Translations under genes and position numbers: made by a program
Notes under the pieces: model-generated
The model's input: only the letters and a program-made list of their open reading frames with translations
The model's database searches: none
What the model was told of the DNA's origin: nothing
DNA from: Myxococcaceae bacterium
GTDB taxonomy: Bacteria; Myxococcota; Myxococcia; Myxococcales; Myxococcaceae
DNA length: 64,000 nucleotides
Direction of reading: 5' to 3'
NCBI GenBank assembly: GCA_016793095.1
Contig: JAEUJQ010000016.1
Location: forward strand, 62,001-126,000
Shown: piece by piece, positions 1-64,000 of the stretch
Layout of the letters: each line of letters opens with the position of its first letter
How positions within the stretch are numbered: the first letter of the stretch is position 1

Positions 1-39
1 CGAGGCGGCGCGCGGGTCCTGAGGCCGCACGTCTCGTCC

Positions 40-1350
40 ATGAGCCTCAACGTCCTTCGCCTCGCCGCGGTGCTCCTCCTCGTCTCTGCGTGCGGGAGGA
101 AGCCGTGCAAGCTGAACAGCGATTGCCTCACCGCCGAGCGCTGCGTCGCCGGGTTCTGTGAGGTGGTCTGCCGGGTGGATCGCGACTGTTCAGGCACGCA
201 GCGCTGCGTCGATGGCGCGTGCACGTTCAACGGCGGCGCCGGCGGCGGCTTCGTCCTCATGGGCGGTGGCGCGGGCGGAGGCTCCTCGGGCGGGACCGTC
301 GATGGTGGCGCAGGGGGTGTTGCGGGTGGCGTGGCGGGCGGGTCTGCGGGTGGCTCGTCGGGCGGCGCTGCGGGTGGCTCGGCCGGGGGCGTTGCTGGCG
401 GCTCGGCGGGCGGCGCGGCTGGCGGCTCGGCGGGTGGCTCGGCGGGTGGCGTGGCTGGCGGCTCCGCGGGTGGGGCCGCCGGCGGCTCGGCAGGCGGCGC
501 AGGCGGAGGAAGCAGCGGGGGAAGCGCCGGTGGAGCGGCTGGTGGCTCTGCTGGGGGCGCGGTCGACGCGGGCAATGGCATGGGCCAGCGCGGCGATCCC
601 TGCACCCGCGCGAGCGATTGCATGTCGAACCTCTGCATCGGCAACCCGATGACAGGCACTGGCGCCTGCACCGAGTCGTGCGTGACGGAGACGACGTGTC
701 AGCCGCGCGAGGCGTGCCTGCAGATCCCCAACCCCATGGGAGGCACGACCGGCGTCTGCGTCCCGACCGACTCCGGCGCCCCCTGTCCAACGGGTCAGCC
801 GACCGGGTGCGTGGCCGGCATCTGCATGGTGCACCCGGGCAACGCGTCGCTGTCGGTCTGCACGACGCCCTGCTTGTCGAGCCGCGCCTGCCCGATGGGC
901 TTCTCGTGCTCGCTCACGCAGATCGGCGCCAGCACGCAGCAGGTCTGTACGCCGAACCTCGCCGTCTGCTCCGCGGTGGGGCCCTCGACGCAGTGTCACA
1001 GCCGGTGGTGCTCGGCGTCGGCCGCGACGCCCACCGCAGGTCGATGCACGGGCCAGTGCAGCGTGGCGACCGACTGCCCTGATGGCTTCGCGTGTGGCAT
1101 CGAAGACGCGCCGGGGGGCATGACGACTGTCGATCGCTGCTACCCCGTCGGCATGTCGTGCACTGAGAACGCCGCCATGCAGAACGACTGCCTCTCGCGC
1201 ACGTGCATCATCGGAAGCCCGACGGGGAACTACTGCACGACGTTCTGCTTCGGCCCCGGAGGCACCGCCGCCCCGGCCCGCTGCCCGCTCGGCTGGACGT
1301 GCGTGAACGAGGGCAACGCGATGCAGCCGTTGTGGGTGTGCGAGCGCTGA
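40..1350 (+). CDS. Cys-rich lipoprotein with Gly/Ala/Ser-rich spacer
   Basis: A secreted, probably lipid-anchored surface protein of unknown function, 436 aa. The N-terminus has a short charged start, a hydrophobic stretch and a lipobox (VSAC, Cys about residue 18), followed by a Cys-rich stretch of the CxxDxxC type (about 19-60). Residues 65-178 are a low-complexity GGxAGG tandem spacer. The remainder holds five or so short Cys-containing blocks with conserved spacing (DPCTRASDC, CPTGQP, CQPREAC) that resemble disulfide-stabilised repeats. Similar modular lipoproteins recur four more times in this window. The ATG is the first that gives a good signal peptide; no strong ribosome site is visible. 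Confidence 0.85.
   Translation: MSLNVLRLAAVLLLVSACGRKPCKLNSDCLTAERCVAGFCEVVCRVDRDCSGTQRCVDGACTFNGGAGGGFVLMGGGAGGGSSGGTVDGGAGGVAGGVAGGSAGGSSGGAAGGSAGGVAGGSAGGAAGGSAGGSAGGVAGGSAGGAAGGSAGGAGGGSSGGSAGGAAGGSAGGAVDAGNGMGQRGDPCTRASDCMSNLCIGNPMTGTGACTESCVTETTCQPREACLQIPNPMGGTTGVCVPTDSGAPCPTGQPTGCVAGICMVHPGNASLSVCTTPCLSSRACPMGFSCSLTQIGASTQQVCTPNLAVCSAVGPSTQCHSRWCSASAATPTAGRCTGQCSVATDCPDGFACGIEDAPGGMTTVDRCYPVGMSCTENAAMQNDCLSRTCIIGSPTGNYCTTFCFGPGGTAAPARCPLGWTCVNEGNAMQPLWVCER
229..567 (+). repeat. GGC-rich minisatellite coding GGxAGG spacer
   Basis: Imperfect tandem repeat, mostly in 12- and 18-base steps, that encodes Gly-Gly-(Ser/Ala/Val)-Ala-Gly-Gly units. It is in frame inside the lipoprotein gene and opens spurious long frames on both strands. 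Confidence 0.8.
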
Positions 1351-1355
1351 GCGCG

Positions 1356-2492
1356 ATGGAAGGTCGGTTGCTTGCGACGGTGTTGTTCCTCGCCTGTTTC
1401 GCGCTGGAACGCGCCGCCTGGTACGGGTTCCGCGTTCAATTTCACGACCTTGAGGCGGCCCGCGGGCTGGGGAGGGAAGCCATCTCGCAGTTGTACGGAC
1501 AGTTCACGAACCTCACGACGCTGCTGTAGGTGGCCGCTGCAGCGGTCGCCTTCTTCGCGCCGCGACCGTTCGTGGCCGTCGGCGGTGTACTGCTCTCGAC
1601 CGCAAGTTACGCCTTCGCCATCCTGGGCGAACAGACCACCTTTGCAGCAGCAATCATGGTGCTTGCTCTCGGCGCGGCTTCCGCGAAGGCGACGCTCCTC
1701 TGCGCGGCCGCAGAGTCCATGACCACGGCGCGCGCGCGCCTCGTCGTCGTGGTCATTGGTTACGCCATGTGGAACGTGGCTGGAGTTCTCGGCCCGTTCG
1801 TCGGCCTGGGCGACCCCAGGCCAGGCTCTCCTCTGGGGCCGCTGGTCGCGGCAGCGCTGCTCACCGTCATGTCGCTCAGCGGCGCTGCGATCGGCCACAT
1901 GTCGCGCCCCGCGAACGCGCAGACCCCGAGCTCCGAAGGCGGGCTGGCCGTCCTCGCCGTGGTGCTCCTCCCGCAGGGATTCCTGTGGCTCATGGTCGAG
2001 TCGCAGCCGACCGACCTGGGTCTGCCCGTGTGGTCCTCGCTGTTGAACCCCTCGTTGATCGTGCTTCTGACGCTGCCGATCGGGCTGGGCTTCGGGCTGG
2101 CGCCTTCGAGGTGGTTGCCCTGGTTGGCCACGGTGCTGGTCGCCGCCGGCGTTCTCGCGATCGGCGCGGGCTTCGCCGGGCTCGCGACGCGCGACCCTGG
2201 CGTGTGGGTCGGTGTCAACGCGCTGCTCACCTTCGCCGAATGCGGCGTCTCGATGCTCGCACTGGCGTTGATGGTGAGCCTCAGCTCCGCCCGCGCGGCG
2301 CCGTTCGCGCTCGCGCTGAACTCCGTGCTGACGGCGCGGCTGAGCAACCTGGCCATGCTGCCCGAGCAGCCGCGACGCTCGGCCATGCTGGTCCTCGGTG
2401 TCCTGTCGGTCGTCGCGATCGTCGTGCTGTTCGTCCTCAGGCGGCCGCTGCTGGACCCGCTTGCAGCGCCGATCGAGCCCGCGGCGGGCTGA
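1356..2492 (+). pseudogene. POT-type (peptide/proton symporter) transporter broken by an in-frame TAG
   Basis: The frame opens with ATG at 1356, five bases after the previous stop, and runs to TGA at 2490-2492, but codon 58 is TAG (1527-1529). The first 57 codons carry the POT-family signature ERxxWYGFR and an LYGxFTNL segment. The rest of the same frame encodes about ten hydrophobic segments (for example around 1530-1700 and 2050-2440) and continues the family pattern (SAKATLLCAAAES, WNVAGVLGPFVGL). Undisrupted it would be about 378 residues, shorter than usual for the family (450-500). TAG is an ordinary stop elsewhere in this window, so recoding is unlikely. A restart at GTG 1530 would lack the first helices and signature. 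Either a recent nonsense mutation or a sequence error; the rest of the frame is intact. Confidence 0.7.
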
Positions 2493-2560
2493 TTCACCTC
2501 GAGTCAGGACACGCCAGCTGTTGCACCAGTGAAGCTGGCACGTTCATTCCACCGGTCTGC

Positions 2561-2566
2561 TACGAC
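2561..2566 (+). promoter_or_regulatory. Putative -10 box TACGAC for leaderless start
   Basis: TACGAC lies 6 nt before the ATG at 2573, with no Shine-Dalgarno between. Same arrangement as many other unit heads here. Confidence 0.4.
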
Positions 2567-2572
2567 GCGCGA

Positions 2573-3544
2573 ATGCTCCTTCGCGGCGACGACCTCATCG
2601 GCACCCTCAAGTCCCTCAGCCCACCACTCGACGCGGAGACCCGGCGCGAGCTGATCGCGGTCGCGTACGGCAGCGCCGACGGCAAGGCGCGCGCGCTGGC
2701 CCAGAAGCTGGTGGCCGCCCACGTCGACGAGCACGCCCTCATCAGGGCGACGCTGGGCTCCGGCTTTCACCGGGCGAACGACGCCTGCACGAAGCTGCGC
2801 CAGCTCGAGATCGCCGATCGGGGCAAGCTGGCCGTGGCCCTGCGCGCGCACGGCGCCTCCGTCGCGGGTGTCGCCTTCGAAGAGGACGAGGACTTCGCGC
2901 GCGATCGCCTGCCCCGCCTCGTCGACAAGAAGGGCGTCCTCGACCTTCACGAGTGGTACGTGACGCCGAACCAGGTCGAGACGCTCAAGCTGACCACCAT
3001 CCCTGACGTGGTGTTCGACGAGCTGCCCCGCCTGCACCGGAAGAAGAAGTTCGACGAGCTCGTGCTGTGGGGCTCTCCCGCGACCCTGCCGAAGCGCTTC
3101 GTGGAGTTCGCGCCGTACGTTCGCCGGCTCCGGCTGGGCTGGTGCGGGATCTCCAGGCTGCCGGACGTCATCTGCGAGCTGACGAACCTCGAGCTGCTCG
3201 AGGTGCACGAGCCGAAGCTGGTCGCACTCAACCCGCGGCTGAAGAAGCTGAAGAAGCTGAAGCACCTCACCATCGCGCGCGCGAAGAAGCTCAAGCAGCT
3301 GCCGCCCGAGGTCTGCGAGCTCCCGAACCTGGAGGAGCTCGGCCTGTGGTTCTTCCGCATGAAGGAGCTCCCGCGCGCGATGGGCGAGCTGACGAAGCTG
3401 CGTACGCTGGACCTCTACGGCTCGTTCATCACGAGCTTCCCCGACGAGCTCGCCGGCCTGCCGCTGAAGCAGGTGACCGTCACCTCGGCCAGCGCGATGC
3501 AGAAGCGCCTCAAGCAGCTCGCGCCGAAAGCCCGGTTCCGCTGA
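2573..3544 (+). CDS. Leucine-rich-repeat protein
   Basis: A 323-residue protein without signal peptide. Residues 1-110 are alpha-helical and resemble the short repeat region often placed before bacterial LRRs. From about residue 130 on there are some eight leucine-rich repeats of roughly 23 residues (L..L.LGWCGISRLPD, LTNLELLEV, LPNLEELGLWFF, LTKLRTLDLYGS), the typical scaffold for protein binding. No catalytic domain is visible, so the role is a guess: cytoplasmic protein-protein interaction. The ATG at 2573 was chosen over upstream in-frame codons because those overlap the transporter frame and because a TACGAC box precedes it. It converges on the next gene with an 18-base gap. Confidence 0.85.
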   Translation: MLLRGDDLIGTLKSLSPPLDAETRRELIAVAYGSADGKARALAQKLVAAHVDEHALIRATLGSGFHRANDACTKLRQLEIADRGKLAVALRAHGASVAGVAFEEDEDFARDRLPRLVDKKGVLDLHEWYVTPNQVETLKLTTIPDVVFDELPRLHRKKKFDELVLWGSPATLPKRFVEFAPYVRRLRLGWCGISRLPDVICELTNLELLEVHEPKLVALNPRLKKLKKLKHLTIARAKKLKQLPPEVCELPNLEELGLWFFRMKELPRAMGELTKLRTLDLYGSFITSFPDELAGLPLKQVTVTSASAMQKRLKQLAPKARFR

Positions 3545-3562
3545 CGCGGTCGGCCGCTTCGC

Positions 3563-5542
3563 TCACTTCAGCTTCACGCGGTACAGCATCGCCTCACCCT
3601 GGCGCGCCTCGAGCAGCGTCCCATCGGCGGGCACCCGCTCGAAGCGCTGCGTGGTGCCCATGGCGTCGGGCCAGCGAATGGTGAGCTCGTCGACGCCGTT
3701 GCACCCGCCGACGCCCACGTGCACCACCGTGTCGTTCTGCATGCCGAAGTGGCCGTAGCCACCGCCCACCTCGCGCACGATCGTCTTGCCGCCTGCCTTC
3801 ACCGTGACGCGCGCTCCGATGGCGGAGCGGTTGGTGGTGGTGCCGTTGCCCTTCAATCGCAGCAGGAGCGACTTCCCCGCCGGCCCCTGGTTCTCGTACA
3901 GCCTCACCTCGTTGCCCTTCTTCCAGATGCCCGAGCAGTCACGCGCGGTGGAGGCTCCAGCGATGACGTCGAGGTCGCCGTCGCGGTCGAAGTCGGCGAT
4001 GGCCAGGCCCGACATGCAGGCGTGCTTCAGGTTGAAGCCGTCGGCCTTGTCGACGAAGCGCCCGTCGCTCTGCTGCTGGAGCACCACGCCGACCTGGTCC
4101 GGGTAGTCGCTCGCCGCGACGATGAGGTCCTGCAGGCCGTCGTTGTCGAGGTCGCCGCCGGCTGCCATCAGCCCTCCCTCGTTCCAGGACGCGCCCACGC
4201 GCGGCAGCCCCATGCCCGTCGTCTGGTTCCCGGGGCGCGAGAATCGCACCGCGCCGCTGCCTGCCTGCGACTCGTTCTTCAACAGCTCGGAGGAGTCGCT
4301 CGCGCTGCCCGCCCAGAAGTGGCGGATCTCGGCGCTGTAGAGGTCGAGCTTCCCGTCGCCGGTGAGGTCGCCGCACCAGGTGGTGAAGGTGTTGCCGTTG
4401 CTGCGCCAGGGCTGGTCGTCGATGCCGTCGCCCCACAGGTTCCCCGGGTTCGCGCCGCAGCCGATGCGCGGCCGGCCCACGCCTGCGCACTTCGGGTCCT
4501 GCTGGTTCACCGTGCACCAGCACTTGAAGTTCTCGTTGTCGGTGAAGTCCACGTTGCCGTCACCGAAGAAGCCGGACGCCTCGCTCTGGTCGGTGAAGCG
4601 GCCGCGCCCGTCGTTCCGATAGAGCAGGTTGCGCTGGCGGCCATACGCGCTCACCAGCAGCTCTGGAGCGCCGTCGTCATCGAGGTCGCAGCTCGTCACG
4701 CCGTACGCGGGCCGGTGGTTCGTGTACGCCTCGAAGCCGTCGCGCGTGGTGGTGAGCGCTGCCCCTGCCGTGCCGCTGGTGAAGCCGCCGGTCCCCTGGC
4801 CGAGGAGCAGCTGCGCCTGCAGGCCCTGATAGGTGCGGCCGTAGTACTCGTAGAAGTAGCCGACGAAGAGATCGAGCCGGCCGTCGCGGTCGACGTCGGT
4901 GAAGGTGGCCGAGGTGGTGGGAAGCCGCTCTGCGCTGCCGCCGCGCACCGGCGTGGGCGGCGCGAGGGTGAAGCGCCCCGTGCCGTCGTTGAGGAGCAGC
5001 TCGCTGCGGTCGGTGATGTCGGCCTTCGACGGATCATCATAGGTGCCCGAGAACGCGTCGAGGTCGCCGTCGTTGTCCACGTCGCCGAAGACCGCGAGGT
5101 GCGCCGCGCGGTAGTGGGTGTCGCTGCCGCCACGGACCTGAAAGAGGCCGTTGCCCGTCTCGTCGACGAAGTGGCGCAGGCCGTCGGGGCCCTTGCGGTT
5201 CATGAGCTGCCACACGAGGCGCGCGCCGCCGTCGGGCTGCTGCAGTTGGCGCACGTTACTCGACACCGCGTGCACCACGAGATCCGGGTAGCCGTCACCG
5301 TCGAGGTCGGCCACCGTGAGGCGGTTGCCGCGCACCTTGAGGCCCTGGTCGTCGAGCCGCCAGCTCTCGCTGGTGTCGGCGAAGAGCGTGCCAGGCGTGG
5401 CCGCGGCGCAGGTGGGCGCCTCGGAGAGCGGCGCGACCTTGTCGTCGATGGTGATGGCGGCCCCGGTGCCGACGAGCGCGGACTCCGAGGCGGGCTTGAG
5501 GCACGAGGCGAAGAGGACGAGCGCGAGGGGCAGCTGACGCAT
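3563..5542 (-). CDS. FG-GAP/VCBS repeat lipoprotein with ASPIC/UnbV domain
   Basis: A 659-residue secreted lipoprotein (lipobox FASC, Cys at 14). It contains seven calcium-loop repeats of the DxDGDG/DxDNDG type (for example ADLDGDG, GDVDNDG, TDVDRDG, GDLTGDG, ADFDRDG), which in this family build a beta-propeller like that of integrin alpha chains and CRTAC1. The last about 110 residues match the ASPIC/UnbV domain (GARVTV, VGGGYGHFG, LTIRWPD). Such proteins sit on the cell surface; substrate and partner are unknown. A promoter-like TTGAAG-N18-TAGTCG ends 6 nt before the ATG, so the message may be leaderless. Confidence 0.9.
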   Translation of the reverse strand: MRQLPLALVLFASCLKPASESALVGTGAAITIDDKVAPLSEAPTCAAATPGTLFADTSESWRLDDQGLKVRGNRLTVADLDGDGYPDLVVHAVSSNVRQLQQPDGGARLVWQLMNRKGPDGLRHFVDETGNGLFQVRGGSDTHYRAAHLAVFGDVDNDGDLDAFSGTYDDPSKADITDRSELLLNDGTGRFTLAPPTPVRGGSAERLPTTSATFTDVDRDGRLDLFVGYFYEYYGRTYQGLQAQLLLGQGTGGFTSGTAGAALTTTRDGFEAYTNHRPAYGVTSCDLDDDGAPELLVSAYGRQRNLLYRNDGRGRFTDQSEASGFFGDGNVDFTDNENFKCWCTVNQQDPKCAGVGRPRIGCGANPGNLWGDGIDDQPWRSNGNTFTTWCGDLTGDGKLDLYSAEIRHFWAGSASDSSELLKNESQAGSGAVRFSRPGNQTTGMGLPRVGASWNEGGLMAAGGDLDNDGLQDLIVAASDYPDQVGVVLQQQSDGRFVDKADGFNLKHACMSGLAIADFDRDGDLDVIAGASTARDCSGIWKKGNEVRLYENQGPAGKSLLLRLKGNGTTTNRSAIGARVTVKAGGKTIVREVGGGYGHFGMQNDTVVHVGVGGCNGVDELTIRWPDAMGTTQRFERVPADGTLLEARQGEAMLYRVKLK

Positions 5543-5548
5543 GTTGCG

Positions 5549-5578
5549 CGACTAGCGGTGTCAGCCGAACGGCTTCAA
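5549..5578 (-). promoter_or_regulatory. Promoter TTGAAG-N18-TAGTCG
   Basis: On the minus strand, TTGAAG (5573-5578) is separated by 18 bases from TAGTCG (5549-5554), which lies 6 nt before the ATG of the FG-GAP lipoprotein. One of the better -35/-10 pairs in the window. Confidence 0.5.
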
Positions 5579-5616
5579 CCGTTCACCGCGAGAACATCCC
5601 GAGGCGTCGGGAGGCG

Positions 5617-5649
5617 GTGGATATCCACTCGGAGCGCCGATATATCCAC
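5617..5649 (+). promoter_or_regulatory. vapBC operator-promoter
   Basis: A perfect 12-base palindrome, GTGGATATCCAC (5617-5628), is followed 21 bases (two helical turns) downstream by a second half-site ATATCCAC (5642-5649). TATATC (5641-5646), 6 nt before the vapB ATG, can act as -10, and TGGATA (5618-5623) at 17-base spacing as -35. The repeats would therefore sit on the promoter, as expected for VapBC autorepression. Confidence 0.55.
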
Positions 5650-5652
5650 CTC

Positions 5653-5871
5653 ATGACGAAGCGCCTGGTGGACATCGACCCTGAGCTGCTCGAGCGAGCG
5701 CGCGCGGTGGCTGGCACGCGGACCATCAAGGCGACGGTCGAGTTCGCGCTCAAGCGGGTCGCCAACGACGAGCTGCTCCGGAGGCACCTCGCGAGCTTCA
5801 AGACGCCCGGCAACTTCTCGCTGAAGGCGCTGGAGCAGGCCCGCTCGCCGCGGCGGGGCCCTCGTGGCTGA
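5653..5871 (+). CDS. vapB: VapB-type antitoxin
   Basis: A 72-residue protein, MTKRLVDIDPELLERARAV onwards, with the ribbon-helix-helix pattern of the VapB family (ARAVAGTRTIKATVEFAL). It should bind the operator overlapping its promoter through the N-terminal half and mask the VapC toxin through the C-terminal tail. A GTG further upstream (5617) is in frame but lies inside the operator palindrome, so ATG 5653 is preferred. The stop overlaps the start of vapC by 8 bases, which is typical for coupled antitoxin-toxin pairs. Confidence 0.85.
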   Translation: MTKRLVDIDPELLERARAVAGTRTIKATVEFALKRVANDELLRRHLASFKTPGNFSLKALEQARSPRRGPRG

Positions 5872-6283
5872 GCCGCGCTACCTCGTCGACACCTCCGTGT
5901 GGCTTCGCGCGGGGCAGGACGTCGTGCAGGCCCGCCTGGAGCGGTTGATGATCGCCGGGAAGATCTTCTCGTGCCGCGTCGTCGATCTCGAGGTGACGTA
6001 CTCGGCGCGGACGCGGCTCGTCGCTGAAGCCGTCGCCGAGCGCGTGGCGTGGCCCGAGGTCGAGTTGCGTCCATCGATGTTCGATCGCGCGCTCGAGGTG
6101 ATGGCGCTGCTCGCCGGACGTGGCCTGCACCGGGGCGCGAAGCCGGTCGACCTCATCATCGCGGCGGCCGCCGAGGCACGCGGGCTCTGCGTGCTGCACT
6201 ACGACGGCGACTACGACCGGATCGCTCGCGTGACCGGCCAGCCGATGGAGTGGGTGGCGCCCCGCGGCACGCTCGACCGTTGA
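5864..6283 (+). CDS. vapC: VapC-type PIN-domain toxin (endoribonuclease)
   Basis: A 139-residue PIN-domain protein. The four acidic metal-ligand positions of the fold are recognisable: Asp in LVDTSVW near the N-terminus, Glu in DLEVTYSAR, Asp in KPVDLIIAA and Asp in HYDGDYDRIA. Family members cleave RNA, often tRNA or rRNA, when the antitoxin is degraded. The GTG start at 5864 overlaps the end of vapB by 8 bases, implying translational coupling. The length is usual for the family. Confidence 0.88.
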   Translation: MAEPRYLVDTSVWLRAGQDVVQARLERLMIAGKIFSCRVVDLEVTYSARTRLVAEAVAERVAWPEVELRPSMFDRALEVMALLAGRGLHRGAKPVDLIIAAAAEARGLCVLHYDGDYDRIARVTGQPMEWVAPRGTLDR

Positions 6284-6291
6284 GGTTCGGG

Positions 6292-6861
6292 TCAGTGCAC
6301 CGCCGCCCGCAGCGGCAGCCGCTCGACGAGCGCCGCCTCGGCCGTCAGCAGCGCATCGAGGCGCGCGTCCACCACCGCCTCGGGCTCCACCGCCTTCGCC
6401 AGGCGCACGAAGAGCTTCTGGTGCCCGTCTTCGCTCTTCGCGAGCTCGGCGTAGAGCTTCTTGAGCGCGGGGTCGGTGAGCCCGTCGGCGAGCAGCAGGA
6501 GCCGCTCGAAGCTGCGCGACTCGATGATGCCGGCGATGAGGAGCCGATCGAGGCGCCGCTCCTTCGCGCCGTGACGCACGAGCTCGAGCAGCCCCTTCGC
6601 GTACGGATCGCCCTCGTCGCGGCCCAGCGTCAGGCCACGCGCCTCCATCACCTGCAGCACCTTCGCGAGGTGCGACGCCTCTTCGCGCGCGAGCCGGGCC
6701 ATCTGCGCCGGCAGCCCCGGCACGTCGGGGTACACCTGCAGCAGCGAGAGCGCGTTCGCCGCCGCCTTCTTCTCGCAGTGCGCGTGGTCGACGAGCACCT
6801 CGTCGAAGTGCGCGAGCGCGAAGGGCAGCCAGCGTGGAGAGGTGACGGACTTGAGCTGCAT
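6292..6861 (-). CDS. miaE: tRNA-(ms2io6A37)-hydroxylase MiaE
   Basis: A 189-residue diiron oxygenase of the MiaE family, which hydroxylates the isopentenyl side chain of ms2i6A at tRNA position 37. Family motifs with the carboxylate/histidine ligands are visible: DHAHCEKKAA, REEASHLAKV, ESRSFERL and KSEDGHQKLF. It follows the M16 peptidase gene on the same strand after 13 bases; that spacer contains the palindrome GGAGGCCTCC, which also serves as Shine-Dalgarno. The pairing with a peptidase does not suggest a shared pathway. Confidence 0.92.
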   Translation of the reverse strand: MQLKSVTSPRWLPFALAHFDEVLVDHAHCEKKAAANALSLLQVYPDVPGLPAQMARLAREEASHLAKVLQVMEARGLTLGRDEGDPYAKGLLELVRHGAKERRLDRLLIAGIIESRSFERLLLLADGLTDPALKKLYAELAKSEDGHQKLFVRLAKAVEPEAVVDARLDALLTAEAALVERLPLRAAVH

Positions 6862-6874
6862 GGGAGGCCTCCGA

Positions 6875-9580
6875 CTACTTCGGCGCGCTCACCTTCTTGA
6901 AGTCGCCCACCTTCACTGCCGAGAAGCGCGCGGGCACCACGGCCTTCTTCAACGCCGCGTTCACGTCCTTCGCGGCCAGCGCCTTCACCGCGTCGTCGAA
7001 CTTCTGCTCGAAGGCGAAGGTGCGGCCGGTCTCGAGCTGCTCGGTGAGCTCGCTGGCCACTCCCTCGTCGCTCGCGCGGCCCTGCTCGCGCTGCTGCAAG
7101 AGGCCCTTGCGCGCCAGCTCGAGCTCGGCGTCGGTGAAGCCCTTGTCCACCGCGAGCGTGAGCTCCTCCTTGAAGCCCTGCTCGACCTTCGGCGCGTTCT
7201 CGGGCGCCGAGATCGCGTAGCCCATGAGCGCGGCGTTGTCCTCGAAGGTGCCCGCGCGGAAGAAGGTGCCCGCGCCATAGCTCCAGCCCTCCTTCTCGCG
7301 CAGCCGCTGGGGCACGCGCCCGTTCAGGAAGCCGCCGCCCAGCATCGCGTCGGCCAGCACCAGCGCGGGGTAGTCGGCGTCGGTCTCCTTCATCGGCAGC
7401 GTCACGCCGGTGACGAAGCAGGCCATCGCCTTGTCGGGCGTGTCCTGGGTGAGGTGCTTCGGCTCCACCGGCTGGTGCGGCCGCGGAATGCGCGTGTACG
7501 GCACCTTCGCCTTGAAGCCGCCCAGGCCGGCGGTGAGCTGCGCCTTCACCTGCTCGGGGTCGAAGTCGCCGACGAAGGCGCCGAAGCCCGCGCCCGCGCC
7601 GTACAGCTTCCCGTGGAAGGCCTTGAGCTCGTCCACCTTCGCCGCCTTCGTCTCCGCCATGGACTCGTCGAAGGTGAGGACCGCGAACGGGTGGCCCTTC
7701 GGCCAGGCGTTGAGCGCCTTCTGCAGGCCGAGGAAGGCGAGGGAGTTCGGGTCGTCCTTCTTCTGCTCGAGGTCGGCCAGCACCTCACGCTTGAGCGCCT
7801 CGAGCTCGTTGGCGTCGAAGGCCGGTTGGGTGAGGGCCTCCATCACGAGCGCGAGGCTGCCTTCGAGCTGCGGGCGGCGCACCTCGATGGACAGCACGAC
7901 GCCTTGCGGCTCGGCCCGCACGTGCACCTGGGCGCGCAGCGCGTCGAGGGCATCCTTGAACTGCTGCCGCGTCTTCGTCTTCGTGCCGCGCAGCAGCATG
8001 CGGGCCGTCAGCTCGCCGATCGTCTTCTGGTTCGTGAGGCTGGCTGCGTCGCCGTACGCGAGGCGCAGGGCCGCCCGCACCGTCTCGCCGCGCGTCTTCT
8101 TGGGCAGGAGCGCCAGCTTGAGGCCGAACGGGAGCGCGGTGCGCGTGGTGCGCGCGTCGAGGTTCTGGTTCGTCGCCTCGAAGACCTCCCCCTTCGAGAG
8201 CGCCTCCTGGCCCTTGTAGGTGTTGAGGACCGGCCCGAGGTCCACGAGCGCGGGGATCTCGCTGCGGTCGGGCGCGGGCGTCGGCACGTACTCGCCCAAC
8301 GTGCGGTTCGACGCCTTGAGGTACCGGGCGGCGACGCGCTGCGCCTCGGCGGTGGTGACGGCCTTGATGCGGTCGCGGTGCAGGAAGAGGAGCCGCCAGT
8401 CGCCCATCGCCGCGAACTCGGACAGCAGCACGCCGATGCGCTCGGAGTCGTTCAAGATGAGCTCGATCTGCTTGAGCAGCTGGCTCTTCGCGCGCTCGAC
8501 CTCCGCGTCCGTCACCGGAGCCTTCGCCACCCCTTCCACGGTGGACAGCAGCAGCTCGCGCGCGGGCCCGGGGGGATCCTTCTCGTTCAGCTCGACGTAG
8601 CAGAGCAGCGCGCCCGGCTCCTTGAGCTGGAAGTTGAAGCAGCCCGTCTTCGCGGCCTTCTTCCCCTCGACGAGGCCCTTGTAGAGCCGGCCCGATGGCG
8701 AGTCGCCGAGCACCTGGGTGATGACGTCAACGGCGGCGTAGTCGGGGTCGCTGCCCGCGGGCACGTGGTAGCCCACCGCGAGCACCGGCGTGCCGCCCAC
8801 CCGTCGCACCATCACCGCGCGCTCGCCGTCCTGCACCGGCTCCACCGTGTACGTGGTGGGCAGTTGGCGCTTCGGCTTCGGGATCTTGCCGAACGCGGCG
8901 GCGACCCACTCCAGCGCCTTCGCCTCGTCGAACTTGCCGGCGATGACGAGCAGCGCGTTGTCGGGCTGGTAGTAGCGCGCGTAGAAGGCCTGCAGGCGCT
9001 CCTGGGGCACCGTCTCGATGTCGCTGCGGGCGCCGATGGTGGTGGCGCCGTAGTTGTGCCACGTGTACGCGGCCGACATCACGCGGTCGAAGAGCACGCT
9101 CTGCGGCGAGTTCTCACCCATCTCGAACTCGTTGCGCACCACCGTCATCTCGGGCGCGAGCTTCTCCTTCGTGATGATGGTGTTCACCAGGCGGTCGGCC
9201 TCGAGCGAGAGCGCCCACTTCAGGTTCTCGTCCGAGGCGGCGAGCGTCTCGTAGTAGTTCGTGCGGTCGTACCAGGTGGTGCCGTTCGCGTCGGCGCCGC
9301 GCTCGGTGAGGGACTTCTTGATGTCCTTGAAGGCCTTCGTCTCCTTGAAGAGCAGGTGCTCGAGCAGGTGCGCCATGCCCTTCTCGCCGTAGTCCTCGTG
9401 GCGGCTGCCGACGAAGAGCGTGAGGTTCACCGTCACCGTGGGCTTCGAGGTGTCGGGCACGAGCAGCACCTTGAGGCCATTGGGCAGCGCGTACTCGGTG
9501 AGGCCTTCGACCGAGGCCACCTGGGCGGGCTTCACGGGCGCGCCGGCGAGGGCGGCGGAGACGAGAGTGACGAGGAGCAT
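6875..9580 (-). CDS. M16 family zinc metallopeptidase (pitrilysin-like), two-lobed
   Basis: A 901-residue secreted or periplasmic peptidase. After a signal-like N-terminus (about 1-16) the first M16 lobe carries the inverted zinc motif HLLEH (His71, Glu74, His75) with the downstream Glu in RNEFEMGE. Two more M16 C-type domains and a second, inactive N-type lobe follow, giving the usual 900-residue clamshell. The closest relatives by pattern are bacterial zinc proteases that degrade peptides outside the cytoplasm. Stop codon TAG. TAGTGT lies 9 nt before the ATG with no Shine-Dalgarno. It is upstream of and probably co-transcribed with miaE. Confidence 0.92.
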   Translation of the reverse strand: MLLVTLVSAALAGAPVKPAQVASVEGLTEYALPNGLKVLLVPDTSKPTVTVNLTLFVGSRHEDYGEKGMAHLLEHLLFKETKAFKDIKKSLTERGADANGTTWYDRTNYYETLAASDENLKWALSLEADRLVNTIITKEKLAPEMTVVRNEFEMGENSPQSVLFDRVMSAAYTWHNYGATTIGARSDIETVPQERLQAFYARYYQPDNALLVIAGKFDEAKALEWVAAAFGKIPKPKRQLPTTYTVEPVQDGERAVMVRRVGGTPVLAVGYHVPAGSDPDYAAVDVITQVLGDSPSGRLYKGLVEGKKAAKTGCFNFQLKEPGALLCYVELNEKDPPGPARELLLSTVEGVAKAPVTDAEVERAKSQLLKQIELILNDSERIGVLLSEFAAMGDWRLLFLHRDRIKAVTTAEAQRVAARYLKASNRTLGEYVPTPAPDRSEIPALVDLGPVLNTYKGQEALSKGEVFEATNQNLDARTTRTALPFGLKLALLPKKTRGETVRAALRLAYGDAASLTNQKTIGELTARMLLRGTKTKTRQQFKDALDALRAQVHVRAEPQGVVLSIEVRRPQLEGSLALVMEALTQPAFDANELEALKREVLADLEQKKDDPNSLAFLGLQKALNAWPKGHPFAVLTFDESMAETKAAKVDELKAFHGKLYGAGAGFGAFVGDFDPEQVKAQLTAGLGGFKAKVPYTRIPRPHQPVEPKHLTQDTPDKAMACFVTGVTLPMKETDADYPALVLADAMLGGGFLNGRVPQRLREKEGWSYGAGTFFRAGTFEDNAALMGYAISAPENAPKVEQGFKEELTLAVDKGFTDAELELARKGLLQQREQGRASDEGVASELTEQLETGRTFAFEQKFDDAVKALAAKDVNAALKKAVVPARFSAVKVGDFKKVSAPK

Positions 9581-9589
9581 GGCGCGCTG

Positions 9590-9615
9590 ACACTACGACT
9601 CGCGCGCAGCGTCAA
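9590..9615 (-). promoter_or_regulatory. Putative promoter TTGACG / TAGTGT
   Basis: TAGTGT (9590-9595) lies 9 nt before the M16 ATG. TTGACG at 9610-9615 resembles a -35 but the 14-base spacing is short, so the -35 assignment is doubtful. Confidence 0.35.
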
Positions 9616-9714
9616 TGCATTGGTGCAGGGCCGTGGTCCGCCGCCGAGGAGCGGGTGTTGAGGCTGGCGTGGCAGCTCGAGTCGCTCGCGGTGCGGCCGA
9701 CGACCCGGTGAGAC

Positions 9715-12700
9715 CTACTGGGGTGTGGCCGTCTTCACGAGCCCAGCGGACGTGTTGCCCACGGCGTCGGTCGCGCAGAGCCGGTACGTGACCGCCGCGC
9801 CCGGAGCGAGGCCCGTGTGCGAGAAGCTGGTCCCCGTGGTGGACGTCAGGACGACCCCGGCCGCGCAGGAGGGCACGGTGGTGCCCGGCTTCCACACCAC
9901 GCGGTAGCTGGCGACGCCGCTGTGCGCGTCGGTGATTCCGCTCCACGTCAAGGTCACCGAGCCAGGGCCTGGCGTCGCGGTGAAGGTGCCACCCGCCGGG
10001 GCCGTGGTGTCGAGGGTGATGCTGGCGGTCGCGGGCGTCGGCGAGACGTTGCCGTACACGTCACGGAACCACACGCGCACGGTCTTCAGGCCAGAGCCGC
10101 TCGCGAGCGTCCACGTCTTCGTCGTCATGTACGCGACCCAGGCCGTGCACGTCGTCGTGTTCGACAGGCACATGCTGGTGATGGGGCTCGCGTCGGTGGC
10201 GGTGAGCGCGAGCGTGACGCTGGCGGAGCCCGTCACCGTCGCGCCGCCGACGATCGAGGCCGTCCCCGTGGGGCCGACGAACTCGGGCGCTGGCATGCCG
10301 GTGGTGGCGACGCCCGTGGACAGGTTGCCGGCGACGTCGCGGGCGCACACGCGGAAGCCGTAGGTCGTGCCGTTCGTGAGCCCTGTCTGGCTCAGCGTCG
10401 AGGCGGTGATGTTCGACGCGAGCACCGTGCCCGTCGTGCAGTTCGGCGGCGCGCCGTTGACGTTCATGACGACGCTGTAGCTGGCCACGCCGCTGGTGGC
10501 GTCGGCGAAGCCCGACCAGACCAGATCGATGCGCGCGTCTCCGCGGACGACGCTGACGGTGCCGGCGGTGGGCGGCGCCGTGTCCAACGAGATGGTGTCG
10601 GAGGCTGGCTCAGACACGTTGCCCCACCTGTCCTTGAACCACACGCGCACCGTCCGCAGGCCGGAGCCGGCCGTCAGCGTGAACGCCACCAGCGGGCTGA
10701 AGCTCTGCCAGGCCGTGCAGGTGGCCGTGTTGCTCGCGCAGAGCTGGGCAACCCCGCTGGCGTCGCTGGCGGAGAGCGAGAGCAGCGCAGAGGTGCTCTT
10801 CGCCCAGGCCGCGTCGTCGTTGATGCGCACCGTGCCTGTCGGCGGCACGAACTCAGGGGCTGCGCGGGCCGTCACCGCCACGCCCGTCGAGACGTTGCCC
10901 GCCGCGTCCAGCGCGCACACGCGGTAGCCGAAGGTGAGGCCGTTCGACAGCGGGGTGTGCACGAAGGACGTCGCGGTGCCGGTGTAGAGGACCGAGCCCA
11001 CGGAGCACGACGCCGGCGCCGTGTTCGCCTGGGAGACCACCTTGTAGCTCGCCAGCCCGCTCAGCGCGTCGGAGAAGCCGGCCCAGCTCAACGCCACCTG
11101 CGCGTCGCCGCCCGCCGCCGTCACCGTGCCGTTCGTCGGCGGGGTGGAGTCGAGGACGATGGTGTCGCTCGCCGCGGGGCTGACGTTGCCCGCCTCGTCG
11201 CGGAAGAAGACCCGCACGGTCTTGATGCCGCTGCCCGAGGTGAGCGTCCACGCCGACGACGTCGCGTACGTCTTCCAGCTCGAGCACGTGGTGGTGTTGG
11301 TGAGGCACATCGACGTCACCTGACCGTCGTCGGTGGCCGAGAGGGTGAGGGTGACGGCGGTGGTGCGGATCGCCTCGGCGCCGCCCTGAATGGTGACGGA
11401 CCCGCTCGGGGCAGTGCTGCCCGCCGCCTGGTTCATCGTCACCGACCGACCGGCGATGACGAGCGTCGCCGCGCGCGCGCCCCCCGTGTTCGGGGCGACG
11501 GTGGCCGTCACGGTGGCGGGCCCGGTCCCGCTCGCCTGCAGCGACACCCAGCCGACCGCTGACGACGCCGTCCAGGCACACGAAGCCCCCGTGCTGATGG
11601 TGAACGAGGCGGGGCCCCCGTTCGCGCCGACTGACGCGCTCGTCGGCGACACGGCATACACACACCCGCCGGCCACGACGGTGGACAGATCGAGCCGCGG
11701 CTTCGCGACGCCGTTGCGGTGGTCGACGACGGTAGAGCCCGAGGTCACCAGGCGCTGCAGCCGCTCCTCGACGGAGTCCGCAGGGAACGCCGCGGCGAGC
11801 ACCGCGATCCCGCCCGCGACGTGTGGCGTCGCCTGGGAGGTGCCGGACATGGTGATGCCAGCCGCCGTGATGGACGAGCCCGGCGCGACCAGCGTGATGA
11901 ACGAGGCCGAGTTCGAGAAGCACGTCACCCGGTCGGCGGCGGTCACGGCGTCGGTGCAGGTGGACCAGCTCAGGCTGCCGAGGTTGGAGTCGTAGACGGC
12001 CCCGACGGACACCGCGGCGGGCACGCAGGCCGGCGACGAGATGGACGAGGTGTACCCGTTGTTGCCCGTCGCCACCGCCGAGAGAATCCCCGCGCTCTTC
12101 GCCGCCGCGACGGACGAGGCGAACACGTCGGTGGAGCACGGCGCCGAGGCGCTGCCGCCGCCGAGGCTCATGTTGAGCGCGACGATGTTGTACGTGGTGC
12201 GGTTCTGGATGCACCAGTCGATGGCCGCGAGGATGTGGTTCGAGTACGCGAGCCCGCCGCTGAAGACGTCGAGCCCCAGCACCCGCGCGCCGGGTGCGAC
12301 CCCCAGCACGATGCCCGCCACGTTGGTGCCATGGCCATGGTCGTCGAGCGCGTTGTCGGTGGGGGCGAAGTCCTGCACGAAGGGAACGCGGCAGGTGCCC
12401 GGGCTGCCCGGCGCAGTGCACGAGCCGAACGCCGCGCGCGTGTAGTCGAGGCCGGTGTCGAGGACCGCGACCGTCGCCCCCTCACCGCGATGTCCGGCAG
12501 CGAGCGCGGCTGGCTGGTTGATGAGCGCGAGGCTCTGCGTCAACGCAAGCTCGTACGCGGCGTTCGCGTGCACGCGCTTCACCATCGGGCTGGTCCCGAG
12601 CCGCACCAGGTCGGCCTCGGTGTCGAGCACCAGCGCGAGCACCGGCAGGTGGCGGTAGAGGGTGGCCTCGACGGGCTCCGAGAGCAGCGCGCGGATCGCG

Positions 12701-12933
12701 TCCTTCCGCGCGTCGAGCTGCACCTGGGTGGGCGAGCGGTCGTCGTCTCCGGAGACGAGCGGCTGGGCGGTGGACGACGAGGGCAGCTCGACCTCGACCA
12801 GAGCGAGGGTCGGTCCCACACGCACCTGTGTCACCACCTCGGGGGCGATCTTCCCGTCCAGCGACACCGGAAGGAGCGCCTCACCGCAACCCAGCACCAG
12901 CACTGCCACCGCACTGGTCAGGAGCCGTCGCAT
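9715..12933 (-). CDS. Subtilisin-like serine protease with BACON-like and three tandem modules
   Basis: A 1072-residue lipoprotein (lipobox LVLGC, Cys16). The S8 catalytic domain spans about 120-400 with triad Asp159 (AVLDTG), His201 (HGHGTNVAG) and Ser366 (GTSQATP), and oxyanion Asn in ATGNNG. An inhibitor-like N-terminal segment precedes it. Residues about 410-495 resemble a BACON domain (Cys-Ala-Trp-Thr, VTMNQ). Three modules of about 185 residues follow, each an Ig-like block (CLxNTTTC, TLxSGSGxKTVRVWFRD) plus an FN3-like block (GLxSYKVV, YRVCAxDxAGNxSTG), likely for substrate or surface binding. ATG 12933 was chosen because the upstream in-frame start lacks a signal peptide. Confidence 0.92.
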   Translation of the reverse strand: MRRLLTSAVAVLVLGCGEALLPVSLDGKIAPEVVTQVRVGPTLALVEVELPSSSTAQPLVSGDDDRSPTQVQLDARKDAIRALLSEPVEATLYRHLPVLALVLDTEADLVRLGTSPMVKRVHANAAYELALTQSLALINQPAALAAGHRGEGATVAVLDTGLDYTRAAFGSCTAPGSPGTCRVPFVQDFAPTDNALDDHGHGTNVAGIVLGVAPGARVLGLDVFSGGLAYSNHILAAIDWCIQNRTTYNIVALNMSLGGGSASAPCSTDVFASSVAAAKSAGILSAVATGNNGYTSSISSPACVPAAVSVGAVYDSNLGSLSWSTCTDAVTAADRVTCFSNSASFITLVAPGSSITAAGITMSGTSQATPHVAGGIAVLAAAFPADSVEERLQRLVTSGSTVVDHRNGVAKPRLDLSTVVAGGCVYAVSPTSASVGANGGPASFTISTGASCAWTASSAVGWVSLQASGTGPATVTATVAPNTGGARAATLVIAGRSVTMNQAAGSTAPSGSVTIQGGAEAIRTTAVTLTLSATDDGQVTSMCLTNTTTCSSWKTYATSSAWTLTSGSGIKTVRVFFRDEAGNVSPAASDTIVLDSTPPTNGTVTAAGGDAQVALSWAGFSDALSGLASYKVVSQANTAPASCSVGSVLYTGTATSFVHTPLSNGLTFGYRVCALDAAGNVSTGVAVTARAAPEFVPPTGTVRINDDAAWAKSTSALLSLSASDASGVAQLCASNTATCTAWQSFSPLVAFTLTAGSGLRTVRVWFKDRWGNVSEPASDTISLDTAPPTAGTVSVVRGDARIDLVWSGFADATSGVASYSVVMNVNGAPPNCTTGTVLASNITASTLSQTGLTNGTTYGFRVCARDVAGNLSTGVATTGMPAPEFVGPTGTASIVGGATVTGSASVTLALTATDASPITSMCLSNTTTCTAWVAYMTTKTWTLASGSGLKTVRVWFRDVYGNVSPTPATASITLDTTAPAGGTFTATPGPGSVTLTWSGITDAHSGVASYRVVWKPGTTVPSCAAGVVLTSTTGTSFSHTGLAPGAAVTYRLCATDAVGNTSAGLVKTATPQ

Positions 12934-13139
12934 GCGGGGTGGGTGTGCATGGCGCCGGCCAGCGCCAGACCTGCACACTCCCGCCTCGCTCGTGACCCTG
13001 GCGCGGGTCAGCCGTGACTGGCGCCGCCGGTCGCACCCAGGCAGGCGAGCCGGCGTTCGACGGGACTGAAGCCAGCGCGACGACCTTCTCTTCGGTCAGC
13101 GCGAGTGAGAGGGTCGCAACTCCGCCCACGGAGGCACCG

Positions 13140-14462
13140 ATGGCCCGAACGATGGTGACGACGCTCTGTCTGCTCGCTGCGGCTTGTGGGCAACGGGGCG
13201 GGACGACCGACGGCGGCCATGCAGGTGGTGGGAACGCTGGCGGCTCCACCGGCGGTGGGAGCGCTGGCGGCTCCATCGGCGGTGGGAGCGCTGGCGGCTC
13301 CATCGGTGGTGGGAGCGCTGGCGGCTCCGTCGGTGGCGGGAGCGCTGGCGGCTCCATCGGTGGCGGGAGCGCTGGCGGCGCGGCCGGTGGGGGTGGAGGC
13401 TCCTTCTCGTGTGACGGCGTGACGGGCAGCCGCAGCCCGCTGCCGGTGTGCAGCCCGACGAGGCCCTGCACGAGGCCACTGGCGGGTCCGGTGATCACCA
13501 CGGCGACGCGCGTGCCCGTGTGCCGAACCACCGCCACCGATCGGCCATCGTTCGACGACGGCGCGCCGCTGGTTCGGCCAGGCATCGACGGCACGGCGCG
13601 GTACGCGTGCTTCTTCTCTCCGCCCGGCGCGTCGGCGGCCTCACCGCGTCCGCTCCTCGTCTGGTTCCACGGGAGCGGCGGGTCAGCGCAGGACGTCTAC
13701 GATCACACGTTGTTGCGCGCGAAGGCCCCCACGTGGGCGCTCGTCCCTGACGGTGGTCCAGGCTTCCACCTGCTCAGCGTTCAAGCACGCAACCTGCACT
13801 GGCCGACCACCACCCGGGAAGACGGCACGAAGCACGACATCTACTTCCGCGACTTCGGCGCGCCCTCGACCAACCCGGACTTCGCCAACGTCGATGCCCT
13901 CATCGACGACCTGGTCGACGCCGGCGCGGTCGACCGCGCGCGCATCTTCACCAGCGGGTGGTCCAACGGAGCGCGGTTCGCCCAGGCCTACGCCCTCGCG
14001 CGTCACGACGGCGGCACCCCGTGGGGCCACCACGTGCGCGCGACGGCCATCTTCTCAGGCACCAGCCCCTTCGAGACGCCAGACCCCTCGGTGAGGCCGT
14101 CGTGCGGGTTGCAGAACCCCGCGCGCTCGAGCCTGCCCATGTTCCTGCTGAGCCGCTCCTGCGACATCCTCGCGTGCAACGCGGCGCAGGCGGACGGCTT
14201 CCGCGACGCGGGCGTCGAGGTGACGCCGGGCGACCTGATGGACGAGTGGGTGACCGACCTGCGCTCGCGCCTGGCGAACCCGAACGTCACCTGGCAGCGC
14301 ATCTCGGGCACCGGCCTGCCCGTCAACGCCTGCGCACCGGCCCCGCTCTGCACGCCGGTCGTCGCGCTCGTCAACCACGCGCGGTGGCCCGACGGCCTCA
14401 ACGACAACCAGGGCAACGACAACGAGCCCCGGCTGCTCGACGCGCTTCGCGACGCGCCCTGA
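13140..14462 (+). CDS. PHB-depolymerase/feruloyl-esterase-like lipoprotein
   Basis: A 440-residue secreted alpha/beta hydrolase. The signal peptide ends in a lipobox (LAAAC). A Gly-rich spacer with a 10-residue period (GGGSAGGSIG) covers about residues 25-85. The hydrolase domain shows the oxyanion motif WFHGSGGS and nucleophile elbow GWSNGA (Ser275), with an Asp/His pair towards the C-terminus; the pattern fits the PHB depolymerase/LpqC-type esterase group. The substrate is unknown. GGAGG is placed 5-9 bases before the ATG at 13140, which decides this start over an upstream in-frame ATG at 13014. Divergent from the subtilase gene. Confidence 0.85.
   Translation: MARTMVTTLCLLAAACGQRGGTTDGGHAGGGNAGGSTGGGSAGGSIGGGSAGGSIGGGSAGGSVGGGSAGGSIGGGSAGGAAGGGGGSFSCDGVTGSRSPLPVCSPTRPCTRPLAGPVITTATRVPVCRTTATDRPSFDDGAPLVRPGIDGTARYACFFSPPGASAASPRPLLVWFHGSGGSAQDVYDHTLLRAKAPTWALVPDGGPGFHLLSVQARNLHWPTTTREDGTKHDIYFRDFGAPSTNPDFANVDALIDDLVDAGAVDRARIFTSGWSNGARFAQAYALARHDGGTPWGHHVRATAIFSGTSPFETPDPSVRPSCGLQNPARSSLPMFLLSRSCDILACNAAQADGFRDAGVEVTPGDLMDEWVTDLRSRLANPNVTWQRISGTGLPVNACAPAPLCTPVVALVNHARWPDGLNDNQGNDNEPRLLDALRDAP
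13226..13385 (+). repeat. 30-base tandem repeat coding GGGSAGGSIG
   Basis: Five near-identical 30-base units in frame within the esterase gene; they encode the flexible spacer after the lipid anchor. Confidence 0.85.
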
Positions 14463-14476
14463 GCCCGCCCTCGAGG

Positions 14477-16798
14477 TCACGGCGTGATGGACGTGAAGAG
14501 GTCGAACGCCCCCGCGCCGCTCGCCGAGTACGAGTCCACCACGAGGTAGACCGTGCGATCCGCCATCGACGCGTTCGTGAAGCGCACCGTCTCGGCGCCA
14601 GAGACCGACGAGTCGCTGCCGTCGAGGCACGTCGTCGTCATGCTGCAGGCGGTCGGATCGATGACGTACAGCGACGCGTCCCACCCGTTGGGGATGACGA
14701 CGCCCGTGAGCTGCTTGCCGGCCGGCACGGTGATGCTGAACACGCGATCGGCGCCCCGGTTCTGGAAGCCGGTGCAGCTCGACGCGGTCTCGACGTCGTT
14801 CAGGTAGCTGGCCGTCGTCAGGCCCGTGAGCGAACCCGACGTCGTGATGGGCTGCGGCGCCTGGCAGACGTCGCCCGGCATCGCCGCGAACGGCACCACC
14901 TCGGTCGCGATGGTGAAGGCTCCGAAGTGGGTGTCTGCGTGGCCGTCCACCACGAGGAGCGCGGTGGTGGGGGCGCTGGTGACGTTGCGCACGAGCACCT
15001 CCTCGACGGACGCGGTGCGCGGCCCGTCGGACGACGTGAGGCACGTCGCGGCGAGGGTGCCGGCGTCGGTGGTGAAGCCGCACGCGCCCGGCGACGAGAG
15101 GACGTTCAACACCGCGTCCCAGCCGTCGGCCGTCACCGTCGCGCGCACCATCGAGGACGGCGGCACGGTGAGTGAGAAGACGCCGTCGGGCGCGGTCGAG
15201 CTGGCTGCGCAGCCTCCGTTGCCGAAGAAGTCATAGCGGCTCGCGCGCCCGGTGGTGGTCGACACGAAGGTGCCCGCATCGAGGGCGGTCGGCGCGGCGC
15301 AGGTGTCTCCGGCGATGACGAGGGGCGGCGAGGCGCTGAGCGTCGCCGAGATGGTGAACGAACCCGTCGCCGTCACCGTGTCCACCACGAGCAACACCGT
15401 CTGTGCCGTGGCCGCCAGGTTGTCCCACTGCACGCGCTCAGGGGCGCCCGACAGCCCGTCTTCGGCGCCGGCGAGGCAGACCCCTGAGGCGCAGTCCGCG
15501 GCGGTCGCGAGGAGGCTCAGGCTCGGGTCGAGGTTGCCCGAGGGCGTGACGACCGCCACCAGCCGCTGCCCGGCGGGGACCACCACGCTGTACACCCGGT
15601 CGGCGCCGCTGTGGAACTCGCACCGGCCCGACGAGGTGACGCCGTAGTCGTCGGTCAAGCCGGTGAAGAGCTGGTTGGTGAGCGGCGTGCCCGGCGTCAG
15701 CGTCGTCGGCGCCTCGCAGGTGTCGCCCGCGGTGATGGGAGAGAAGACGACCGAGAGCGCGAAGGTGCCGGAGTCGCGCGGGCCGAAGCCATCGACGACG
15801 AGGAGAGCGGTGCGCGCCGCGCCAGCGTTCGTGAACGAGAGCTGCTCGACGCTCCCTGCGCCGGCCGAGTCAGCGCCGGCGAGGCACTGCATCCCGCCGA
15901 TGGAGGAGCCACATGCTGTCGCGTCGGCCACGAGGTTGACGGCAACGTCGAACGACGTGAGCGGAGTCACCGTCACCGCCAGCCGCGTCGCCGCGGGGAT
16001 CGACACCTCGTAGACGACGTCTCGCCCCTCGGCGCGCTGGCAGGCAGCTCCGAGCGTCCCGGTGCCGTAGTGGGGCAGCGCGAGGGCGGTCGAGCCCATC
16101 ACCACGCCTGGGCTGGCGATCACGATCGGCGCAGCGCACGTGTCTCCTGAGGACGTCGTGCTGCCGCCTGCCGCGCCGCCAGCGGAGCCGCCCGCCGAGG
16201 CCGAGCCTCCGGCCGATGCGGAGCCTCCCGCCGATGCGGAGCCACCCGCCGACGCGGAGCCACCCGCCGATGCGGAGCCACCCGCTGACGCGGAGCCACC
16301 CGCTGACGCGGAGCCACCCGCTGACGCGGAGCCTCCCGCTGACGCGGAGCCTCCAGCCGATGAGGAGCCTCCCGCCGATGAGGAGCCTCCCGCCGACGCG
16401 GAGCCTCCCGCTGACGCGGAGCCTCCAGCCGACGCGGAGCCGCCTGCCGATGCGGAGCCGCCTGCCGATGCGGAGCCGCCCGCCGACGCGGAGCCACCCG
16501 CCGACGCGGAGCCGCCCGCCGACGCGGAGCCGCCCGCCGATGCGGAGCCGCCCGCCGACGCGGAGCCGCCCGCCGACGCGGAGCCGCCAGCCTCGCCGCC
16601 CGCCGATGCGGAGCCTCCAGCGTCACCTGCGACCGGAGCACGACACGTTCCTTCAAGGCAGGCGAGGCCCGGCCCACACTGGTCGTCGGTCGTGCACCGC
16701 TCACTCGACGGCGAGAAGCACGCCGGGAGCGAGGCAACACTCATCCAGAACAGGAGGGCGCGGGCGCCCACCCGGTACGAACGCAGCGGAGTTGTCAT
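14477..16798 (-). CDS. Lipoprotein with GGSASA spacer and four pre-peptidase-type beta domains
   Basis: A 773-residue surface lipoprotein. The start MTTPLRSY at 16798 gives a signal peptide with lipobox LPAC and has a GGGAG site upstream; an earlier in-frame ATG (16891) does not. A CTTDDQC..GLAC Cys block follows, then about 24 GGSASA hexapeptides (nucleotides 16168-16624). The C-terminal two-thirds consist of four related beta domains of about 130 residues, each starting GDTCxAP and ending in a TxLLVVDG / GTFxLS strand, like the PPC (pre-peptidase C-terminal) domains. No catalytic motif is seen, so an adhesive or binding role is inferred. Confidence 0.85.
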   Translation of the reverse strand: MTTPLRSYRVGARALLFWMSVASLPACFSPSSERCTTDDQCGPGLACLEGTCRAPVAGDAGGSASAGGEAGGSASAGGSASAGGSASAGGSASAGGSASAGGSASAGGSASAGGSASAGGSASAGGSASAGGSASAGGSSSAGGSSSAGGSASAGGSASAGGSASAGGSASAGGSASAGGSASAGGSASAGGSASAGGSASAGGSAGGAAGGSTTSSGDTCAAPIVIASPGVVMGSTALALPHYGTGTLGAACQRAEGRDVVYEVSIPAATRLAVTVTPLTSFDVAVNLVADATACGSSIGGMQCLAGADSAGAGSVEQLSFTNAGAARTALLVVDGFGPRDSGTFALSVVFSPITAGDTCEAPTTLTPGTPLTNQLFTGLTDDYGVTSSGRCEFHSGADRVYSVVVPAGQRLVAVVTPSGNLDPSLSLLATAADCASGVCLAGAEDGLSGAPERVQWDNLAATAQTVLLVVDTVTATGSFTISATLSASPPLVIAGDTCAAPTALDAGTFVSTTTGRASRYDFFGNGGCAASSTAPDGVFSLTVPPSSMVRATVTADGWDAVLNVLSSPGACGFTTDAGTLAATCLTSSDGPRTASVEEVLVRNVTSAPTTALLVVDGHADTHFGAFTIATEVVPFAAMPGDVCQAPQPITTSGSLTGLTTASYLNDVETASSCTGFQNRGADRVFSITVPAGKQLTGVVIPNGWDASLYVIDPTACSMTTTCLDGSDSSVSGAETVRFTNASMADRTVYLVVDSYSASGAGAFDLFTSITP
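16168..16624 (-). repeat. 18-base minisatellite coding GGSASA
   Basis: About 24 units of 18 bases with mostly synonymous differences (GGC/GGA, TCG/TCC). The opposite strand stays open as an artefact (Ala-Glu-Pro-Pro-Ala-Asp). Confidence 0.85.
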
Positions 16799-17203
16799 GG
16801 TGACGGCTCCCTTGTGCAATCGCTGTGCACAGGCCCCCACACCGGCCCAACCGCGCGTGATGCAAGCAGATCGGCTTCTCTCGTCCGCCATCGCGAGCCG
16901 GCTGCGATCGGCGACTGCCAGTGCACCGTCAGTGGTCGGTCAACGCCTCATGGATGCCGCGCACCGCCGTCAACAGCGATCGGAGCCATCGCCCACGAGC
17001 TGATCGGCGGCGGATGTTGGGGCTGCCAGGCGACGAGTACGCGTCCTCTGCGCCTGACGTGCTCGACCTGCTCGACGCGAGCGCTGACGACCTCCCCTCG
17101 GTGCTCACCTCAACGAGCTCGTGGCCAGGGCATGCGCCTGCCCACCGCGCTCGGAGTGCGGCGCTCATCCCCATCAGCCGCGGCGCGTCGAGAGGGCGGG
17201 GCA
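16799..17203. other. Intergenic region, no gene recognised
   Basis: 405 bases between two minus-strand genes. Weak open frames exist on both strands but none has a protein-like composition or a ribosome site. A 9-base tandem (GTCGGTGAC twice) lies just inside the neighbouring gene at 17213. Confidence 0.5.
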
Positions 17204-18073
17204 TCAGCGCGTCGGTGACGTCGGTGACGTCCTCCACCGGGTCAGCGCCTGCACGAGCCGCCGCCGCGCGGGCCCGAACATCGGCAGCAGCGCGTAGGCG
17301 TGCGGCACACCCGGCTCGAGGTGGTGGGTGACGTCCCCGCCCGCCGCTCGGCCCTTCGCGACGAACGCGGCGATCTCCTCGCGCAGCACCTCGTCTCCTC
17401 CGCTCGCGACGAAGGTGCGGGGAAGCCCATGGAGCCCGGCGAAGGCCGGCGACGCGAGCGGGTTCATCGGGTCCGCGCCGCTCAGGTACGACGACGAGAC
17501 GCGCAAGAGCCCGCCCTTCTCCAGATAGTCGAACGGTGCGTCCACGTGCACCGAGTCACGGCACGAGAGATCGACCCACGGCGACAGGAGCACCAGGCCC
17601 TCGAGCGGCCGCCCCTCGAGCCGCTGCCACGCGCCCAGCGACAGGTTCGCGCCTGCCGAGTCGCCCGCGAGCAGCACCGGGGGCTCCACGGCCGTGAGGT
17701 GCCCCAGCACGGCGCTCACGTCGTCGAGCCCGGCAGGGAAGGGGTGCTCGGGCGCGAGCCGGTACTCCGGGAACACCGTGCGACGCTGGAGGGCCGAAGC
17801 GAGCGTGCGCACGAGAGCCCCATGCGTCGCGAACGAGCCGACGTGAAACCCGCCGCCGTGCACGTAGACGACCACGCCCGGTCCGGCGCCCTCGGGCTCG
17901 AGCACCCGGCACCGCACCCCGGCGATCGTCGCGTCACGCTCCGTCACGTTCGGCCAGGCGCGCGAGCGGGACAGCTGGTCGAGCACCGCCCGCGCCTTCA
18001 CGGGCTCGTCGGCGACCAGCTGGTTCTGCTGTCGGAGCAACCCGAGCCAGGGATGCAGCCCGTCGCTGCTCAC
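17204..18073 (-). CDS. Alpha/beta hydrolase, hormone-sensitive-lipase (Abhydrolase_3) type
   Basis: A 289-residue cytoplasmic esterase/lipase-like protein. The oxyanion motif HGGGF, the nucleophile elbow GDSAGAN, a D..EVLREE aspartate region and a VPHAY histidine define the HSL group. The substrate is probably a short acyl ester, by family. The GTG start at 18073 overlaps the stop of the upstream gene (GTGA), which marks translational coupling as the last gene of a three-gene hydrolase operon. The C-terminus ends in a short repeat TSPTSP. Confidence 0.88.
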   Translation of the reverse strand: MSSDGLHPWLGLLRQQNQLVADEPVKARAVLDQLSRSRAWPNVTERDATIAGVRCRVLEPEGAGPGVVVYVHGGGFHVGSFATHGALVRTLASALQRRTVFPEYRLAPEHPFPAGLDDVSAVLGHLTAVEPPVLLAGDSAGANLSLGAWQRLEGRPLEGLVLLSPWVDLSCRDSVHVDAPFDYLEKGGLLRVSSSYLSGADPMNPLASPAFAGLHGLPRTFVASGGDEVLREEIAAFVAKGRAAGGDVTHHLEPGVPHAYALLPMFGPARRRLVQALTRWRTSPTSPTR

Positions 18074-19245
18074 CGATCGACCGTCACCACCGAGACCCCG
18101 GGGGCCAGCTCGTCTGCCTTCGCCTGGTTGAGCAGCTCGTACGAGCCCGGGCTGTTGCGCAGCGTCGCGTTGAAGAGCGCCACCGCGAAGTGGTTCATCA
18201 GCGGCTGGGCCACCGCCGCGCTCGGCGCAGGTGACGCACAGCCGTCGCTCAACACGTTCTTCACGTTCGCCCCGGGGATGTCGAGCTTGATGCTGTCGGA
18301 CACGGCCGCGAGATCGAACGCACAGATGTCCGAGAAGGTGAAGTGGCCGCCGTTGGTGATGTCGAGCAGCCAGCGGGGCTTCTGCATCGCGTTCCACGTC
18401 GGCGCGACGTGCTCGTCCCACTTGAGGGTGCGATCGAGGTGCGCGGCCTGGATCATCACCGGGATGCCGAGATCGGGTTTGCCGAGATCGATGAAGAACA
18501 GGTCGGTGGAGGGCGGCGCCTGCGGCACGATCACCTTCACGCGCTTGTCGATGGCCGCGACCCGGAGCGAGGTCAGCGCGCCGAAGCTGTGGCCCGTCAT
18601 GCCCACGCGCTCGCCGTCCACCATGCCCGAGAGCGGGTCCGTCGAGGCCAGGCGCTGGAACGCAGTGATGAGGTACTGCGCGTCCACCGGGCGCGTGCCC
18701 AGGCCGATGCCCACGTCCTGCAACTGGTTGCGCACCGCGTAGTCGAGCGTGCCGCCCTCGTGATCCGGCGACACCACCACGTAGCCGTGCGACGCGAGCA
18801 GCACGGTGTAGAACGTGGACTGCCAGCGGATCGCGCCCTGCCCGTGCGAGAAGACGATGAGCGGGAACGGCCCGTGCGACTTCGCCGGCGTCGCGTCACG
18901 CACGGCCTGGGTCTCGAGCAGCGGCACCGTCGCTGCGTTCTGCAGCATCGCGACCTGCTCTGGCGTGAAGCGCTCCTTGATGTCGTAGCTGACCGTCGGC
19001 TTCCCCCGCGTGTCCTGGGTCGCCGGGTACCAGATCTCGGTCACCAGCAGGCGCGGCGTGCCGTCGGGCTTGGGACGGCGGCGGTCCTGGTACGTCACCG
19101 TGCGCACCCCGACGGGAAATGGACCGAACTTCGCCGGATCAGGCGCGGCCGTCGGGCCAGCGGCCTCGAAGGGCAGCTTGTCGGCAGGGGCGGCAGGCCC
19201 ACAGGCCAGCGCGCCGAGCATCACGAGCGCAGAGAGCAGACGCAT
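18070..19245 (-). CDS. PAF-acetylhydrolase-like alpha/beta hydrolase lipoprotein
   Basis: A 391-residue lipoprotein (lipobox ALAC, Cys15). The hydrolase domain has FSHGQG as oxyanion region, SPDHEGGT, and nucleophile elbow GHSFGA (Ser220), the pattern of plasma PAF-acetylhydrolase/dienelactone-hydrolase relatives, which cleave short acyl chains from lipids. Asp/His partners lie in the last third (TNGGHFTFSD). The ATG overlaps the stop of the preceding gene (TGATG), and the stop overlaps the next gene (GTGA), so the three genes are likely translated as a coupled unit outside and inside the envelope. Confidence 0.85.
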   Translation of the reverse strand: MRLLSALVMLGALACGPAAPADKLPFEAAGPTAAPDPAKFGPFPVGVRTVTYQDRRRPKPDGTPRLLVTEIWYPATQDTRGKPTVSYDIKERFTPEQVAMLQNAATVPLLETQAVRDATPAKSHGPFPLIVFSHGQGAIRWQSTFYTVLLASHGYVVVSPDHEGGTLDYAVRNQLQDVGIGLGTRPVDAQYLITAFQRLASTDPLSGMVDGERVGMTGHSFGALTSLRVAAIDKRVKVIVPQAPPSTDLFFIDLGKPDLGIPVMIQAAHLDRTLKWDEHVAPTWNAMQKPRWLLDITNGGHFTFSDICAFDLAAVSDSIKLDIPGANVKNVLSDGCASPAPSAAVAQPLMNHFAVALFNATLRNSPGSYELLNQAKADELAPGVSVVTVDR

Positions 19246-20780
19246 CACTTCACCTTGAGGAAGCCCTCGAGTGGGCGCTTCTCGTCCGACTTCTTCGCCG
19301 CGGTCCACTCGATGAGCGCGGCCTGCCACGACACCTTCGTCTCCGTCGGCGCCGGGTCGGCCTTGTTGAGCGCGAAGCCGTCACCGCCGAGGTAGAGGTA
19401 GTCGGTGGTCGCGAGCGTGTACGTCTTCTTCGCGTCGATGGGCGCGCCCTTCGCGTCCACCCAGCCCTCGCCCTTCGGCTTCAGGCCCGCCACGCGCGCC
19501 TCGGTGTTGCCCAACGCCGCCAGCAGCGCCTCGCCGCTCACCTTCACCACCACGACCTGGTTGTCGAACGGCACCAGGTCATAGATCGACGCCTTCGTCA
19601 CGACGCCCTTCGGCAGGGACTGGCGCACCCCCTTGCGGTTGAGCAGCGCGACGTCGGTCTTGAACTGCTCCTTGAGCGAGGTGGTGAGCCAGGCCGCCAT
19701 CGCCGGCGACTCCTGGCCGATGCCGTCCTTCGAGTAGCCGATGGCACCGCCGAGCGCCTCGTCGAGCCGCTTCTTCCAGCCCGCGACCAGCTCCTGGGCC
19801 TTCAGGTCCGGCGGCGGCGCGCCTTCACCCGTCACCTCGACCGGGGACACCGCGCTCGTCACCTGCACGGGCGTCGTCCCCAGGGCCACCGTGAGCGCCA
19901 CCTTCGCGTACGAGGACAGGCGGCTGCCCGGGTAGACGAGCCGCGTGCCGCCCACGGAGTCGGGGAACGGGCCGTCGCAGCGCCGCCCGGCGAAGAACGT
20001 CACGTTCCAGTCGGCGTGCCCTTCGAGGATGGCCGGCACGTCGTTCAAGCAGCCATCGCTCACCACGCCGATGACATGGGGCGCCGCGTTCTTCACCTCG
20101 GGCATCACCTTCGCCAGCGCCTCGGCCTCGTCGATGGCCTCGAGCCCCTTCATCCGGCCGGGCATCGGAGTCACCGTCGCCTTGCGGGCCGCGAGGCCGA
20201 TGATCGCCACCTTCACGCCCTTGCGCGTCAGCACCCGGAAGCTGCCGATGCCCAGCGCCTTGCCATCGTCGTCCTTCGCCACCAGGTTCGCCGCGAGGTA
20301 CGGGAAGCCCGCCTTGTTGCGGTTGGCGACGAACTGCTCGCGGCTCCAGTCGAGCTCGCGATTGCCCAGGGCCGACGCGGCGTAGCCCATGTGTCGCATC
20401 ACCTCGGCGGCGGGCTCACCCTTGAAGTAGCTCGAGATCGCCTGGCCGTTCGCGTTGTCACCCGTGGAGACGACGATGGTGGAGCCGTCAGCGCAGGCGG
20501 CGTCACCCGACTGCGTGAGCGCTCCGGCGCAGTGACCCTCGGTCGCGACCCATCGACCGAGGATCTCGGCGGCGCCGCCGCGGGTCTTGCCGTCCTCGGT
20601 GACGGGCAGCAGGTAGCCGTTCTCGGCGCCCGTCACGAGCACCGTGAGGGCCTCTTGCTTGATCGTCTTCGGGTCCACCGGCGCGGCGGCGTGGGTCTCG
20701 GGCGTGGCGTCGTCCTTCTTCTTGTCCGGACAGGCGAGGAGCGGCAGGACGGCGACGAGGGCGAGGGCGCGGCGCATCAT
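19245..20780 (-). CDS. UshA/5'-nucleotidase-like lipoprotein with altered metal motifs
   Basis: A 511-residue lipoprotein (LPLLAC). The two-domain layout matches the 5'-nucleotidase/2',3'-cyclic phosphodiesterase family: an N-terminal calcineurin-like domain (about 40-290) and a C-terminal substrate domain (NRKGVRQSLPKG, VPFDNQVVVV, YLYLGGDGF). However, the metal-binding motifs are changed: the usual GNHEFD reads GNRELDW, the first D-x-H motif reads TGAENG, and the GHSH motif reads AGRRCDG. It may be a non-catalytic binding protein or use other ligands. Two adjacent ATG codons (20780, 20777) are possible. TATCGA lies 7 nt upstream. First gene of the coupled hydrolase operon. Confidence 0.82.
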   Translation of the reverse strand: MMRRALALVAVLPLLACPDKKKDDATPETHAAAPVDPKTIKQEALTVLVTGAENGYLLPVTEDGKTRGGAAEILGRWVATEGHCAGALTQSGDAACADGSTIVVSTGDNANGQAISSYFKGEPAAEVMRHMGYAASALGNRELDWSREQFVANRNKAGFPYLAANLVAKDDDGKALGIGSFRVLTRKGVKVAIIGLAARKATVTPMPGRMKGLEAIDEAEALAKVMPEVKNAAPHVIGVVSDGCLNDVPAILEGHADWNVTFFAGRRCDGPFPDSVGGTRLVYPGSRLSSYAKVALTVALGTTPVQVTSAVSPVEVTGEGAPPPDLKAQELVAGWKKRLDEALGGAIGYSKDGIGQESPAMAAWLTTSLKEQFKTDVALLNRKGVRQSLPKGVVTKASIYDLVPFDNQVVVVKVSGEALLAALGNTEARVAGLKPKGEGWVDAKGAPIDAKKTYTLATTDYLYLGGDGFALNKADPAPTETKVSWQAALIEWTAAKKSDEKRPLEGFLKVK

Positions 20781-20829
20781 GGCGCGCTCGATAGCACGCA
20801 GGGCGAGTTTGGGGGCAGTATCGCCGCGC
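20781..20829. promoter_or_regulatory. Compact divergent promoter region
   Basis: 49 bases separate two divergent starts. TATCGA (minus strand, 20788-20793) is 7 nt from the UshA-like ATG, and TATCGC (plus strand, 20819-20824) is 5 nt from the GTG at 20830. Neither gene has a Shine-Dalgarno. Confidence 0.45.
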
Positions 20830-21510
20830 GTGTCGCTCTTCCTCGCCCTCTCGTGCCTGCAGGGCCGCTCCATGCGCAGCGCCTTCGACGAGCTGTCGGG
20901 GCTCGGCGTCGGCGTGCAGCTCACCCCCGGGAATGAGCCGACCCGCGGCTTCGAAGCGCACGTGCGCGCGGCAGGCGTTCCGGTTCGCACGCACCACGGC
21001 TTCAGCTTCGCCGCCCGCGTGGCGCGGGTGTGGCGTGACGAGGGCAGCTGCGCCATCGACACCGACAGCGTGCACCCGCCAAAGACGAACACGCCCGCGG
21101 CGGCGCACTTCGACGAGTGGCTCGAGGCGCACGGTGACGAGCGCGTGCTCGAGACGATGTACCCCGGGTATCGGCTGGGCACCGGCGGCGAGCTGGAGCG
21201 CGCGATGGACCTCGGCGTGCGCCTCGCGGTGGACGTCTCGCACCTCTTCATCCAGCGCACCGCGGGCGTGCTGGCAGACGCCACGCTGCGGCGCCTGCTC
21301 GACTACGCACAGGTCGCCGAGGTGCACGTCTCGCAGAACGACGGGCGCCACGACTCCCACCGGCTGCTTCGCGGTGACGTGTTCGGCCTGGGGTGGGCCG
21401 TCGAGCGCGAGCGCAGCGGCGTGCCCCTGATCTACGAGGCCTACCTGCACCAGGCGCGCGACGACGTTCGGCGCTCGCAGCTCGATCGGCTGCGCGACCT
21501 CGTCACCTGA
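20830..21510 (+). CDS. Conserved hypothetical, TIM-barrel-like
   Basis: 226 residues, not recognised with certainty. The sequence alternates beta and alpha segments, with motifs GVGVQLTPGNEP, THHGFSF, ETMYPGYRLG, LAVDVSHLFIQR and VAEVHVSQNDG that suggest a sugar-phosphate-isomerase/AP-endonuclease-like barrel with possible metal-binding His and Asp/Glu at strand ends. No signal peptide. The GTG start is supported by the TATCGC box; ATG at 20872 is an alternative that would drop 14 residues containing a well-conserved-looking first strand (VSLFLALSCLQG). Confidence 0.7.
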   Translation: MSLFLALSCLQGRSMRSAFDELSGLGVGVQLTPGNEPTRGFEAHVRAAGVPVRTHHGFSFAARVARVWRDEGSCAIDTDSVHPPKTNTPAAAHFDEWLEAHGDERVLETMYPGYRLGTGGELERAMDLGVRLAVDVSHLFIQRTAGVLADATLRRLLDYAQVAEVHVSQNDGRHDSHRLLRGDVFGLGWAVERERSGVPLIYEAYLHQARDDVRRSQLDRLRDLVT

Positions 21511-21537
21511 CTCGCGCACGACGCGCGCGGGCGCCGA

Positions 21538-22668
21538 TCAGGCGACGCGCGGCACCACGAGGCCCGGCAGGAACGGGGCGCCAGGGCGGCCGAACAGGTA
21601 GCCCTGCATCCACTGCACGCCGAGCGAGTCGAGCACCTGCCGCTCTTCGCCCGTCTCGATGCCCTCGGCGATCACCTCGCAGCCGACGTCCTGCGCGAGC
21701 CTCAGCATCGACGCCACCACGGCGCGCTGCTTCGCCGACAGGTCCAGCCCGCTGACCAGCGCGCGGTCCAGCTTCACGAAGTCGGGCTCGATGGAGGCGA
21801 AGGTCGTCAGCCCCGAGTACCCCGCGCCCAGATCGTCCACGGCGATGCGGAAGCCGAGCGCCCGCAGGTGCGCGATGACCTCGGGCACATGATCGACGTG
21901 ATCGAGGCCCGCCCGCTCGGTGATCTCGATCACCACGCGATCGGCGATGCGCGACAGGGGCGCGTCGGGCGCGACGAGGTGGGGATCGCTGAGATCTTCC
22001 GGGTGCGCGTTGACGAAGAGCAGCGCGTCGGACGGCAGCTGCGCGGCGTCGCGCCCCACGGTGTTGCGGATCTTCCGGCCCAGCTCCCGCAGCCGCGACG
22101 TGGACTCGGCCAGCCCGATCAGCTCGCCCGCGTTCTTCGCGCCGTCCGTGCAGCGCACGAGCGCCTCCCACGCCACGGTGCGCCCTTCGAGCGTCTTCAC
22201 GATCGGCTGGTAGGCCATGTGGAGCGTCGCGATCGAGCGGTCGAGCTTCTGGTGCAGCACCGTCGGGGCGTTCGAGGACCGCGACCGCACCGCCTCGTTC
22301 ACCACGTTGATCAGCTCGTCCACCTCGAAGGGCTTCTGCAGCATGCGCAGCGCCTTGAACTCGATCGCCTTGATGGCGGCCTCGATGGTGGGTTGGCCGG
22401 TCATCAGCACCACAGGCATGTCGCGGTCGAAGCTGCGAATGGCCTTGAGCAGTTGAACGCCGTCGATGTTCGGCATGCGGACGTCGCTCACCACCGCGTC
22501 GAAGCGCCCGGACCGGAGCGTCGCGGTGACGTCGGTCGGATCGTTGACGCTCTCGACCGCGTAGCCTGCGTGCCGGAGCACCGCCGTGCACACCCGCAGG
22601 AAGAGGTGATCGTCGTCCACGACGAGGATGGTGCCGGGCGAGTCGGCGACGGCGGCGAGTTCCGGCAT
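21538..22668 (-). CDS. Response regulator with EAL c-di-GMP phosphodiesterase domain
   Basis: 376 residues: a receiver domain (about 13-125; acidic Asp18-20, phospho-acceptor Asp62, Lys112) followed by an EAL domain (about 135-370). Catalytic residues are intact: Glu168 in the EAL motif, Asn220, Glu248, Asp278/279 in DDLGAGYS, Lys299 in FVKLD, Glu335 in AEGIE and Gln355. It should hydrolyse c-di-GMP to pGpG under control of an unidentified histidine kinase. ATG 22668 has AGAGGAGG upstream. No kinase gene is adjacent. A stable hairpin sits in its 5' leader (22715-22732). Confidence 0.92.
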   Translation of the reverse strand: MPELAAVADSPGTILVVDDDHLFLRVCTAVLRHAGYAVESVNDPTDVTATLRSGRFDAVVSDVRMPNIDGVQLLKAIRSFDRDMPVVLMTGQPTIEAAIKAIEFKALRMLQKPFEVDELINVVNEAVRSRSSNAPTVLHQKLDRSIATLHMAYQPIVKTLEGRTVAWEALVRCTDGAKNAGELIGLAESTSRLRELGRKIRNTVGRDAAQLPSDALLFVNAHPEDLSDPHLVAPDAPLSRIADRVVIEITERAGLDHVDHVPEVIAHLRALGFRIAVDDLGAGYSGLTTFASIEPDFVKLDRALVSGLDLSAKQRAVVASMLRLAQDVGCEVIAEGIETGEERQVLDSLGVQWMQGYLFGRPGAPFLPGLVVPRVA

Positions 22669-22714
22669 GGGAGCCTCCTCTGACACTGGCTGACCCTGAG
22701 CAAGGCGGGTGCCT

Positions 22715-22732
22715 GAGGACTTCCGAGTCCTC
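22715..22732 (-). promoter_or_regulatory. Leader hairpin upstream of the EAL gene
   Basis: GAGGACT / AGTCCTC form a perfect 7-base-pair stem with a 4-base loop, 47 bases before the EAL start. No T tract follows, so a 5' leader structure is more likely than a terminator. Confidence 0.35.
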
Positions 22733-22948
22733 CCGCGGATCTGGGGGACTCGAGGCGGGGTCGGCGGTGCGCCCCGAGGCAGTTGGGACCCGCCCGCGCT
22801 CGCGAGATGTCGGGTGTTTACCCAGCGCCCGTGTGCGCGGTCCGAGCCACTTGAATCGACGCCGTCGAGCCGTGGGCGCGGTCGTTTCATGCCGGTCGCG
22901 GCGCGACGGAGATCGAATCACGTGGGCGGTGTGATAGGGCGCGGCGCC

Positions 22949-24511
<1,563 letters not shown>

Positions 24512-24553
24512 TGAGCCCGGCGCTCCCGCCGCGCGCCTGAAGGAGGACCGACC

Positions 24554-25111
24554 GTGTCTCGTCGCCGGCGCCAGCTGCTCGGGTGGTTCGTCGCGACGGT
24601 CGCCCTCGTCGGCGTCGCGCTGCTCCTCCCTGCCGATCTCGTCTTCGTCCTCGCCGGCCTCATCTGGGGCCTGGGGCTCGCCGGCTTCATCGCCCGCGGT
24701 CGCTACGGCAAGGCCCGCGCGCTGCTCGCCCAGAGACGGTACGAGGCTGCGTTCGACGAGCTGCTGGCCTTCGAACAGCAGGTGAAGCAGGACGCCTGGC
24801 GCCGCCAGCTCGCCTTCCTCTTCACCGGCTTCTCCACCACCAACCCGCTGGCGCTCGCCCGCTGCTACCAGGGCGTCGTCCGCCTCGAGCAGGGGCGGCT
24901 CGCCGAGGCCGAGGCGCTGCTCGCGTCGGCCGTGGAGCAGGACGCGGGCTTCGGCCTCGCCTGGGCGAACCGGGCGCTCGGCGCGGCCATGGCCGGTGAC
25001 GCCGCCAGGGCGCGCGCCTTCGCCGCGACGGCGAAGCAGCACGACGTGTCGGGGGCGAAGCTCGATCGGCTGCTCGACGACGCGCTCTCGAAGGTGAAGC
25101 CCCAGGGGTGA
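24554..25111 (+). CDS. Membrane-anchored TPR-like protein
   Basis: 185 residues. Two hydrophobic helices (about 8-26 and 28-46) anchor the protein; the rest is helical with two or three TPR-like repeats (YEAAFDELLAFEQ, ALARCYQGVVRLEQGRLAEAEALL, FGLAWANRALGAAMAGD). The function is unknown; it probably assembles other proteins at the inner membrane. AAGGAGG precedes the GTG start by 7 bases. It is followed by sixA after 3 bases, so the genes 24554-26214 form one unit. Confidence 0.8.
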   Translation: MSRRRRQLLGWFVATVALVGVALLLPADLVFVLAGLIWGLGLAGFIARGRYGKARALLAQRRYEAAFDELLAFEQQVKQDAWRRQLAFLFTGFSTTNPLALARCYQGVVRLEQGRLAEAEALLASAVEQDAGFGLAWANRALGAAMAGDAARARAFAATAKQHDVSGAKLDRLLDDALSKVKPQG

Positions 25112-25114
25112 GCC

Positions 25115-25570
25115 ATGGAACTCTTCCTCATCCGCCACGCGATCGCCGAAGACGGGGACGACGACGACGCCCGCGCGCTCACGAAGAAGGGCGGCCGACG
25201 CTTCGACGCCATGGTCGCGCTGCTCGAGGCGCTCGGCGTGCGCTTCGATCGGGTGCTGCACAGCCCGAAGCTGCGCGCCGTGCAGACCGCCGAGCGGCTG
25301 CACACGCTGGTCGACGGCCCGTTCGAGGTGACGAACCACCTCGTCGGCGCCCCGTCGAAGGCGCTGCTCGAGGCCTGCGTGGGTGAGCGCGTCGCCCTCG
25401 TCGGCCACGAGCCGATGCTCTCGGCGCTGCTCGCCTGGCTCGTCACCGGGGCCGCCGGCGGTGGCTCGTTCGAGCTCAAGAAGGGCGCGGTCGCGTGCCT
25501 CGAGGGCGAGCCCAGGCCCGGGGGCATGACGGTGCGGTGGCTCATTCCGCCGAAGGTGGCCCGGGCGTGA
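25115..25570 (+). CDS. sixA: Phosphohistidine phosphatase SixA
   Basis: 151 residues, histidine-phosphatase superfamily. The catalytic RHG-type motif is LIRHAIAE at the N-terminus, with the second arginine in HSPKLRAVQTA and the second histidine in LVGHEPML. In E. coli SixA removes phosphate from phosphohistidine on phosphotransfer proteins. The stop overlaps the start of the CHAD gene (TGATG). Confidence 0.9.
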   Translation: MELFLIRHAIAEDGDDDDARALTKKGGRRFDAMVALLEALGVRFDRVLHSPKLRAVQTAERLHTLVDGPFEVTNHLVGAPSKALLEACVGERVALVGHEPMLSALLAWLVTGAAGGGSFELKKGAVACLEGEPRPGGMTVRWLIPPKVARA

Positions 25571-26214
25571 TGCGCGTCACCGATCAGGTCGAGGCCCTGC
25601 GTGAGGCCATCGCGAGGTGCCGCGCGCGCCTCGACGCCGACGCGGTGCACGACGCGCGGGTGGCGGCGCGGCGGCTCATCGCCTTCCTCGCCATCGCCGA
25701 GCTGCGGGTGCTGCGCCACGATCTGCGGCGCCTCGTGCGGGGCCTGGGCAGGCTGCGCGATCTCGACGTCGCCCTCGAGGCGCCGCTCGGAGGCGCGTTC
25801 CGGGCGTGGCTCGCAGGTGAGCGGAGACGCGAGGCTGCGCGGGTGCGGCCGCTGCTCGCGGCGGGCGTCGAGGCGGTCTTCACCGCCCTCACGAACCTGC
25901 CGGCGCCGTCGGCGAAGGCGCAGGCCCAGGGCCTCGCACGGGCCCGGGCCGGGGTCGGCAGGCGCGCCCGCGAGGCGAAGCGCGTGGAGACGATCGACGC
26001 GGTGCACGCGCTCCGGAAGGCCCTGCGCCGCGAGCGCTACGTGCGGGAATGGCTGGGGCTCGACGTCAGGGCGTTGCGAGACCGGCAGGAGCTCGTCGGC
26101 GTCGCCTGCGATCTCGCCAGCCTGCGCCGGCTGATCCTCGAGGCGGGCGACGAGCGTGCCGCGGCGGTCGTGCAGGGCGGTGTCGACCGCCTCGTGCCGC
26201 TGCTGACGCGCTGA
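25570..26214 (+). CDS. CHAD domain protein
   Basis: 214 residues comprising one CHAD domain. Both halves carry the conserved His/Arg motifs: AVHDARVAARRL with LGRLRDLDVAL, and AVHALRKALRRERY. CHAD domains bind inorganic polyphosphate through these basic residues and are often found with phosphate-linked enzymes. ATG 25570 overlaps the sixA stop codon, so the two are translationally coupled. A function in polyphosphate or phosphohistidine handling is an inference. Confidence 0.85.
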   Translation: MRVTDQVEALREAIARCRARLDADAVHDARVAARRLIAFLAIAELRVLRHDLRRLVRGLGRLRDLDVALEAPLGGAFRAWLAGERRREAARVRPLLAAGVEAVFTALTNLPAPSAKAQAQGLARARAGVGRRAREAKRVETIDAVHALRKALRRERYVREWLGLDVRALRDRQELVGVACDLASLRRLILEAGDERAAAVVQGGVDRLVPLLTR

Positions 26215-26229
26215 CGGATCACCGCCCGC

Positions 26230-27153
26230 TCAGGGGCCGCCGTCGCTGCCGCCGTCGACGCCGCCATCGGGCAGCACCACCGGCGCGGGCGTGAAGGGCG
26301 GTGGATCGTACGGACCCGTGCGGCGGCCCGTGTACCCGGTCTCGAGCGTGAGCGTCGCGCCGAGCAGCACGGGGCCGAACGCGCAGCCGCCCGCCCACCC
26401 GAGGAACACCTTGCCCTCGGCGATGCCCTCGACGCCGGCGTCGGGCGGCACGATGCGGCGGGTGATCATCCTGGGTTCGCACACCTGGGGGCTCCCGCCG
26501 TCCGCGGCGCCGCCGTCAGGGAGGAAGCCCGCGTCCACCACGGCGCCGCCATCGAAGCCGCCGTCGAGCGGGCAGGGTTGGTTGCTGCGGTTGGTGCGGC
26601 CCTCGGTCGTGGTCTCGAAGCGCTCGCCGAAGCGGGTGAAGCGGCCACCGGCCAACGACACCGCCAGCGCTGCGCAGTTCTGCGAGGCCCCGCCCTGCAC
26701 TCCCAGGCCGAGGAGGAAGCGGTCGTCGTTGTTGGCGTCCACGAGCCCGCCGAGGGACTTCGCGCGCTGGCCCGCGTCCAGCACGTGCACGGTGTCGTCC
26801 ACGACGGTCAGCTCCTGCAGCGCGAAGCGGTTCGCCGAGAGGTTGGGCTGGGTGACGGCGACCTTCGACCAGAACGCCTCGCTGGGGCACTGCACCTCGG
26901 GCTTCGCGCAGAACTCGGACAGGTTCAGCGTCACCCGGTTCCCGTTGATGGTGCCGAAGTCGACGACCCCGCCGTAGCCCTGCTGCGTCACCTCACGCAC
27001 CGCGCCGCCCACGTCGAGCTTCAGCGTCAGGCGGTCGTCGTAGGTGAGGGCATAGTTCCCGCTCACGTCGCGCGGGTCGAACTCACCGGGCTTCGGGCCA
27101 CCACCGCCACACGAAACCAGCACGAGTGACACCCACAGCCGTTTCGCCAGCAT
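26230..27153 (-). CDS. Hypothetical lipoprotein
   Basis: 307 residues, unrecognised. Signal peptide with lipobox LVSC (Cys15) then GGGG. The middle is a predicted beta-rich domain (NYALTYDDRLTLKLDV, NRVTLNLSEFC) with three or four Cys. Two Gly/Asp-rich linkers (PLDGGFDGGAVVDAG, PDGGVDGGSDGG) separate or end domains. AGGGGAG lies 6-12 bases upstream of the ATG. It runs in the same direction as the next lipoprotein gene but 59 bases apart. Confidence 0.75.
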   Translation of the reverse strand: MLAKRLWVSLVLVSCGGGGPKPGEFDPRDVSGNYALTYDDRLTLKLDVGGAVREVTQQGYGGVVDFGTINGNRVTLNLSEFCAKPEVQCPSEAFWSKVAVTQPNLSANRFALQELTVVDDTVHVLDAGQRAKSLGGLVDANNDDRFLLGLGVQGGASQNCAALAVSLAGGRFTRFGERFETTTEGRTNRSNQPCPLDGGFDGGAVVDAGFLPDGGAADGGSPQVCEPRMITRRIVPPDAGVEGIAEGKVFLGWAGGCAFGPVLLGATLTLETGYTGRRTGPYDPPPFTPAPVVLPDGGVDGGSDGGP

Positions 27154-27212
27154 CGCAGCTCCCCTTTGGTTGGTCCGTCCTCCTGCTTCGTTGCCTGACG
27201 GAGCTGAGTCGA

Positions 27213-27842
27213 TCAGAAGAGGGACGGCGGCTTCACCCCCACGACGATGGCGGGCTGCGCGTCGTAGTCCACGACGAGGCGCTGCGGTGGAGCGGGCATC
27301 GAGGGAACGACGAGCACGACGCGCGTGCGCACCGAGGCGGCCTGCCGGGCTTCGATCTTCCCCTTCATCGCGTCGAGCGCCGCGCCTTCCAGCTTCACCA
27401 CCCTGGGCAACGAGCTGAGGGTCGCCTTCTCGGCCACCAGCTGGCCGTTGATGCTCAGCTGCGCTGACACCACGCGGGTCGCGAGGTCGAGCGGCATGTT
27501 GGTGGCGCCGTCGGTGAACCCGAGCCGCTTCACCGTCAGCTCGATGCGCTGCACCAGCGAGGTGGCGCCCCGGAACTCGGGAATGCCGTCGTAGTCCTCG
27601 GCCTTCAGCACCGGCACGTCCTTGTCGAAGGACAGCTCACAGCCCTCAGGGACCGTCCTCGTCTGCACCATCACCTCGCCCGAGGTGATCGGCATCCCGC
27701 ACGTGAAGCTGCCGAGCTGCACCTCGGTGGTGCCCTTCACCGGAGGGATGCCCTTCGTCTCGTCGATGCGCACCTCAGCGGCCTGGCCACACGCCATCGC
27801 CATCACCACCGTCGCAGCCACAACTCCGAAGCCGTGTCGCAT
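27213..27842 (-). CDS. Hypothetical lipoprotein
   Basis: 209 residues, unrecognised. Start MRHGFGVV at 27842 was chosen because it is preceded by AAGGAG and gives a signal peptide with lipobox AMAC; the frame remains open upstream but overlaps the divergent promoter. The mature part is predicted beta-rich with two Cys (FTCGMP, EGCELSF). It shares the direction of the neighbouring lipoprotein at 26230 and may be co-transcribed. Confidence 0.75.
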   Translation of the reverse strand: MRHGFGVVAATVVMAMACGQAAEVRIDETKGIPPVKGTTEVQLGSFTCGMPITSGEVMVQTRTVPEGCELSFDKDVPVLKAEDYDGIPEFRGATSLVQRIELTVKRLGFTDGATNMPLDLATRVVSAQLSINGQLVAEKATLSSLPRVVKLEGAALDAMKGKIEARQAASVRTRVVLVVPSMPAPPQRLVVDYDAQPAIVVGVKPPSLF

Positions 27843-27897
27843 GTGTGTGTTCTCCTTCAGCTCGCGTGGGTACCCGAGGCCGCGAGCATCGTTCACC

Positions 27898-27926
27898 TTC
27901 GACCGGACGCCAACCCGTTGTACGAT
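27898..27926 (+). promoter_or_regulatory. Promoter TTCGAC-N17-TACGAT
   Basis: TTCGAC (27898-27903) and TACGAT (27921-27926) at 17-base spacing face the pseudokinase gene. Transcription from here would give a leader of about 40 bases before GTG 27972. Confidence 0.45.
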
Positions 27927-27971
27927 GTCAATGAACGTTTCGGGTGGCACCAGACTTCCAGTGGTGGTTCC

Positions 27972-30008
27972 GTGGGCACCTATCAGGTTGGCCGAAGACT
28001 CGTGGCGGCGTCGGGCGTGGTCGAGGCGCACCTCGGCGCCCACGATGGTCGCCCGCTGGTGATCTCACGGCTCTCGGCGCCCTGGTCGCAGGACGGCTCG
28101 TTCCTCGGGCGCTTCGGCGCCACGGCGGGAGCGTTGGCCGAGGTGCGCGTCGCCGAGGTCGCGGGGCTGGAGGACTACGGCCCGGGCGGAGACGGGTTCT
28201 GGTTCGCGGAGACGACCGGCGACGGCGAGCCGCTCCGTGCGCTGATGACCTCGCGGCTCGGCGCGCTCACGCCTGACGAGTGCGTCGCCATCGCTGAGCG
28301 CGTGGCCCAGGGCCTCGCGGCGCTGCACGCCATCGAGCTCGTCCACGGCGACGTGTCAGCCTCTTCCGTCTTCGTGGGGACGACGGGCACCGTTCAGTTG
28401 CTCCACACCGGCCTCGCGGTGGTCGCCGGTACGCACCCGAGCCGGGGGCCGGCGCGCAGTGAGCCGCACGCGATCGCGCCTGAGCAGCTGACGAGCCCGC
28501 CGACGCCGGCGACCGACGTGTTCCGCCTGGGCCTGCTGTTGCTCGAGATGCTCACGGCCCGCAGCCTGTTCGTCGCCGCTGATCCCCTGCATGTGCTCTC
28601 GCTGGCCGAGCGCTTCCAGGGCGTCGCCGCCTCGCAGCTGCTGGGCGTACCGGAGCCGCTCAAGCCGCTGCTGACCTCCCTCCTGCACCGCGACCCGCTG
28701 GCGCGTCCCCCGGCAGACGAGGTGCCCAACGCGCTCCAGCTCGTCGCCGCGACGCTCAACCTGTCCACCGGCGACCCTGAGCTCGCGCGCGGGTTTCGTC
28801 GCCTCCTGCCCGAGCGTCCCCCCTCGACGCAGGTGACCGAGCTGCGACTGACGGCCCCGCGTCCTTCGAGTCCTCCCCCGCCACCGGCCTCTCGGGCTCG
28901 CGCATCGCCACCACCGCCCACGTCGCCCGGCGTCGTGGTGGGCCGGGTCGAGACGCGACGCATGACGTGGGATGAGCTCGAGGTGGTGCAGGAGGTCCGG
29001 TCGTCTCCCCCTCTGAGGCCCGCCATGAGGGAGGCGCTGATCGGGGAGCAGCTGCTCCGCACCGGCCTGCTCTCGGCGGCCCAGCTCAGCGCCGCGCAGG
29101 CGCGGTCGACGCTGCTGAACGTGCCGCTCAGTGAAGCGCTCGAGCTCGACGGCGTGGTGAGCGAAGACGCGCTCGTCGAGGCGCTCGGCGCCATCACCCA
29201 CACCAGTGTCGTGAGCGGCGCCGAGCTGGCCGGCCTCGATGGTGGGCGGGCGCCGCTCCACTTGATTCCGCAGGCCGACGCCGAGCGGCTGATGGCGGTG
29301 CCGCTGTCGGAGAAAGGGCGCGTCCTGGTGGTGGCGGTGCGAGACCCGCTCGAGGCGCCGCTGCTCGACGAGCTCAAGCGGGTGTCGGGCCGAACGGTGA
29401 AGGCGGTCCGCGCGGGCGAGCGGGCGCTGCGCAAGGCCGTCGCCCGGCTCTATGGCGCGAGCCCCGAGCCGCTCGCTCCGGGGGCCGACGCGCTCCCGAC
29501 CCTCGACGAGGTCCGTGCCGAACACGCCCGCCTCATCTCGGTCTCGGGGCTCGACGAAGGCCAGACGACCCTCGTCGAGGTGCTGCTCGCGGGGTTCGGC
29601 GATGCCGGCGCCGACGGCGTCGCGCTGCTCCAGTTGAGCGGCGAGCTCGCCCGGCGGCTCAAGGGCACCGACGCCGAGGTCGATCGGGCGCGCTTCGTCA
29701 CCGCCTGCGTCGCGGCGTTCAACCTGCGGGCGCGTCGGCCAGTCTGGGAGAGCCCCGCGGGCCCCGGCTTCGACACCACCCTCGGCGCCCTCGCCCCAGC
29801 GGTGCGCGCTCTGGTGCCCGGGCTCTTCGAGCCCTCCCGGCGACTGCCGAGCGACGTCATCGGCCTCGCGGTGCTGTGCACCTTCGCCTTCGCCCAGGCC
29901 GGCCAGTCGGCCTGTCCGACCCCGTGGCAGCCGGTGCTGGCGCAGCTCAAGAGCCGGCACTTCCCCTCGTCCGTGCTCGACGCTCTGGCTCGCACCCTCT
30001 CGTCGTGA
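27972..30008 (+). CDS. Pseudokinase fused to an MshEN-type domain
   Basis: 678 residues from GTG 27972. Residues 1-270 have the fold pattern of a Ser/Thr kinase, but key residues are absent: no VAIK lysine (VISRL), the HRD/N motif reads HGDVSASS (Asn replaced by Ser132) and DFG reads HTG (145-147); APE is kept. A Pro-rich linker (about 290-330) leads to an MshEN/GspE-N-like domain (about 348-493) with GEQLLRTGLLSAAQL and SEALELDGVVSEDAL motifs, the type that binds c-di-GMP in MshE. The last 180 residues are helical and unassigned. Likely a signal scaffold. The start is uncertain; the frame is open upstream. Confidence 0.8.
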   Translation: MGTYQVGRRLVAASGVVEAHLGAHDGRPLVISRLSAPWSQDGSFLGRFGATAGALAEVRVAEVAGLEDYGPGGDGFWFAETTGDGEPLRALMTSRLGALTPDECVAIAERVAQGLAALHAIELVHGDVSASSVFVGTTGTVQLLHTGLAVVAGTHPSRGPARSEPHAIAPEQLTSPPTPATDVFRLGLLLLEMLTARSLFVAADPLHVLSLAERFQGVAASQLLGVPEPLKPLLTSLLHRDPLARPPADEVPNALQLVAATLNLSTGDPELARGFRRLLPERPPSTQVTELRLTAPRPSSPPPPPASRARASPPPPTSPGVVVGRVETRRMTWDELEVVQEVRSSPPLRPAMREALIGEQLLRTGLLSAAQLSAAQARSTLLNVPLSEALELDGVVSEDALVEALGAITHTSVVSGAELAGLDGGRAPLHLIPQADAERLMAVPLSEKGRVLVVAVRDPLEAPLLDELKRVSGRTVKAVRAGERALRKAVARLYGASPEPLAPGADALPTLDEVRAEHARLISVSGLDEGQTTLVEVLLAGFGDAGADGVALLQLSGELARRLKGTDAEVDRARFVTACVAAFNLRARRPVWESPAGPGFDTTLGALAPAVRALVPGLFEPSRRLPSDVIGLAVLCTFAFAQAGQSACPTPWQPVLAQLKSRHFPSSVLDALARTLSS

Positions 30009-30118
30009 GCTGCGCAAGCGCTGCGAAGGGCTCCTGACGTGCTCAGCACCAGCGCATTTCCTGCGTTGGGCCAGAGGGGTCTCCGAGGGTGCAGGTCGGC
30101 ATGGTGGTTGTAGTGAGA

Positions 30119-30136
30119 GAGCCTCTCAGGAGGCTC
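30119..30136 (+). promoter_or_regulatory. Hairpin sequestering the Shine-Dalgarno of the Usp gene
   Basis: GAGCCTC (30119-30125) pairs perfectly with GAGGCTC (30130-30136) across the loop TCAG. The stem and loop contain AGGAGG (30128-30133), the ribosome site of the gene starting at 30140. Translation would depend on melting this stem, provided transcription starts upstream of 30119. Confidence 0.5.
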
Positions 30137-30139
30137 ACC

Positions 30140-31486
30140 ATGGGCATCGTCTGCGGAATCGACTTCTCGACGTGGTCGTCCTCAGCAGCGGTCGTCGCCG
30201 CGACGCTGGCTGGCCGGTTGAACGACCGGCTCTACCTGGTGCACGTGCTCGAGCCGCACGTCGAGCGCATGGATCCGCCCGCCTTCGCCAAGGTGCAGGC
30301 GCTGCTGCACGAGCGGCTCAACGGAGAGATCGTCCGGCTCAAGGAGTTCACCCAGGCCGGCATCGAGGCGGTGGTGCTGCCCGGAGAGGTCGCCGACGCC
30401 ATTCGCGAGTTCGCGACGAACAAGAAGGCCGTCCTCATCGTGGTGGGGTCGGCCGGGCACGGGGCCGGGGCGCTGGTGAAGCTGGGCGGCAGCTCGGAGC
30501 GGCTCGCGAGCGGCTGTGACGTCCCGGTGCTGGTGGTGCGGGAACCCGACTCCTTCGTGGGCTGGGCGAAGGGCCAGGGGCTGCGGGCGATCGTCGGCTT
30601 CGACGACAGCGAGGCGTCGATGAGCGCGCTGCGGTGGCTCGAGAAGCTGCGCAAGCTGGCGCCGGTCGATGTGGTGTTGAGCCGCGTGTACTACCAGGAC
30701 GAGGCGCACCGGCAGTACGGGTTGTCGCGACGGTTCTCGTACACGGACCCGGACCCGCGCGTCGAAGGCCTCATCGAGCGCGATCTGAAGGCGCACGTGC
30801 CGGAGCTCGAGGGCAAGGGTGAGCTCTTCTACCGGGCGAAGCTGGCCGTGGGTCGCGTGGCCGATCACCTGCTCGAGCTGGCAGAGGCCGAGCGGTGCCA
30901 GGTGGTGGTGGTGGGCACCCATGGGCGCAAGGGGCTGGCCCGCATGTGGAGCGTCTCGGCAGCGGCGCTGCACCTGTCGCGGATGAGCGTCGCGGTGGTG
31001 CCTCCCGACGGGGCGCCGGCGCGCGTGGCGCAGCCGAGGGTCAAGCGGGTGCTGGTGACGACGGACTTCTCGAAGCTGGGGAACGCGGCGGTGCCCTGGG
31101 CCTTCGCGATCGCCGAGCCGGGCGCCGAGGTGTACCTGACGCACGTGACGCTCACGACCGGCATCGCGGGCGAGCTGGTGGAGCAGTACCTGCCGAGCGC
31201 GGATCTGCTGCCCCAGGTGCCGGCGCGCGTGGAGTTCGAGGTGGCCGCGCGGCTGCGGGCGCTGACGCCGTCCTCCGCCATCGAGAAGGGCATCGTGACG
31301 CGCACCGAGGTGATCCGCGGGCCGAACGCGGCACAGGCCATCGCCGAGGCGGCCGAGCGCGTCGCGGCCGACGTCATCGTCATCTCGTCGCACGGCCGCA
31401 CCGGGTTCTCACGCACGGTCTTCGGCTCGGTGGCCGAGGAGGTCATGACGACGAGCCGGAAGCCGGTGTTCGTGGTGCGCGGCTGA
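30140..31486 (+). CDS. Universal stress protein with three tandem Usp domains
   Basis: 448 residues with three UspA-type domains (about 1-135, 148-290, 300-448). Each ends with a Usp nucleotide-binding loop and final strand: VVGSAGHGAG..VPVLVV, VVGTHGRKGL..MSVAVV and ISSHGRTGFS..KPVFVV. The first and third open with the typical CGIDFS and TTDFS strands. Only domains 2 and 3 keep a standard GxxGxxG loop; domain 1 is looser. One or two domains is the common state. The AGGAGG site before the ATG lies in a hairpin. Confidence 0.9.
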   Translation: MGIVCGIDFSTWSSSAAVVAATLAGRLNDRLYLVHVLEPHVERMDPPAFAKVQALLHERLNGEIVRLKEFTQAGIEAVVLPGEVADAIREFATNKKAVLIVVGSAGHGAGALVKLGGSSERLASGCDVPVLVVREPDSFVGWAKGQGLRAIVGFDDSEASMSALRWLEKLRKLAPVDVVLSRVYYQDEAHRQYGLSRRFSYTDPDPRVEGLIERDLKAHVPELEGKGELFYRAKLAVGRVADHLLELAEAERCQVVVVGTHGRKGLARMWSVSAAALHLSRMSVAVVPPDGAPARVAQPRVKRVLVTTDFSKLGNAAVPWAFAIAEPGAEVYLTHVTLTTGIAGELVEQYLPSADLLPQVPARVEFEVAARLRALTPSSAIEKGIVTRTEVIRGPNAAQAIAEAAERVAADVIVISSHGRTGFSRTVFGSVAEEVMTTSRKPVFVVRG

Positions 31487-31556
31487 TCTCAACTGGGCCG
31501 GAGCACGGCTCGTGGTGCTTGTGGCGAGCCGGGCGGGTGAGCAGACTCGGCTCGTC

Positions 31557-31886
31557 ATGGCGCTCTCCGACGACGACCGGTTCAACCTCGAGGTGCTGAA
31601 GCTGTTGCTCCACGTCGCGTGGGTGGACGGCGCGGTGGATCAGACCGAGGCCAACATGCTGCTGGGGCTCGGCCGGAGCTGGACGGTGCCCGAGCAGGCG
31701 CTGCAGAAGCTGCTGGAGGCGGTCAAGGCAGGCCGCCGGCCGTCGGAGCCCGACTGGGACCTGCTGCGCCAGCGGTCAGACGACGTGCTGCAGGCGGCCC
31801 GCGCGCTGGTGCTGGCCGACGGGAAGGTGGAGAAGGGTGAGATCGCCCTGCTCAAGAACGTACAGGCGGCGTTGATGAACGGCTGA
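31557..31886 (+). CDS. TerB-like protein
   Basis: 109 residues with the helical TerB/DjlA-N pattern: two acidic metal-loop motifs, HVAWVDGAVDQTEANML and LVLADGKVEKGEIALL. Such proteins are linked to membrane stress or metal-responsive systems; the precise role here is unknown. ATG 31557 is favoured because the upstream in-frame extension has no TerB character. A second TerB-like gene is at 37674. Confidence 0.78.
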   Translation: MALSDDDRFNLEVLKLLLHVAWVDGAVDQTEANMLLGLGRSWTVPEQALQKLLEAVKAGRRPSEPDWDLLRQRSDDVLQAARALVLADGKVEKGEIALLKNVQAALMNG

Positions 31887-31914
31887 GCCCGGACCTGTCG
31901 CGCCAGCACACCCC

Positions 31915-32988
31915 TCAGCCCGGCTTCATCAGCAACTGCCACAGCACCTCGTAGGCATGGGCGAGGGCGGTGATCGACGCGCTCTCGCCGCGCTGGTGCG
32001 CCTGCGCCGTCTCGCCTGGGCCGTAGTTGACGGCGTCGAGGCCCCACTCCGACAGCCGCGCCACGTCCGTCCACGCCTGCTTCGCCTCGGCGGGGCGGCC
32101 GCTCAAGCTCACCAGCCGCGCGAGGTGCGGGTTGTCGGCGCACACCCGGCCCGAGGGCGCGAGATCGGTGAACTCCACCACGCAACGCCCGGCCACGAGC
32201 GCGAGCACGTCGGCCTTCGCCTGCTCGAGGCCCTTCCCCGGCGCGAAGCGGTAGTTCAGGTTCAGCTCGAAGGCGTCGGGCACCACGTTGCGCGCACGGC
32301 CGCCCTTCGCCAACGTCACGCTCATCACCTCGAAGAAGGTGTGGCCCGCGACGAGACACTCCTTGCGCCTGCGCGCGTCGAGCTCGGCGAGCAGCGGCCC
32401 CGCCGCGTGGACGGCGTTCTTCCCCTGCCAGGGGCGCGCCGAGTGCGCCGCCTGCCCCTCGAAGGCGAGCCGCGCGTGCAGCGAGCCGACGCACCCCACC
32501 TGCACCGCGCCGTCCGTCGGCTCCATCGCGATGGTGAAGGCCGCGCGCTTGAGCTCCGGCGCGGCGTCGAACAGCGGTCCGAGGCCTGACTCCAGGTACG
32601 GCCCCTCTTCGCGCTCGTAGAAGACGAGCCGCAGGTTGAAGGGCAGCTCGTCGAGCGGCAGCGCGTCGGCGAGCGCCATCATCACCGCGAGCGAGCCCTT
32701 CATGTCCGAGGCGCCGAGGCCGATGAGCCGGTCACCGTCGAGCCGCGGCGCCGTGCCGTCCGGGTTCTCCGGCACCGTGTCGAGGTGCCCCACCAGCGTC
32801 AGCGCCGGCCGCGCATCGACCCGCTTGCCGATGGCGAGCGAGTGCGAGACGCGCACCACGTCGTGCGTGGCGAAGCGCCGTCGGGCCCAGGCCTCGACCT
32901 CGTCGGCCAGGGCGCGCTCGTGCCCGATGACGGAGGGGATCCGCACCAGCGCCAGCGCGCGCTGGGCGAGGGAGTCGGCGAGGCGCAC
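31915..32988 (-). CDS. dapE: Succinyl-diaminopimelate desuccinylase DapE
   Basis: 357 residues of the M20 peptidase family. Zinc ligands and catalytic residues are visible in GHLDTVP (His, Asp), GASDMKGS (shared Asp), EREEGP (Glu pair) and the final GETAQAHQRGE histidine; the dimerisation domain includes QAAHSARPWQGKNA. It removes succinate from N-succinyl-LL-diaminopimelate in the lysine/peptidoglycan pathway. It starts with GTG one base after the dapD stop, so the two form an operon encoding two steps of the same branch. Confidence 0.9.
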   Translation of the reverse strand: MRLADSLAQRALALVRIPSVIGHERALADEVEAWARRRFATHDVVRVSHSLAIGKRVDARPALTLVGHLDTVPENPDGTAPRLDGDRLIGLGASDMKGSLAVMMALADALPLDELPFNLRLVFYEREEGPYLESGLGPLFDAAPELKRAAFTIAMEPTDGAVQVGCVGSLHARLAFEGQAAHSARPWQGKNAVHAAGPLLAELDARRRKECLVAGHTFFEVMSVTLAKGGRARNVVPDAFELNLNYRFAPGKGLEQAKADVLALVAGRCVVEFTDLAPSGRVCADNPHLARLVSLSGRPAEAKQAWTDVARLSEWGLDAVNYGPGETAQAHQRGESASITALAHAYEVLWQLLMKPG

Positions 32989-32989
32989 G

Positions 32990-33811
32990 TCAGACCGGCA
33001 CCGCGAAGTCGCGCAGCACCTGGTTGAGCGAGGTCTTCGAGTCCGTCGTGGCCGAGCGCTGCCCGATGATGAGGGCGCACGGCACCTGGTACTCGCCCGC
33101 GGGGAACTTCTTCGGCCGCGACCCGGGAATGACGACGCTGCGCGGGGGCACGCGCCCCTTGTGGACGACCTCCTTCTCGCCCGTCACGTCGATGATGTGG
33201 GTGGACGCCGTGAGCACCACGTTCGCGCCGATGACGGCCTCCTCGCCCACCTGCACGCCCTCGACGATGACCGCCCGGCTGCCGATGAAGGCGCCGTCTT
33301 CGACGATGACGGGCGAGGCCGAGGGCGGCTCGAGCACGCCCCCGATGCCCACGCCGCCCGAGAGGTGCACGTTGCGGCCGATCTGCGCGCAGCTGCCCAC
33401 CGTGGCCCAGGTGTCCACCATCGTGCCGGAGCCCACCCACGCGCCGATGTTCACGTAGCCCGGCATCACCACCGCCCCGCGCTCGAGGAAGGCGCCGTAG
33501 CGCACCACGCCGGGCGGCACGAGGCGCACCCCGGCCTCCGCGAGCCCCTTCTTCAAGGGGATCTTGTCGTGGAACTCGAAGGGCGCGAGCTCCATCGTCT
33601 TCATCTCGGACAAGCTGAAGAAGCAGAGGATGGCTTCCTTCACCCAGGCGTTGACCTCCCAGCCGGCGGCGCCCTTCTGGGCGACGTGAATGACGCCGCG
33701 ATCGAGCAGCGTGAGCGTCTCCCTCACCGCCATCGCGTAGAACGGCTCCTTGAGCTTCTCGCGGTCTGCGTAGGCCGCGCCCACCCGTGCCTTGAGGTCG
33801 TCGAGGTTCAT
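32990..33811 (-). CDS. dapD: Tetrahydrodipicolinate N-succinyltransferase DapD
   Basis: 273 residues, the family length. An N-terminal helical domain precedes a left-handed parallel beta-helix of hexapeptide repeats (GAFLERGAVVMPG, IGRNVHLSGGVGIGGVLEP, VIGANVVLTA). It transfers succinate from succinyl-CoA to tetrahydrodipicolinate. It is the first gene of dapD-dapE; TACAAG lies 7 nt before the ATG with no Shine-Dalgarno. Divergent from the DTW-domain gene. Confidence 0.95.
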   Translation of the reverse strand: MNLDDLKARVGAAYADREKLKEPFYAMAVRETLTLLDRGVIHVAQKGAAGWEVNAWVKEAILCFFSLSEMKTMELAPFEFHDKIPLKKGLAEAGVRLVPPGVVRYGAFLERGAVVMPGYVNIGAWVGSGTMVDTWATVGSCAQIGRNVHLSGGVGIGGVLEPPSASPVIVEDGAFIGSRAVIVEGVQVGEEAVIGANVVLTASTHIIDVTGEKEVVHKGRVPPRSVVIPGSRPKKFPAGEYQVPCALIIGQRSATTDSKTSLNQVLRDFAVPV

Positions 33812-33818
33812 GGGGCCG

Positions 33819-33824
33819 CTTGTA
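33819..33824 (-). promoter_or_regulatory. Putative -10 box TACAAG (dapDE)
   Basis: TACAAG on the minus strand, 7 nt before the dapD ATG, consistent with a leaderless message. Confidence 0.4.
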
Positions 33825-33882
33825 GCGCGCGTCTGCCGACAAAGCAGCGCTCGCGTCGCGGGTGTGGTTGGGTGCGAGGGCG

Positions 33883-34506
33883 ATGCGTTCCCGCACCTCG
33901 AGCGAGCTGCCTGGTCGCTGCCAGCGCTGCTGGATTCGCGTCGAGTTCTGCGTCTGCCCGCAGCTGCCGACCGTCGAGACCCGCACGCGGGTGCTCGTCG
34001 TCCGTCACGAGCGCGAGAGCTGGAAGTCCACCGGCACGGCGCGGGTCGCTGCGCTCGCGTTGCCCAACCTCGCCTTCATCGACTTCGACGACGACCCGGC
34101 CGGCGTGAACGAGCGGCTGCCCGCGCTCGACGACGCGGTGCTCCTGTTCCCGTCCGAGGCGCCCGCTCCGTGGCCCGTCACGCCACCGAAGACCCTCGTC
34201 GTCATCGACGGTACCTGGCGGCAGACGCGGCGCATGTTCACCAAGCTGCCGCGCCTCCACCCGGTGCCCCGCGTCGAGCTCGAGGGCGCACCTGCCACCG
34301 TCCTGCGCCTGCGCGACACCTCGTTCGAGCAGGGGCGCTCGACGCTCGAGGCCATCGCCGAGGCGCTCGGCAGGCTCGAGGGGCCGCACGTCGCCGAGCC
34401 GCTGCTGCGTCTGCACGCCGACTTCGTCGAGCGGGTGCTCAAGGCGCGCGGCGTCTTCGAGCAGAAGCGCGACGCCTTCGAGCGGCAGCGCTGGCACCCC
34501 CTCTGA
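33883..34506 (+). CDS. DTW-domain tRNA-uridine aminocarboxypropyltransferase
   Basis: 207 residues of the DTW/TapT family, which adds the acp group to U47 of tRNA from S-adenosylmethionine. The N-terminal zinc-type cysteines (CQRCW, FCVCP) and the DTW motif in the form VIDGTWRQ are present, as is the R(x)RDTS strand near the C-terminus. ATG 33883 was chosen; a GTG at 33862 would add seven residues without family character. Confidence 0.85.
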   Translation: MRSRTSSELPGRCQRCWIRVEFCVCPQLPTVETRTRVLVVRHERESWKSTGTARVAALALPNLAFIDFDDDPAGVNERLPALDDAVLLFPSEAPAPWPVTPPKTLVVIDGTWRQTRRMFTKLPRLHPVPRVELEGAPATVLRLRDTSFEQGRSTLEAIAEALGRLEGPHVAEPLLRLHADFVERVLKARGVFEQKRDAFERQRWHPL

Positions 34507-34536
34507 CGCGAACTCTCGGTCGGCGCCTTCCTGGGC

Positions 34537-34542
34537 TACAAC
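34537..34542 (+). promoter_or_regulatory. Putative -10 box TACAAC
   Basis: TACAAC, 7 nt before the GTG at 34550 of the RMD1-family gene; no Shine-Dalgarno. Confidence 0.4.
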
Positions 34543-34549
34543 GTCGGTC

Positions 34550-35656
34550 GTGCTGCGCCTCAAGGACGCCTCCGCGCTCTGCTACCGCTTCTTCGACGTG
34601 GCGGACTCGATCGACCTCGAGCGCTGCCGCACCATCCTCTCGGCCGAGGGCTCGGGCGTGCGCCGGGTCGGCTTCTCTCGCGCCGGCAGCGCCTGGCTGC
34701 AGCTCTCGAACGCGCCCCTCGCGGCCGACCTCGGCAGCCGCCAGCTCGAGGTGCTCGGCAAGGTGCGCGAGGTGCAGTTCGGCCTGCGGCTGTTCGATCA
34801 CGGCTGCCTCGCGGTCTGCTTCCGCGTCCCCATCGAGCCAGGCCAGTCGCTCGAAGAGCTCGCCCCCTTCGCCGACGAGCTCTACGACTCGAAGGCCATC
34901 GATCTGCTCGCGACGGACGAGCTGACCCGCCTGAGGACGCAGCTCGAGCCCGCCCTCGAGCGGCCGCACCTCTGGGACCAGCACGAGGAGTACACGGTGC
35001 TGTTCGTGCGCGCCTTCGAGACTACGCCGAAGGCCCAGGAGGTGCTGGAAGAGCCGGCCCTGGCGAAGCTCATCCTGGGCGAGGTCGCCGTCCCCGCGCT
35101 CTCGAAGGGTGAGACGGCCGAGGTGCTCGAGCACCACCACAGCTACACCGAGGCCGATCTCGCCCTGATGGAGTGGAACGCGTCGTTCCTCTACGAGCCC
35201 TCTGGCAGCGAAGACATCATCGACCTGCTCGAGATCGCGAACGCCCAGCTGCTCGAGCTGCGCTACTTCGACTCGGTGCTCGACGCCGAGCTGGCGCGGC
35301 TCTACGACACCATCGACCTGAACAAGGGGTCGATCCTCTTCAGCCCCTACCGCAAGGTGCTCCGCGGGCTGATGCAGACCGTCGTCGAGCTGTCGGAGTT
35401 CATCGAGCGGGTCGAGAACGCCCTCAAGATCGTCGGCGACGTCTATCTCGCGCGCGTCTACGAGAGCGCGGTCCGCCAGCTGCGCGTCAAGCAGTGGACC
35501 GAGCAGGTCTCCCGCAAGCACCGGCTGCTGCTGCAGACCTACGGCCTGCTCAAGGGCGAGGTCGATCACGATCGCTCGCTGACCCTCGAGGTGATGATCG
35601 TGGTGCTGATCCTCCTCGAGATCCTGATGGCGCTCGTGCGGGTGGGGGGCCACTGA
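34550..35656 (+). CDS. RMD1/DUF155-family membrane protein
   Basis: 368 residues matching the RMD1 family known from yeast mitochondrial/meiotic proteins: an N-terminal alpha/beta part, a central segment with [11 protein letters not shown] and [12 protein letters not shown], a long coiled-coil-like helix and a single C-terminal hydrophobic helix ([18 protein letters not shown]) that anchors it. The biochemical function of the family is unknown. Its stop overlaps the start of the cyclase gene (TGATG), so it is probably translated together with it. Confidence 0.82.
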
Positions 35657-37203
35657 TGCAGCCGACCGACGTGCACCAGCGTGACGGGGCCACGGGTGGT
35701 GTAGCCTCAGGGCTCCCCGAGATGACGGACCCCCATCGACGCTTCGGCGATCTGCTGGTCGAGCTCGGCCTGGTCACCGTGGGCCAGGTGGCCGAGGCGA
35801 TGGCGCTGCAGCCGCTCACCGGGGCCCGCGTCGGCGAGGCCTTGTTGTCGCTGGGCTACCTGACGCGCCCCCAGCTGCAGCGCGCGCTCTCGCTCGCGAT
35901 CTCGAGGGGCGACACGGTGGTGCTCGACCGGCCTCCGCTGGGCGAGATCCTGATCGGGCTGCAGTACGTCGATCAGCCAGCGCTCGAGCAGGTGCTGGCG
36001 CGGCAGCGCACCGATGGGCGCAGGCTGGGAGAGCTGCTGATCGAGCTCGGCGCGTGCACGCACCAGCAGGTCTACGAGGCGCTCGGGCTGCAGCAGCGCA
36101 TGGGCGCCGGGCCCGACGCGCCCCGGCGTTCGACGGCCGAGATCCACGCCGCCCCGACCGGCCGTCGCGTGATGGTGGTGGACGACAGCGACCTCGCGTG
36201 CTCGCTGGTGCAGGAGGGCCTGTCGGAGCAGGGCTACGACGTGGTCGCCTTCTCGGACCCGTACCTCGCCCTCGAGCAGCTCGATGTCATCAAGCCCGAC
36301 CTCGTGTTGACCGATCTCGACATGCCGGGCCTCGACGGCGCTGAGCTGTGCCGGCGCATCAAGACCGGCCCGAGACGTGAGCTGCCGGTGCTGGTGCTGA
36401 CCGCCAGCGACGGAGACGAGCAGCGGGTCGGCCTGCTCCGGAACGGCGCTGACGACTTCGTTCGCAAGGGCGCGTCGATGGACGAGCTGGCCGCCCGCAT
36501 CGGCTCCGTGCTTCGCCGCACCACCCAGACCGAGCGCATGCGCAGGCTCTTCGCGCGCTACACCTCGGACGCGGTGGTGGAGGAGGTGCTGAGGAAGGGC
36601 GACGTCGCCCTGCTTGGCGAGAAGCGCGTGGTGACCGTGCTGTTCGCCGACGTGCGGAACTTCACCGGCTTCGCCGAGCGCCTGGAGCCCGAAGAGGTGA
36701 TGGCGCGGCTCAACGAGGTGCTCGGGCGCCTCGCCGACATCGTGCTCGAGTGGGGCGGCACGCTCGACAAGTACCTCGGCGACGGGCTGATGGCGGTCTG
36801 GGGCGCGCCCATTCGGCGCGACGATGACGCCCAGGCTGCCGTGTCGGCGGCCCTGCAGATGATGGCCGAGGTGCGTGAGCGGAACGCGGCTCGCGAGCAG
36901 GATGATCGCCTCGAGCTGGGCCTCGGCCTCAATACCGGGCCGGTCATCGCCGGCAGCATCGGCAGCGCGCGGCGCACCGAGTACACGTGCATCGGCGACA
37001 CCGTGAACGTCGCGTCGCGCCTCTGCGCGCTCGCGGGGCCGGGTGAGATCCTGGTCGGGAGCGGCACGGCAGAGCTGCTGCGCACCCTCGGTCCGCTCGA
37101 AGAGCTCGCGCCCGTCCGGGTCAAGGGCCGGCTCGCCCCGGTGCCGCTCTTCAAGGTGACGTCGGCGCTGAACGACGCGCTCGACACCCAGCGACGGTTC
37201 TGA
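35656..37203 (+). CDS. Class III adenylate cyclase with four MshEN-type motifs and a receiver domain
   Basis: 515 residues. The N-terminus has four tandem copies of a 24-residue motif (about 29-52, 58-81, 94-117, 123-146), each of the form RxGxLLxxLGxxxxxQLxxALxxQ, as in the c-di-GMP-binding half of MshEN domains. A receiver domain follows (about 171-288; Asp176/177, phospho-acceptor Asp220, Thr249, Lys271), then a class III cyclase domain (about 325-500) with metal Asp332 and Asp376, base-selecting Lys372 and Thr444, and Asn451/Arg455. All residues needed for ATP cyclisation are present. It could join c-di-GMP, phosphorylation and cAMP signals. The ATG overlaps the RMD1 stop. Confidence 0.9.
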
Positions 37204-37220
37204 CGACGGAGGAGCATGAG

Positions 37221-37625
37221 ATGGCGCGTGACGTGCTGAACGAGGGGTACACGGCAGAGCAGCTCAAGCAGAACCGGGCGTCGATGTTGCTGACGGGGGG
37301 CTCCGAAGCCGACCGGCGCGCCTTCGCGGTCGCCGCCGCCCAGGCCCTGCCCCACGAGCCGTTCCTCGAGGTGCGCGAAGCGGCGCAGGTGGCCCGTGCT
37401 CTGAAGGGCCATCGCGGGACCGTCTACATCCCCGACGCCACCACCCTGCCGGCCATGACCCAGCGCGAGCTGGTGCGCGTGCTCCGCGAACACGAGGAGC
37501 GCCCGCGCTTCGCCCTCGGCCTGCCCGGCTCCGTGGAGGCCGCGGCCGACAAGGGCCTGCTCACCGATGACCTGCGCTACTGGCTTCGGACCGCAACCGT
37601 GGACATCAAGAAGAAGGCCCGCTGA
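37221..37625 (+). CDS. Small protein resembling a degenerate sigma-54 activator AAA+ domain
   Basis: 134 residues, not firmly recognised. The order of motifs follows the AAA+ core of sigma-54 activators but in worn form: LLTGGSEADRR in place of Walker A (no GK[ST]), GTVYIPDATTLPAM in place of GTLFLDEVGELP, QRELVRVLREHE, and a terminal LTDDLRYWLRTATVDI that matches RxDLYYRLxxxxI. No GAFTGA loop or DNA-binding domain. It follows the cyclase gene after 17 bases with GGAGGAG upstream. A regulatory decoy or partner role is speculation. Confidence 0.7.
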   Translation: MARDVLNEGYTAEQLKQNRASMLLTGGSEADRRAFAVAAAQALPHEPFLEVREAAQVARALKGHRGTVYIPDATTLPAMTQRELVRVLREHEERPRFALGLPGSVEAAADKGLLTDDLRYWLRTATVDIKKKAR

Positions 37626-37673
37626 CAGCAGCCTTGAATCGTCTTCGGGGCTCTGGAAAGAGGCGCGCCCATC

Positions 37674-38246
37674 ATGTCTTCCGATGCCTTCGACGACCGC
37701 CGCAAAGCCCTCGAGGACCAGTTCTTCAAGCAGCAGAACGAGGCCGCGCTGCAGAAGCTGAAGGATCAGCAGGCCCGCGCGGCCACGAAGGACGAGATCA
37801 CGCGGCTCACCGGCATCACCAACCCGGAGATCCTCGACGCGCTCGCGAACTTGAAGCTGGGCGGCGCGGCGGTGATGGTGATGTCGATGTTCCCGCTCGT
37901 GGAGGTCGCCTGGGCGGACAACAAGGTGGACGACCGCGAGCGGCTGATGGTGCTGCAGCAGGCCGAGAACGTGGGCATCACGAAGGACTCCGAGGCCGCG
38001 CTGCTGCTCGGCAACTGGCTCGACGAGCGCCCCGATCTGTCGTGGCACCAGCTGTGGGCCGACTACGTCGGCGAGCTCGTGAAGCGGTTGACGCCGGAGG
38101 ATCGGGAGCTGCTCAAGAGCGAGGTGCTGGGCCGCGCGCGCATCGTCGCCGAGGCCTCGGGTGGACTGCTGTTCGCCGGCTTCGCCGTCTCGGCGGCGGA
38201 GAAGCGGGTGCTCGAGAAGCTCGAGAAGGCCTTCGCCGTTCCCTGA
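37674..38246 (+). CDS. TerB-like protein with N-terminal coiled coil
   Basis: 190 residues. The first 45 are charged and helical (RRKALEDQFFKQQNEAALQKL); the remainder shows two TerB-type acidic motifs, EVAWADNKVDDRERLMVL and AEASGGL..SAAEKRVLEKL. The function is unknown; TerB folds bind metal ions or membranes in characterised systems. AAAGAGG lies upstream. It ends the run of co-directional genes that begins at 33883. Confidence 0.72.
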   Translation: MSSDAFDDRRKALEDQFFKQQNEAALQKLKDQQARAATKDEITRLTGITNPEILDALANLKLGGAAVMVMSMFPLVEVAWADNKVDDRERLMVLQQAENVGITKDSEAALLLGNWLDERPDLSWHQLWADYVGELVKRLTPEDRELLKSEVLGRARIVAEASGGLLFAGFAVSAAEKRVLEKLEKAFAVP

Positions 38247-38299
38247 CGGTCGCCACCAGCCTGCCTGCGGCCCCGATGGAGCCGCTGACGCGGGTGGAA

Positions 38300-38305
38300 T
38301 AGTCT
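38300..38305 (+). promoter_or_regulatory. Putative -10 box TAGTCT
   Basis: TAGTCT, 7 nt before the ATG at 38313; no Shine-Dalgarno. Confidence 0.4.
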
Positions 38306-38312
38306 TGCGACA

Positions 38313-38714
38313 ATGAGCGTGAGCGGAGTGGGTCTGTCGTTGCTGCTCGCGTCGTCACCTGCCAGTCCGACGACGACGAGGTTGAACCTCGAGCCGATCC
38401 TGCTCGGGATCGCGGGCCTCGCGGGAGCGGGCGTGGGCGCGTGGCGGCTGGCGGTGGCCGACGCGCGATATCAGGCGCTCCAGGAGATCCCGTTGAGCGC
38501 TGGGTCCGCCGCCGAGGCTGCCTCGAGGTTGCGCGAGGCGAGGAGCTTCGTGTTCCAGGGGAAGGCCGAGACGGTCGCGGGCGTGACGCTCCTCGCGGCC
38601 GGCGCGACCCTCGTCGCGGGGTCGGTCCTGTGGCTCCTGCTGGAGGGAGTCCGAACACCCGACTGGCTGGTCGCGCCGGGCCCTCAGGGCATGTCGGTGG
38701 TGGGCCGGTTCTGA
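38313..38714 (+). CDS. Small membrane protein of unknown function
   Basis: 133 residues with an N-terminal hydrophobic segment, a second at about 27-45 (ILLGIAGLAGAGVGAWRLAV) and a third at about 85-110 (VAGVTLLAAGATLVAGSVLWLLL), with a short helical cytoplasmic or periplasmic loop between. No known domain seen. Followed after 10 bases by the Cys-rich protein gene, with which it may be co-transcribed. Confidence 0.65.
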   Translation: MSVSGVGLSLLLASSPASPTTTRLNLEPILLGIAGLAGAGVGAWRLAVADARYQALQEIPLSAGSAAEAASRLREARSFVFQGKAETVAGVTLLAAGATLVAGSVLWLLLEGVRTPDWLVAPGPQGMSVVGRF

Positions 38715-38724
38715 AGGAGGCGCA

Positions 38725-39429
38725 GTGAAGAGGCTCGTGCCGGTCGCAGCGCTGGCCTGGTTGCTCGCCAGTGTCGAGGGCTGCAATTGCGGCCGCTACG
38801 ACGCGCGCTACGACGAGCTCTGCGATGCGCTCTGCCCGCACCTGGAGGACGGCGGAGCACTCATCGCGGGAGGCGCTGGAGGCGGACGGCAAGCAGGCGG
38901 GAGCGTTGGCGCCGGGTCCGCCGGAGGGAAGGACGGGGCTGCCGGCGGGAGGGGCGGCGGCGGGGGCGTGTTCGCGGGCGGCGGAGCGTTCGCAGGCGGC
39001 GGTGCGTTCGCGGGCGGCGGAGCGTTCGCAGGCGGCGGAGCGTTCGCAGGCGGCGGAGCGTTCGCGGGCGGCGGTGCGTTCGCGGGCGGCGGAGCGGTCG
39101 CAGGCGGCGGAGCGTTCGCAGGGGGCGGTGCGGTCGCAGGCGGCGGCAGCGGCAGCTGCATCGGAGACAATGCGCCGTGTCAGCCTGGGGTGGGGTGTTG
39201 TAGCGGCCGGTGCCTCAACGGGATCTGCGGCTCATCGACCTGTGGCGGCACCTGTTCGAACGCCGGCAGGGACTGCTGCCCCGGGACGTTCGGCTTCAGT
39301 GAGTGCAGGACCACGACTGGTGGTGCTTGTCGCGCCTCGACCGATTGCTGCACGGGTTGCTGTGAAGGGTCGCCAGGTGGTCAGGCGCTCGGGGAGTGCA
39401 AGGGGCCAGGCTGTTTGCCGGTCGATTGA
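38725..39429 (+). CDS. Cys-rich Gly-spacer secreted protein A (paralogue pair)
   Basis: 234 residues. Signal-like N-terminus ending VEGC, immediately followed by NCGRYDARYDELCDALCP, which is almost identical in the next gene. Residues about 78-140 are GGGAFA hexapeptides. The C-terminal 90 residues have about 16 Cys with CC pairs (GVGCCSGRC, RDCCPG, TDCCTGCCEG), like knottin or granulin-type disulfide domains. The GTG start has GAAGGAGG five bases upstream. Likely a surface-anchored or secreted protein; function unknown. Confidence 0.8.
   Translation: MKRLVPVAALAWLLASVEGCNCGRYDARYDELCDALCPHLEDGGALIAGGAGGGRQAGGSVGAGSAGGKDGAAGGRGGGGGVFAGGGAFAGGGAFAGGGAFAGGGAFAGGGAFAGGGAFAGGGAVAGGGAFAGGGAVAGGGSGSCIGDNAPCQPGVGCCSGRCLNGICGSSTCGGTCSNAGRDCCPGTFGFSECRTTTGGACRASTDCCTGCCEGSPGGQALGECKGPGCLPVD
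38955..39150 (+). repeat. 18-base minisatellite coding GGGAFA
   Basis: About ten units of 18 bases (GGCGGCGGAGCGTTCGCA type) in frame, with GAVA variants near the end. Confidence 0.85.
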
Positions 39430-39438
39430 AGGAGACGC

Positions 39439-40308
39439 ATGCGGCGATTCGCCCAACTCGTCGTCGCGCTGTGGCTGACAAGCCTGATGGGCCAGGGCTG
39501 CAACTGCGGTCGCTACGACGCACGGTATGACGAGCTGTGCGAGGCGCTGTGTCCGCTGCTCGATGGAGGCGCTGCGGCTGGAGGTCACGCAGGCGGCACG
39601 AAGCAGGGCGGAGGCTCGGTGACGGGCGGAGGCTCCGCGACGAACGGGGGTTCTGCGACGAGCGGTGGTGCGCCGACGAGCGGTGGTTCTGCGACCAGCG
39701 GTGGTGCGCCGACCAGCGGTGGTTCGCCGACGAACGGCGGGGCCGCGACGAACGGTGGCGCTGCGACGAGCGGTGGTTCGCCGACGAACGGCGGGGCCGC
39801 GACGAACGGCGGGGCCGCGACGAGTGGTGGCTCCGCGACGAGTGGTGGCTCCGCGACCGCTGGTGGCTCCGCGACCGCTGGTGGCTCCGCGACCGCTGGT
39901 GGCTTCGCGAACGGGGGTGGCTCCGCGAACGGGGGTGGCTCCGCGAACGGGGGTGGCTCTGCGAACGGGGGTGGCTCTGCGAACGGGGGTGGCTCTGCAA
40001 CCAGCGGCGGCTCTGCAACGAGCGGTGGCTCGGCGAGCGCAGGTGGCTCGACGTCCGGGGGAACCGGGGGTGGAGTTGCCTGCGCGCGCTCAGGTCAGTC
40101 CTGCGGCGCTCGTCCGTGTTGCCCCGGCCAGTCGCTGACCTGTCTGACCGCCTTCAACTTCTGCGCGATCGTCACACCCACCGGAGGCGGCGGGGGCGTC
40201 CTGGTCGGTGATGGCGGGTGCCGAGATCAGGGCTTCCAGTGCACGAACAGCGACCTGTGCTGCGAGGCGGATGGCGGCACCGTCTGTTGTCCCGGCGGAC
40301 AGATGTAA
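39439..40308 (+). CDS. Cys-rich Gly-spacer secreted protein B (paralogue pair)
   Basis: 289 residues. The signal-like N-terminus ends GQGC and is followed by NCGRYDARYDELCEALCP, as in protein A. The spacer (about 57-208) is a different hexapeptide family (GGSATS, GGSATN, GGAPTS, GGSANG). The C-terminus has two Cys clusters (CARSGQSCGARPCCPGQ and SDLCCEADGGTVCCPGG). GAAGGAG precedes the ATG. It begins 9 bases after protein A, so the pair is a tandem duplication in one unit. Function unknown. Confidence 0.8.
   Translation: MRRFAQLVVALWLTSLMGQGCNCGRYDARYDELCEALCPLLDGGAAAGGHAGGTKQGGGSVTGGGSATNGGSATSGGAPTSGGSATSGGAPTSGGSPTNGGAATNGGAATSGGSPTNGGAATNGGAATSGGSATSGGSATAGGSATAGGSATAGGFANGGGSANGGGSANGGGSANGGGSANGGGSATSGGSATSGGSASAGGSTSGGTGGGVACARSGQSCGARPCCPGQSLTCLTAFNFCAIVTPTGGGGGVLVGDGGCRDQGFQCTNSDLCCEADGGTVCCPGGQM
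39605..40060 (+). repeat. 18-base minisatellite coding GGSATx/GGSANG
   Basis: About 25 units of 18 bases with higher-order runs (ATS, then ATA, then ANG), suggesting several rounds of local duplication. Confidence 0.85.
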
Positions 40309-40357
40309 TGCCTTGAAATAACGAGCCTTCTTCTCGCTTCGCGGCATCGAAGACTGA

Positions 40358-40386
40358 TTGCATCGACGGGCCGGGGAGGGTACTGA
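40358..40386 (+). promoter_or_regulatory. Candidate gyrA promoter TTGCAT-N17-TACTGA
   Basis: TTGCAT (40358-40363) and TACTGA (40381-40386) at 17-base spacing upstream of gyrA; predicted leader of about 45 bases. Confidence 0.4.
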
Positions 40387-40422
40387 CGACCGTTTGGTCG
40401 CTCGGCGGGTTCCCTCCCGCCG
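40387..40422 (+). promoter_or_regulatory. Two consecutive hairpins in the gyrA leader
   Basis: CGACC/GGTCG around GTTT (40387-40400) and CGGCGGG/CCCGCCG around TTCCCT (40403-40422), both perfect stems, ending 15 bases before the ATG. No T tract, so not an obvious terminator. Confidence 0.4.
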
Positions 40423-40437
40423 GCGCCCGCGAACGCC

Positions 40438-43182
<2,745 letters not shown>

Positions 43183-43217
43183 GGGACACCACAGACGTGT
43201 GGGAGGCAGCCTGTCCC
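43183..43217 (+). terminator. Possible hairpin terminator after gyrA
   Basis: CCACA/TGTGG with loop GACG (43189-43202), enclosed by GGGACA/TGTCCC (43183-43188, 43212-43217), starting at the base after the gyrA stop. No T tract, so intrinsic termination is uncertain. Confidence 0.35.
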
Positions 43218-43660
43218 AGGGCGCGGGCCTGGTGCGTCTTCTCGAGGTGAAGCTCTCGAAGAACAGCGCCCCCGCCGTTCACGTCAAGGCCGCCGCTCGA
43301 GCCCACCCGACCTCGTCGCCAGGCACGGCTGCTGCGCCTCAGGGCGGGCAGGCTCGTGGGTATGGCGACAGCTTCTTCGCCGCGAGCGACCTCGCCGCTT
43401 CGGTACGCCGCATGTCCGCGCTGCTCGGCTCGTCCCCTGTTGCAGGCTCCTTCGGAGCGGCCGCCATGTGGTCGATCGTCGACGCGGCGGCCGACACGTC
43501 CACCAGCGCTCCCACTGCGAAGAAGCAGCCGGAGCCCTCGGCGCGGCGGGCCTGAGCGCGCCACCTCCACAGCGACAGGGCAACCCTGAAGCCCTCGCCT
43601 CCGCAGCGCCACCACCAGTCCGAGAGGCCATGAGCGGTACGTGGGCGACCCGCCCGGGGC

Positions 43661-43666
43661 TACAGT
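43661..43666 (+). promoter_or_regulatory. Putative -10 box TACAGT
   Basis: TACAGT, 9 nt before the ATG at 43676; no Shine-Dalgarno. Confidence 0.4.
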
Positions 43667-43675
43667 CCCGCGCCT

Positions 43676-46600
43676 ATGAGCTTGCGCGACGAGCTGATGC
43701 CCCTCACGCACGACGGCCGGGTGGGCCGCGTCCTCGAGCACGCGACGAAGAAGGATCCGCGCCTCGCGACGCTCGACCGCGGTGACGCCTTCGATCGGCG
43801 CCTCGCGGGAGTGGCGACGTTCATCGACCGCGACGGCGCCCGCGTGCTGAAGGAGCTCGCCGACCCGTCGCGCACCGTCCGCGGGCTCGCCATGGTGCTC
43901 GCGCCGCTCGTGTGTGACGACGGGCAGGCCCAGCGCGCGCTCGAGCTCGCGTGGAGCCTCAAGGGCGAACGCCGCCTGCTGCTCGGCTTCGCACGGCGCC
44001 ACCGGCAGGCCGTCATCGACCGCTTTCTCGGTTGGCTCTTCACCGCGGGCCACCACCGCGAGCTCATCGACGCGCTCTCGTTCGGCTCCCCTGCGTGCGT
44101 CGCCCAGCACCTCGCGGTCGCGCTCGAGCGCCCGTCTGCCCGCTTCTGGCAGGGCCTCGCGACGCGCCACCCCGAGCGCTTCGCCGACGTGCTCGTCGGC
44201 CGGTGGAGGGCCGCGAAGGGCGAGGCCGACCCCGTCACCCGACAGCTCACCGCGCGGTACCACCACGTCATCGTCCACGACGCGCCGGTCGCCGCGCTCG
44301 CCTGGTGCCGCGTGCTGCTCGAGCGCCGCATCGAGCCTGAGGAGGAGGTGTGGCGACGGCTCCTGCGCCGGTCGCTCGACGCCTGCGTGAAGCTGGCCAT
44401 CGAGTTCGACGTGCCGCTCCCCGTCGACGCGCTGTGGAAGCGGGGCCACCGCATCTCGCTCGCTGCCCTCGCTGACCTCATGCGCCACGCGCCGCAGGTC
44501 TTCGGCGGCGTCGGCCCCTGGGTGAAGGAGCTGCCCACGGACGCCCGGCGCGCCCTCGCCGACGCGTGGGTCGAGGTCGCCGAGCGGCACCCGCGCCATG
44601 GCACCTGGCTGCTCGAGCACGCCACCGTGAACGACGCCCGCGAACGAGCGTACGTCGCCTGGAGCCGCGCCACCCGCGCCTCGAACGGCGCGATCCTGCC
44701 AGCGCTCATCCAGCCGTTGCCGCTCGAGCTGGCCGAGCGCGAGGCGAGACGGCACGCCACCGAGGTCGAGGCGCTGGCGACGAACCCCGCGGAACGGCTG
44801 TCAGGCCGGGCCCGCTACCTTCCCTGGGACGAGGCCTCCTCGGTGCTCAAGTCATACCTCGGCCACCCCGAGGGCGAGCTGCGAGCGATGGCGCTGCGCG
44901 AGCAGCTGTCGGTGCCCGGGCTGCGACCAGACGACGTGTCGCTCCCACCGAAGGCGCTCGAGCTCGTCACCGCGCGCAAGTTCGAGCAGGACCCGATTCG
45001 CGCCGCGATCTTCGAGACGTTGGCGCTGTGGCCGAAGCGCGTGTGGACGAAGGCCCACCTGCCCGCGGTCGCCCAGGCGGTGCGCGACGCCCTCGACGCC
45101 TCGGACTGCAGCGCCCAGACGGCGGCCGCCGCCGAGCGCGTGGTGGTGCGCCTCTTCCACGTCGACGCGCCCTTCTCCGCGAACCTGCTCACCACCCTCA
45201 TCCGCGAGCGCGGCACGCTGCACGACCCGAACCTGGGCGCGAAGCTCACGCGCGCCGAGCTCGCCGCTGCCGGGCCCACGCTGCTCGAGCTCGCGACGGA
45301 GTGGGAGAAGACCGAGCGCTGGTACTGGCTCCAGGCGCTGGTGGTGGGGCTGGGCGACAAGCTCACCGCGATCGAGGGCCTGGTGGACGTCGTGGTGCGC
45401 GCCCGCAACCGGGTGCCGTGGGAGCAGTCCGCGGTGGTGTTCAGCCGCCTGCTGGCCATGTTCGCGCCCGAGATCTCGGACGCCAGGCTTCCCGCGGCGC
45501 TCAACCACTTCCTCAGCCGCGCCTGGCATTCGGGCCTCGCGCAGCTCGCGCAGGCCCACGGCGATCAACACGGCCGGCAGCCCCGCCGCCGCCTCACGCG
45601 CAAGGTGGCGCTGCCCGACGTCTTCACCGCCGCGCTCACGAAGGCCGCGCTCGAGCTGCCGAAGTACCACCTGGCGACGGTGCTCGCCGCGCTGCGGGAC
45701 CGGGCCCCGGGCGTGTTCAGCGCGTTCCTGCCAAAGCTGCTCGCCGCCGATGAGAGCGTCGTCATCTTCCCGGTGGTGCACGGGTTCCTCCACCGCCACC
45801 GGCAGGATCTGCTCGGCCCGTTCCTCGGCGATCGGGTCATCAGCGGGCGCTATGCGACCGGCTCCACGCGCTGGCTCCTGCCCTTCGTCGACGGCTTCCA
45901 TCGCTGGAGCCCCGCGCAGTGCGAGACCTTCGCGACGGCGCTCGAGGGCATCGTGCTGGACGACAAGCGCGACACGCCCACGGTCTTCGCGGCGCTGGTG
46001 CGATGGCCGTCGATGCCGTGGGCCTCGATGGAGCGGCTGCTCGCGCTCGCGACGGACAAGCGGCCGTTCGTGCAGGAGAAGGCCATTCGGGTGCTCTCGC
46101 GCTGTGACGCGGGCCAGGGCGTGCCCACGCTGGTGGCCTGCCTGGCGGACGCGCGCTCGAGGTTCGCCATCTACGGGCTGCGGCGCGCGGTGCTCCGCAT
46201 GCTGCCGTCCGATGCCACTGCGGTGCTGGCGAAGGCGCCGCTGGGCAAGGTGACGGTCGCGAAGGAGGTCGTCCGGCTGCTGGGCGAGCTGCGCGATGAG
46301 GCCGCGTACCGGCGCGTGCTCGAGCTCGCGGCTGGTGAGGGCGCCGCCCCGAAGCCCGGGGAGCCGCGCAAGGGCCTGCACCGCGACGTGCGCATCGCCG
46401 TGCTCCGTGCCCTGTGGGATCACCTCGATCGTGAGCCGACCTGGGACGTCTACGAGCGCGCCGTCAACGACCCCGACTGGGTGCTGGCGTCGCGGCTGGG
46501 CGACGTGCCCGCCGATCGGCTGACGACGAAGACCGACGCGCGGCTGGCGGTGCTGCTCGCGAAGCTGGTGCAGCGGCCCGAACCCGAGGCGCGCATCGCC

Positions 46601-47266
46601 ATTCTCCAGCGGGCGCCCAGCCTCGCCGTGATCGACCGCGAACGCGCGTACCTGAGCGCCTGTCGCCAGCGGCTGGCCTCACGGCTCGACGACGAGGTGC
46701 AGGCGGCGATGTCGGCGATGCTGGCGCGCTCGACCGAGGACGACGTGCCAGCGCTCGAGGCGACGCTGCGCGAGCTGTCGCGGGACCGGCGCATGCTCGA
46801 GCAGGCGGCGAACACGCTCCTGTCGGCGAAGGTGACGACCAGAGAGAGCTGGCGGCTGATGGCGGCGGCGCTCGAGCGCGTGGCCTCGGGTGACGCGCGC
46901 CTCGCGGACCTGCAGCTGCGCGCGGTGGCGGCCCGCGACGACCGTGACGCCTGGGTCGCGACCGTCAACGCGCTCTCGGCGAGCGGCCGGCTCGTGGGCG
47001 ACGTGGTGAGCGCGGCCATCAGCACCTCGCGCACGCTCGGGAAGGATGAGCTCGAGCCGGTGCTGGGCGGTCTGGTGGCGCATGAGGACCCGCACGTGCG
47101 CCGCGTCGGGCTCGCGGTGCTGCAGCGCCTCGTCGCGGACAAGGGCTGGAGCTCAGACCGCGCAAAGGTGCTCGGCGTTCTCCGAGGAGATCGTGCGCCG
47201 TGGGTGGCGGGCGCCGCGGCGCTCCTCTGGCCCCCGCGCGAAGACGACCCCGGCTTCCCCGCCTGA
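43676..47266 (+). CDS. Large helical-repeat (HEAT-like) protein
   Basis: 1196 residues with no signal peptide or membrane segment. The sequence is almost entirely amphipathic helices in pairs of about 35-45 residues (for example LADPSRTVRGLAMVLAPLV, VVRLLGELRDEAAYRRVLEL, LVAHEDPHVRRVGLAVLQRLV), with the pattern of HEAT/ARM solenoids. Arg- and Glu-rich helices suggest a scaffold that binds proteins or nucleic acid. No enzyme motif. It is a stand-alone gene by spacing and has TACAGT 9 nt before its ATG. Confidence 0.8.
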   Translation: MSLRDELMPLTHDGRVGRVLEHATKKDPRLATLDRGDAFDRRLAGVATFIDRDGARVLKELADPSRTVRGLAMVLAPLVCDDGQAQRALELAWSLKGERRLLLGFARRHRQAVIDRFLGWLFTAGHHRELIDALSFGSPACVAQHLAVALERPSARFWQGLATRHPERFADVLVGRWRAAKGEADPVTRQLTARYHHVIVHDAPVAALAWCRVLLERRIEPEEEVWRRLLRRSLDACVKLAIEFDVPLPVDALWKRGHRISLAALADLMRHAPQVFGGVGPWVKELPTDARRALADAWVEVAERHPRHGTWLLEHATVNDARERAYVAWSRATRASNGAILPALIQPLPLELAEREARRHATEVEALATNPAERLSGRARYLPWDEASSVLKSYLGHPEGELRAMALREQLSVPGLRPDDVSLPPKALELVTARKFEQDPIRAAIFETLALWPKRVWTKAHLPAVAQAVRDALDASDCSAQTAAAAERVVVRLFHVDAPFSANLLTTLIRERGTLHDPNLGAKLTRAELAAAGPTLLELATEWEKTERWYWLQALVVGLGDKLTAIEGLVDVVVRARNRVPWEQSAVVFSRLLAMFAPEISDARLPAALNHFLSRAWHSGLAQLAQAHGDQHGRQPRRRLTRKVALPDVFTAALTKAALELPKYHLATVLAALRDRAPGVFSAFLPKLLAADESVVIFPVVHGFLHRHRQDLLGPFLGDRVISGRYATGSTRWLLPFVDGFHRWSPAQCETFATALEGIVLDDKRDTPTVFAALVRWPSMPWASMERLLALATDKRPFVQEKAIRVLSRCDAGQGVPTLVACLADARSRFAIYGLRRAVLRMLPSDATAVLAKAPLGKVTVAKEVVRLLGELRDEAAYRRVLELAAGEGAAPKPGEPRKGLHRDVRIAVLRALWDHLDREPTWDVYERAVNDPDWVLASRLGDVPADRLTTKTDARLAVLLAKLVQRPEPEARIAILQRAPSLAVIDRERAYLSACRQRLASRLDDEVQAAMSAMLARSTEDDVPALEATLRELSRDRRMLEQAANTLLSAKVTTRESWRLMAAALERVASGDARLADLQLRAVAARDDRDAWVATVNALSASGRLVGDVVSAAISTSRTLGKDELEPVLGGLVAHEDPHVRRVGLAVLQRLVADKGWSSDRAKVLGVLRGDRAPWVAGAAALLWPPREDDPGFPA

Positions 47267-47575
47267 CCATCCCGCGGACACGGCGCTCCAGCGCCTGGGA
47301 GCCACTGCCACGGAAAGGCGCACCGCCCGGCGTGCTGCGGGAGTTGCCGAACGGACCGCTCGCTCGACCGAGCTGGCGCGAACGGACGCGACCGGGGCCG
47401 CGTGCGAGAGCTCGTCTGCCCTGGTGCTGAGAGGGGCCGAGCCTGGCATGGTGCCTCGTCCTTGCCGGCCGTGGAGCGCCGAGGTGCGGCGTCTCCCGTT
47501 GCGGCTCCAGGCGTCGGCCGTTCGTCCGCGACGCCGAGCGCGCTGGTCCGCTCCGGCGCGCTACACTCGCCGGTG
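47267..47575. other. Intergenic region before the kinase gene
   Basis: 309 bases; the only signal seen is the TACACT box at 47562-47567. The reading frame of the kinase stays open through part of it but lacks domain character. Confidence 0.5.
47562..47567 (+). promoter_or_regulatory. Putative -10 box TACACT
   Basis: TACACT, 8 nt before the ATG at 47576; no Shine-Dalgarno. Confidence 0.45.
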
Positions 47576-49579
47576 ATGTCGGACGCAGGCCCCCCGGTTG
47601 CCTTCGAGCGTCGCCATCTCGGGCGATACGAGCTCGTGCACCGCCTCGACGTCGGCGGCATGGCCGAGATCTTCCTCGCCCTCGACCGCGGCCCGCACGG
47701 CTTCGAGCGCCTCGTCGTCATCAAGCGCTCCCTCGCCTACCTCGCGGCGCAGCCCACCTTCCGGGAGATGTTCCTGCAGGAGGCGCGGTGGGTCGCGCGG
47801 CTCACGCACCCCAACATCGTGCAGATTCACGAGCTGGGCGAAGCAGGCGGCGCGCCCTACATCGTGATGGAGCACGTGCTCGGCGTGACGGTGCGCGACC
47901 TCGTGCGCTCGGTGCTGGGCCAGGGCCGGCAGTTCCCACCCGGTGTCGTGACCGGGCTGATGGCGCAGGCCTGCGCGGGCGCCCACGCCGCTCACGAGCT
48001 GGCGGACCCAGACGGCAGGCCGCTCGGGCTCGTGCACCGTGACATCTCGCCGCACAACCTCATGGTGACCGCGACGGGCCACGTGAAGCTGCTCGACTTC
48101 GGCATCGCGAAGGCCACCGAGCTCGGCACCGACGCGACCCGCAGCGGCACCCTCAAGGGGAAGCTGCACTACATGTCGCCTGAGCAGGTGCAGCAGCAGA
48201 AGCTCGACCGGCGCAGCGACGTCTTCGCGCTCGGCGTCGTCACCTGGGAGCTGCTCACCGGCCGACGCCTCTTCAAGCGCGACACCGACCTCGAGACGAT
48301 GCAGGCCATCATCACCGCCGACGCGTGGCTCCCCACCGAGTTCCGCGAAGGCCTGCCGGCTCCGCTGGTGCAGGTGGTGATGAAGGCGCTGTCCCGCGAC
48401 CCCGCCGATCGGCAGGCCACCGCAGACGTGCTCCGCCGCGAGCTCGAGGCGGCGGCCGACGCGAGCGCCCTCAAGCACGGCCCCGACGAGCTCGCTGCGT
48501 TCGTCCTCGAAGCCTACGGCGACGTGCTCCGCGCCAACGAGGCCGAGCTCAAGCGGGCGGTGGAGCGCGCGAAGGTCGAGGGCTTCTCGGACGAAGATCG
48601 CACGGCCTGGAACGAGCCAGCGAAGGAGCAGAAGGGCTCGAACACCTTCGAGACACTGCCACGCGCGAGCCTCTCGACGCGCGTGTCTCAGAGGGTGGGC
48701 CTCTCGCAGCGAGAGCTCTGGTTGGCCGCGCTCCTCGCGGGGGTCGCCGTTCTCCTCGGTGGTGGGCTCGGCTACCGCCTGCGCCGGCCGCCCTTGACCG
48801 GGCCCGAGCTGCGGCTGGGCTGGGCGCCGACGGTGGACGTGCAGGTGTTGACCGCCGATCTCGAACCGCTCCGCCGGCACCTGGAGCGGGAGACGGGCCG
48901 CCCGGTGGTCTTGATCTACCCGCCCAGCTACCACGAGCTGGCCGCAGAGCTGCTCGACGGGGGCGTGCACTTCGCGTCGCTGCCGCCGGTCCTCTTCGTC
49001 AGGACGGAACGGCGTGACCCGCGCGTCCACGCCGTCGCGCTCAAGCTGGTGGGCGGCGCGTCAGGCACCGATGGGGTGCTGCTCGCCTCGGACAGCTCGG
49101 GCATCAGCTCGATCGCCGACCTCAAAGGAAGGACCTTCTGCATCCCCGACGAGGACTCGACCACGGGCAACCTGTTCCCCCGCATGGCGGCGCGAAGAGC
49201 CGGGCTCGACTGGGGGAAGGACGTCACCGTCGTGAAGAGCGGCAACCACCTGCAGGTGCTTCGAGATCTCGCGAGCCGCAGGTGCGCAGCGGGTGGCACC
49301 TATTCGGGCGCGTTCGTGAACGCGGTGACGCAGGGCATCGACGTGTCCACGCTGCGGCAGATCGCCATCACCGGGCGCTCCCCGCAAGACACCATCGTCG
49401 CGGGCCCGGGCGTTGCGGAGGCCGAGCTGCCATCGCTCAAGCGCGCCCTCTTCTCGTACAAGGCCCCGCCGGAGGCCGCCGGCGCCATCGAGCGCATCAC
49501 CGGCTTCATCGAGCCGAGTCGCGACGACTACGCCACGCTCCGTGAGGCGATCGCCGCGGACGAGGGCGCCTCCCCCTGA
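47576..49579 (+). CDS. Ser/Thr protein kinase with extracytoplasmic PhnD-like sensor
   Basis: 667 residues. The N-terminal kinase domain (about 18-285) is intact: glycine loop DVGGMAEIF, Lys50 in VVIK, VHRDISPHN, DFG and SPEQ. A charged linker leads to one transmembrane helix (about 382-402). The C-terminal domain (about 410-665) matches the PhnD/phosphate-phosphonate-type periplasmic binding fold (LRLGWAPTVD, DLKGRTFCIPDEDSTTGNLFP, GVAEAELPSLKRAL). Kinases with a fused solute-binding domain sense external ligands; here a phosphonate/phosphite-like ligand is inferred only from the family. ATG 47576 has a TACACT box 8 nt before it. Confidence 0.88.
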   Translation: MSDAGPPVAFERRHLGRYELVHRLDVGGMAEIFLALDRGPHGFERLVVIKRSLAYLAAQPTFREMFLQEARWVARLTHPNIVQIHELGEAGGAPYIVMEHVLGVTVRDLVRSVLGQGRQFPPGVVTGLMAQACAGAHAAHELADPDGRPLGLVHRDISPHNLMVTATGHVKLLDFGIAKATELGTDATRSGTLKGKLHYMSPEQVQQQKLDRRSDVFALGVVTWELLTGRRLFKRDTDLETMQAIITADAWLPTEFREGLPAPLVQVVMKALSRDPADRQATADVLRRELEAAADASALKHGPDELAAFVLEAYGDVLRANEAELKRAVERAKVEGFSDEDRTAWNEPAKEQKGSNTFETLPRASLSTRVSQRVGLSQRELWLAALLAGVAVLLGGGLGYRLRRPPLTGPELRLGWAPTVDVQVLTADLEPLRRHLERETGRPVVLIYPPSYHELAAELLDGGVHFASLPPVLFVRTERRDPRVHAVALKLVGGASGTDGVLLASDSSGISSIADLKGRTFCIPDEDSTTGNLFPRMAARRAGLDWGKDVTVVKSGNHLQVLRDLASRRCAAGGTYSGAFVNAVTQGIDVSTLRQIAITGRSPQDTIVAGPGVAEAELPSLKRALFSYKAPPEAAGAIERITGFIEPSRDDYATLREAIAADEGASP

Positions 49580-49617
49580 CCTGGAGCCGGAAGCGCCGGG
49601 TTCCCTGCGGGTCACGC

Positions 49618-50406
49618 TCACCGCGACGGCGAGAGGCCGTCTGGAGTGGCCGTGAGGTCGCGCTGCGGGGGCCAGCGGAAGGCTGCCCGCTCGTCATTCG
49701 TGAAGGGGTCGATCGCCGCCGGGTAGTCCACGCTCCAGAGCGTCAACGGCTCGGCTGGGGCCGTCGGACAGTGGAAGTTCACCTGCTGGTCGAGCCCGAG
49801 GCGGAACGTGTCGAGCGTCACCTCGCCGCGCGCGACCGCCAGCAGGCCCCCGGTCAGCATCCGCACCATGTGCCGCGCGAACTGTGCTCCCACGAAGCGC
49901 AGCGTCACGCCCGACGCCGTGGGGAGCACCTCGAGCGACGTCACCGTGCGGGTCTTCACCTCGCTCGTCTTGAAGTGGAAGACGCGGAAGTCGCGGCTGC
50001 CTGGCACGAACGCGGCGGCCTCGCGCAGCCGGTCGAGAGAGCCGACGTCGTCCCGGAGGTGGTAGCGGTACTCCTTCGCCGTGGCGCTCCAGGCTGCGTG
50101 AAAGCCCGCGGCCGCTTCCCTCGCGAGGTGCAGGCCGAGGTCGTCCGGCAGCGCGCGCGAGAGCCGTTCGACGAACCGCTCGAGCGGCACCTCGCGCTCG
50201 AGGCGGGCGCTCAGGATCTGCATGCGGGCGCTCACGCCTCTGTCGGTGCGGCCGGCGACGACCGGGTTCCGGGTCGCGGCCGCCTCGGCGAACGCGCGGA
50301 GCAGCTCGGCCTGCACCGTGCGCAGCCCCTGCTGGCCCTGGTACCCGTGGAAGCCTGCGCCGCGGTACCAGCACCACAGGGCGATCGTCCGGAACGGTGA
50401 GGTCAT
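49618..50406 (-). CDS. truA: tRNA pseudouridine(38-40) synthase TruA
   Basis: 262 residues, the family length. Catalytic Asp in AGRTDRGVSA; YRGAGFHGYQ, YRYHL and GAQFARHMVRM motifs follow. It converts U38-U40 in the anticodon arm to pseudouridine. It lies downstream of the macro-domain gene on the same strand (9 bases from its stop), probably in one unit. GTG 50409 is an alternative start three bases upstream. Confidence 0.93.
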   Translation of the reverse strand: MTSPFRTIALWCWYRGAGFHGYQGQQGLRTVQAELLRAFAEAAATRNPVVAGRTDRGVSARMQILSARLEREVPLERFVERLSRALPDDLGLHLAREAAAGFHAAWSATAKEYRYHLRDDVGSLDRLREAAAFVPGSRDFRVFHFKTSEVKTRTVTSLEVLPTASGVTLRFVGAQFARHMVRMLTGGLLAVARGEVTLDTFRLGLDQQVNFHCPTAPAEPLTLWSVDYPAAIDPFTNDERAAFRWPPQRDLTATPDGLSPSR

Positions 50407-50415
50407 CACCCCGGC

Positions 50416-51030
50416 TCAGCCGCGCTGGGCGATGGCCGAGAGGAGGGTGGGCGGCAGCTCGTCCTTCAAGGCCGGGAACGCCTGCACCAGCACGTGCGCC
50501 ATCGCGACGTACTCGACGAACTGGTAGCCGTAGAAGGTGACGCGCTCGATGCGGCTGGTGGAGACCTGCTCGAGGTACGAGGCGAGCGTGGCCGCGGCGA
50601 GCCGCGTGGGCCCGGTGACGCCAAGCCCTCCGGTGCCGCCACCAAGGGCCACCATCGCGACGGAGTGCCGCTCGTCGCCAGGCAGTCGCTCCACGCTGCG
50701 CCACAGTCGCTCACAGCCAGCCCGGATCGTGTCGAGGGTGGGGAAGCTGTTGCCGCCGAAGCCATCGCGGTAGTCCATCACCGCGACATGCGCGACGAAC
50801 TTCGCGCGCGGGTGCGCACCGGCGTGCGTCACCATCACCTCGCCCGGCGTCATCGCGCCGCCGAACTGTCGCGAGAGCTCGTCGTCGAGGAACGCCTGGT
50901 AGCCGGCGCCACACGCATTCCGGATCGCCGCCGACACGCCGCTGCCGAGCCGCGCGTTGGTGTTCGACGCGTTGACGAGCACCGTCTCGTCGCCGTCGGT
51001 GAGGGAGCCCTGGCGCAGACTGATTCGCAT
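50416..51030 (-). CDS. Macro-domain protein (ADP-ribose binding/hydrolysis)
   Basis: 204 residues forming one macro domain: VLVNASNTNARLGSGVSAAI at the N-terminus, the AHV..MDYRDG strand, and GGGTGGLG near the end as the second phosphate loop. Family members bind or remove ADP-ribose from proteins, nucleic acids or metabolites. ATG 51030 is preceded by TACACT at 9 nt and by no Shine-Dalgarno, and the longer upstream frame is not family-like. Co-oriented with truA. Confidence 0.85.
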   Translation of the reverse strand: MRISLRQGSLTDGDETVLVNASNTNARLGSGVSAAIRNACGAGYQAFLDDELSRQFGGAMTPGEVMVTHAGAHPRAKFVAHVAVMDYRDGFGGNSFPTLDTIRAGCERLWRSVERLPGDERHSVAMVALGGGTGGLGVTGPTRLAAATLASYLEQVSTSRIERVTFYGYQFVEYVAMAHVLVQAFPALKDELPPTLLSAIAQRG

Positions 51031-51039
51031 GGGACGAGG

Positions 51040-51045
51040 AGTGTA
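51040..51045 (-). promoter_or_regulatory. Putative -10 box TACACT
   Basis: TACACT on the minus strand, 9 nt before the macro-domain ATG (51030). Confidence 0.45.
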
Positions 51046-51056
51046 CTCCGGTCGCC

Positions 51057-51650
51057 TCAGAACGACGCGACCGTGACGCCCTCGGGCGGTCTGGGGCGGG
51101 TCGCCTCGGCCAGCAGGGGGACGGCCGCAGCGAGCGCGACGGCCCCCGCGACGACGAAGGGCAGGCCCGCCAGCCCGATCGCCGGCACGAAGAAGACGAG
51201 GCACATGGCCACGGTGCTCAACACCGAAGCGCCGATGGCCCAGGGCAGCGCGCGCTTGAAGGCGCCCGGGTCGCGCTCGAAGAGCGTCGAGGCGATGGTG
51301 GTGCCGAAGAGATAGCCGAGCGCACCTCCGGTGATGGCGCCGAGGCCACCGCCGATCGACTCTCCCTGCTGCGGGTCGATGACGACGCCGACGAGCGCGC
51401 CCAGGTAGATGGCGAGCGGCACCGTCAACACGCCCACACCGAACGCGATGAGCGGCGAGAGCACCGCACGGCCCACCAGCTGCCCGGTGGTGAGGGGCGG
51501 GGTGGTGCGCGGAATCAGCCGGGCGCTCCGCGGCGCGTCAGAGAGCGCTGGCGGCGCCGGCGGCGGCGGCAGCTCGTCAGCCGGGAAGATCGGGGGCGGC
51601 GAGAGCTGGCCCACGGAGGCGCAGAGGATGAGCGTCAACACGCTCGCCAC
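51057..51650 (-). CDS. Membrane protein of unknown function
   Basis: 197 residues from GTG 51650 (GTG 51641 is an alternative). An N-terminal hydrophobic segment is followed by a Pro-rich stretch (LSPPPIFPADELPPPPAPP), then four hydrophobic segments, including a Gly-rich pair (IGGGLGAITGGALGYLFG) typical of glycine-zipper membrane proteins. No family recognised. Confidence 0.65.
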   Translation of the reverse strand: MASVLTLILCASVGQLSPPPIFPADELPPPPAPPALSDAPRSARLIPRTTPPLTTGQLVGRAVLSPLIAFGVGVLTVPLAIYLGALVGVVIDPQQGESIGGGLGAITGGALGYLFGTTIASTLFERDPGAFKRALPWAIGASVLSTVAMCLVFFVPAIGLAGLPFVVAGAVALAAAVPLLAEATRPRPPEGVTVASF

Positions 51651-51788
51651 TTCAGCACACCCCTGTGACGGCCTGGCAAGGCCCGAAACCACCCGGAATG
51701 GCAGCGGTTTGCGATGGGCGGTCAGAAACTTGAGCGCTCCGTGCGCCGGGCGACACTCCTGTTGCTGCCTGAAGCAGGAGGACTTCGC

Positions 51789-52373
51789 ATGAGCTGGGAC
51801 GTGGTGATGTTCGGGTCGATCTCGGTGCCGGAGCGCAGCCGCGAGGAGTGGCTGACCGCCCCCATCAACCGGGACGAGTTCCCATGGCTCGACGAGGTGG
51901 GCGGGGTGGACGTGCCCCTCGAAACGCCCGAGGCGCTGCTGGCCTTCCTCGCAGACGCCGCGCTCGCCCCGCACCAGTTCTTCGACGTCGCCGCCGACTC
52001 GTCCCTCGTCACCGTGCAGGGCTACCTGAGCGAGGAGCCCTGGCGAGACGTCTGCCAGGCGCTCGTGTTGCTCTTCGCGAGCGCGGGGGCCTTCGGAGGC
52101 CACGGCGAGCTCACCGTCTTCGGGTACCAGGGCATCCGGTTCGGCGAGCGGGTGACGCTGGCCAACGGGCAGGTCAGCTACCGGCAGCTCTCGCTCGACG
52201 AGCTGGGCGAGGTGGAGCGCTCGAAGACCTTCTCGTGCCTCAACGCGCGCATTCACCAGCGCTTCGACACGCTCGTCGGTCGCCCCGAGGCGCCGACCGA
52301 TGCCCGCCGCGCGACGTGGATCGTCCACCCCTTCACGGGGCGCCGGGTGCGGGCCCAGCACGAGCAACCCTGA
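51789..52373 (+). CDS. Hypothetical protein
   Basis: 194 residues, not recognised. Starts MSWDVVMFGS, with a clear AGGAGG six bases before the ATG. Mixed alpha/beta without signal peptide; motifs WLTAPINRDEFPWLDEVGG and GGHGELTVFGYQG. The N-terminal strand and acidic character are reminiscent of contact-system immunity proteins but no toxin gene is next to it, so this is not claimed. Divergent from the membrane protein at 51057 and convergent with the barrel gene at 52375 (1-base gap). Confidence 0.7.
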   Translation: MSWDVVMFGSISVPERSREEWLTAPINRDEFPWLDEVGGVDVPLETPEALLAFLADAALAPHQFFDVAADSSLVTVQGYLSEEPWRDVCQALVLLFASAGAFGGHGELTVFGYQGIRFGERVTLANGQVSYRQLSLDELGEVERSKTFSCLNARIHQRFDTLVGRPEAPTDARRATWIVHPFTGRRVRAQHEQP

Positions 52374-52374
52374 C

Positions 52375-53433
52375 TCAGAACGAGACCGTCATCCCCAGGG
52401 AGAAGACGTTGCGGACGTAGACGAGGGCCTCCTGGCCGCTCGTGCGCTGCGGGAGCACGTTCACGTAGAGCGCGTACCGCAGATCGACGTCGATGTGCTT
52501 GTGCACCGGCCGCACCAGCTTGAGGGTGAGCGTGCTCGAGTTCTCGTCGTCCTCCACCACCTGGAGCTCGGGTGAGAGGAAGATGCCGTCGGGGAAGCTC
52601 GTGAGCTGCAGCGCGCCGGTGGTGAGCAGGGTGAACTTCCCCGGCAGCCGGAAGCCCGCGGTCGCCGACAGCCGGTGCCGTCGCAGCGTCTCGCCGTAGC
52701 TGTTCGAGGTCTGATCCAGGTACTGGTAGCCCACCGAGAGGTGGAAGGGCCCGCGGAACGCGTAGCCCACGCCCACCGTGAAGAACGGGTCGAAGCGGCG
52801 CACCTGCGGAGGCTCCGGCTCGTCCGGTCGGGGGTTCACGGTCGCGTTGTAGGTGCGCGCGTTGAAGCTGCCAGAGAGGGAGACGGAGTGGCGGCGGTCG
52901 AAGCGGTAGCGCGCGGTGAGGTCGCCCAGCGGGCCCGAGTACGAGTAGGCAAAGCGCGGCCAGAAGAGGAACCTCGTCGCCCCGAAGCGCAGCCGCACGT
53001 CGATGTTGCCGGTAGGCGTGAAGTCGATGAAGCCCTGGCCGATGAGGCCGGTGTAGTCGCGCTCGGCGCCGCGGCGATCGCGCACCGTGCCGAAGAGCCC
53101 CACCGTGAAGAGCTGCGAGAGGCCGAAGAGGAACTCGCCTGTCGCCGAGTTGACGATGGTGTCTTCGGACGGCAGCAGGAAGAACTTGCGGGCGGCGACG
53201 TCATAGGTGCCCGCCAGGCGCCAGCGCTCGCCCTCGATGACGCCGTCCACCGTGCCGAGCCCGAAGAGGAACCCGTCGGCCTGGGGCCCCGAGGCGCTGG
53301 TGACGAAGTCTCGCCGTGCGTTGGTGTCATAGCCGGGGCCCACCCACAGTCGTGAGGCGCCGCGAAAGTCCACCGCTCCCGCGAACGTGGGGACGAGCGG
53401 CAGCAGCAGCAGCAGGCGCGAGAGCACTGACAC
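52375..53433 (-). CDS. Outer-membrane beta-barrel protein
   Basis: 352 residues. Signal peptide (about 1-20, ending TFAGA), then repeated amphipathic strands of about ten residues with aromatic girdle residues (GTYDVAARKFF, LTARYRFDRRH, LSVGYQYLDQ) and a C-terminal Phe (LGMTVSF), all typical of bacterial outer-membrane barrels. Probably 14-16 strands; the cargo is unknown. GTG 53433 is favoured over GTG 53469 because a TACAGT box lies 9 nt before it. Confidence 0.8.
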   Translation of the reverse strand: MSVLSRLLLLLPLVPTFAGAVDFRGASRLWVGPGYDTNARRDFVTSASGPQADGFLFGLGTVDGVIEGERWRLAGTYDVAARKFFLLPSEDTIVNSATGEFLFGLSQLFTVGLFGTVRDRRGAERDYTGLIGQGFIDFTPTGNIDVRLRFGATRFLFWPRFAYSYSGPLGDLTARYRFDRRHSVSLSGSFNARTYNATVNPRPDEPEPPQVRRFDPFFTVGVGYAFRGPFHLSVGYQYLDQTSNSYGETLRRHRLSATAGFRLPGKFTLLTTGALQLTSFPDGIFLSPELQVVEDDENSSTLTLKLVRPVHKHIDVDLRYALYVNVLPQRTSGQEALVYVRNVFSLGMTVSF

Positions 53434-53442
53434 CGGCCGCGC

Positions 53443-53448
53443 ACTGTA
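53443..53448 (-). promoter_or_regulatory. Putative -10 box TACAGT
   Basis: TACAGT on the minus strand, 9 nt before GTG 53433. Confidence 0.4.
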
Positions 53449-53490
53449 CGCCCGGAAGCGCGGGGGCACGCGTCGAAACGACGAGCCGCG

Positions 53491-53844
53491 TTACCCGGCT
53501 TCCCAGCCCAGGTTGTCGCGCTGCACCGGGAGCATCAGCACGCCGAGAGCGGCGAGCAGCTCGAAGTCGCCCCAGGCCTTCACCTGCCCCGTCGCCACGG
53601 CGTCTGCCGCGTCGAGCTTGCCGTCCACGAAGGCCTCGAAGGCAGGCTCCTGGAAGACGAGGCAGAGGTCGGCCTCTTCGTCGAAGCCCTCGCGGATCGG
53701 GTCCGGGTCCGCGAAGTGGAAGGTCCACTTGCCGCCGGTGGCTCCCTTGACGTTGAAGGACACGCTGCCCTGCGTCGCGAGGAAGTCGTCGAAGCGGTGC
53801 ACCACGAGGCCGGGGAGCAGATGGCTGAAGAAGTCCTGCGTCAT
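53491..53844 (-). CDS. SCP2-type sterol-carrier-like protein
   Basis: 117 residues with the SCP2/lipid-transfer pattern: SVSFNVKGATGGKWTFHF, EADLCLVFQEPAFEAFVDGKLDAADAVATGQVKAWGD, and a hydrophobic last helix. Such domains bind fatty acyl chains or sterol-like lipids in the cytoplasm. ATG 53844 has GGGAGG ten bases upstream; an in-frame GTG lies two codons earlier. The start is divergent from selO, 139 bases away. Confidence 0.8.
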   Translation of the reverse strand: MTQDFFSHLLPGLVVHRFDDFLATQGSVSFNVKGATGGKWTFHFADPDPIREGFDEEADLCLVFQEPAFEAFVDGKLDAADAVATGQVKAWGDFELLAALGVLMLPVQRDNLGWEAG

Positions 53845-53983
53845 CGACACGAAGCCTCCCGGTCCGACCGAGGCGGGCATTCGGCCACCCCGCGCGAACG
53901 ATCTCAAGCCCCATGGCGGCTTTCTGGCGAGCCGGGCGGGCGAAAGGGTGGCGCGGCGGTGCGCGAGCCAGCAGAAGGAACGC

Positions 53984-55558
53984 GTGCTCCGCTTCGACGA
54001 CGCCTTCGTGCGCTCGCTCCCGGCAGATCCGGTCGCTGAGAACTCGGTGCGCCAGGTGCGCGGCGCGGCGTTCTCGCTCGTGCACCCGACCCCCGTGAAG
54101 GCGCCGAAGCTGCTGGCGTGGGTGCCGAAGGTGGCTGCGCTGCTCGGCCTGCCCGAGGCCGCCACCGAGGAGTGGACGCACGTGCTCGCCGGGAACACCC
54201 TCGTCCACGGCATGAAGCCGTACGCGGCCGCGTATGGCGGGCACCAGTTCGGGAACTGGGCGGGGCAGCTTGGCGACGGGCGGGCCATCACGCTCGCCGA
54301 AGTCCTCGCTCCCGGGGGCCGCTTCGAGCTGCAGCTCAAGGGCGCGGGGCCCACGCCGTACTCGAGGCGGGCCGACGGCCGGGCGGTGCTGCGCTCTTCC
54401 CTGCGCGAGCTCGTCTGCAGCGAGGCGATGTTCCACCTTGGCGTGCCCACCACCCGCGCGCTCGCCCTCGTCGCGACCGGAGAGCCCGTCGAGCGCGACC
54501 TGCTCTACGACGGCAACCCGCGGCACGAGCCTGGCGCCATCACCACGCGCGTCGCCCCCTCGTTCCTGCGCTTCGGCACCTTCGAGCTGCCCGCGTCGCG
54601 CAACGACGTCGGGCTGCTGAAGGAGCTCGTCGACTTCACCCTCACCGAGCACTTCACGTCGCTCGGGCCGCCCTCGCGAGAGGCCTACGTTCGCCTCTTC
54701 GAAGAGGTGGTGCGGCGCACGGCCGTGCTGGTGATGGAGTGGCAGCGCGTCGGCTTCGTGCACGGCGTGATGAACACCGACAACATGTCGATCCTCGGGC
54801 TCACCATCGACTACGGCCCGTACGGCTGGCTCGAGGGCTTCGACCCCGACTGGACGCCGAACACCACCGATCTCCCCGGTCGTCGCTACGCCTTCGGGAA
54901 CCAGCCGTCGGTCGCGCAGTGGAACCTGATGTGCCTGGCCAACGCGCTCTACCCCCTGGTGAACGACGAGGCGCCCCTCGCCGCGGCCCTCGACGCCTTC
55001 GCCGACCTGGCGGCGTCGCAGCAGCTCTCCACCACGCGCGCGAAGCTGGGGTTGTCGCCGCTCGAGTCGAGGGACGACGCCGATCGCGCGCTGCTGCGCG
55101 GGCTCTTCACCGCGCTGATGACGACGGAGATCGACATGCCGTTGTTCTTCCGGCGGCTCGCCGACGTCACGCCGGTGGACCGGGAGCTGGCAGATGAGCA
55201 GCTCGTGGGCCGGCTCACCGACGCGTTCTACCGGCCCGACGAGGTGCGGGGCGAGGTGCAGGCCGGGCTGGCACAGTGGCTCCGGGCCTACCTCGAGCGG
55301 GTCGCTGGCGATCCCCTGGACGCGGAGAGGCGCCGCGCACGAATGAACGGGGCCAACCCGCTCTACGTGCCCCGCAACTACCTCGCGCAGACCGTCATCC
55401 AGGCTGCCGAGCAGGGGGACCTCGCGCCGCTGCACGAGTGGCTCACCGTGCTCGAGCACCCGTACGACGAGCAGCCCGGCAGGGAGCGCTGGGCCGGCAA
55501 GCGACCGGAGTGGGCGCGGCACCAGCCCGGCAGCTCGATGCTGTCGTGCAGCTCTTGA
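53984..55558 (+). CDS. selO: SelO/YdiU protein adenylyltransferase (pseudokinase fold)
   Basis: 524 residues. Selenoprotein-O family motifs: GGHQFGNWAGQLGDGRA, LQLKGAGPTPYSRRADGRAVLRS, GVMNTDNMSI and DYGPYGWLEGFDP. Family members transfer AMP from ATP to protein hydroxyls, in bacteria linked to redox stress. The C-terminus ends in MLSCSS, where eukaryotic SelO has Sec-Ser-Ser, so Cys replaces Sec. GTG 53984 is preceded by AAGGAA and begins with the family N-terminus (LRFDDAFVRSLPADP). A partial copy of its 3' end lies downstream. Confidence 0.93.
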   Translation: MLRFDDAFVRSLPADPVAENSVRQVRGAAFSLVHPTPVKAPKLLAWVPKVAALLGLPEAATEEWTHVLAGNTLVHGMKPYAAAYGGHQFGNWAGQLGDGRAITLAEVLAPGGRFELQLKGAGPTPYSRRADGRAVLRSSLRELVCSEAMFHLGVPTTRALALVATGEPVERDLLYDGNPRHEPGAITTRVAPSFLRFGTFELPASRNDVGLLKELVDFTLTEHFTSLGPPSREAYVRLFEEVVRRTAVLVMEWQRVGFVHGVMNTDNMSILGLTIDYGPYGWLEGFDPDWTPNTTDLPGRRYAFGNQPSVAQWNLMCLANALYPLVNDEAPLAAALDAFADLAASQQLSTTRAKLGLSPLESRDDADRALLRGLFTALMTTEIDMPLFFRRLADVTPVDRELADEQLVGRLTDAFYRPDEVRGEVQAGLAQWLRAYLERVAGDPLDAERRRARMNGANPLYVPRNYLAQTVIQAAEQGDLAPLHEWLTVLEHPYDEQPGRERWAGKRPEWARHQPGSSMLSCSS

Positions 55559-55568
55559 GTCCCGAGAG

Positions 55569-55657
55569 CCGCTGCACGAGTGGCTCGCCGTGCTCGAGCA
55601 CCCGTACGAGGGGCAGCCGGCAGGGAACGCCGGGCCCGCAAGCGACCGGAGTGGGCG
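55569..55657 (+). repeat. Duplicated fragment of the selO 3' end
   Basis: 89 bases repeat selO 55427-55516 at an offset of 142 bases with a handful of substitutions and one deleted base, which breaks the frame. It corresponds to about 30 codons of the SelO C-terminus and is non-coding now. Confidence 0.8.
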
Positions 55658-55831
55658 TGGTGCCCCTCATCGTCGAGGCGCGCGCGATGGCGACCGTCGA
55701 ACCAGAGCGTCGCGCACCTGAGGCGGTCCGGACAGCGACCGGGTCGTGGTCGCCCGACCGGACTCACGACTGACGGTGGTCCGGCGCGTGAACACAGCGA
55801 GCGCTCGTGTTCCGTGCGAGGCTCGTCCGGG

Positions 55832-56692
55832 ATGACCTGCTCGGAGTGCGGCGCTGCCCGAGGCCACCTGTTCGGCTGCAGCCAGTCATCCGTGAAGCTC
55901 GACGCCCGCGGGGAGGCGCCCGTGGCCTCTCCCGTCGCCGGGGACGAGGCGGTGGCCTCCACGCCCAGCGCCTGGGAGCAGTACCGGCTCTTCGCCTTCC
56001 CCGCCGTCTTCGGGCTGATGTGGCTGGTGTCGGCGACGGGGCTCGGCAGCTTCATCTTGCGGACCTTCTTCGGCATGTGGCTGCACGAGCTCGGTCACGC
56101 CACGGCGGCCTGGCTCACCGGCCGGTGGGCGCTGCCGGTGCCGTGGTTCACGTTCTCTTTCGGCCGCAGCCTGATCGTGTCGGCGCTCATGTTCGGGGGC
56201 GGAGCAGCGCTGGCGCGGTTCGGCTGGCAGCGCCGCTCGCAGACGACGATGGGCCTCGGCGCGGTGTGGCTGATGGCGAGCCTCGTCGGGCACCTCGCTC
56301 CGACCTCCTTCCAGGAGCCCTTCTTCACCTTCGCCGGCGACGCGGGCGCGATGGTGTTCGGTGCGCTGGTGAGCTGCGGCTTCCTCGTGCGCAGCCCGCT
56401 GCGGATCTTCCAGGGAGGCTTGCGCTGGGGCTGGCTCGTCATCGGCGCCGCGAGCTGGGCCGACGCGTTTCGCGTCTGGTGGGGCAGCCGCACCGACGCC
56501 GATCAGATTCCCTTCGGCATCGAGGACGGCTGGCCGTCGGACCCGAGCCGCCTCGTGGACGAGTTCGGCTGGGACACGAGGACGATGGTCCAGCGCTTCG
56601 TGGCCGTCGGCGTGCTTTCGCTGAGCGGAGCCACGGCGGCCTTCGTCTCGGCTGTCATCCGCGAGCAGCTCACCCGACGGAGATCTGCCTGA
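55832..56692 (+). CDS. M50-like integral membrane metalloprotease
   Basis: 286 residues. An N-terminal Cys/His stretch (CSECGAARGHLFGC) looks like a small zinc ribbon. After a linker come about six hydrophobic segments. The first membrane helix contains HELGH (His85, Glu86, His89), the zinc motif of site-2 proteases; the usual distal Asp (LDG) is not obvious, though FAGDAG at about 170 could supply it. Role in regulated intramembrane proteolysis or envelope turnover is inferred. The 3' end overlaps yciH by 23 bases in convergent orientation. Confidence 0.78.
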   Translation: MTCSECGAARGHLFGCSQSSVKLDARGEAPVASPVAGDEAVASTPSAWEQYRLFAFPAVFGLMWLVSATGLGSFILRTFFGMWLHELGHATAAWLTGRWALPVPWFTFSFGRSLIVSALMFGGGAALARFGWQRRSQTTMGLGAVWLMASLVGHLAPTSFQEPFFTFAGDAGAMVFGALVSCGFLVRSPLRIFQGGLRWGWLVIGAASWADAFRVWWGSRTDADQIPFGIEDGWPSDPSRLVDEFGWDTRTMVQRFVAVGVLSLSGATAAFVSAVIREQLTRRRSA

Positions 56693-57059
56693 CCCCTCGC
56701 TGCTCGAGCCACGCGGCGACCCGCTCGCGGTGATCGCCCTGGACGATCAACACGCCGCCGTCCTCGATGGAGCCCCCGCAGCCGAGCGCGCTCTTCAACG
56801 CCTTGAGCCACTTCTCGCGCTCGGTCGAAGAGAGCTCGAGCTGCTCGATGACGGTGACCTCCTTGCCGTTGCGGCCCGCCCGCTCCATGCGCACGACGGC
56901 CTTCGGCGGGCCCTTCTTCTGCGCAGGCGTCGGGGTGGGCTGCGCCGCGGTTGGCGCCTGGCGAGGCGCGGCTTCGACACCCTTCAAGGCCGCGAACGGG
57001 CTGTGCTTGAGCTCGGGCGGAGGCCCCGTGGGGATCCGCTGCTTCTTCTCGTCGCTCAC
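56670..57059 (-). CDS. yciH: SUI1/YciH translation-initiation-factor-like protein
   Basis: 129 residues. A Pro/Ala-rich N-terminal half precedes a SUI1 domain: VRMERAGRNGKEVTVIE, LKSALGCGGSIEDGGVLIVQGDHRERV. Bacterial YciH resembles eIF1 and may influence start-codon selection or stress translation. Starts one base after the stop of the VKOR-DsbA gene, so the two form an operon. Possibly relevant in a genome with many leaderless starts. Confidence 0.9.
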   Translation of the reverse strand: MSDEKKQRIPTGPPPELKHSPFAALKGVEAAPRQAPTAAQPTPTPAQKKGPPKAVVRMERAGRNGKEVTVIEQLELSSTEREKWLKALKSALGCGGSIEDGGVLIVQGDHRERVAAWLEQRGVRQISVG

Positions 57060-57060
57060 G

Positions 57061-58389
57061 TCAGTGTCCGTGGCCTGCGTGGTCGTCGTCCATCGGTGGG
57101 GGCGGCGGCAGCTTCTTGAACCACGGCGCGTTCACGTCGCCTCCGCTCACCGCCATGCCGAGGATGAAGCCTGATGACGGCCACGTCTCGCGGCCGTTCA
57201 GCAGCACGAGCGGCGTGCCCTCGAGGTTGTAGCGGCGCGCGTAGGTGACGTCGTCGGTCAGCTTCGCCTGCGTGTCGGGCGAGTTGATGCAGGCGAGCAG
57301 GGCGTCCTTCGAGCGGTTCGTCACCTTCGAGGCGATGTCGAGCACCGCGTCGGACGAGCGCAGGGACTGCTGCTTCGCGAAGAGCTGCTTGCGCACGTCC
57401 CAGTAGAGCGGGTGGTCTTCCGAGCAGATCTGCACCTTCGCCCCGGTGCACCGCACGTCCTTCACCGAGTCCTTCTCGCCCGGCCTGACGCAGCCGTCAT
57501 CGACGAGGGGGAACACGCGGGGCTCGATGGACAGGGTGCCCTGCGGCGCGGCGCCGCGCAGCTCCTCGAGAGACTCCTCGAAGACGGCGCAGTGCGGGCA
57601 GAGCACGTCGGAGAACTCCACCACCTTGATGGGCGCGTCGGCCGGCCCGTGGCGGACCCGCACCTTGAGATCGCTCACGTCCCTCGCCGGCGAAGAGAGC
57701 CACTTGTGCCGCGCGGCCGAGGTCATGAGCGCCTCGCGCTGCGGCAGGTTCATGAGGTTGTCGATCAGCTGCTCCTGCGTGGTGCCCGAGAAGCGGGTGA
57801 TGTCACCGGCCTTCGGGGTGTTGCCGCCGGGGACGAGGCCGACGAGGAAGGTGGGGGCTCCGACGACGAAGAGCCACGCGACGCCGCCGGCGAGGGACTT
57901 CGACTCGGGCCACCACGGCCGGGGCAACATCGGGAACGCGCCGAGGGTGAAGGCGCCGACGAGGACGTAGGTGCCGAGGCAGGTGAGGCACACGGCGCGG
58001 GCCTCGATGCTCGCGAAGCCCATCACCAGAATCGACGCGAGCCCCGCCAGCGCCCACAGCTTCACCGCGGCTGCGTGCACCGGCCAGTCGTCCGTCGGCC
58101 GCTTGCGCCAGAGCAGGCCCACCAGCACCGCCGCCGCGACGCCCCAGACGACCCCGAGGCCCGCCACCGGCATCCCCAGGGAGTCGTGAACGGCCGACGC
58201 GAACTTCGAGTTCCAGACGGCCGCGCAGTTCACCGTCTCGTTCACCGCACAGGCCGGCTTGCCACCCTCGCGCACCACCAGCAGCTCGAGCCATTGGTAG
58301 ACGGCGAGGCCTGCCGTCGCGAGCCCCGACGCGGCGAGCACGCCGAGGGCGGCGTTGGAGGGACGGGCTGGGCTCGATGGCGTGTTCAC
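57061..58389 (-). CDS. VKOR domain fused to DsbA-like thiol oxidoreductase
   Basis: 442 residues. The N-terminal VKOR part has about five membrane helices with the loop cysteines Cys47 and Cys55 and active-site Cys134-x-x-Cys137 (CLTC). The C-terminal part (about 240-430) is a DsbA-like thioredoxin with Cys264-Pro-His-Cys267 and a cis-Pro (EGTPLV). A HAGHGH tail ends the protein. It should form and relay disulfides into secreted proteins, fitting the many Cys-rich exported proteins here. GTG start, 24 bases from the divergent ygfZ start. Confidence 0.92.
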   Translation of the reverse strand: MNTPSSPARPSNAALGVLAASGLATAGLAVYQWLELLVVREGGKPACAVNETVNCAAVWNSKFASAVHDSLGMPVAGLGVVWGVAAAVLVGLLWRKRPTDDWPVHAAAVKLWALAGLASILVMGFASIEARAVCLTCLGTYVLVGAFTLGAFPMLPRPWWPESKSLAGGVAWLFVVGAPTFLVGLVPGGNTPKAGDITRFSGTTQEQLIDNLMNLPQREALMTSAARHKWLSSPARDVSDLKVRVRHGPADAPIKVVEFSDVLCPHCAVFEESLEELRGAAPQGTLSIEPRVFPLVDDGCVRPGEKDSVKDVRCTGAKVQICSEDHPLYWDVRKQLFAKQQSLRSSDAVLDIASKVTNRSKDALLACINSPDTQAKLTDDVTYARRYNLEGTPLVLLNGRETWPSSGFILGMAVSGGDVNAPWFKKLPPPPPMDDDHAGHGH

Positions 58390-58399
58390 GCAGCGGGCT

Positions 58400-58405
58400 T
58401 ATATA
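58400..58405. promoter_or_regulatory. Shared palindromic -10 box TATATA for two divergent genes
   Basis: TATATA is its own reverse complement. It lies 8 nt before the ygfZ ATG (58414) on one strand and 10 nt before the VKOR-DsbA GTG (58389) on the other. Only 24 bases separate the starts, so one element probably serves both and both messages would be leaderless. Confidence 0.55.
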
Positions 58406-58413
58406 CGCAGTCC

Positions 58414-59319
58414 ATGGCTCCGCCTGCCGCACAAACGACCGAGTACCGGGCCGCGAAGGAGGCCTGCGCGCGGGCCGGGCTCTCGACCCGCGACCAGCTG
58501 CGGGTGACGGGGCCCGATCGGGTGTCCTTCATCCAGGGCATGGTGACGAACGACGTCGAGAAGCTGCCGGTCGGACAGAGCTGCCCCGTGGCGATGTTGA
58601 CCGCGAAGGGCGCGATGGTGGGCGACGGCCGGGTGGTGAAGCTCGCCGACGAGCTCATCATCGACACCGGCGCCACCTTCGGCGCAGCCGTGAACGAGTT
58701 CCTCAACAAGTACCTCATCAGCGAGGAGGCCGAGGTCGTCCCCGCCCCGGACCTCGCGATGGTCGGGCTGGTCGGGCCCGAGGCGGCGCGGTGGGCCGAG
58801 GCGCTGCCTTCGGAGGCGAAGGTGGCGGTGCTCCCGGGGCTCCTCGGCGTAGGGGTGGACGTGCTGGTGAAGCGGGCTTCGCTCGAGCAGGTGGGGGCGG
58901 CGCTGGCGGCGCTCCCCGAGCTCTCGGAGGCGACGTTCGAGGTGCTGCGCGTCGAGGCAGGGGTGCCGAAGTTCGGCGTCGACATGACAGAGACGACGAT
59001 CCCCCTCGAGGCGAACCTCGAGAAGGCGATTCACTACCAGAAGGGCTGTTACATCGGGCAGGAGGTCATCGCGCGCGCCACCTACCGCGGGCAGATGAAC
59101 AAGAAGCTCGTGGGCGTGCTGCTCGGTGACGCGGCGCCGGACAAGGGCGCCGAGCTGACGCTGGCAGGCAAGCGCGTCGGTCGGCTCACCAGCGTCGTGC
59201 GCAGCGAGGCGAGGCAGCAGAACGTCGCGCTCGGGTACGTGCAGCGCGATCACCTCACGCCCGGCACGGTGCTCGAGCTGGGCGCCGCGAAGGTGACGGT
59301 GCAGGCGCTGCCGTTCTGA
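58414..59319 (+). CDS. ygfZ: YgfZ/GcvT-like folate-binding protein
   Basis: 301 residues with the YgfZ signature KGCYIGQE and surrounding ARATYRGQMNKK. YgfZ binds tetrahydrofolate and assists repair or assembly of iron-sulfur enzymes, including tRNA-thiolating ones. N-terminal motif RVSFIQGMVTNDV is typical for the family. Leaderless by position of TATATA. No SAM or Fe-S partner gene is adjacent. Confidence 0.93.
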   Translation: MAPPAAQTTEYRAAKEACARAGLSTRDQLRVTGPDRVSFIQGMVTNDVEKLPVGQSCPVAMLTAKGAMVGDGRVVKLADELIIDTGATFGAAVNEFLNKYLISEEAEVVPAPDLAMVGLVGPEAARWAEALPSEAKVAVLPGLLGVGVDVLVKRASLEQVGAALAALPELSEATFEVLRVEAGVPKFGVDMTETTIPLEANLEKAIHYQKGCYIGQEVIARATYRGQMNKKLVGVLLGDAAPDKGAELTLAGKRVGRLTSVVRSEARQQNVALGYVQRDHLTPGTVLELGAAKVTVQALPF

Positions 59320-59325
59320 AGGCGC

Positions 59326-60276
59326 TCAGCCTGCCCACGCGGCGAAGGCGGGTGACGCCACCAGCTCGCGAATGCGGGTGGCCAGGGCCTCGGCGCCGTG
59401 CGTGCGAACCACGCCCAGCAGCCCGACCTCGTCGAGCACCTCGCGCAGCGGCCTGGTCGCGACGTCCTTCAGCGCGAAGTCGGCCAATCGCTTGAGCTCG
59501 TCGTCAGACGCGGCGCTCGCGAGCCACCGCTTGAGGCCCGCGCGCAGCACCTCGGCGCCGCCCGGCACGTCGGCGTTGGCCACCTCGCGCGCGAGCTGCG
59601 GCAGCGTGAGCTCGAGGGCGCCGTCCAGCATGGCGACGCGCAGCTCGGCGGCCTCGGTCGCCCGTCGCGGGTCGCTCACCGCGTCAGCGAGCTGGCCGAA
59701 GACGCCCGACAGCGCGGCGTCGACGAACTCGACCGCGCGCTTCTCCATCTGCCGCTCCACCTCGCTGCCCACCGCGCCCACGAGCGTCCCGATGGTGCCC
59801 GCACGTGACTTGACGGCGTCGCCGGCCAGCTTCGCGAACGTGCCCAGGCCCTTCGCCACGCCAGCCACGGGCGCGCTCGCCTTGCGCCCGAACTCGAGCA
59901 CGAAGTCGAGCAGCAGCTGCCGCACCAGCTCACGCGTCGGCTCGCGATCGATGACGGTGAGCACCAGCCGCCGGTCCGGCGACAGCGGCCGCCCGACCAG
60001 GTCGCGCAGCGCCGCGCGCAGGTCGCGGGCGAGCAGGTCCTTCACGGGGCGGTTGGTGGCGTTCAGCTCGTTCACCAGCGCCTCGACGTTGCGGGTGAGC
60101 GCCGCCACCGCGGTCGGCGAGTCGAGCCACCCCTCGAGCGCCTGCCGGGCGATGGCTGCCAGGGTCGTCGGCGGCGCCAGGTGCTGCACCGGCCTGTCGA
60201 GCCACAGCTCGATCGCGAGGCTGGCCAGCTCGTTCACTGCCTTCTCGTCGTTCAGCTTCTCGCGCAGGGCGTCCAC
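59326..60276 (-). CDS. Hypothetical helical protein
   Basis: 316 residues, all-helical, rich in Ala/Leu/Arg/Asp, without signal peptide or long hydrophobic segment apart from VAGVAKGLGTFAKLAGDAVKS (about 137-157). Regular spacing of Leu and charged residues suggests an amphipathic bundle. No family recognised. GTG 60276 is preceded by TACGAG at 7 nt. Confidence 0.68.
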   Translation of the reverse strand: MDALREKLNDEKAVNELASLAIELWLDRPVQHLAPPTTLAAIARQALEGWLDSPTAVAALTRNVEALVNELNATNRPVKDLLARDLRAALRDLVGRPLSPDRRLVLTVIDREPTRELVRQLLLDFVLEFGRKASAPVAGVAKGLGTFAKLAGDAVKSRAGTIGTLVGAVGSEVERQMEKRAVEFVDAALSGVFGQLADAVSDPRRATEAAELRVAMLDGALELTLPQLAREVANADVPGGAEVLRAGLKRWLASAASDDELKRLADFALKDVATRPLREVLDEVGLLGVVRTHGAEALATRIRELVASPAFAAWAG

Positions 60277-60283
60277 AAGCCGC

Positions 60284-60289
60284 CTCGTA
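60284..60289 (-). promoter_or_regulatory. Putative -10 box TACGAG
   Basis: TACGAG on the minus strand, 7 nt before GTG 60276. Confidence 0.35.
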
Positions 60290-60360
60290 CCAGCGGGGTG
60301 GGGCGCCCGTCAGCTGAGGACGTCGTTCACTCGCCGGCGCACACCCGGCGCGCAGGTCTG

Positions 60361-60389
60361 CTGACTCGTCGCGGCTTCCGTCATACACA
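60361..60389 (+). promoter_or_regulatory. orn promoter CTGACT-N17-TACACA
   Basis: CTGACT (60361-60366) and TACACA (60384-60389) at 17-base spacing; the latter is 6 nt before the orn ATG. Confidence 0.45.
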
Positions 60390-60395
60390 CGCCCC

Positions 60396-60950
60396 ATGCC
60401 AACCAGCGAACCCCGCTTCGTGTGGTGCGACCTCGAGATGACCGGTCTCGACACCGCCACCAACGTCATCATCGAGATGGGCCTCATCGTGACCGGCCCC
60501 GACCTGAAGCCCATCGCCGAGTGGGAGTGCGCCGTCTGGCAGCCGAACGAGGCGCTCGAGCGCATGGAGCCCTTCGTGAAGGACATGCACACGAAGAACG
60601 GCCTGCTCGAGCGCGTGCGCAAGTCCGACATCTCGGTGCGCCAGGCCGAGAAGGAAGCGACCCGCCTGCTCCTCCAGCACGTCGAGTACGGCGAGGGCAT
60701 TCTCGCCGGCAACTCCATTCACACCGATCGCGCCTTCATCTCGAAGTACATGCCCGGCTTCGATCGCGCGCTCCACTACCGCATGGTGGACGTCTCGAGC
60801 CTCAAGGTGATCACCCGCGCCTGGTTCCCCAACGCGCCCGGGCGGTCGAAGCTGGACGCGACCCACACCGTCTTGTCCGACCTGCGCGCGTCGATCGGCG
60901 AGCTCGCCTACTACCAGCAGACGTTCTTCAAGAAGCCGAACGAGGTCTGA
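60396..60950 (+). CDS. orn: Oligoribonuclease
   Basis: 184 residues, DEDDh exonuclease. The catalytic residues lie in WCDLEMTGLD (Asp, Glu), GNSIHTDRAFI (Asp) and HTVLSDLRAS (His, Asp). It degrades 2-5 nucleotide RNA and pGpG, the product of EAL phosphodiesterases. Likely leaderless (TACACA 6 nt upstream). The TPR gene follows after 41 bases, linked by a minicistron. Confidence 0.95.
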   Translation: MPTSEPRFVWCDLEMTGLDTATNVIIEMGLIVTGPDLKPIAEWECAVWQPNEALERMEPFVKDMHTKNGLLERVRKSDISVRQAEKEATRLLLQHVEYGEGILAGNSIHTDRAFISKYMPGFDRALHYRMVDVSSLKVITRAWFPNAPGRSKLDATHTVLSDLRASIGELAYYQQTFFKKPNEV

Positions 60951-60962
60951 GGAGCGCTCAGC

Positions 60963-60995
60963 ATGGCCACCAGGCGACCGGCGGTGAACGCGTGA
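60963..60995 (+). CDS. Leader minicistron (10 codons) before the TPR gene
   Basis: ATG GCC ... GCG TGA encodes MATRRPAVNA. GAGGAG lies 11 bases upstream and the TGA overlaps the GTG start of the TPR gene (GTGA). Its probable role is to bring ribosomes to the GTG start, which has no own ribosome site. No evidence for a functional peptide. Confidence 0.4.
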   Translation: MATRRPAVNA

Positions 60996-61666
60996 CCGCG
61001 AAGACGTGGCAGCAGCTCGAGGCCGATGCCAGCGCGCACCTCGCGAAGGGTGAGATCGGCAAGGCCGCGCACCTGCTCATCGACGCCATCGACCTCGCGC
61101 CGACCGAGGCCGGCCTCTACCGGCAGCTCGTCCAGGTGGCGTTGCTCGCCGGCGGCACCGAGACGGCGGTGAAGGCCGCCACCGAGCTCAAGCGGCTCGA
61201 GCCGACCAACGCCGAGGCCAGCTACCTGCTCGCGGTCGCCGCCATGGCCCACGGGGACTTCGCGCTCGCCGAACAGACGCTGGACGGCGCCGCGAAGCAG
61301 GCTCCCCGCTCGTGGCAGATCCGGCAGGCCCAGGCCCAGGTGGCGCGGGCGCTCAAGAAGGAAGGACGTGCCCGGCAGGCCCTGGAGGAGGCCGTCGCGC
61401 TGGCGCCCACCGAGCCGGCGGTGGTGAACGACTACGCCGTGCTGCTGCTCGAGCTCGACGAGGCCGCCCGCGCGAAGGACGCCCTCGCGAAGGCGCTCGC
61501 CGCCCATCCCGACGACGGAGGCGTGCACCTCAACCTGGCGCTCGCGTTCGCGAAGTTGAAGGACGTGGCGAAGGCGAAGCAGCACGCCGAGCACGCGAAG
61601 ACGTCGGGAGAGGCCGACGTGCGTGAGCAGGCGGCCCGGTTGCTCGCCCAGCTCACCCCGCAATAG
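60992..61666 (+). CDS. TPR protein
   Basis: 224 residues with five to six TPR units (GEIGKAAHLLIDAIDLAPTEAGLY, NAEASYLLAVAAMAHGDFALAEQTL, VNDYAVLLLELDEAARAKDAL, GGVHLNLALAFAKLKDVAKAKQH). No signal peptide. A scaffold or chaperone-type partner role is likely; it is downstream of orn. The GTG start overlaps the stop of a 10-codon minicistron. Stop TAG, directly abutting the next convergent gene. Confidence 0.85.
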   Translation: MTAKTWQQLEADASAHLAKGEIGKAAHLLIDAIDLAPTEAGLYRQLVQVALLAGGTETAVKAATELKRLEPTNAEASYLLAVAAMAHGDFALAEQTLDGAAKQAPRSWQIRQAQAQVARALKKEGRARQALEEAVALAPTEPAVVNDYAVLLLELDEAARAKDALAKALAAHPDDGGVHLNLALAFAKLKDVAKAKQHAEHAKTSGEADVREQAARLLAQLTPQ

Positions 61667-64000
61667 TCAGAGCACACCGAGCCACAAGGTGCCGCCGAGC
61701 GAGCCGAGCTGGAGCCGGTTGTCCGGCGCGGAGAGGGACGTTGTGTTGGCGAGGCGTGGGTCTCTGAAGTCGATCAGCTGACCGGTCTCGGCGTTCATCA
61801 CGACTTCATTCCCCGACCAGGAGCCGGAGAAGAACTCGGTGTTGCGGTTGCGGAAGGCCGTGACGAGCGGCCCGCCCAGCTGCCGCCGGACGGTGTTCGT
61901 GCGGCCATCGATGAGGTACGAGGAAGAGCCCTCGAACCCGATGACCCCGAACTCGGTCACGGGCAGGCCAGCGCGGTTCGCCAAGAAACCTGGCGCGGTG
62001 CTCGACGGCACGTCAACCTCGATGGCGGGCTCGTCGCCGACGATCACCTTCCACTTCATCGTCGAGGTCGCTCTCCAGGCAGCCAGCGCGGGTGCGATGA
62101 CGGGAGGGTTGCCATCGACATCGGCGTCGAACGTCGTCACGCCGCTACGCACCTCCAACATCCGCCGCGTCGTGGACTCGAAGCCGACGAGGCGGGTTGG
62201 GGTGAAGTACTGGAACTGGCTGTTCGAGGTCGAGACCACCAGGTTGGGAGTGGCCGGGGGCGGAACGACGTCTTCCCGCGTGGTGCTGGGGACCGTCGTG
62301 GTGAACGCCATGCGCGTGCCGAGCTGGTTGAACGTGAAGTTCTGGGAGTTCGCCGGCAGCGGGAAGACGGTGCCGTCGCTCGCGCGGATCATCATCGACG
62401 TCGTGCCGAAGGTGACCAGCGGGTAGTCAGGTGGGCTGGAGGCCAGGACCGAGAGCGCCGATGGGAAGAAGCCAGCCACGAGCGACGAGGTGCGCCCTGC
62501 CGGCGCGACGACCCGCAACGAGCAGGAAGCCGACGGCGGCGTACAGCCTGTCAGGGCCATCACCGTCGGAGTCGTGAACAGGCCCGCCACGTTGGTGAAG
62601 AGCGCGGTGGCGGTCGTCGGCTCCACGAGGGTGACGTCGTTCGTCATGTTGTCACGCACGAGGATCCGGTCGTTCGTGTGAACCGAGAGCGTGCCGGTCG
62701 TCATCGGTGGGAATCGCGCGACCTGCGCCGATGAGAGGGTGATGCGCTCGAGCCAGCTGCGAAGCACGAACATCACGGACTCGTCCGTCGAGAACTGCAC
62801 GAAGGCGCCATTGGTGGCGCCCCACGCTCGGGTCTGACCGGTCGGGATCTCGTAGGTGAAGAGCTGATTCGCGAGCGAGTAGGCGACGTAGCGGGCGTTC
62901 GGAGAGAACACGACCGTCGACAGCCCTCCGTAGGCCAGCATCCGGATCTCCTTCGTTCGCGCGTTGACCAGCAGGTTGCGCGTGCGGAGCACGTCACTCA
63001 CCTGCACTGCCACCCACGGCTGGCCCGCGACCCCCGCGAGAGGAGTGAGGCCGGTGATGGTGGCCTGGTTGTCGAAGATGGGCTCGTAGAACGAGAGCAC
63101 CTGGCCGGGCAGGCTCGTGGTTCGGCCGTCAGTCACCTGGACCCGACCCAGGAGCAGCTTCGGGTGGTGCGGCGCGGTGGCGGTGATGTCCCACGTGCCC
63201 ACGGGCGCCTGCAGCGAGAACGCGCCGTTCGGGCCTGGCCGTGCCGTCGCCATGGTGCCCTCGGCGGCGACGGTGATGAGGGTGGGCGACTGCGGGCTGC
63301 CGAAGCCGACGACGCCGGTGATGGTGCCCGTCGGTGGGGGAGGCGCCGCCGTCAACGTCACCATCACGTCGGCGTTCGCACCGCGCGTCAGCCGCGCCAT
63401 CGCCGTGCCCGTCTGTGCCCCCAGCTCCGCGGTGAAGGTGCTGTCGCCGACGCCGAGGCCCACGAAGTCGAAGCGGCCGGCCGCGTTGGTCGTCGCCGCG
63501 GCGCCGGTGCCCGCGACGCGCACCAGCGCTCCTCCCACTGGCATGCCGCCCGCCGTCACCGTCCCTCCGACCCGCGCCACCGGCGTCAGGCGCAGCTCGC
63601 CGACGTCCACCATCGCGCCCGAGACCGCGACGCCCAGGCTGACCCGGCCCTCTCGCGTGTCCGCCACCTCGACCGAGACCGTCGCCGCGCCCGCCGGGAC
63701 GCCCGTGAAAGAGAACGCGCCCATCGCGCCGGTGCGCGCCCCGAGGAAGGTGCTGCCCCCGAGCACGACCGTGAGGTTCGACGCGTCGCTGCCGTCGGTG
63801 AAGACGACCCGGCCTGACACCTGGCTCGTCGCGGGCAGGCGGAAGGCGAGGGTCACGTCGCCCTCCTGCCGTCCGCTGGCCAGCCTCGTCGACGCGGTGG
63901 CGTCCTCGACCTCAGCGCCGCGCACGACGGCGTGGACCACGTAGGCGCCGTCCACCAGCTCGCTCGAGGTGAAGCTGCCGTCGGCCATCGTCGTCGCGGC
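61667..64000 (-). CDS. Carboxypeptidase-regulatory-domain and beta-propeller protein (5' end outside window)
   Basis: At least 777 residues; the frame runs off the window edge, so the N-terminus, probably a signal peptide, is missing. The first about 300 residues are three or four CarboxypepD_reg-like Ig-type domains (GSFTSSELVDGAYVV, RVSGTVTAGGMPVGGALVRV, GAFSLQAPVGTWDITA). The rest resembles a TolB/PD40-like beta-propeller (FSPNARYVAYSLANQLFTYE, GTRMAFTTTVPS). Probably a surface or periplasmic protein. The stop abuts the TPR gene stop with no gap. Confidence 0.78.
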   Translation of the reverse strand, partial: AATTMADGSFTSSELVDGAYVVHAVVRGAEVEDATASTRLASGRQEGDVTLAFRLPATSQVSGRVVFTDGSDASNLTVVLGGSTFLGARTGAMGAFSFTGVPAGAATVSVEVADTREGRVSLGVAVSGAMVDVGELRLTPVARVGGTVTAGGMPVGGALVRVAGTGAAATTNAAGRFDFVGLGVGDSTFTAELGAQTGTAMARLTRGANADVMVTLTAAPPPPTGTITGVVGFGSPQSPTLITVAAEGTMATARPGPNGAFSLQAPVGTWDITATAPHHPKLLLGRVQVTDGRTTSLPGQVLSFYEPIFDNQATITGLTPLAGVAGQPWVAVQVSDVLRTRNLLVNARTKEIRMLAYGGLSTVVFSPNARYVAYSLANQLFTYEIPTGQTRAWGATNGAFVQFSTDESVMFVLRSWLERITLSSAQVARFPPMTTGTLSVHTNDRILVRDNMTNDVTLVEPTTATALFTNVAGLFTTPTVMALTGCTPPSASCSLRVVAPAGRTSSLVAGFFPSALSVLASSPPDYPLVTFGTTSMMIRASDGTVFPLPANSQNFTFNQLGTRMAFTTTVPSTTREDVVPPPATPNLVVSTSNSQFQYFTPTRLVGFESTTRRMLEVRSGVTTFDADVDGNPPVIAPALAAWRATSTMKWKVIVGDEPAIEVDVPSSTAPGFLANRAGLPVTEFGVIGFEGSSSYLIDGRTNTVRRQLGGPLVTAFRNRNTEFFSGSWSGNEVVMNAETGQLIDFRDPRLANTTSLSAPDNRLQLGSLGGTLWLGVL

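Follow-up and report, generated by a model that had tools for sequence, protein, structure and literature searches.

The gene under discussion lies on the forward strand of the window (by which we mean the whole 64,000-nucleotide stretch of DNA analysed), in a reading frame, 35656-37203, that is open throughout and encodes 515 amino acids. An earlier note on this DNA had taken the frame in full; the frame indeed stands, but its first ATG is probably not the true start, judging by the orthologs. Residue 23 is either Met (29) or Val, encoded by GTG (14), that is, in 43 of 50 orthologs, and in the closest relative the first start codon of the frame falls at this same residue. A start at residue 23 (position 35722) is therefore likely and gives a probable gene for 493 amino acids, beginning 65 bases past the stop of the upstream gene. 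The features of the locus are as follows.

34550-35656, forward strand: upstream gene, 368 amino acids, hydrophobic C-terminus
35722-37203, forward strand: probable coding sequence, 493 amino acids (Met/Val at residue 23 in orthologs; start of the closest relative's frame)
35740-35898, forward strand: first MshEN_N unit (A), residues 29-81, formed by motifs I and II and predicted to bind c-di-GMP as site A (NF053729; phmmer match to 5HTL; four modelled helices)
35935-36093, forward strand: second MshEN_N unit (B), residues 94-146, formed by motifs III and IV and predicted to bind c-di-GMP as site B (best NF053729 stretch; VIA-align; both Gln invariant)
36169-36501, forward strand: receiver domain, residues 172-282, phospho-acceptor Asp220 (Pfam Response_reg, 4.8e-24)
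36478-36594, forward strand: helical connector between receiver and cyclase, residues 275-313 (two modelled helices, partly of low confidence)
36625-37131, forward strand: class III nucleotide cyclase catalytic domain, residues 324-492 (Pfam Guanylate_cyc, 2.3e-27)
37221-37625, forward strand: downstream gene, 134 amino acids (weak similarity to a sigma-54 activator domain, below cut-off)

No family match was found for the upstream gene, which keeps its place beside the cyclase gene in close relatives and in some distant ones; the downstream gene is a neighbour in many relatives, and synteny around the cyclase gene is partial. Since the flanking genes on either side yielded no usable family, we gave up operon logic as a guide to function. 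Further along the window, at 38725-40308 on the forward strand, two adjacent related Cys-containing proteins share the motif CNCGRYDARYDELC near the N-terminus and carry long Gly-rich repeats (GGGAFA..., GGSAT...); neither belongs to a Pfam family.

The N-terminal part of the protein contains four 24-residue MshEN motifs, at residues 29-52, 58-81, 94-117 and 123-146, as the earlier note had proposed for residues 29-146. All four copies score 8 of the 11 strict consensus positions, while the best window elsewhere in the protein scores 7 and the next ones 5. The spacers within the pairs are exactly 5 residues long (PLTGA and RTDGR), the same as in Vibrio cholerae MshE (VcMshE), where a two-motif unit with such a spacer binds one c-di-GMP (PMC5013675). 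The motif pairs thus make two 53-residue units, both with the paired motifs and 5-residue spacer by which MshEN_N is recognized. Because of this pairing the four motifs amount to two complete predicted c-di-GMP sites, and the idea of four separate ligand sites can be dropped.

The earlier note had proposed to compare this region with MshEN by profile and by structure prediction, and both comparisons came out in its favour. The NCBIfam model NF053729 (MshE-related c-di-GMP motif, 53 positions) matches the protein twice (E 1.2e-25; 89 bits, the cut-off being 38), a sequence match far beyond chance; searching the genome with the same model returned the same two stretches, 35740-35892 and 35935-36093 of the window. 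A phmmer search against PDB found the MshE-c-di-GMP crystal sequence 5HTL (E 3.6e-8). Pfam MshEN (PF05157) has no match in the cyclase protein, where the receiver and the cyclase alone are above cut-off. Pfam misses MshEN here because PF05157 covers the C-terminal subdomain, and that is absent from our protein; the same model matches residues 73-156 of a second MshEN-cyclase of this genome, and not its N-half. We therefore do not accept the missing Pfam match as evidence against MshEN.

Modelled alone, the N-terminal part (mean pLDDT 82.6) shows eight helices arranged as 4+4, so that the MshEN units are predicted to fold as two four-helix bundles like those of MshE and PilF GSPII-B. The top Foldseek matches of this model are all MshE or PilF GSPII-B with c-di-GMP bound. 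Best among them is ligand-bound MshE, which superposes at an rmsd of 1.0 A and shares 44% identity across 57 columns (E 0.015, probability 1.00). By VIA-align, unit B gives Z 11.6 with 5HTL (rmsd 2.0 over 59 residues) and Z 11.7 with PilF GSPII-B of Thermus thermophilus (8PDK; rmsd 1.3 A over 57 residues). Given that helical bundles may reach such scores without kinship, Z alone is not decisive, and the weight lies in the agreement of fold and sequence. A full-length AlphaFold2 model built from 18 orthologs (mean pLDDT 77) contains the 4+4 helices, the receiver, the connector helices and the cyclase; its pTM of 0.46 makes the relative placing of the domains unreliable, and hence coupling between domains is not readable from it.

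What follows the MshEN units is, by sequence, a complete receiver and an intact predicted class III adenylate cyclase, as the earlier note had also held in naming Asp220 and six cyclase residues. In 50 orthologs the receiver residues D176, D177, D220, T249 and K271 are invariant, so that the acidic pair, the phospho-Asp, the Thr and the Lys are all present. The cyclase residues Asp332, Lys372, Asp376, Thr444 and Asn451 are likewise invariant, and Arg455 is found in 49 of the 50. With Asp332 and Asp376 for metal, Asn451 and Arg455 for the transition state and Lys372 and Thr444 for the substrate, the domain has the full residue set of class III. We take the Lys372/Thr444 pair to mark the class IIIb adenylate cyclase type, where it would serve adenine recognition; CyaC has the same Lys/Thr pair. 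The closest cyclase folds are CyaB of P. aeruginosa (Z 27.0) and CyaC of Spirulina platensis (Z 26.1), which share the catalytic fold at 30-34% identity but have other regulatory domains and no MshEN. The connector at residues 275-313, as modelled, is the probable transducer between receiver and cyclase.

Do the MshEN units bind c-di-GMP? Among 49 orthologs (those carrying the MshEN region), mean entropy at the predicted contact positions is 0.32 bits in unit A and 0.35 bits in unit B, against 0.67 in the core and 0.95 elsewhere (permutation p 5e-5). The predicted ligand contacts are hence the most conserved MshEN positions, above even the hydrophobic core: the contact glycines and three of the four Gln are invariant, and the hydrophobic contacts are also kept. 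Three deviations are fixed. In site A, Ala81 replaces the second Gln (Gln61-equivalent) in 48 of 49 orthologs, while both Gln of site B are invariant; in motif III, Pro94 stands for the stacking Arg (Arg9-equivalent), the position being Pro or Ala across orthologs, and the turn Gly (Gly18-equivalent, residue 103) is Lys, Arg or Gln in 48 of 49. The first motif position is Leu in 33 of 49 orthologs, and most unit A orthologs are non-Arg there.

Published PilF work suggests by analogy that such deviations can be tolerated. There are MshEN members that bind c-di-GMP with Lys, Leu or Pro at motif position 1: in PilF GSPII-C one of the motifs begins with Pro and the ligand is still bound, and GSPII-B, with Lys and Leu at first positions, binds tighter than MshE. 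A Leu-type change at this position has been linked to higher affinity. A Gln to Glu change at the second-Gln position of PilF lowered affinity 77-fold and still left a KD of 460 nM. Nor is the C-subdomain needed, as isolated VcMshEN_N 1-62 binds c-di-GMP without it (KD 0.35 uM; Wang et al. 2016, PMC5013675). Since the contacts are the most conserved positions, binding is strongly predicted in spite of the three fixed deviations, and we consider it likely that c-di-GMP binds at one site or more.

Of 145 genomes of the order, 83 carry a single ortholog at E<=1e-60, and all of these belong to one family; the gene is single-copy in most Myxococcaceae, Archangium and Hyalangium species included. 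In a profile search of 195 genomes of the phylum, full-length proteins were confined, among the matches listed, to the window's own family, and the best matches outside it begin near the receiver. The MshEN unit is absent from the nine REC-cyclase relatives inspected, eight from other families and one from the same. An older or wider fusion thus finds no support among the matches listed. A plasmid search gave, among the matches listed, partial receiver or cyclase matches alone, none covering 80% of the query.

The genome itself has 20 GGDEF, 20 class III cyclase and 23 MshEN-motif matches; given the GGDEF matches, c-di-GMP is probably made. About 5.7 kb upstream in the window (28002-30005, forward strand) a protein kinase domain is followed by MshEN (PF05157, 2.5e-14) with degenerate N-terminal motifs, a fusion of an already known kind. 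Elsewhere in the genome (locus L003, 1492-3156, contig G000:C1) a MshEN unit with near-canonical motifs shares one protein with an HD-GYP-type phosphodiesterase region, and the C-terminal part of that protein is receiver-like. The second MshEN-cyclase (locus L089, 1021-3234; G000:C51, about 237520-239733) has full-length orthologs in about 15 relatives; it resembles our protein in having an MshEN-related N-terminus and a class III cyclase, but its motifs are degenerate (no Arg, binding Gly or Gln), MshEN_C and GAF are present, and there is no receiver.

Profile, predicted fold and contact conservation together support MshEN_N modules, predicted to bind c-di-GMP, on an intact receiver-adenylate cyclase. 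The best explanation, which we favour by somewhat more than even chances, is a putative c-di-GMP- and phosphorylation-controlled enzyme: a response-regulator adenylate cyclase of the cytoplasm, with the domains arranged as (MshEN_N)2-REC-class III cyclase. Each N-terminal four-helix unit would clasp one c-di-GMP between its two motifs, and Asp220 would be phosphorylated by a histidine kinase; the two events would alter how the REC-helix-cyclase core packs or dimerises, and cAMP synthesis from ATP would rise or fall as a result. That c-di-GMP and phospho-Asp220 jointly alter a dimeric cyclase is the likeliest reading. The domains, the motif pairing, the deviations and the conservation of catalytic and contact positions all come out of sequence and structure prediction; that c-di-GMP binds, which site is dominant, that the cyclase changes on binding, and in which direction, we infer. 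More tentatively, the protein could be a dual-input adenylate cyclase of most Myxococcaceae: two c-di-GMP sites in tandem, differing in affinity, would set cAMP output jointly with a phospho-receiver, and c-di-GMP would be linked to cAMP directly, by allostery.

How does this compare with known systems? Like the N-terminal domain of VcMshE (5HTL; Wang et al. 2016), each unit has 53 residues with two motifs and a 5-residue spacer, a predicted four-helix bundle and most of the contacts; here, however, two units stand in tandem without the MshEN_C subdomain or the ATPase, and Ala81, Pro94 and Gln/Lys/Arg103 deviate. PilF GSPII-B has the same fold and a non-Arg first motif residue, as most unit A orthologs do, but it stands in an ATPase context with the C-subdomain and both Gln present. 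The nearest precedent for an MshEN-gated enzyme is NfrB of E. coli, where MshEN binds c-di-GMP and thereby, as the authors of that work infer, activates the glycosyltransferase allosterically; it is another non-ATPase enzyme under MshEN control, though of a different type and without a receiver.

The kind of fusion is not new. MshEN-REC and MshEN-adenylate/guanylate cyclase fusions, the same domain combinations going by the main text, are listed by Wang et al. 2016 (PMC5013675) beside fusions to HD-GYP and Ser/Thr kinase, with 22 MshEN genes in Myxococcus xanthus. The earlier note tied MshEN chiefly to secretion ATPases, a view that is therefore out of date. A later M. xanthus study counts 17 MshEN proteins and calls c-di-GMP binding untested for the members it discusses. 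In the main texts of the part of the literature that we covered, we found no report in which a c-di-GMP-gated adenylate cyclase is put to the test. The cross-regulation of c-di-GMP and cAMP is described as extremely limited in a 2024 review of the two messengers, and the links given in the passages considered are transcriptional or indirect only. In our opinion, the parts are ordinary and the combination is suggestive: a well-conserved candidate for direct c-di-GMP gating of cAMP synthesis. If c-di-GMP gates the enzyme, myxobacteria, which are known for their swarming and their fruiting bodies, would have one messenger in direct control of how the other is made. As these bacteria are rich in MshEN proteins whose binding has been called untested for at least some, the question is timely.

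It could be argued that the MshEN units do bind c-di-GMP, but that their role is to bring the cyclase close to a partner (a pole, a pilus base or a diguanylate cyclase) and that they leave catalysis unaltered. Indeed, little is understood of how MshEN affects enzyme output, PilB2 of Clostridium perfringens bound c-di-GMP with high affinity while its ATP hydrolysis was unchanged (PMC11656802), and NfrB binds a specific diguanylate cyclase. We nevertheless hold placement alone to be unlikely, as direct fusion to a dimer-dependent enzyme through a receiver and helices would favour allostery.

Alternatively, the units may descend from MshEN but no longer bind the nucleotide, serving as protein-interaction modules, with phosphorylation alone controlling the enzyme. 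The fixed deviations (Ala81, Pro94, Lys/Arg/Gln103) speak for this, as do the non-binding relatives XpsE/GspE and PilF GSPII-A; the latter is near-consensus and does not bind even with the consensus restored in the full domain. A further point is an ortholog that keeps REC-cyclase without the N-terminal region: its frame (L058, 3009-4115, and L078, 4537-5643) starts at about residue 154, both MshEN units are missing and the neighbour genes are kept, through either natural loss or assembly error. However, with the contact glycines and three of four Gln invariant and the contacts outranking the core, we find loss of binding improbable, the more so as the frequent Leu at the first motif position resembles the affinity-raising change of PilF. 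The truly broken second MshEN-cyclase has a different conservation pattern, its contact-to-other entropy ratio being 0.57 in genomes where the two units of our protein give 0.16 and 0.18, a modest control because contact positions are also buried.

Compared with both, direct c-di-GMP control remains our preferred reading, and an unrelated helical repeat mimicking the motif, which the earlier note had named as its refutation, is very unlikely indeed: the Pfam result (no MshEN match, a weak FumaraseC_C match below cut-off) and VIA-align matches to fumarases (Z about 7.5-7.6) might suggest it, but PF05157 covers the absent C-subdomain, the fumarases score below MshE and PilF, and NF053729, phmmer, Foldseek and VIA-align, all ranking MshE/PilF first, largely refute it. 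As a separate observation, the MshEN_N helical hairpin at 35818-35892 of the window (residues 55-79) weakly resembles the C-terminal domain of fumarase C in sequence and structure, and the two possibly share a common small fold.
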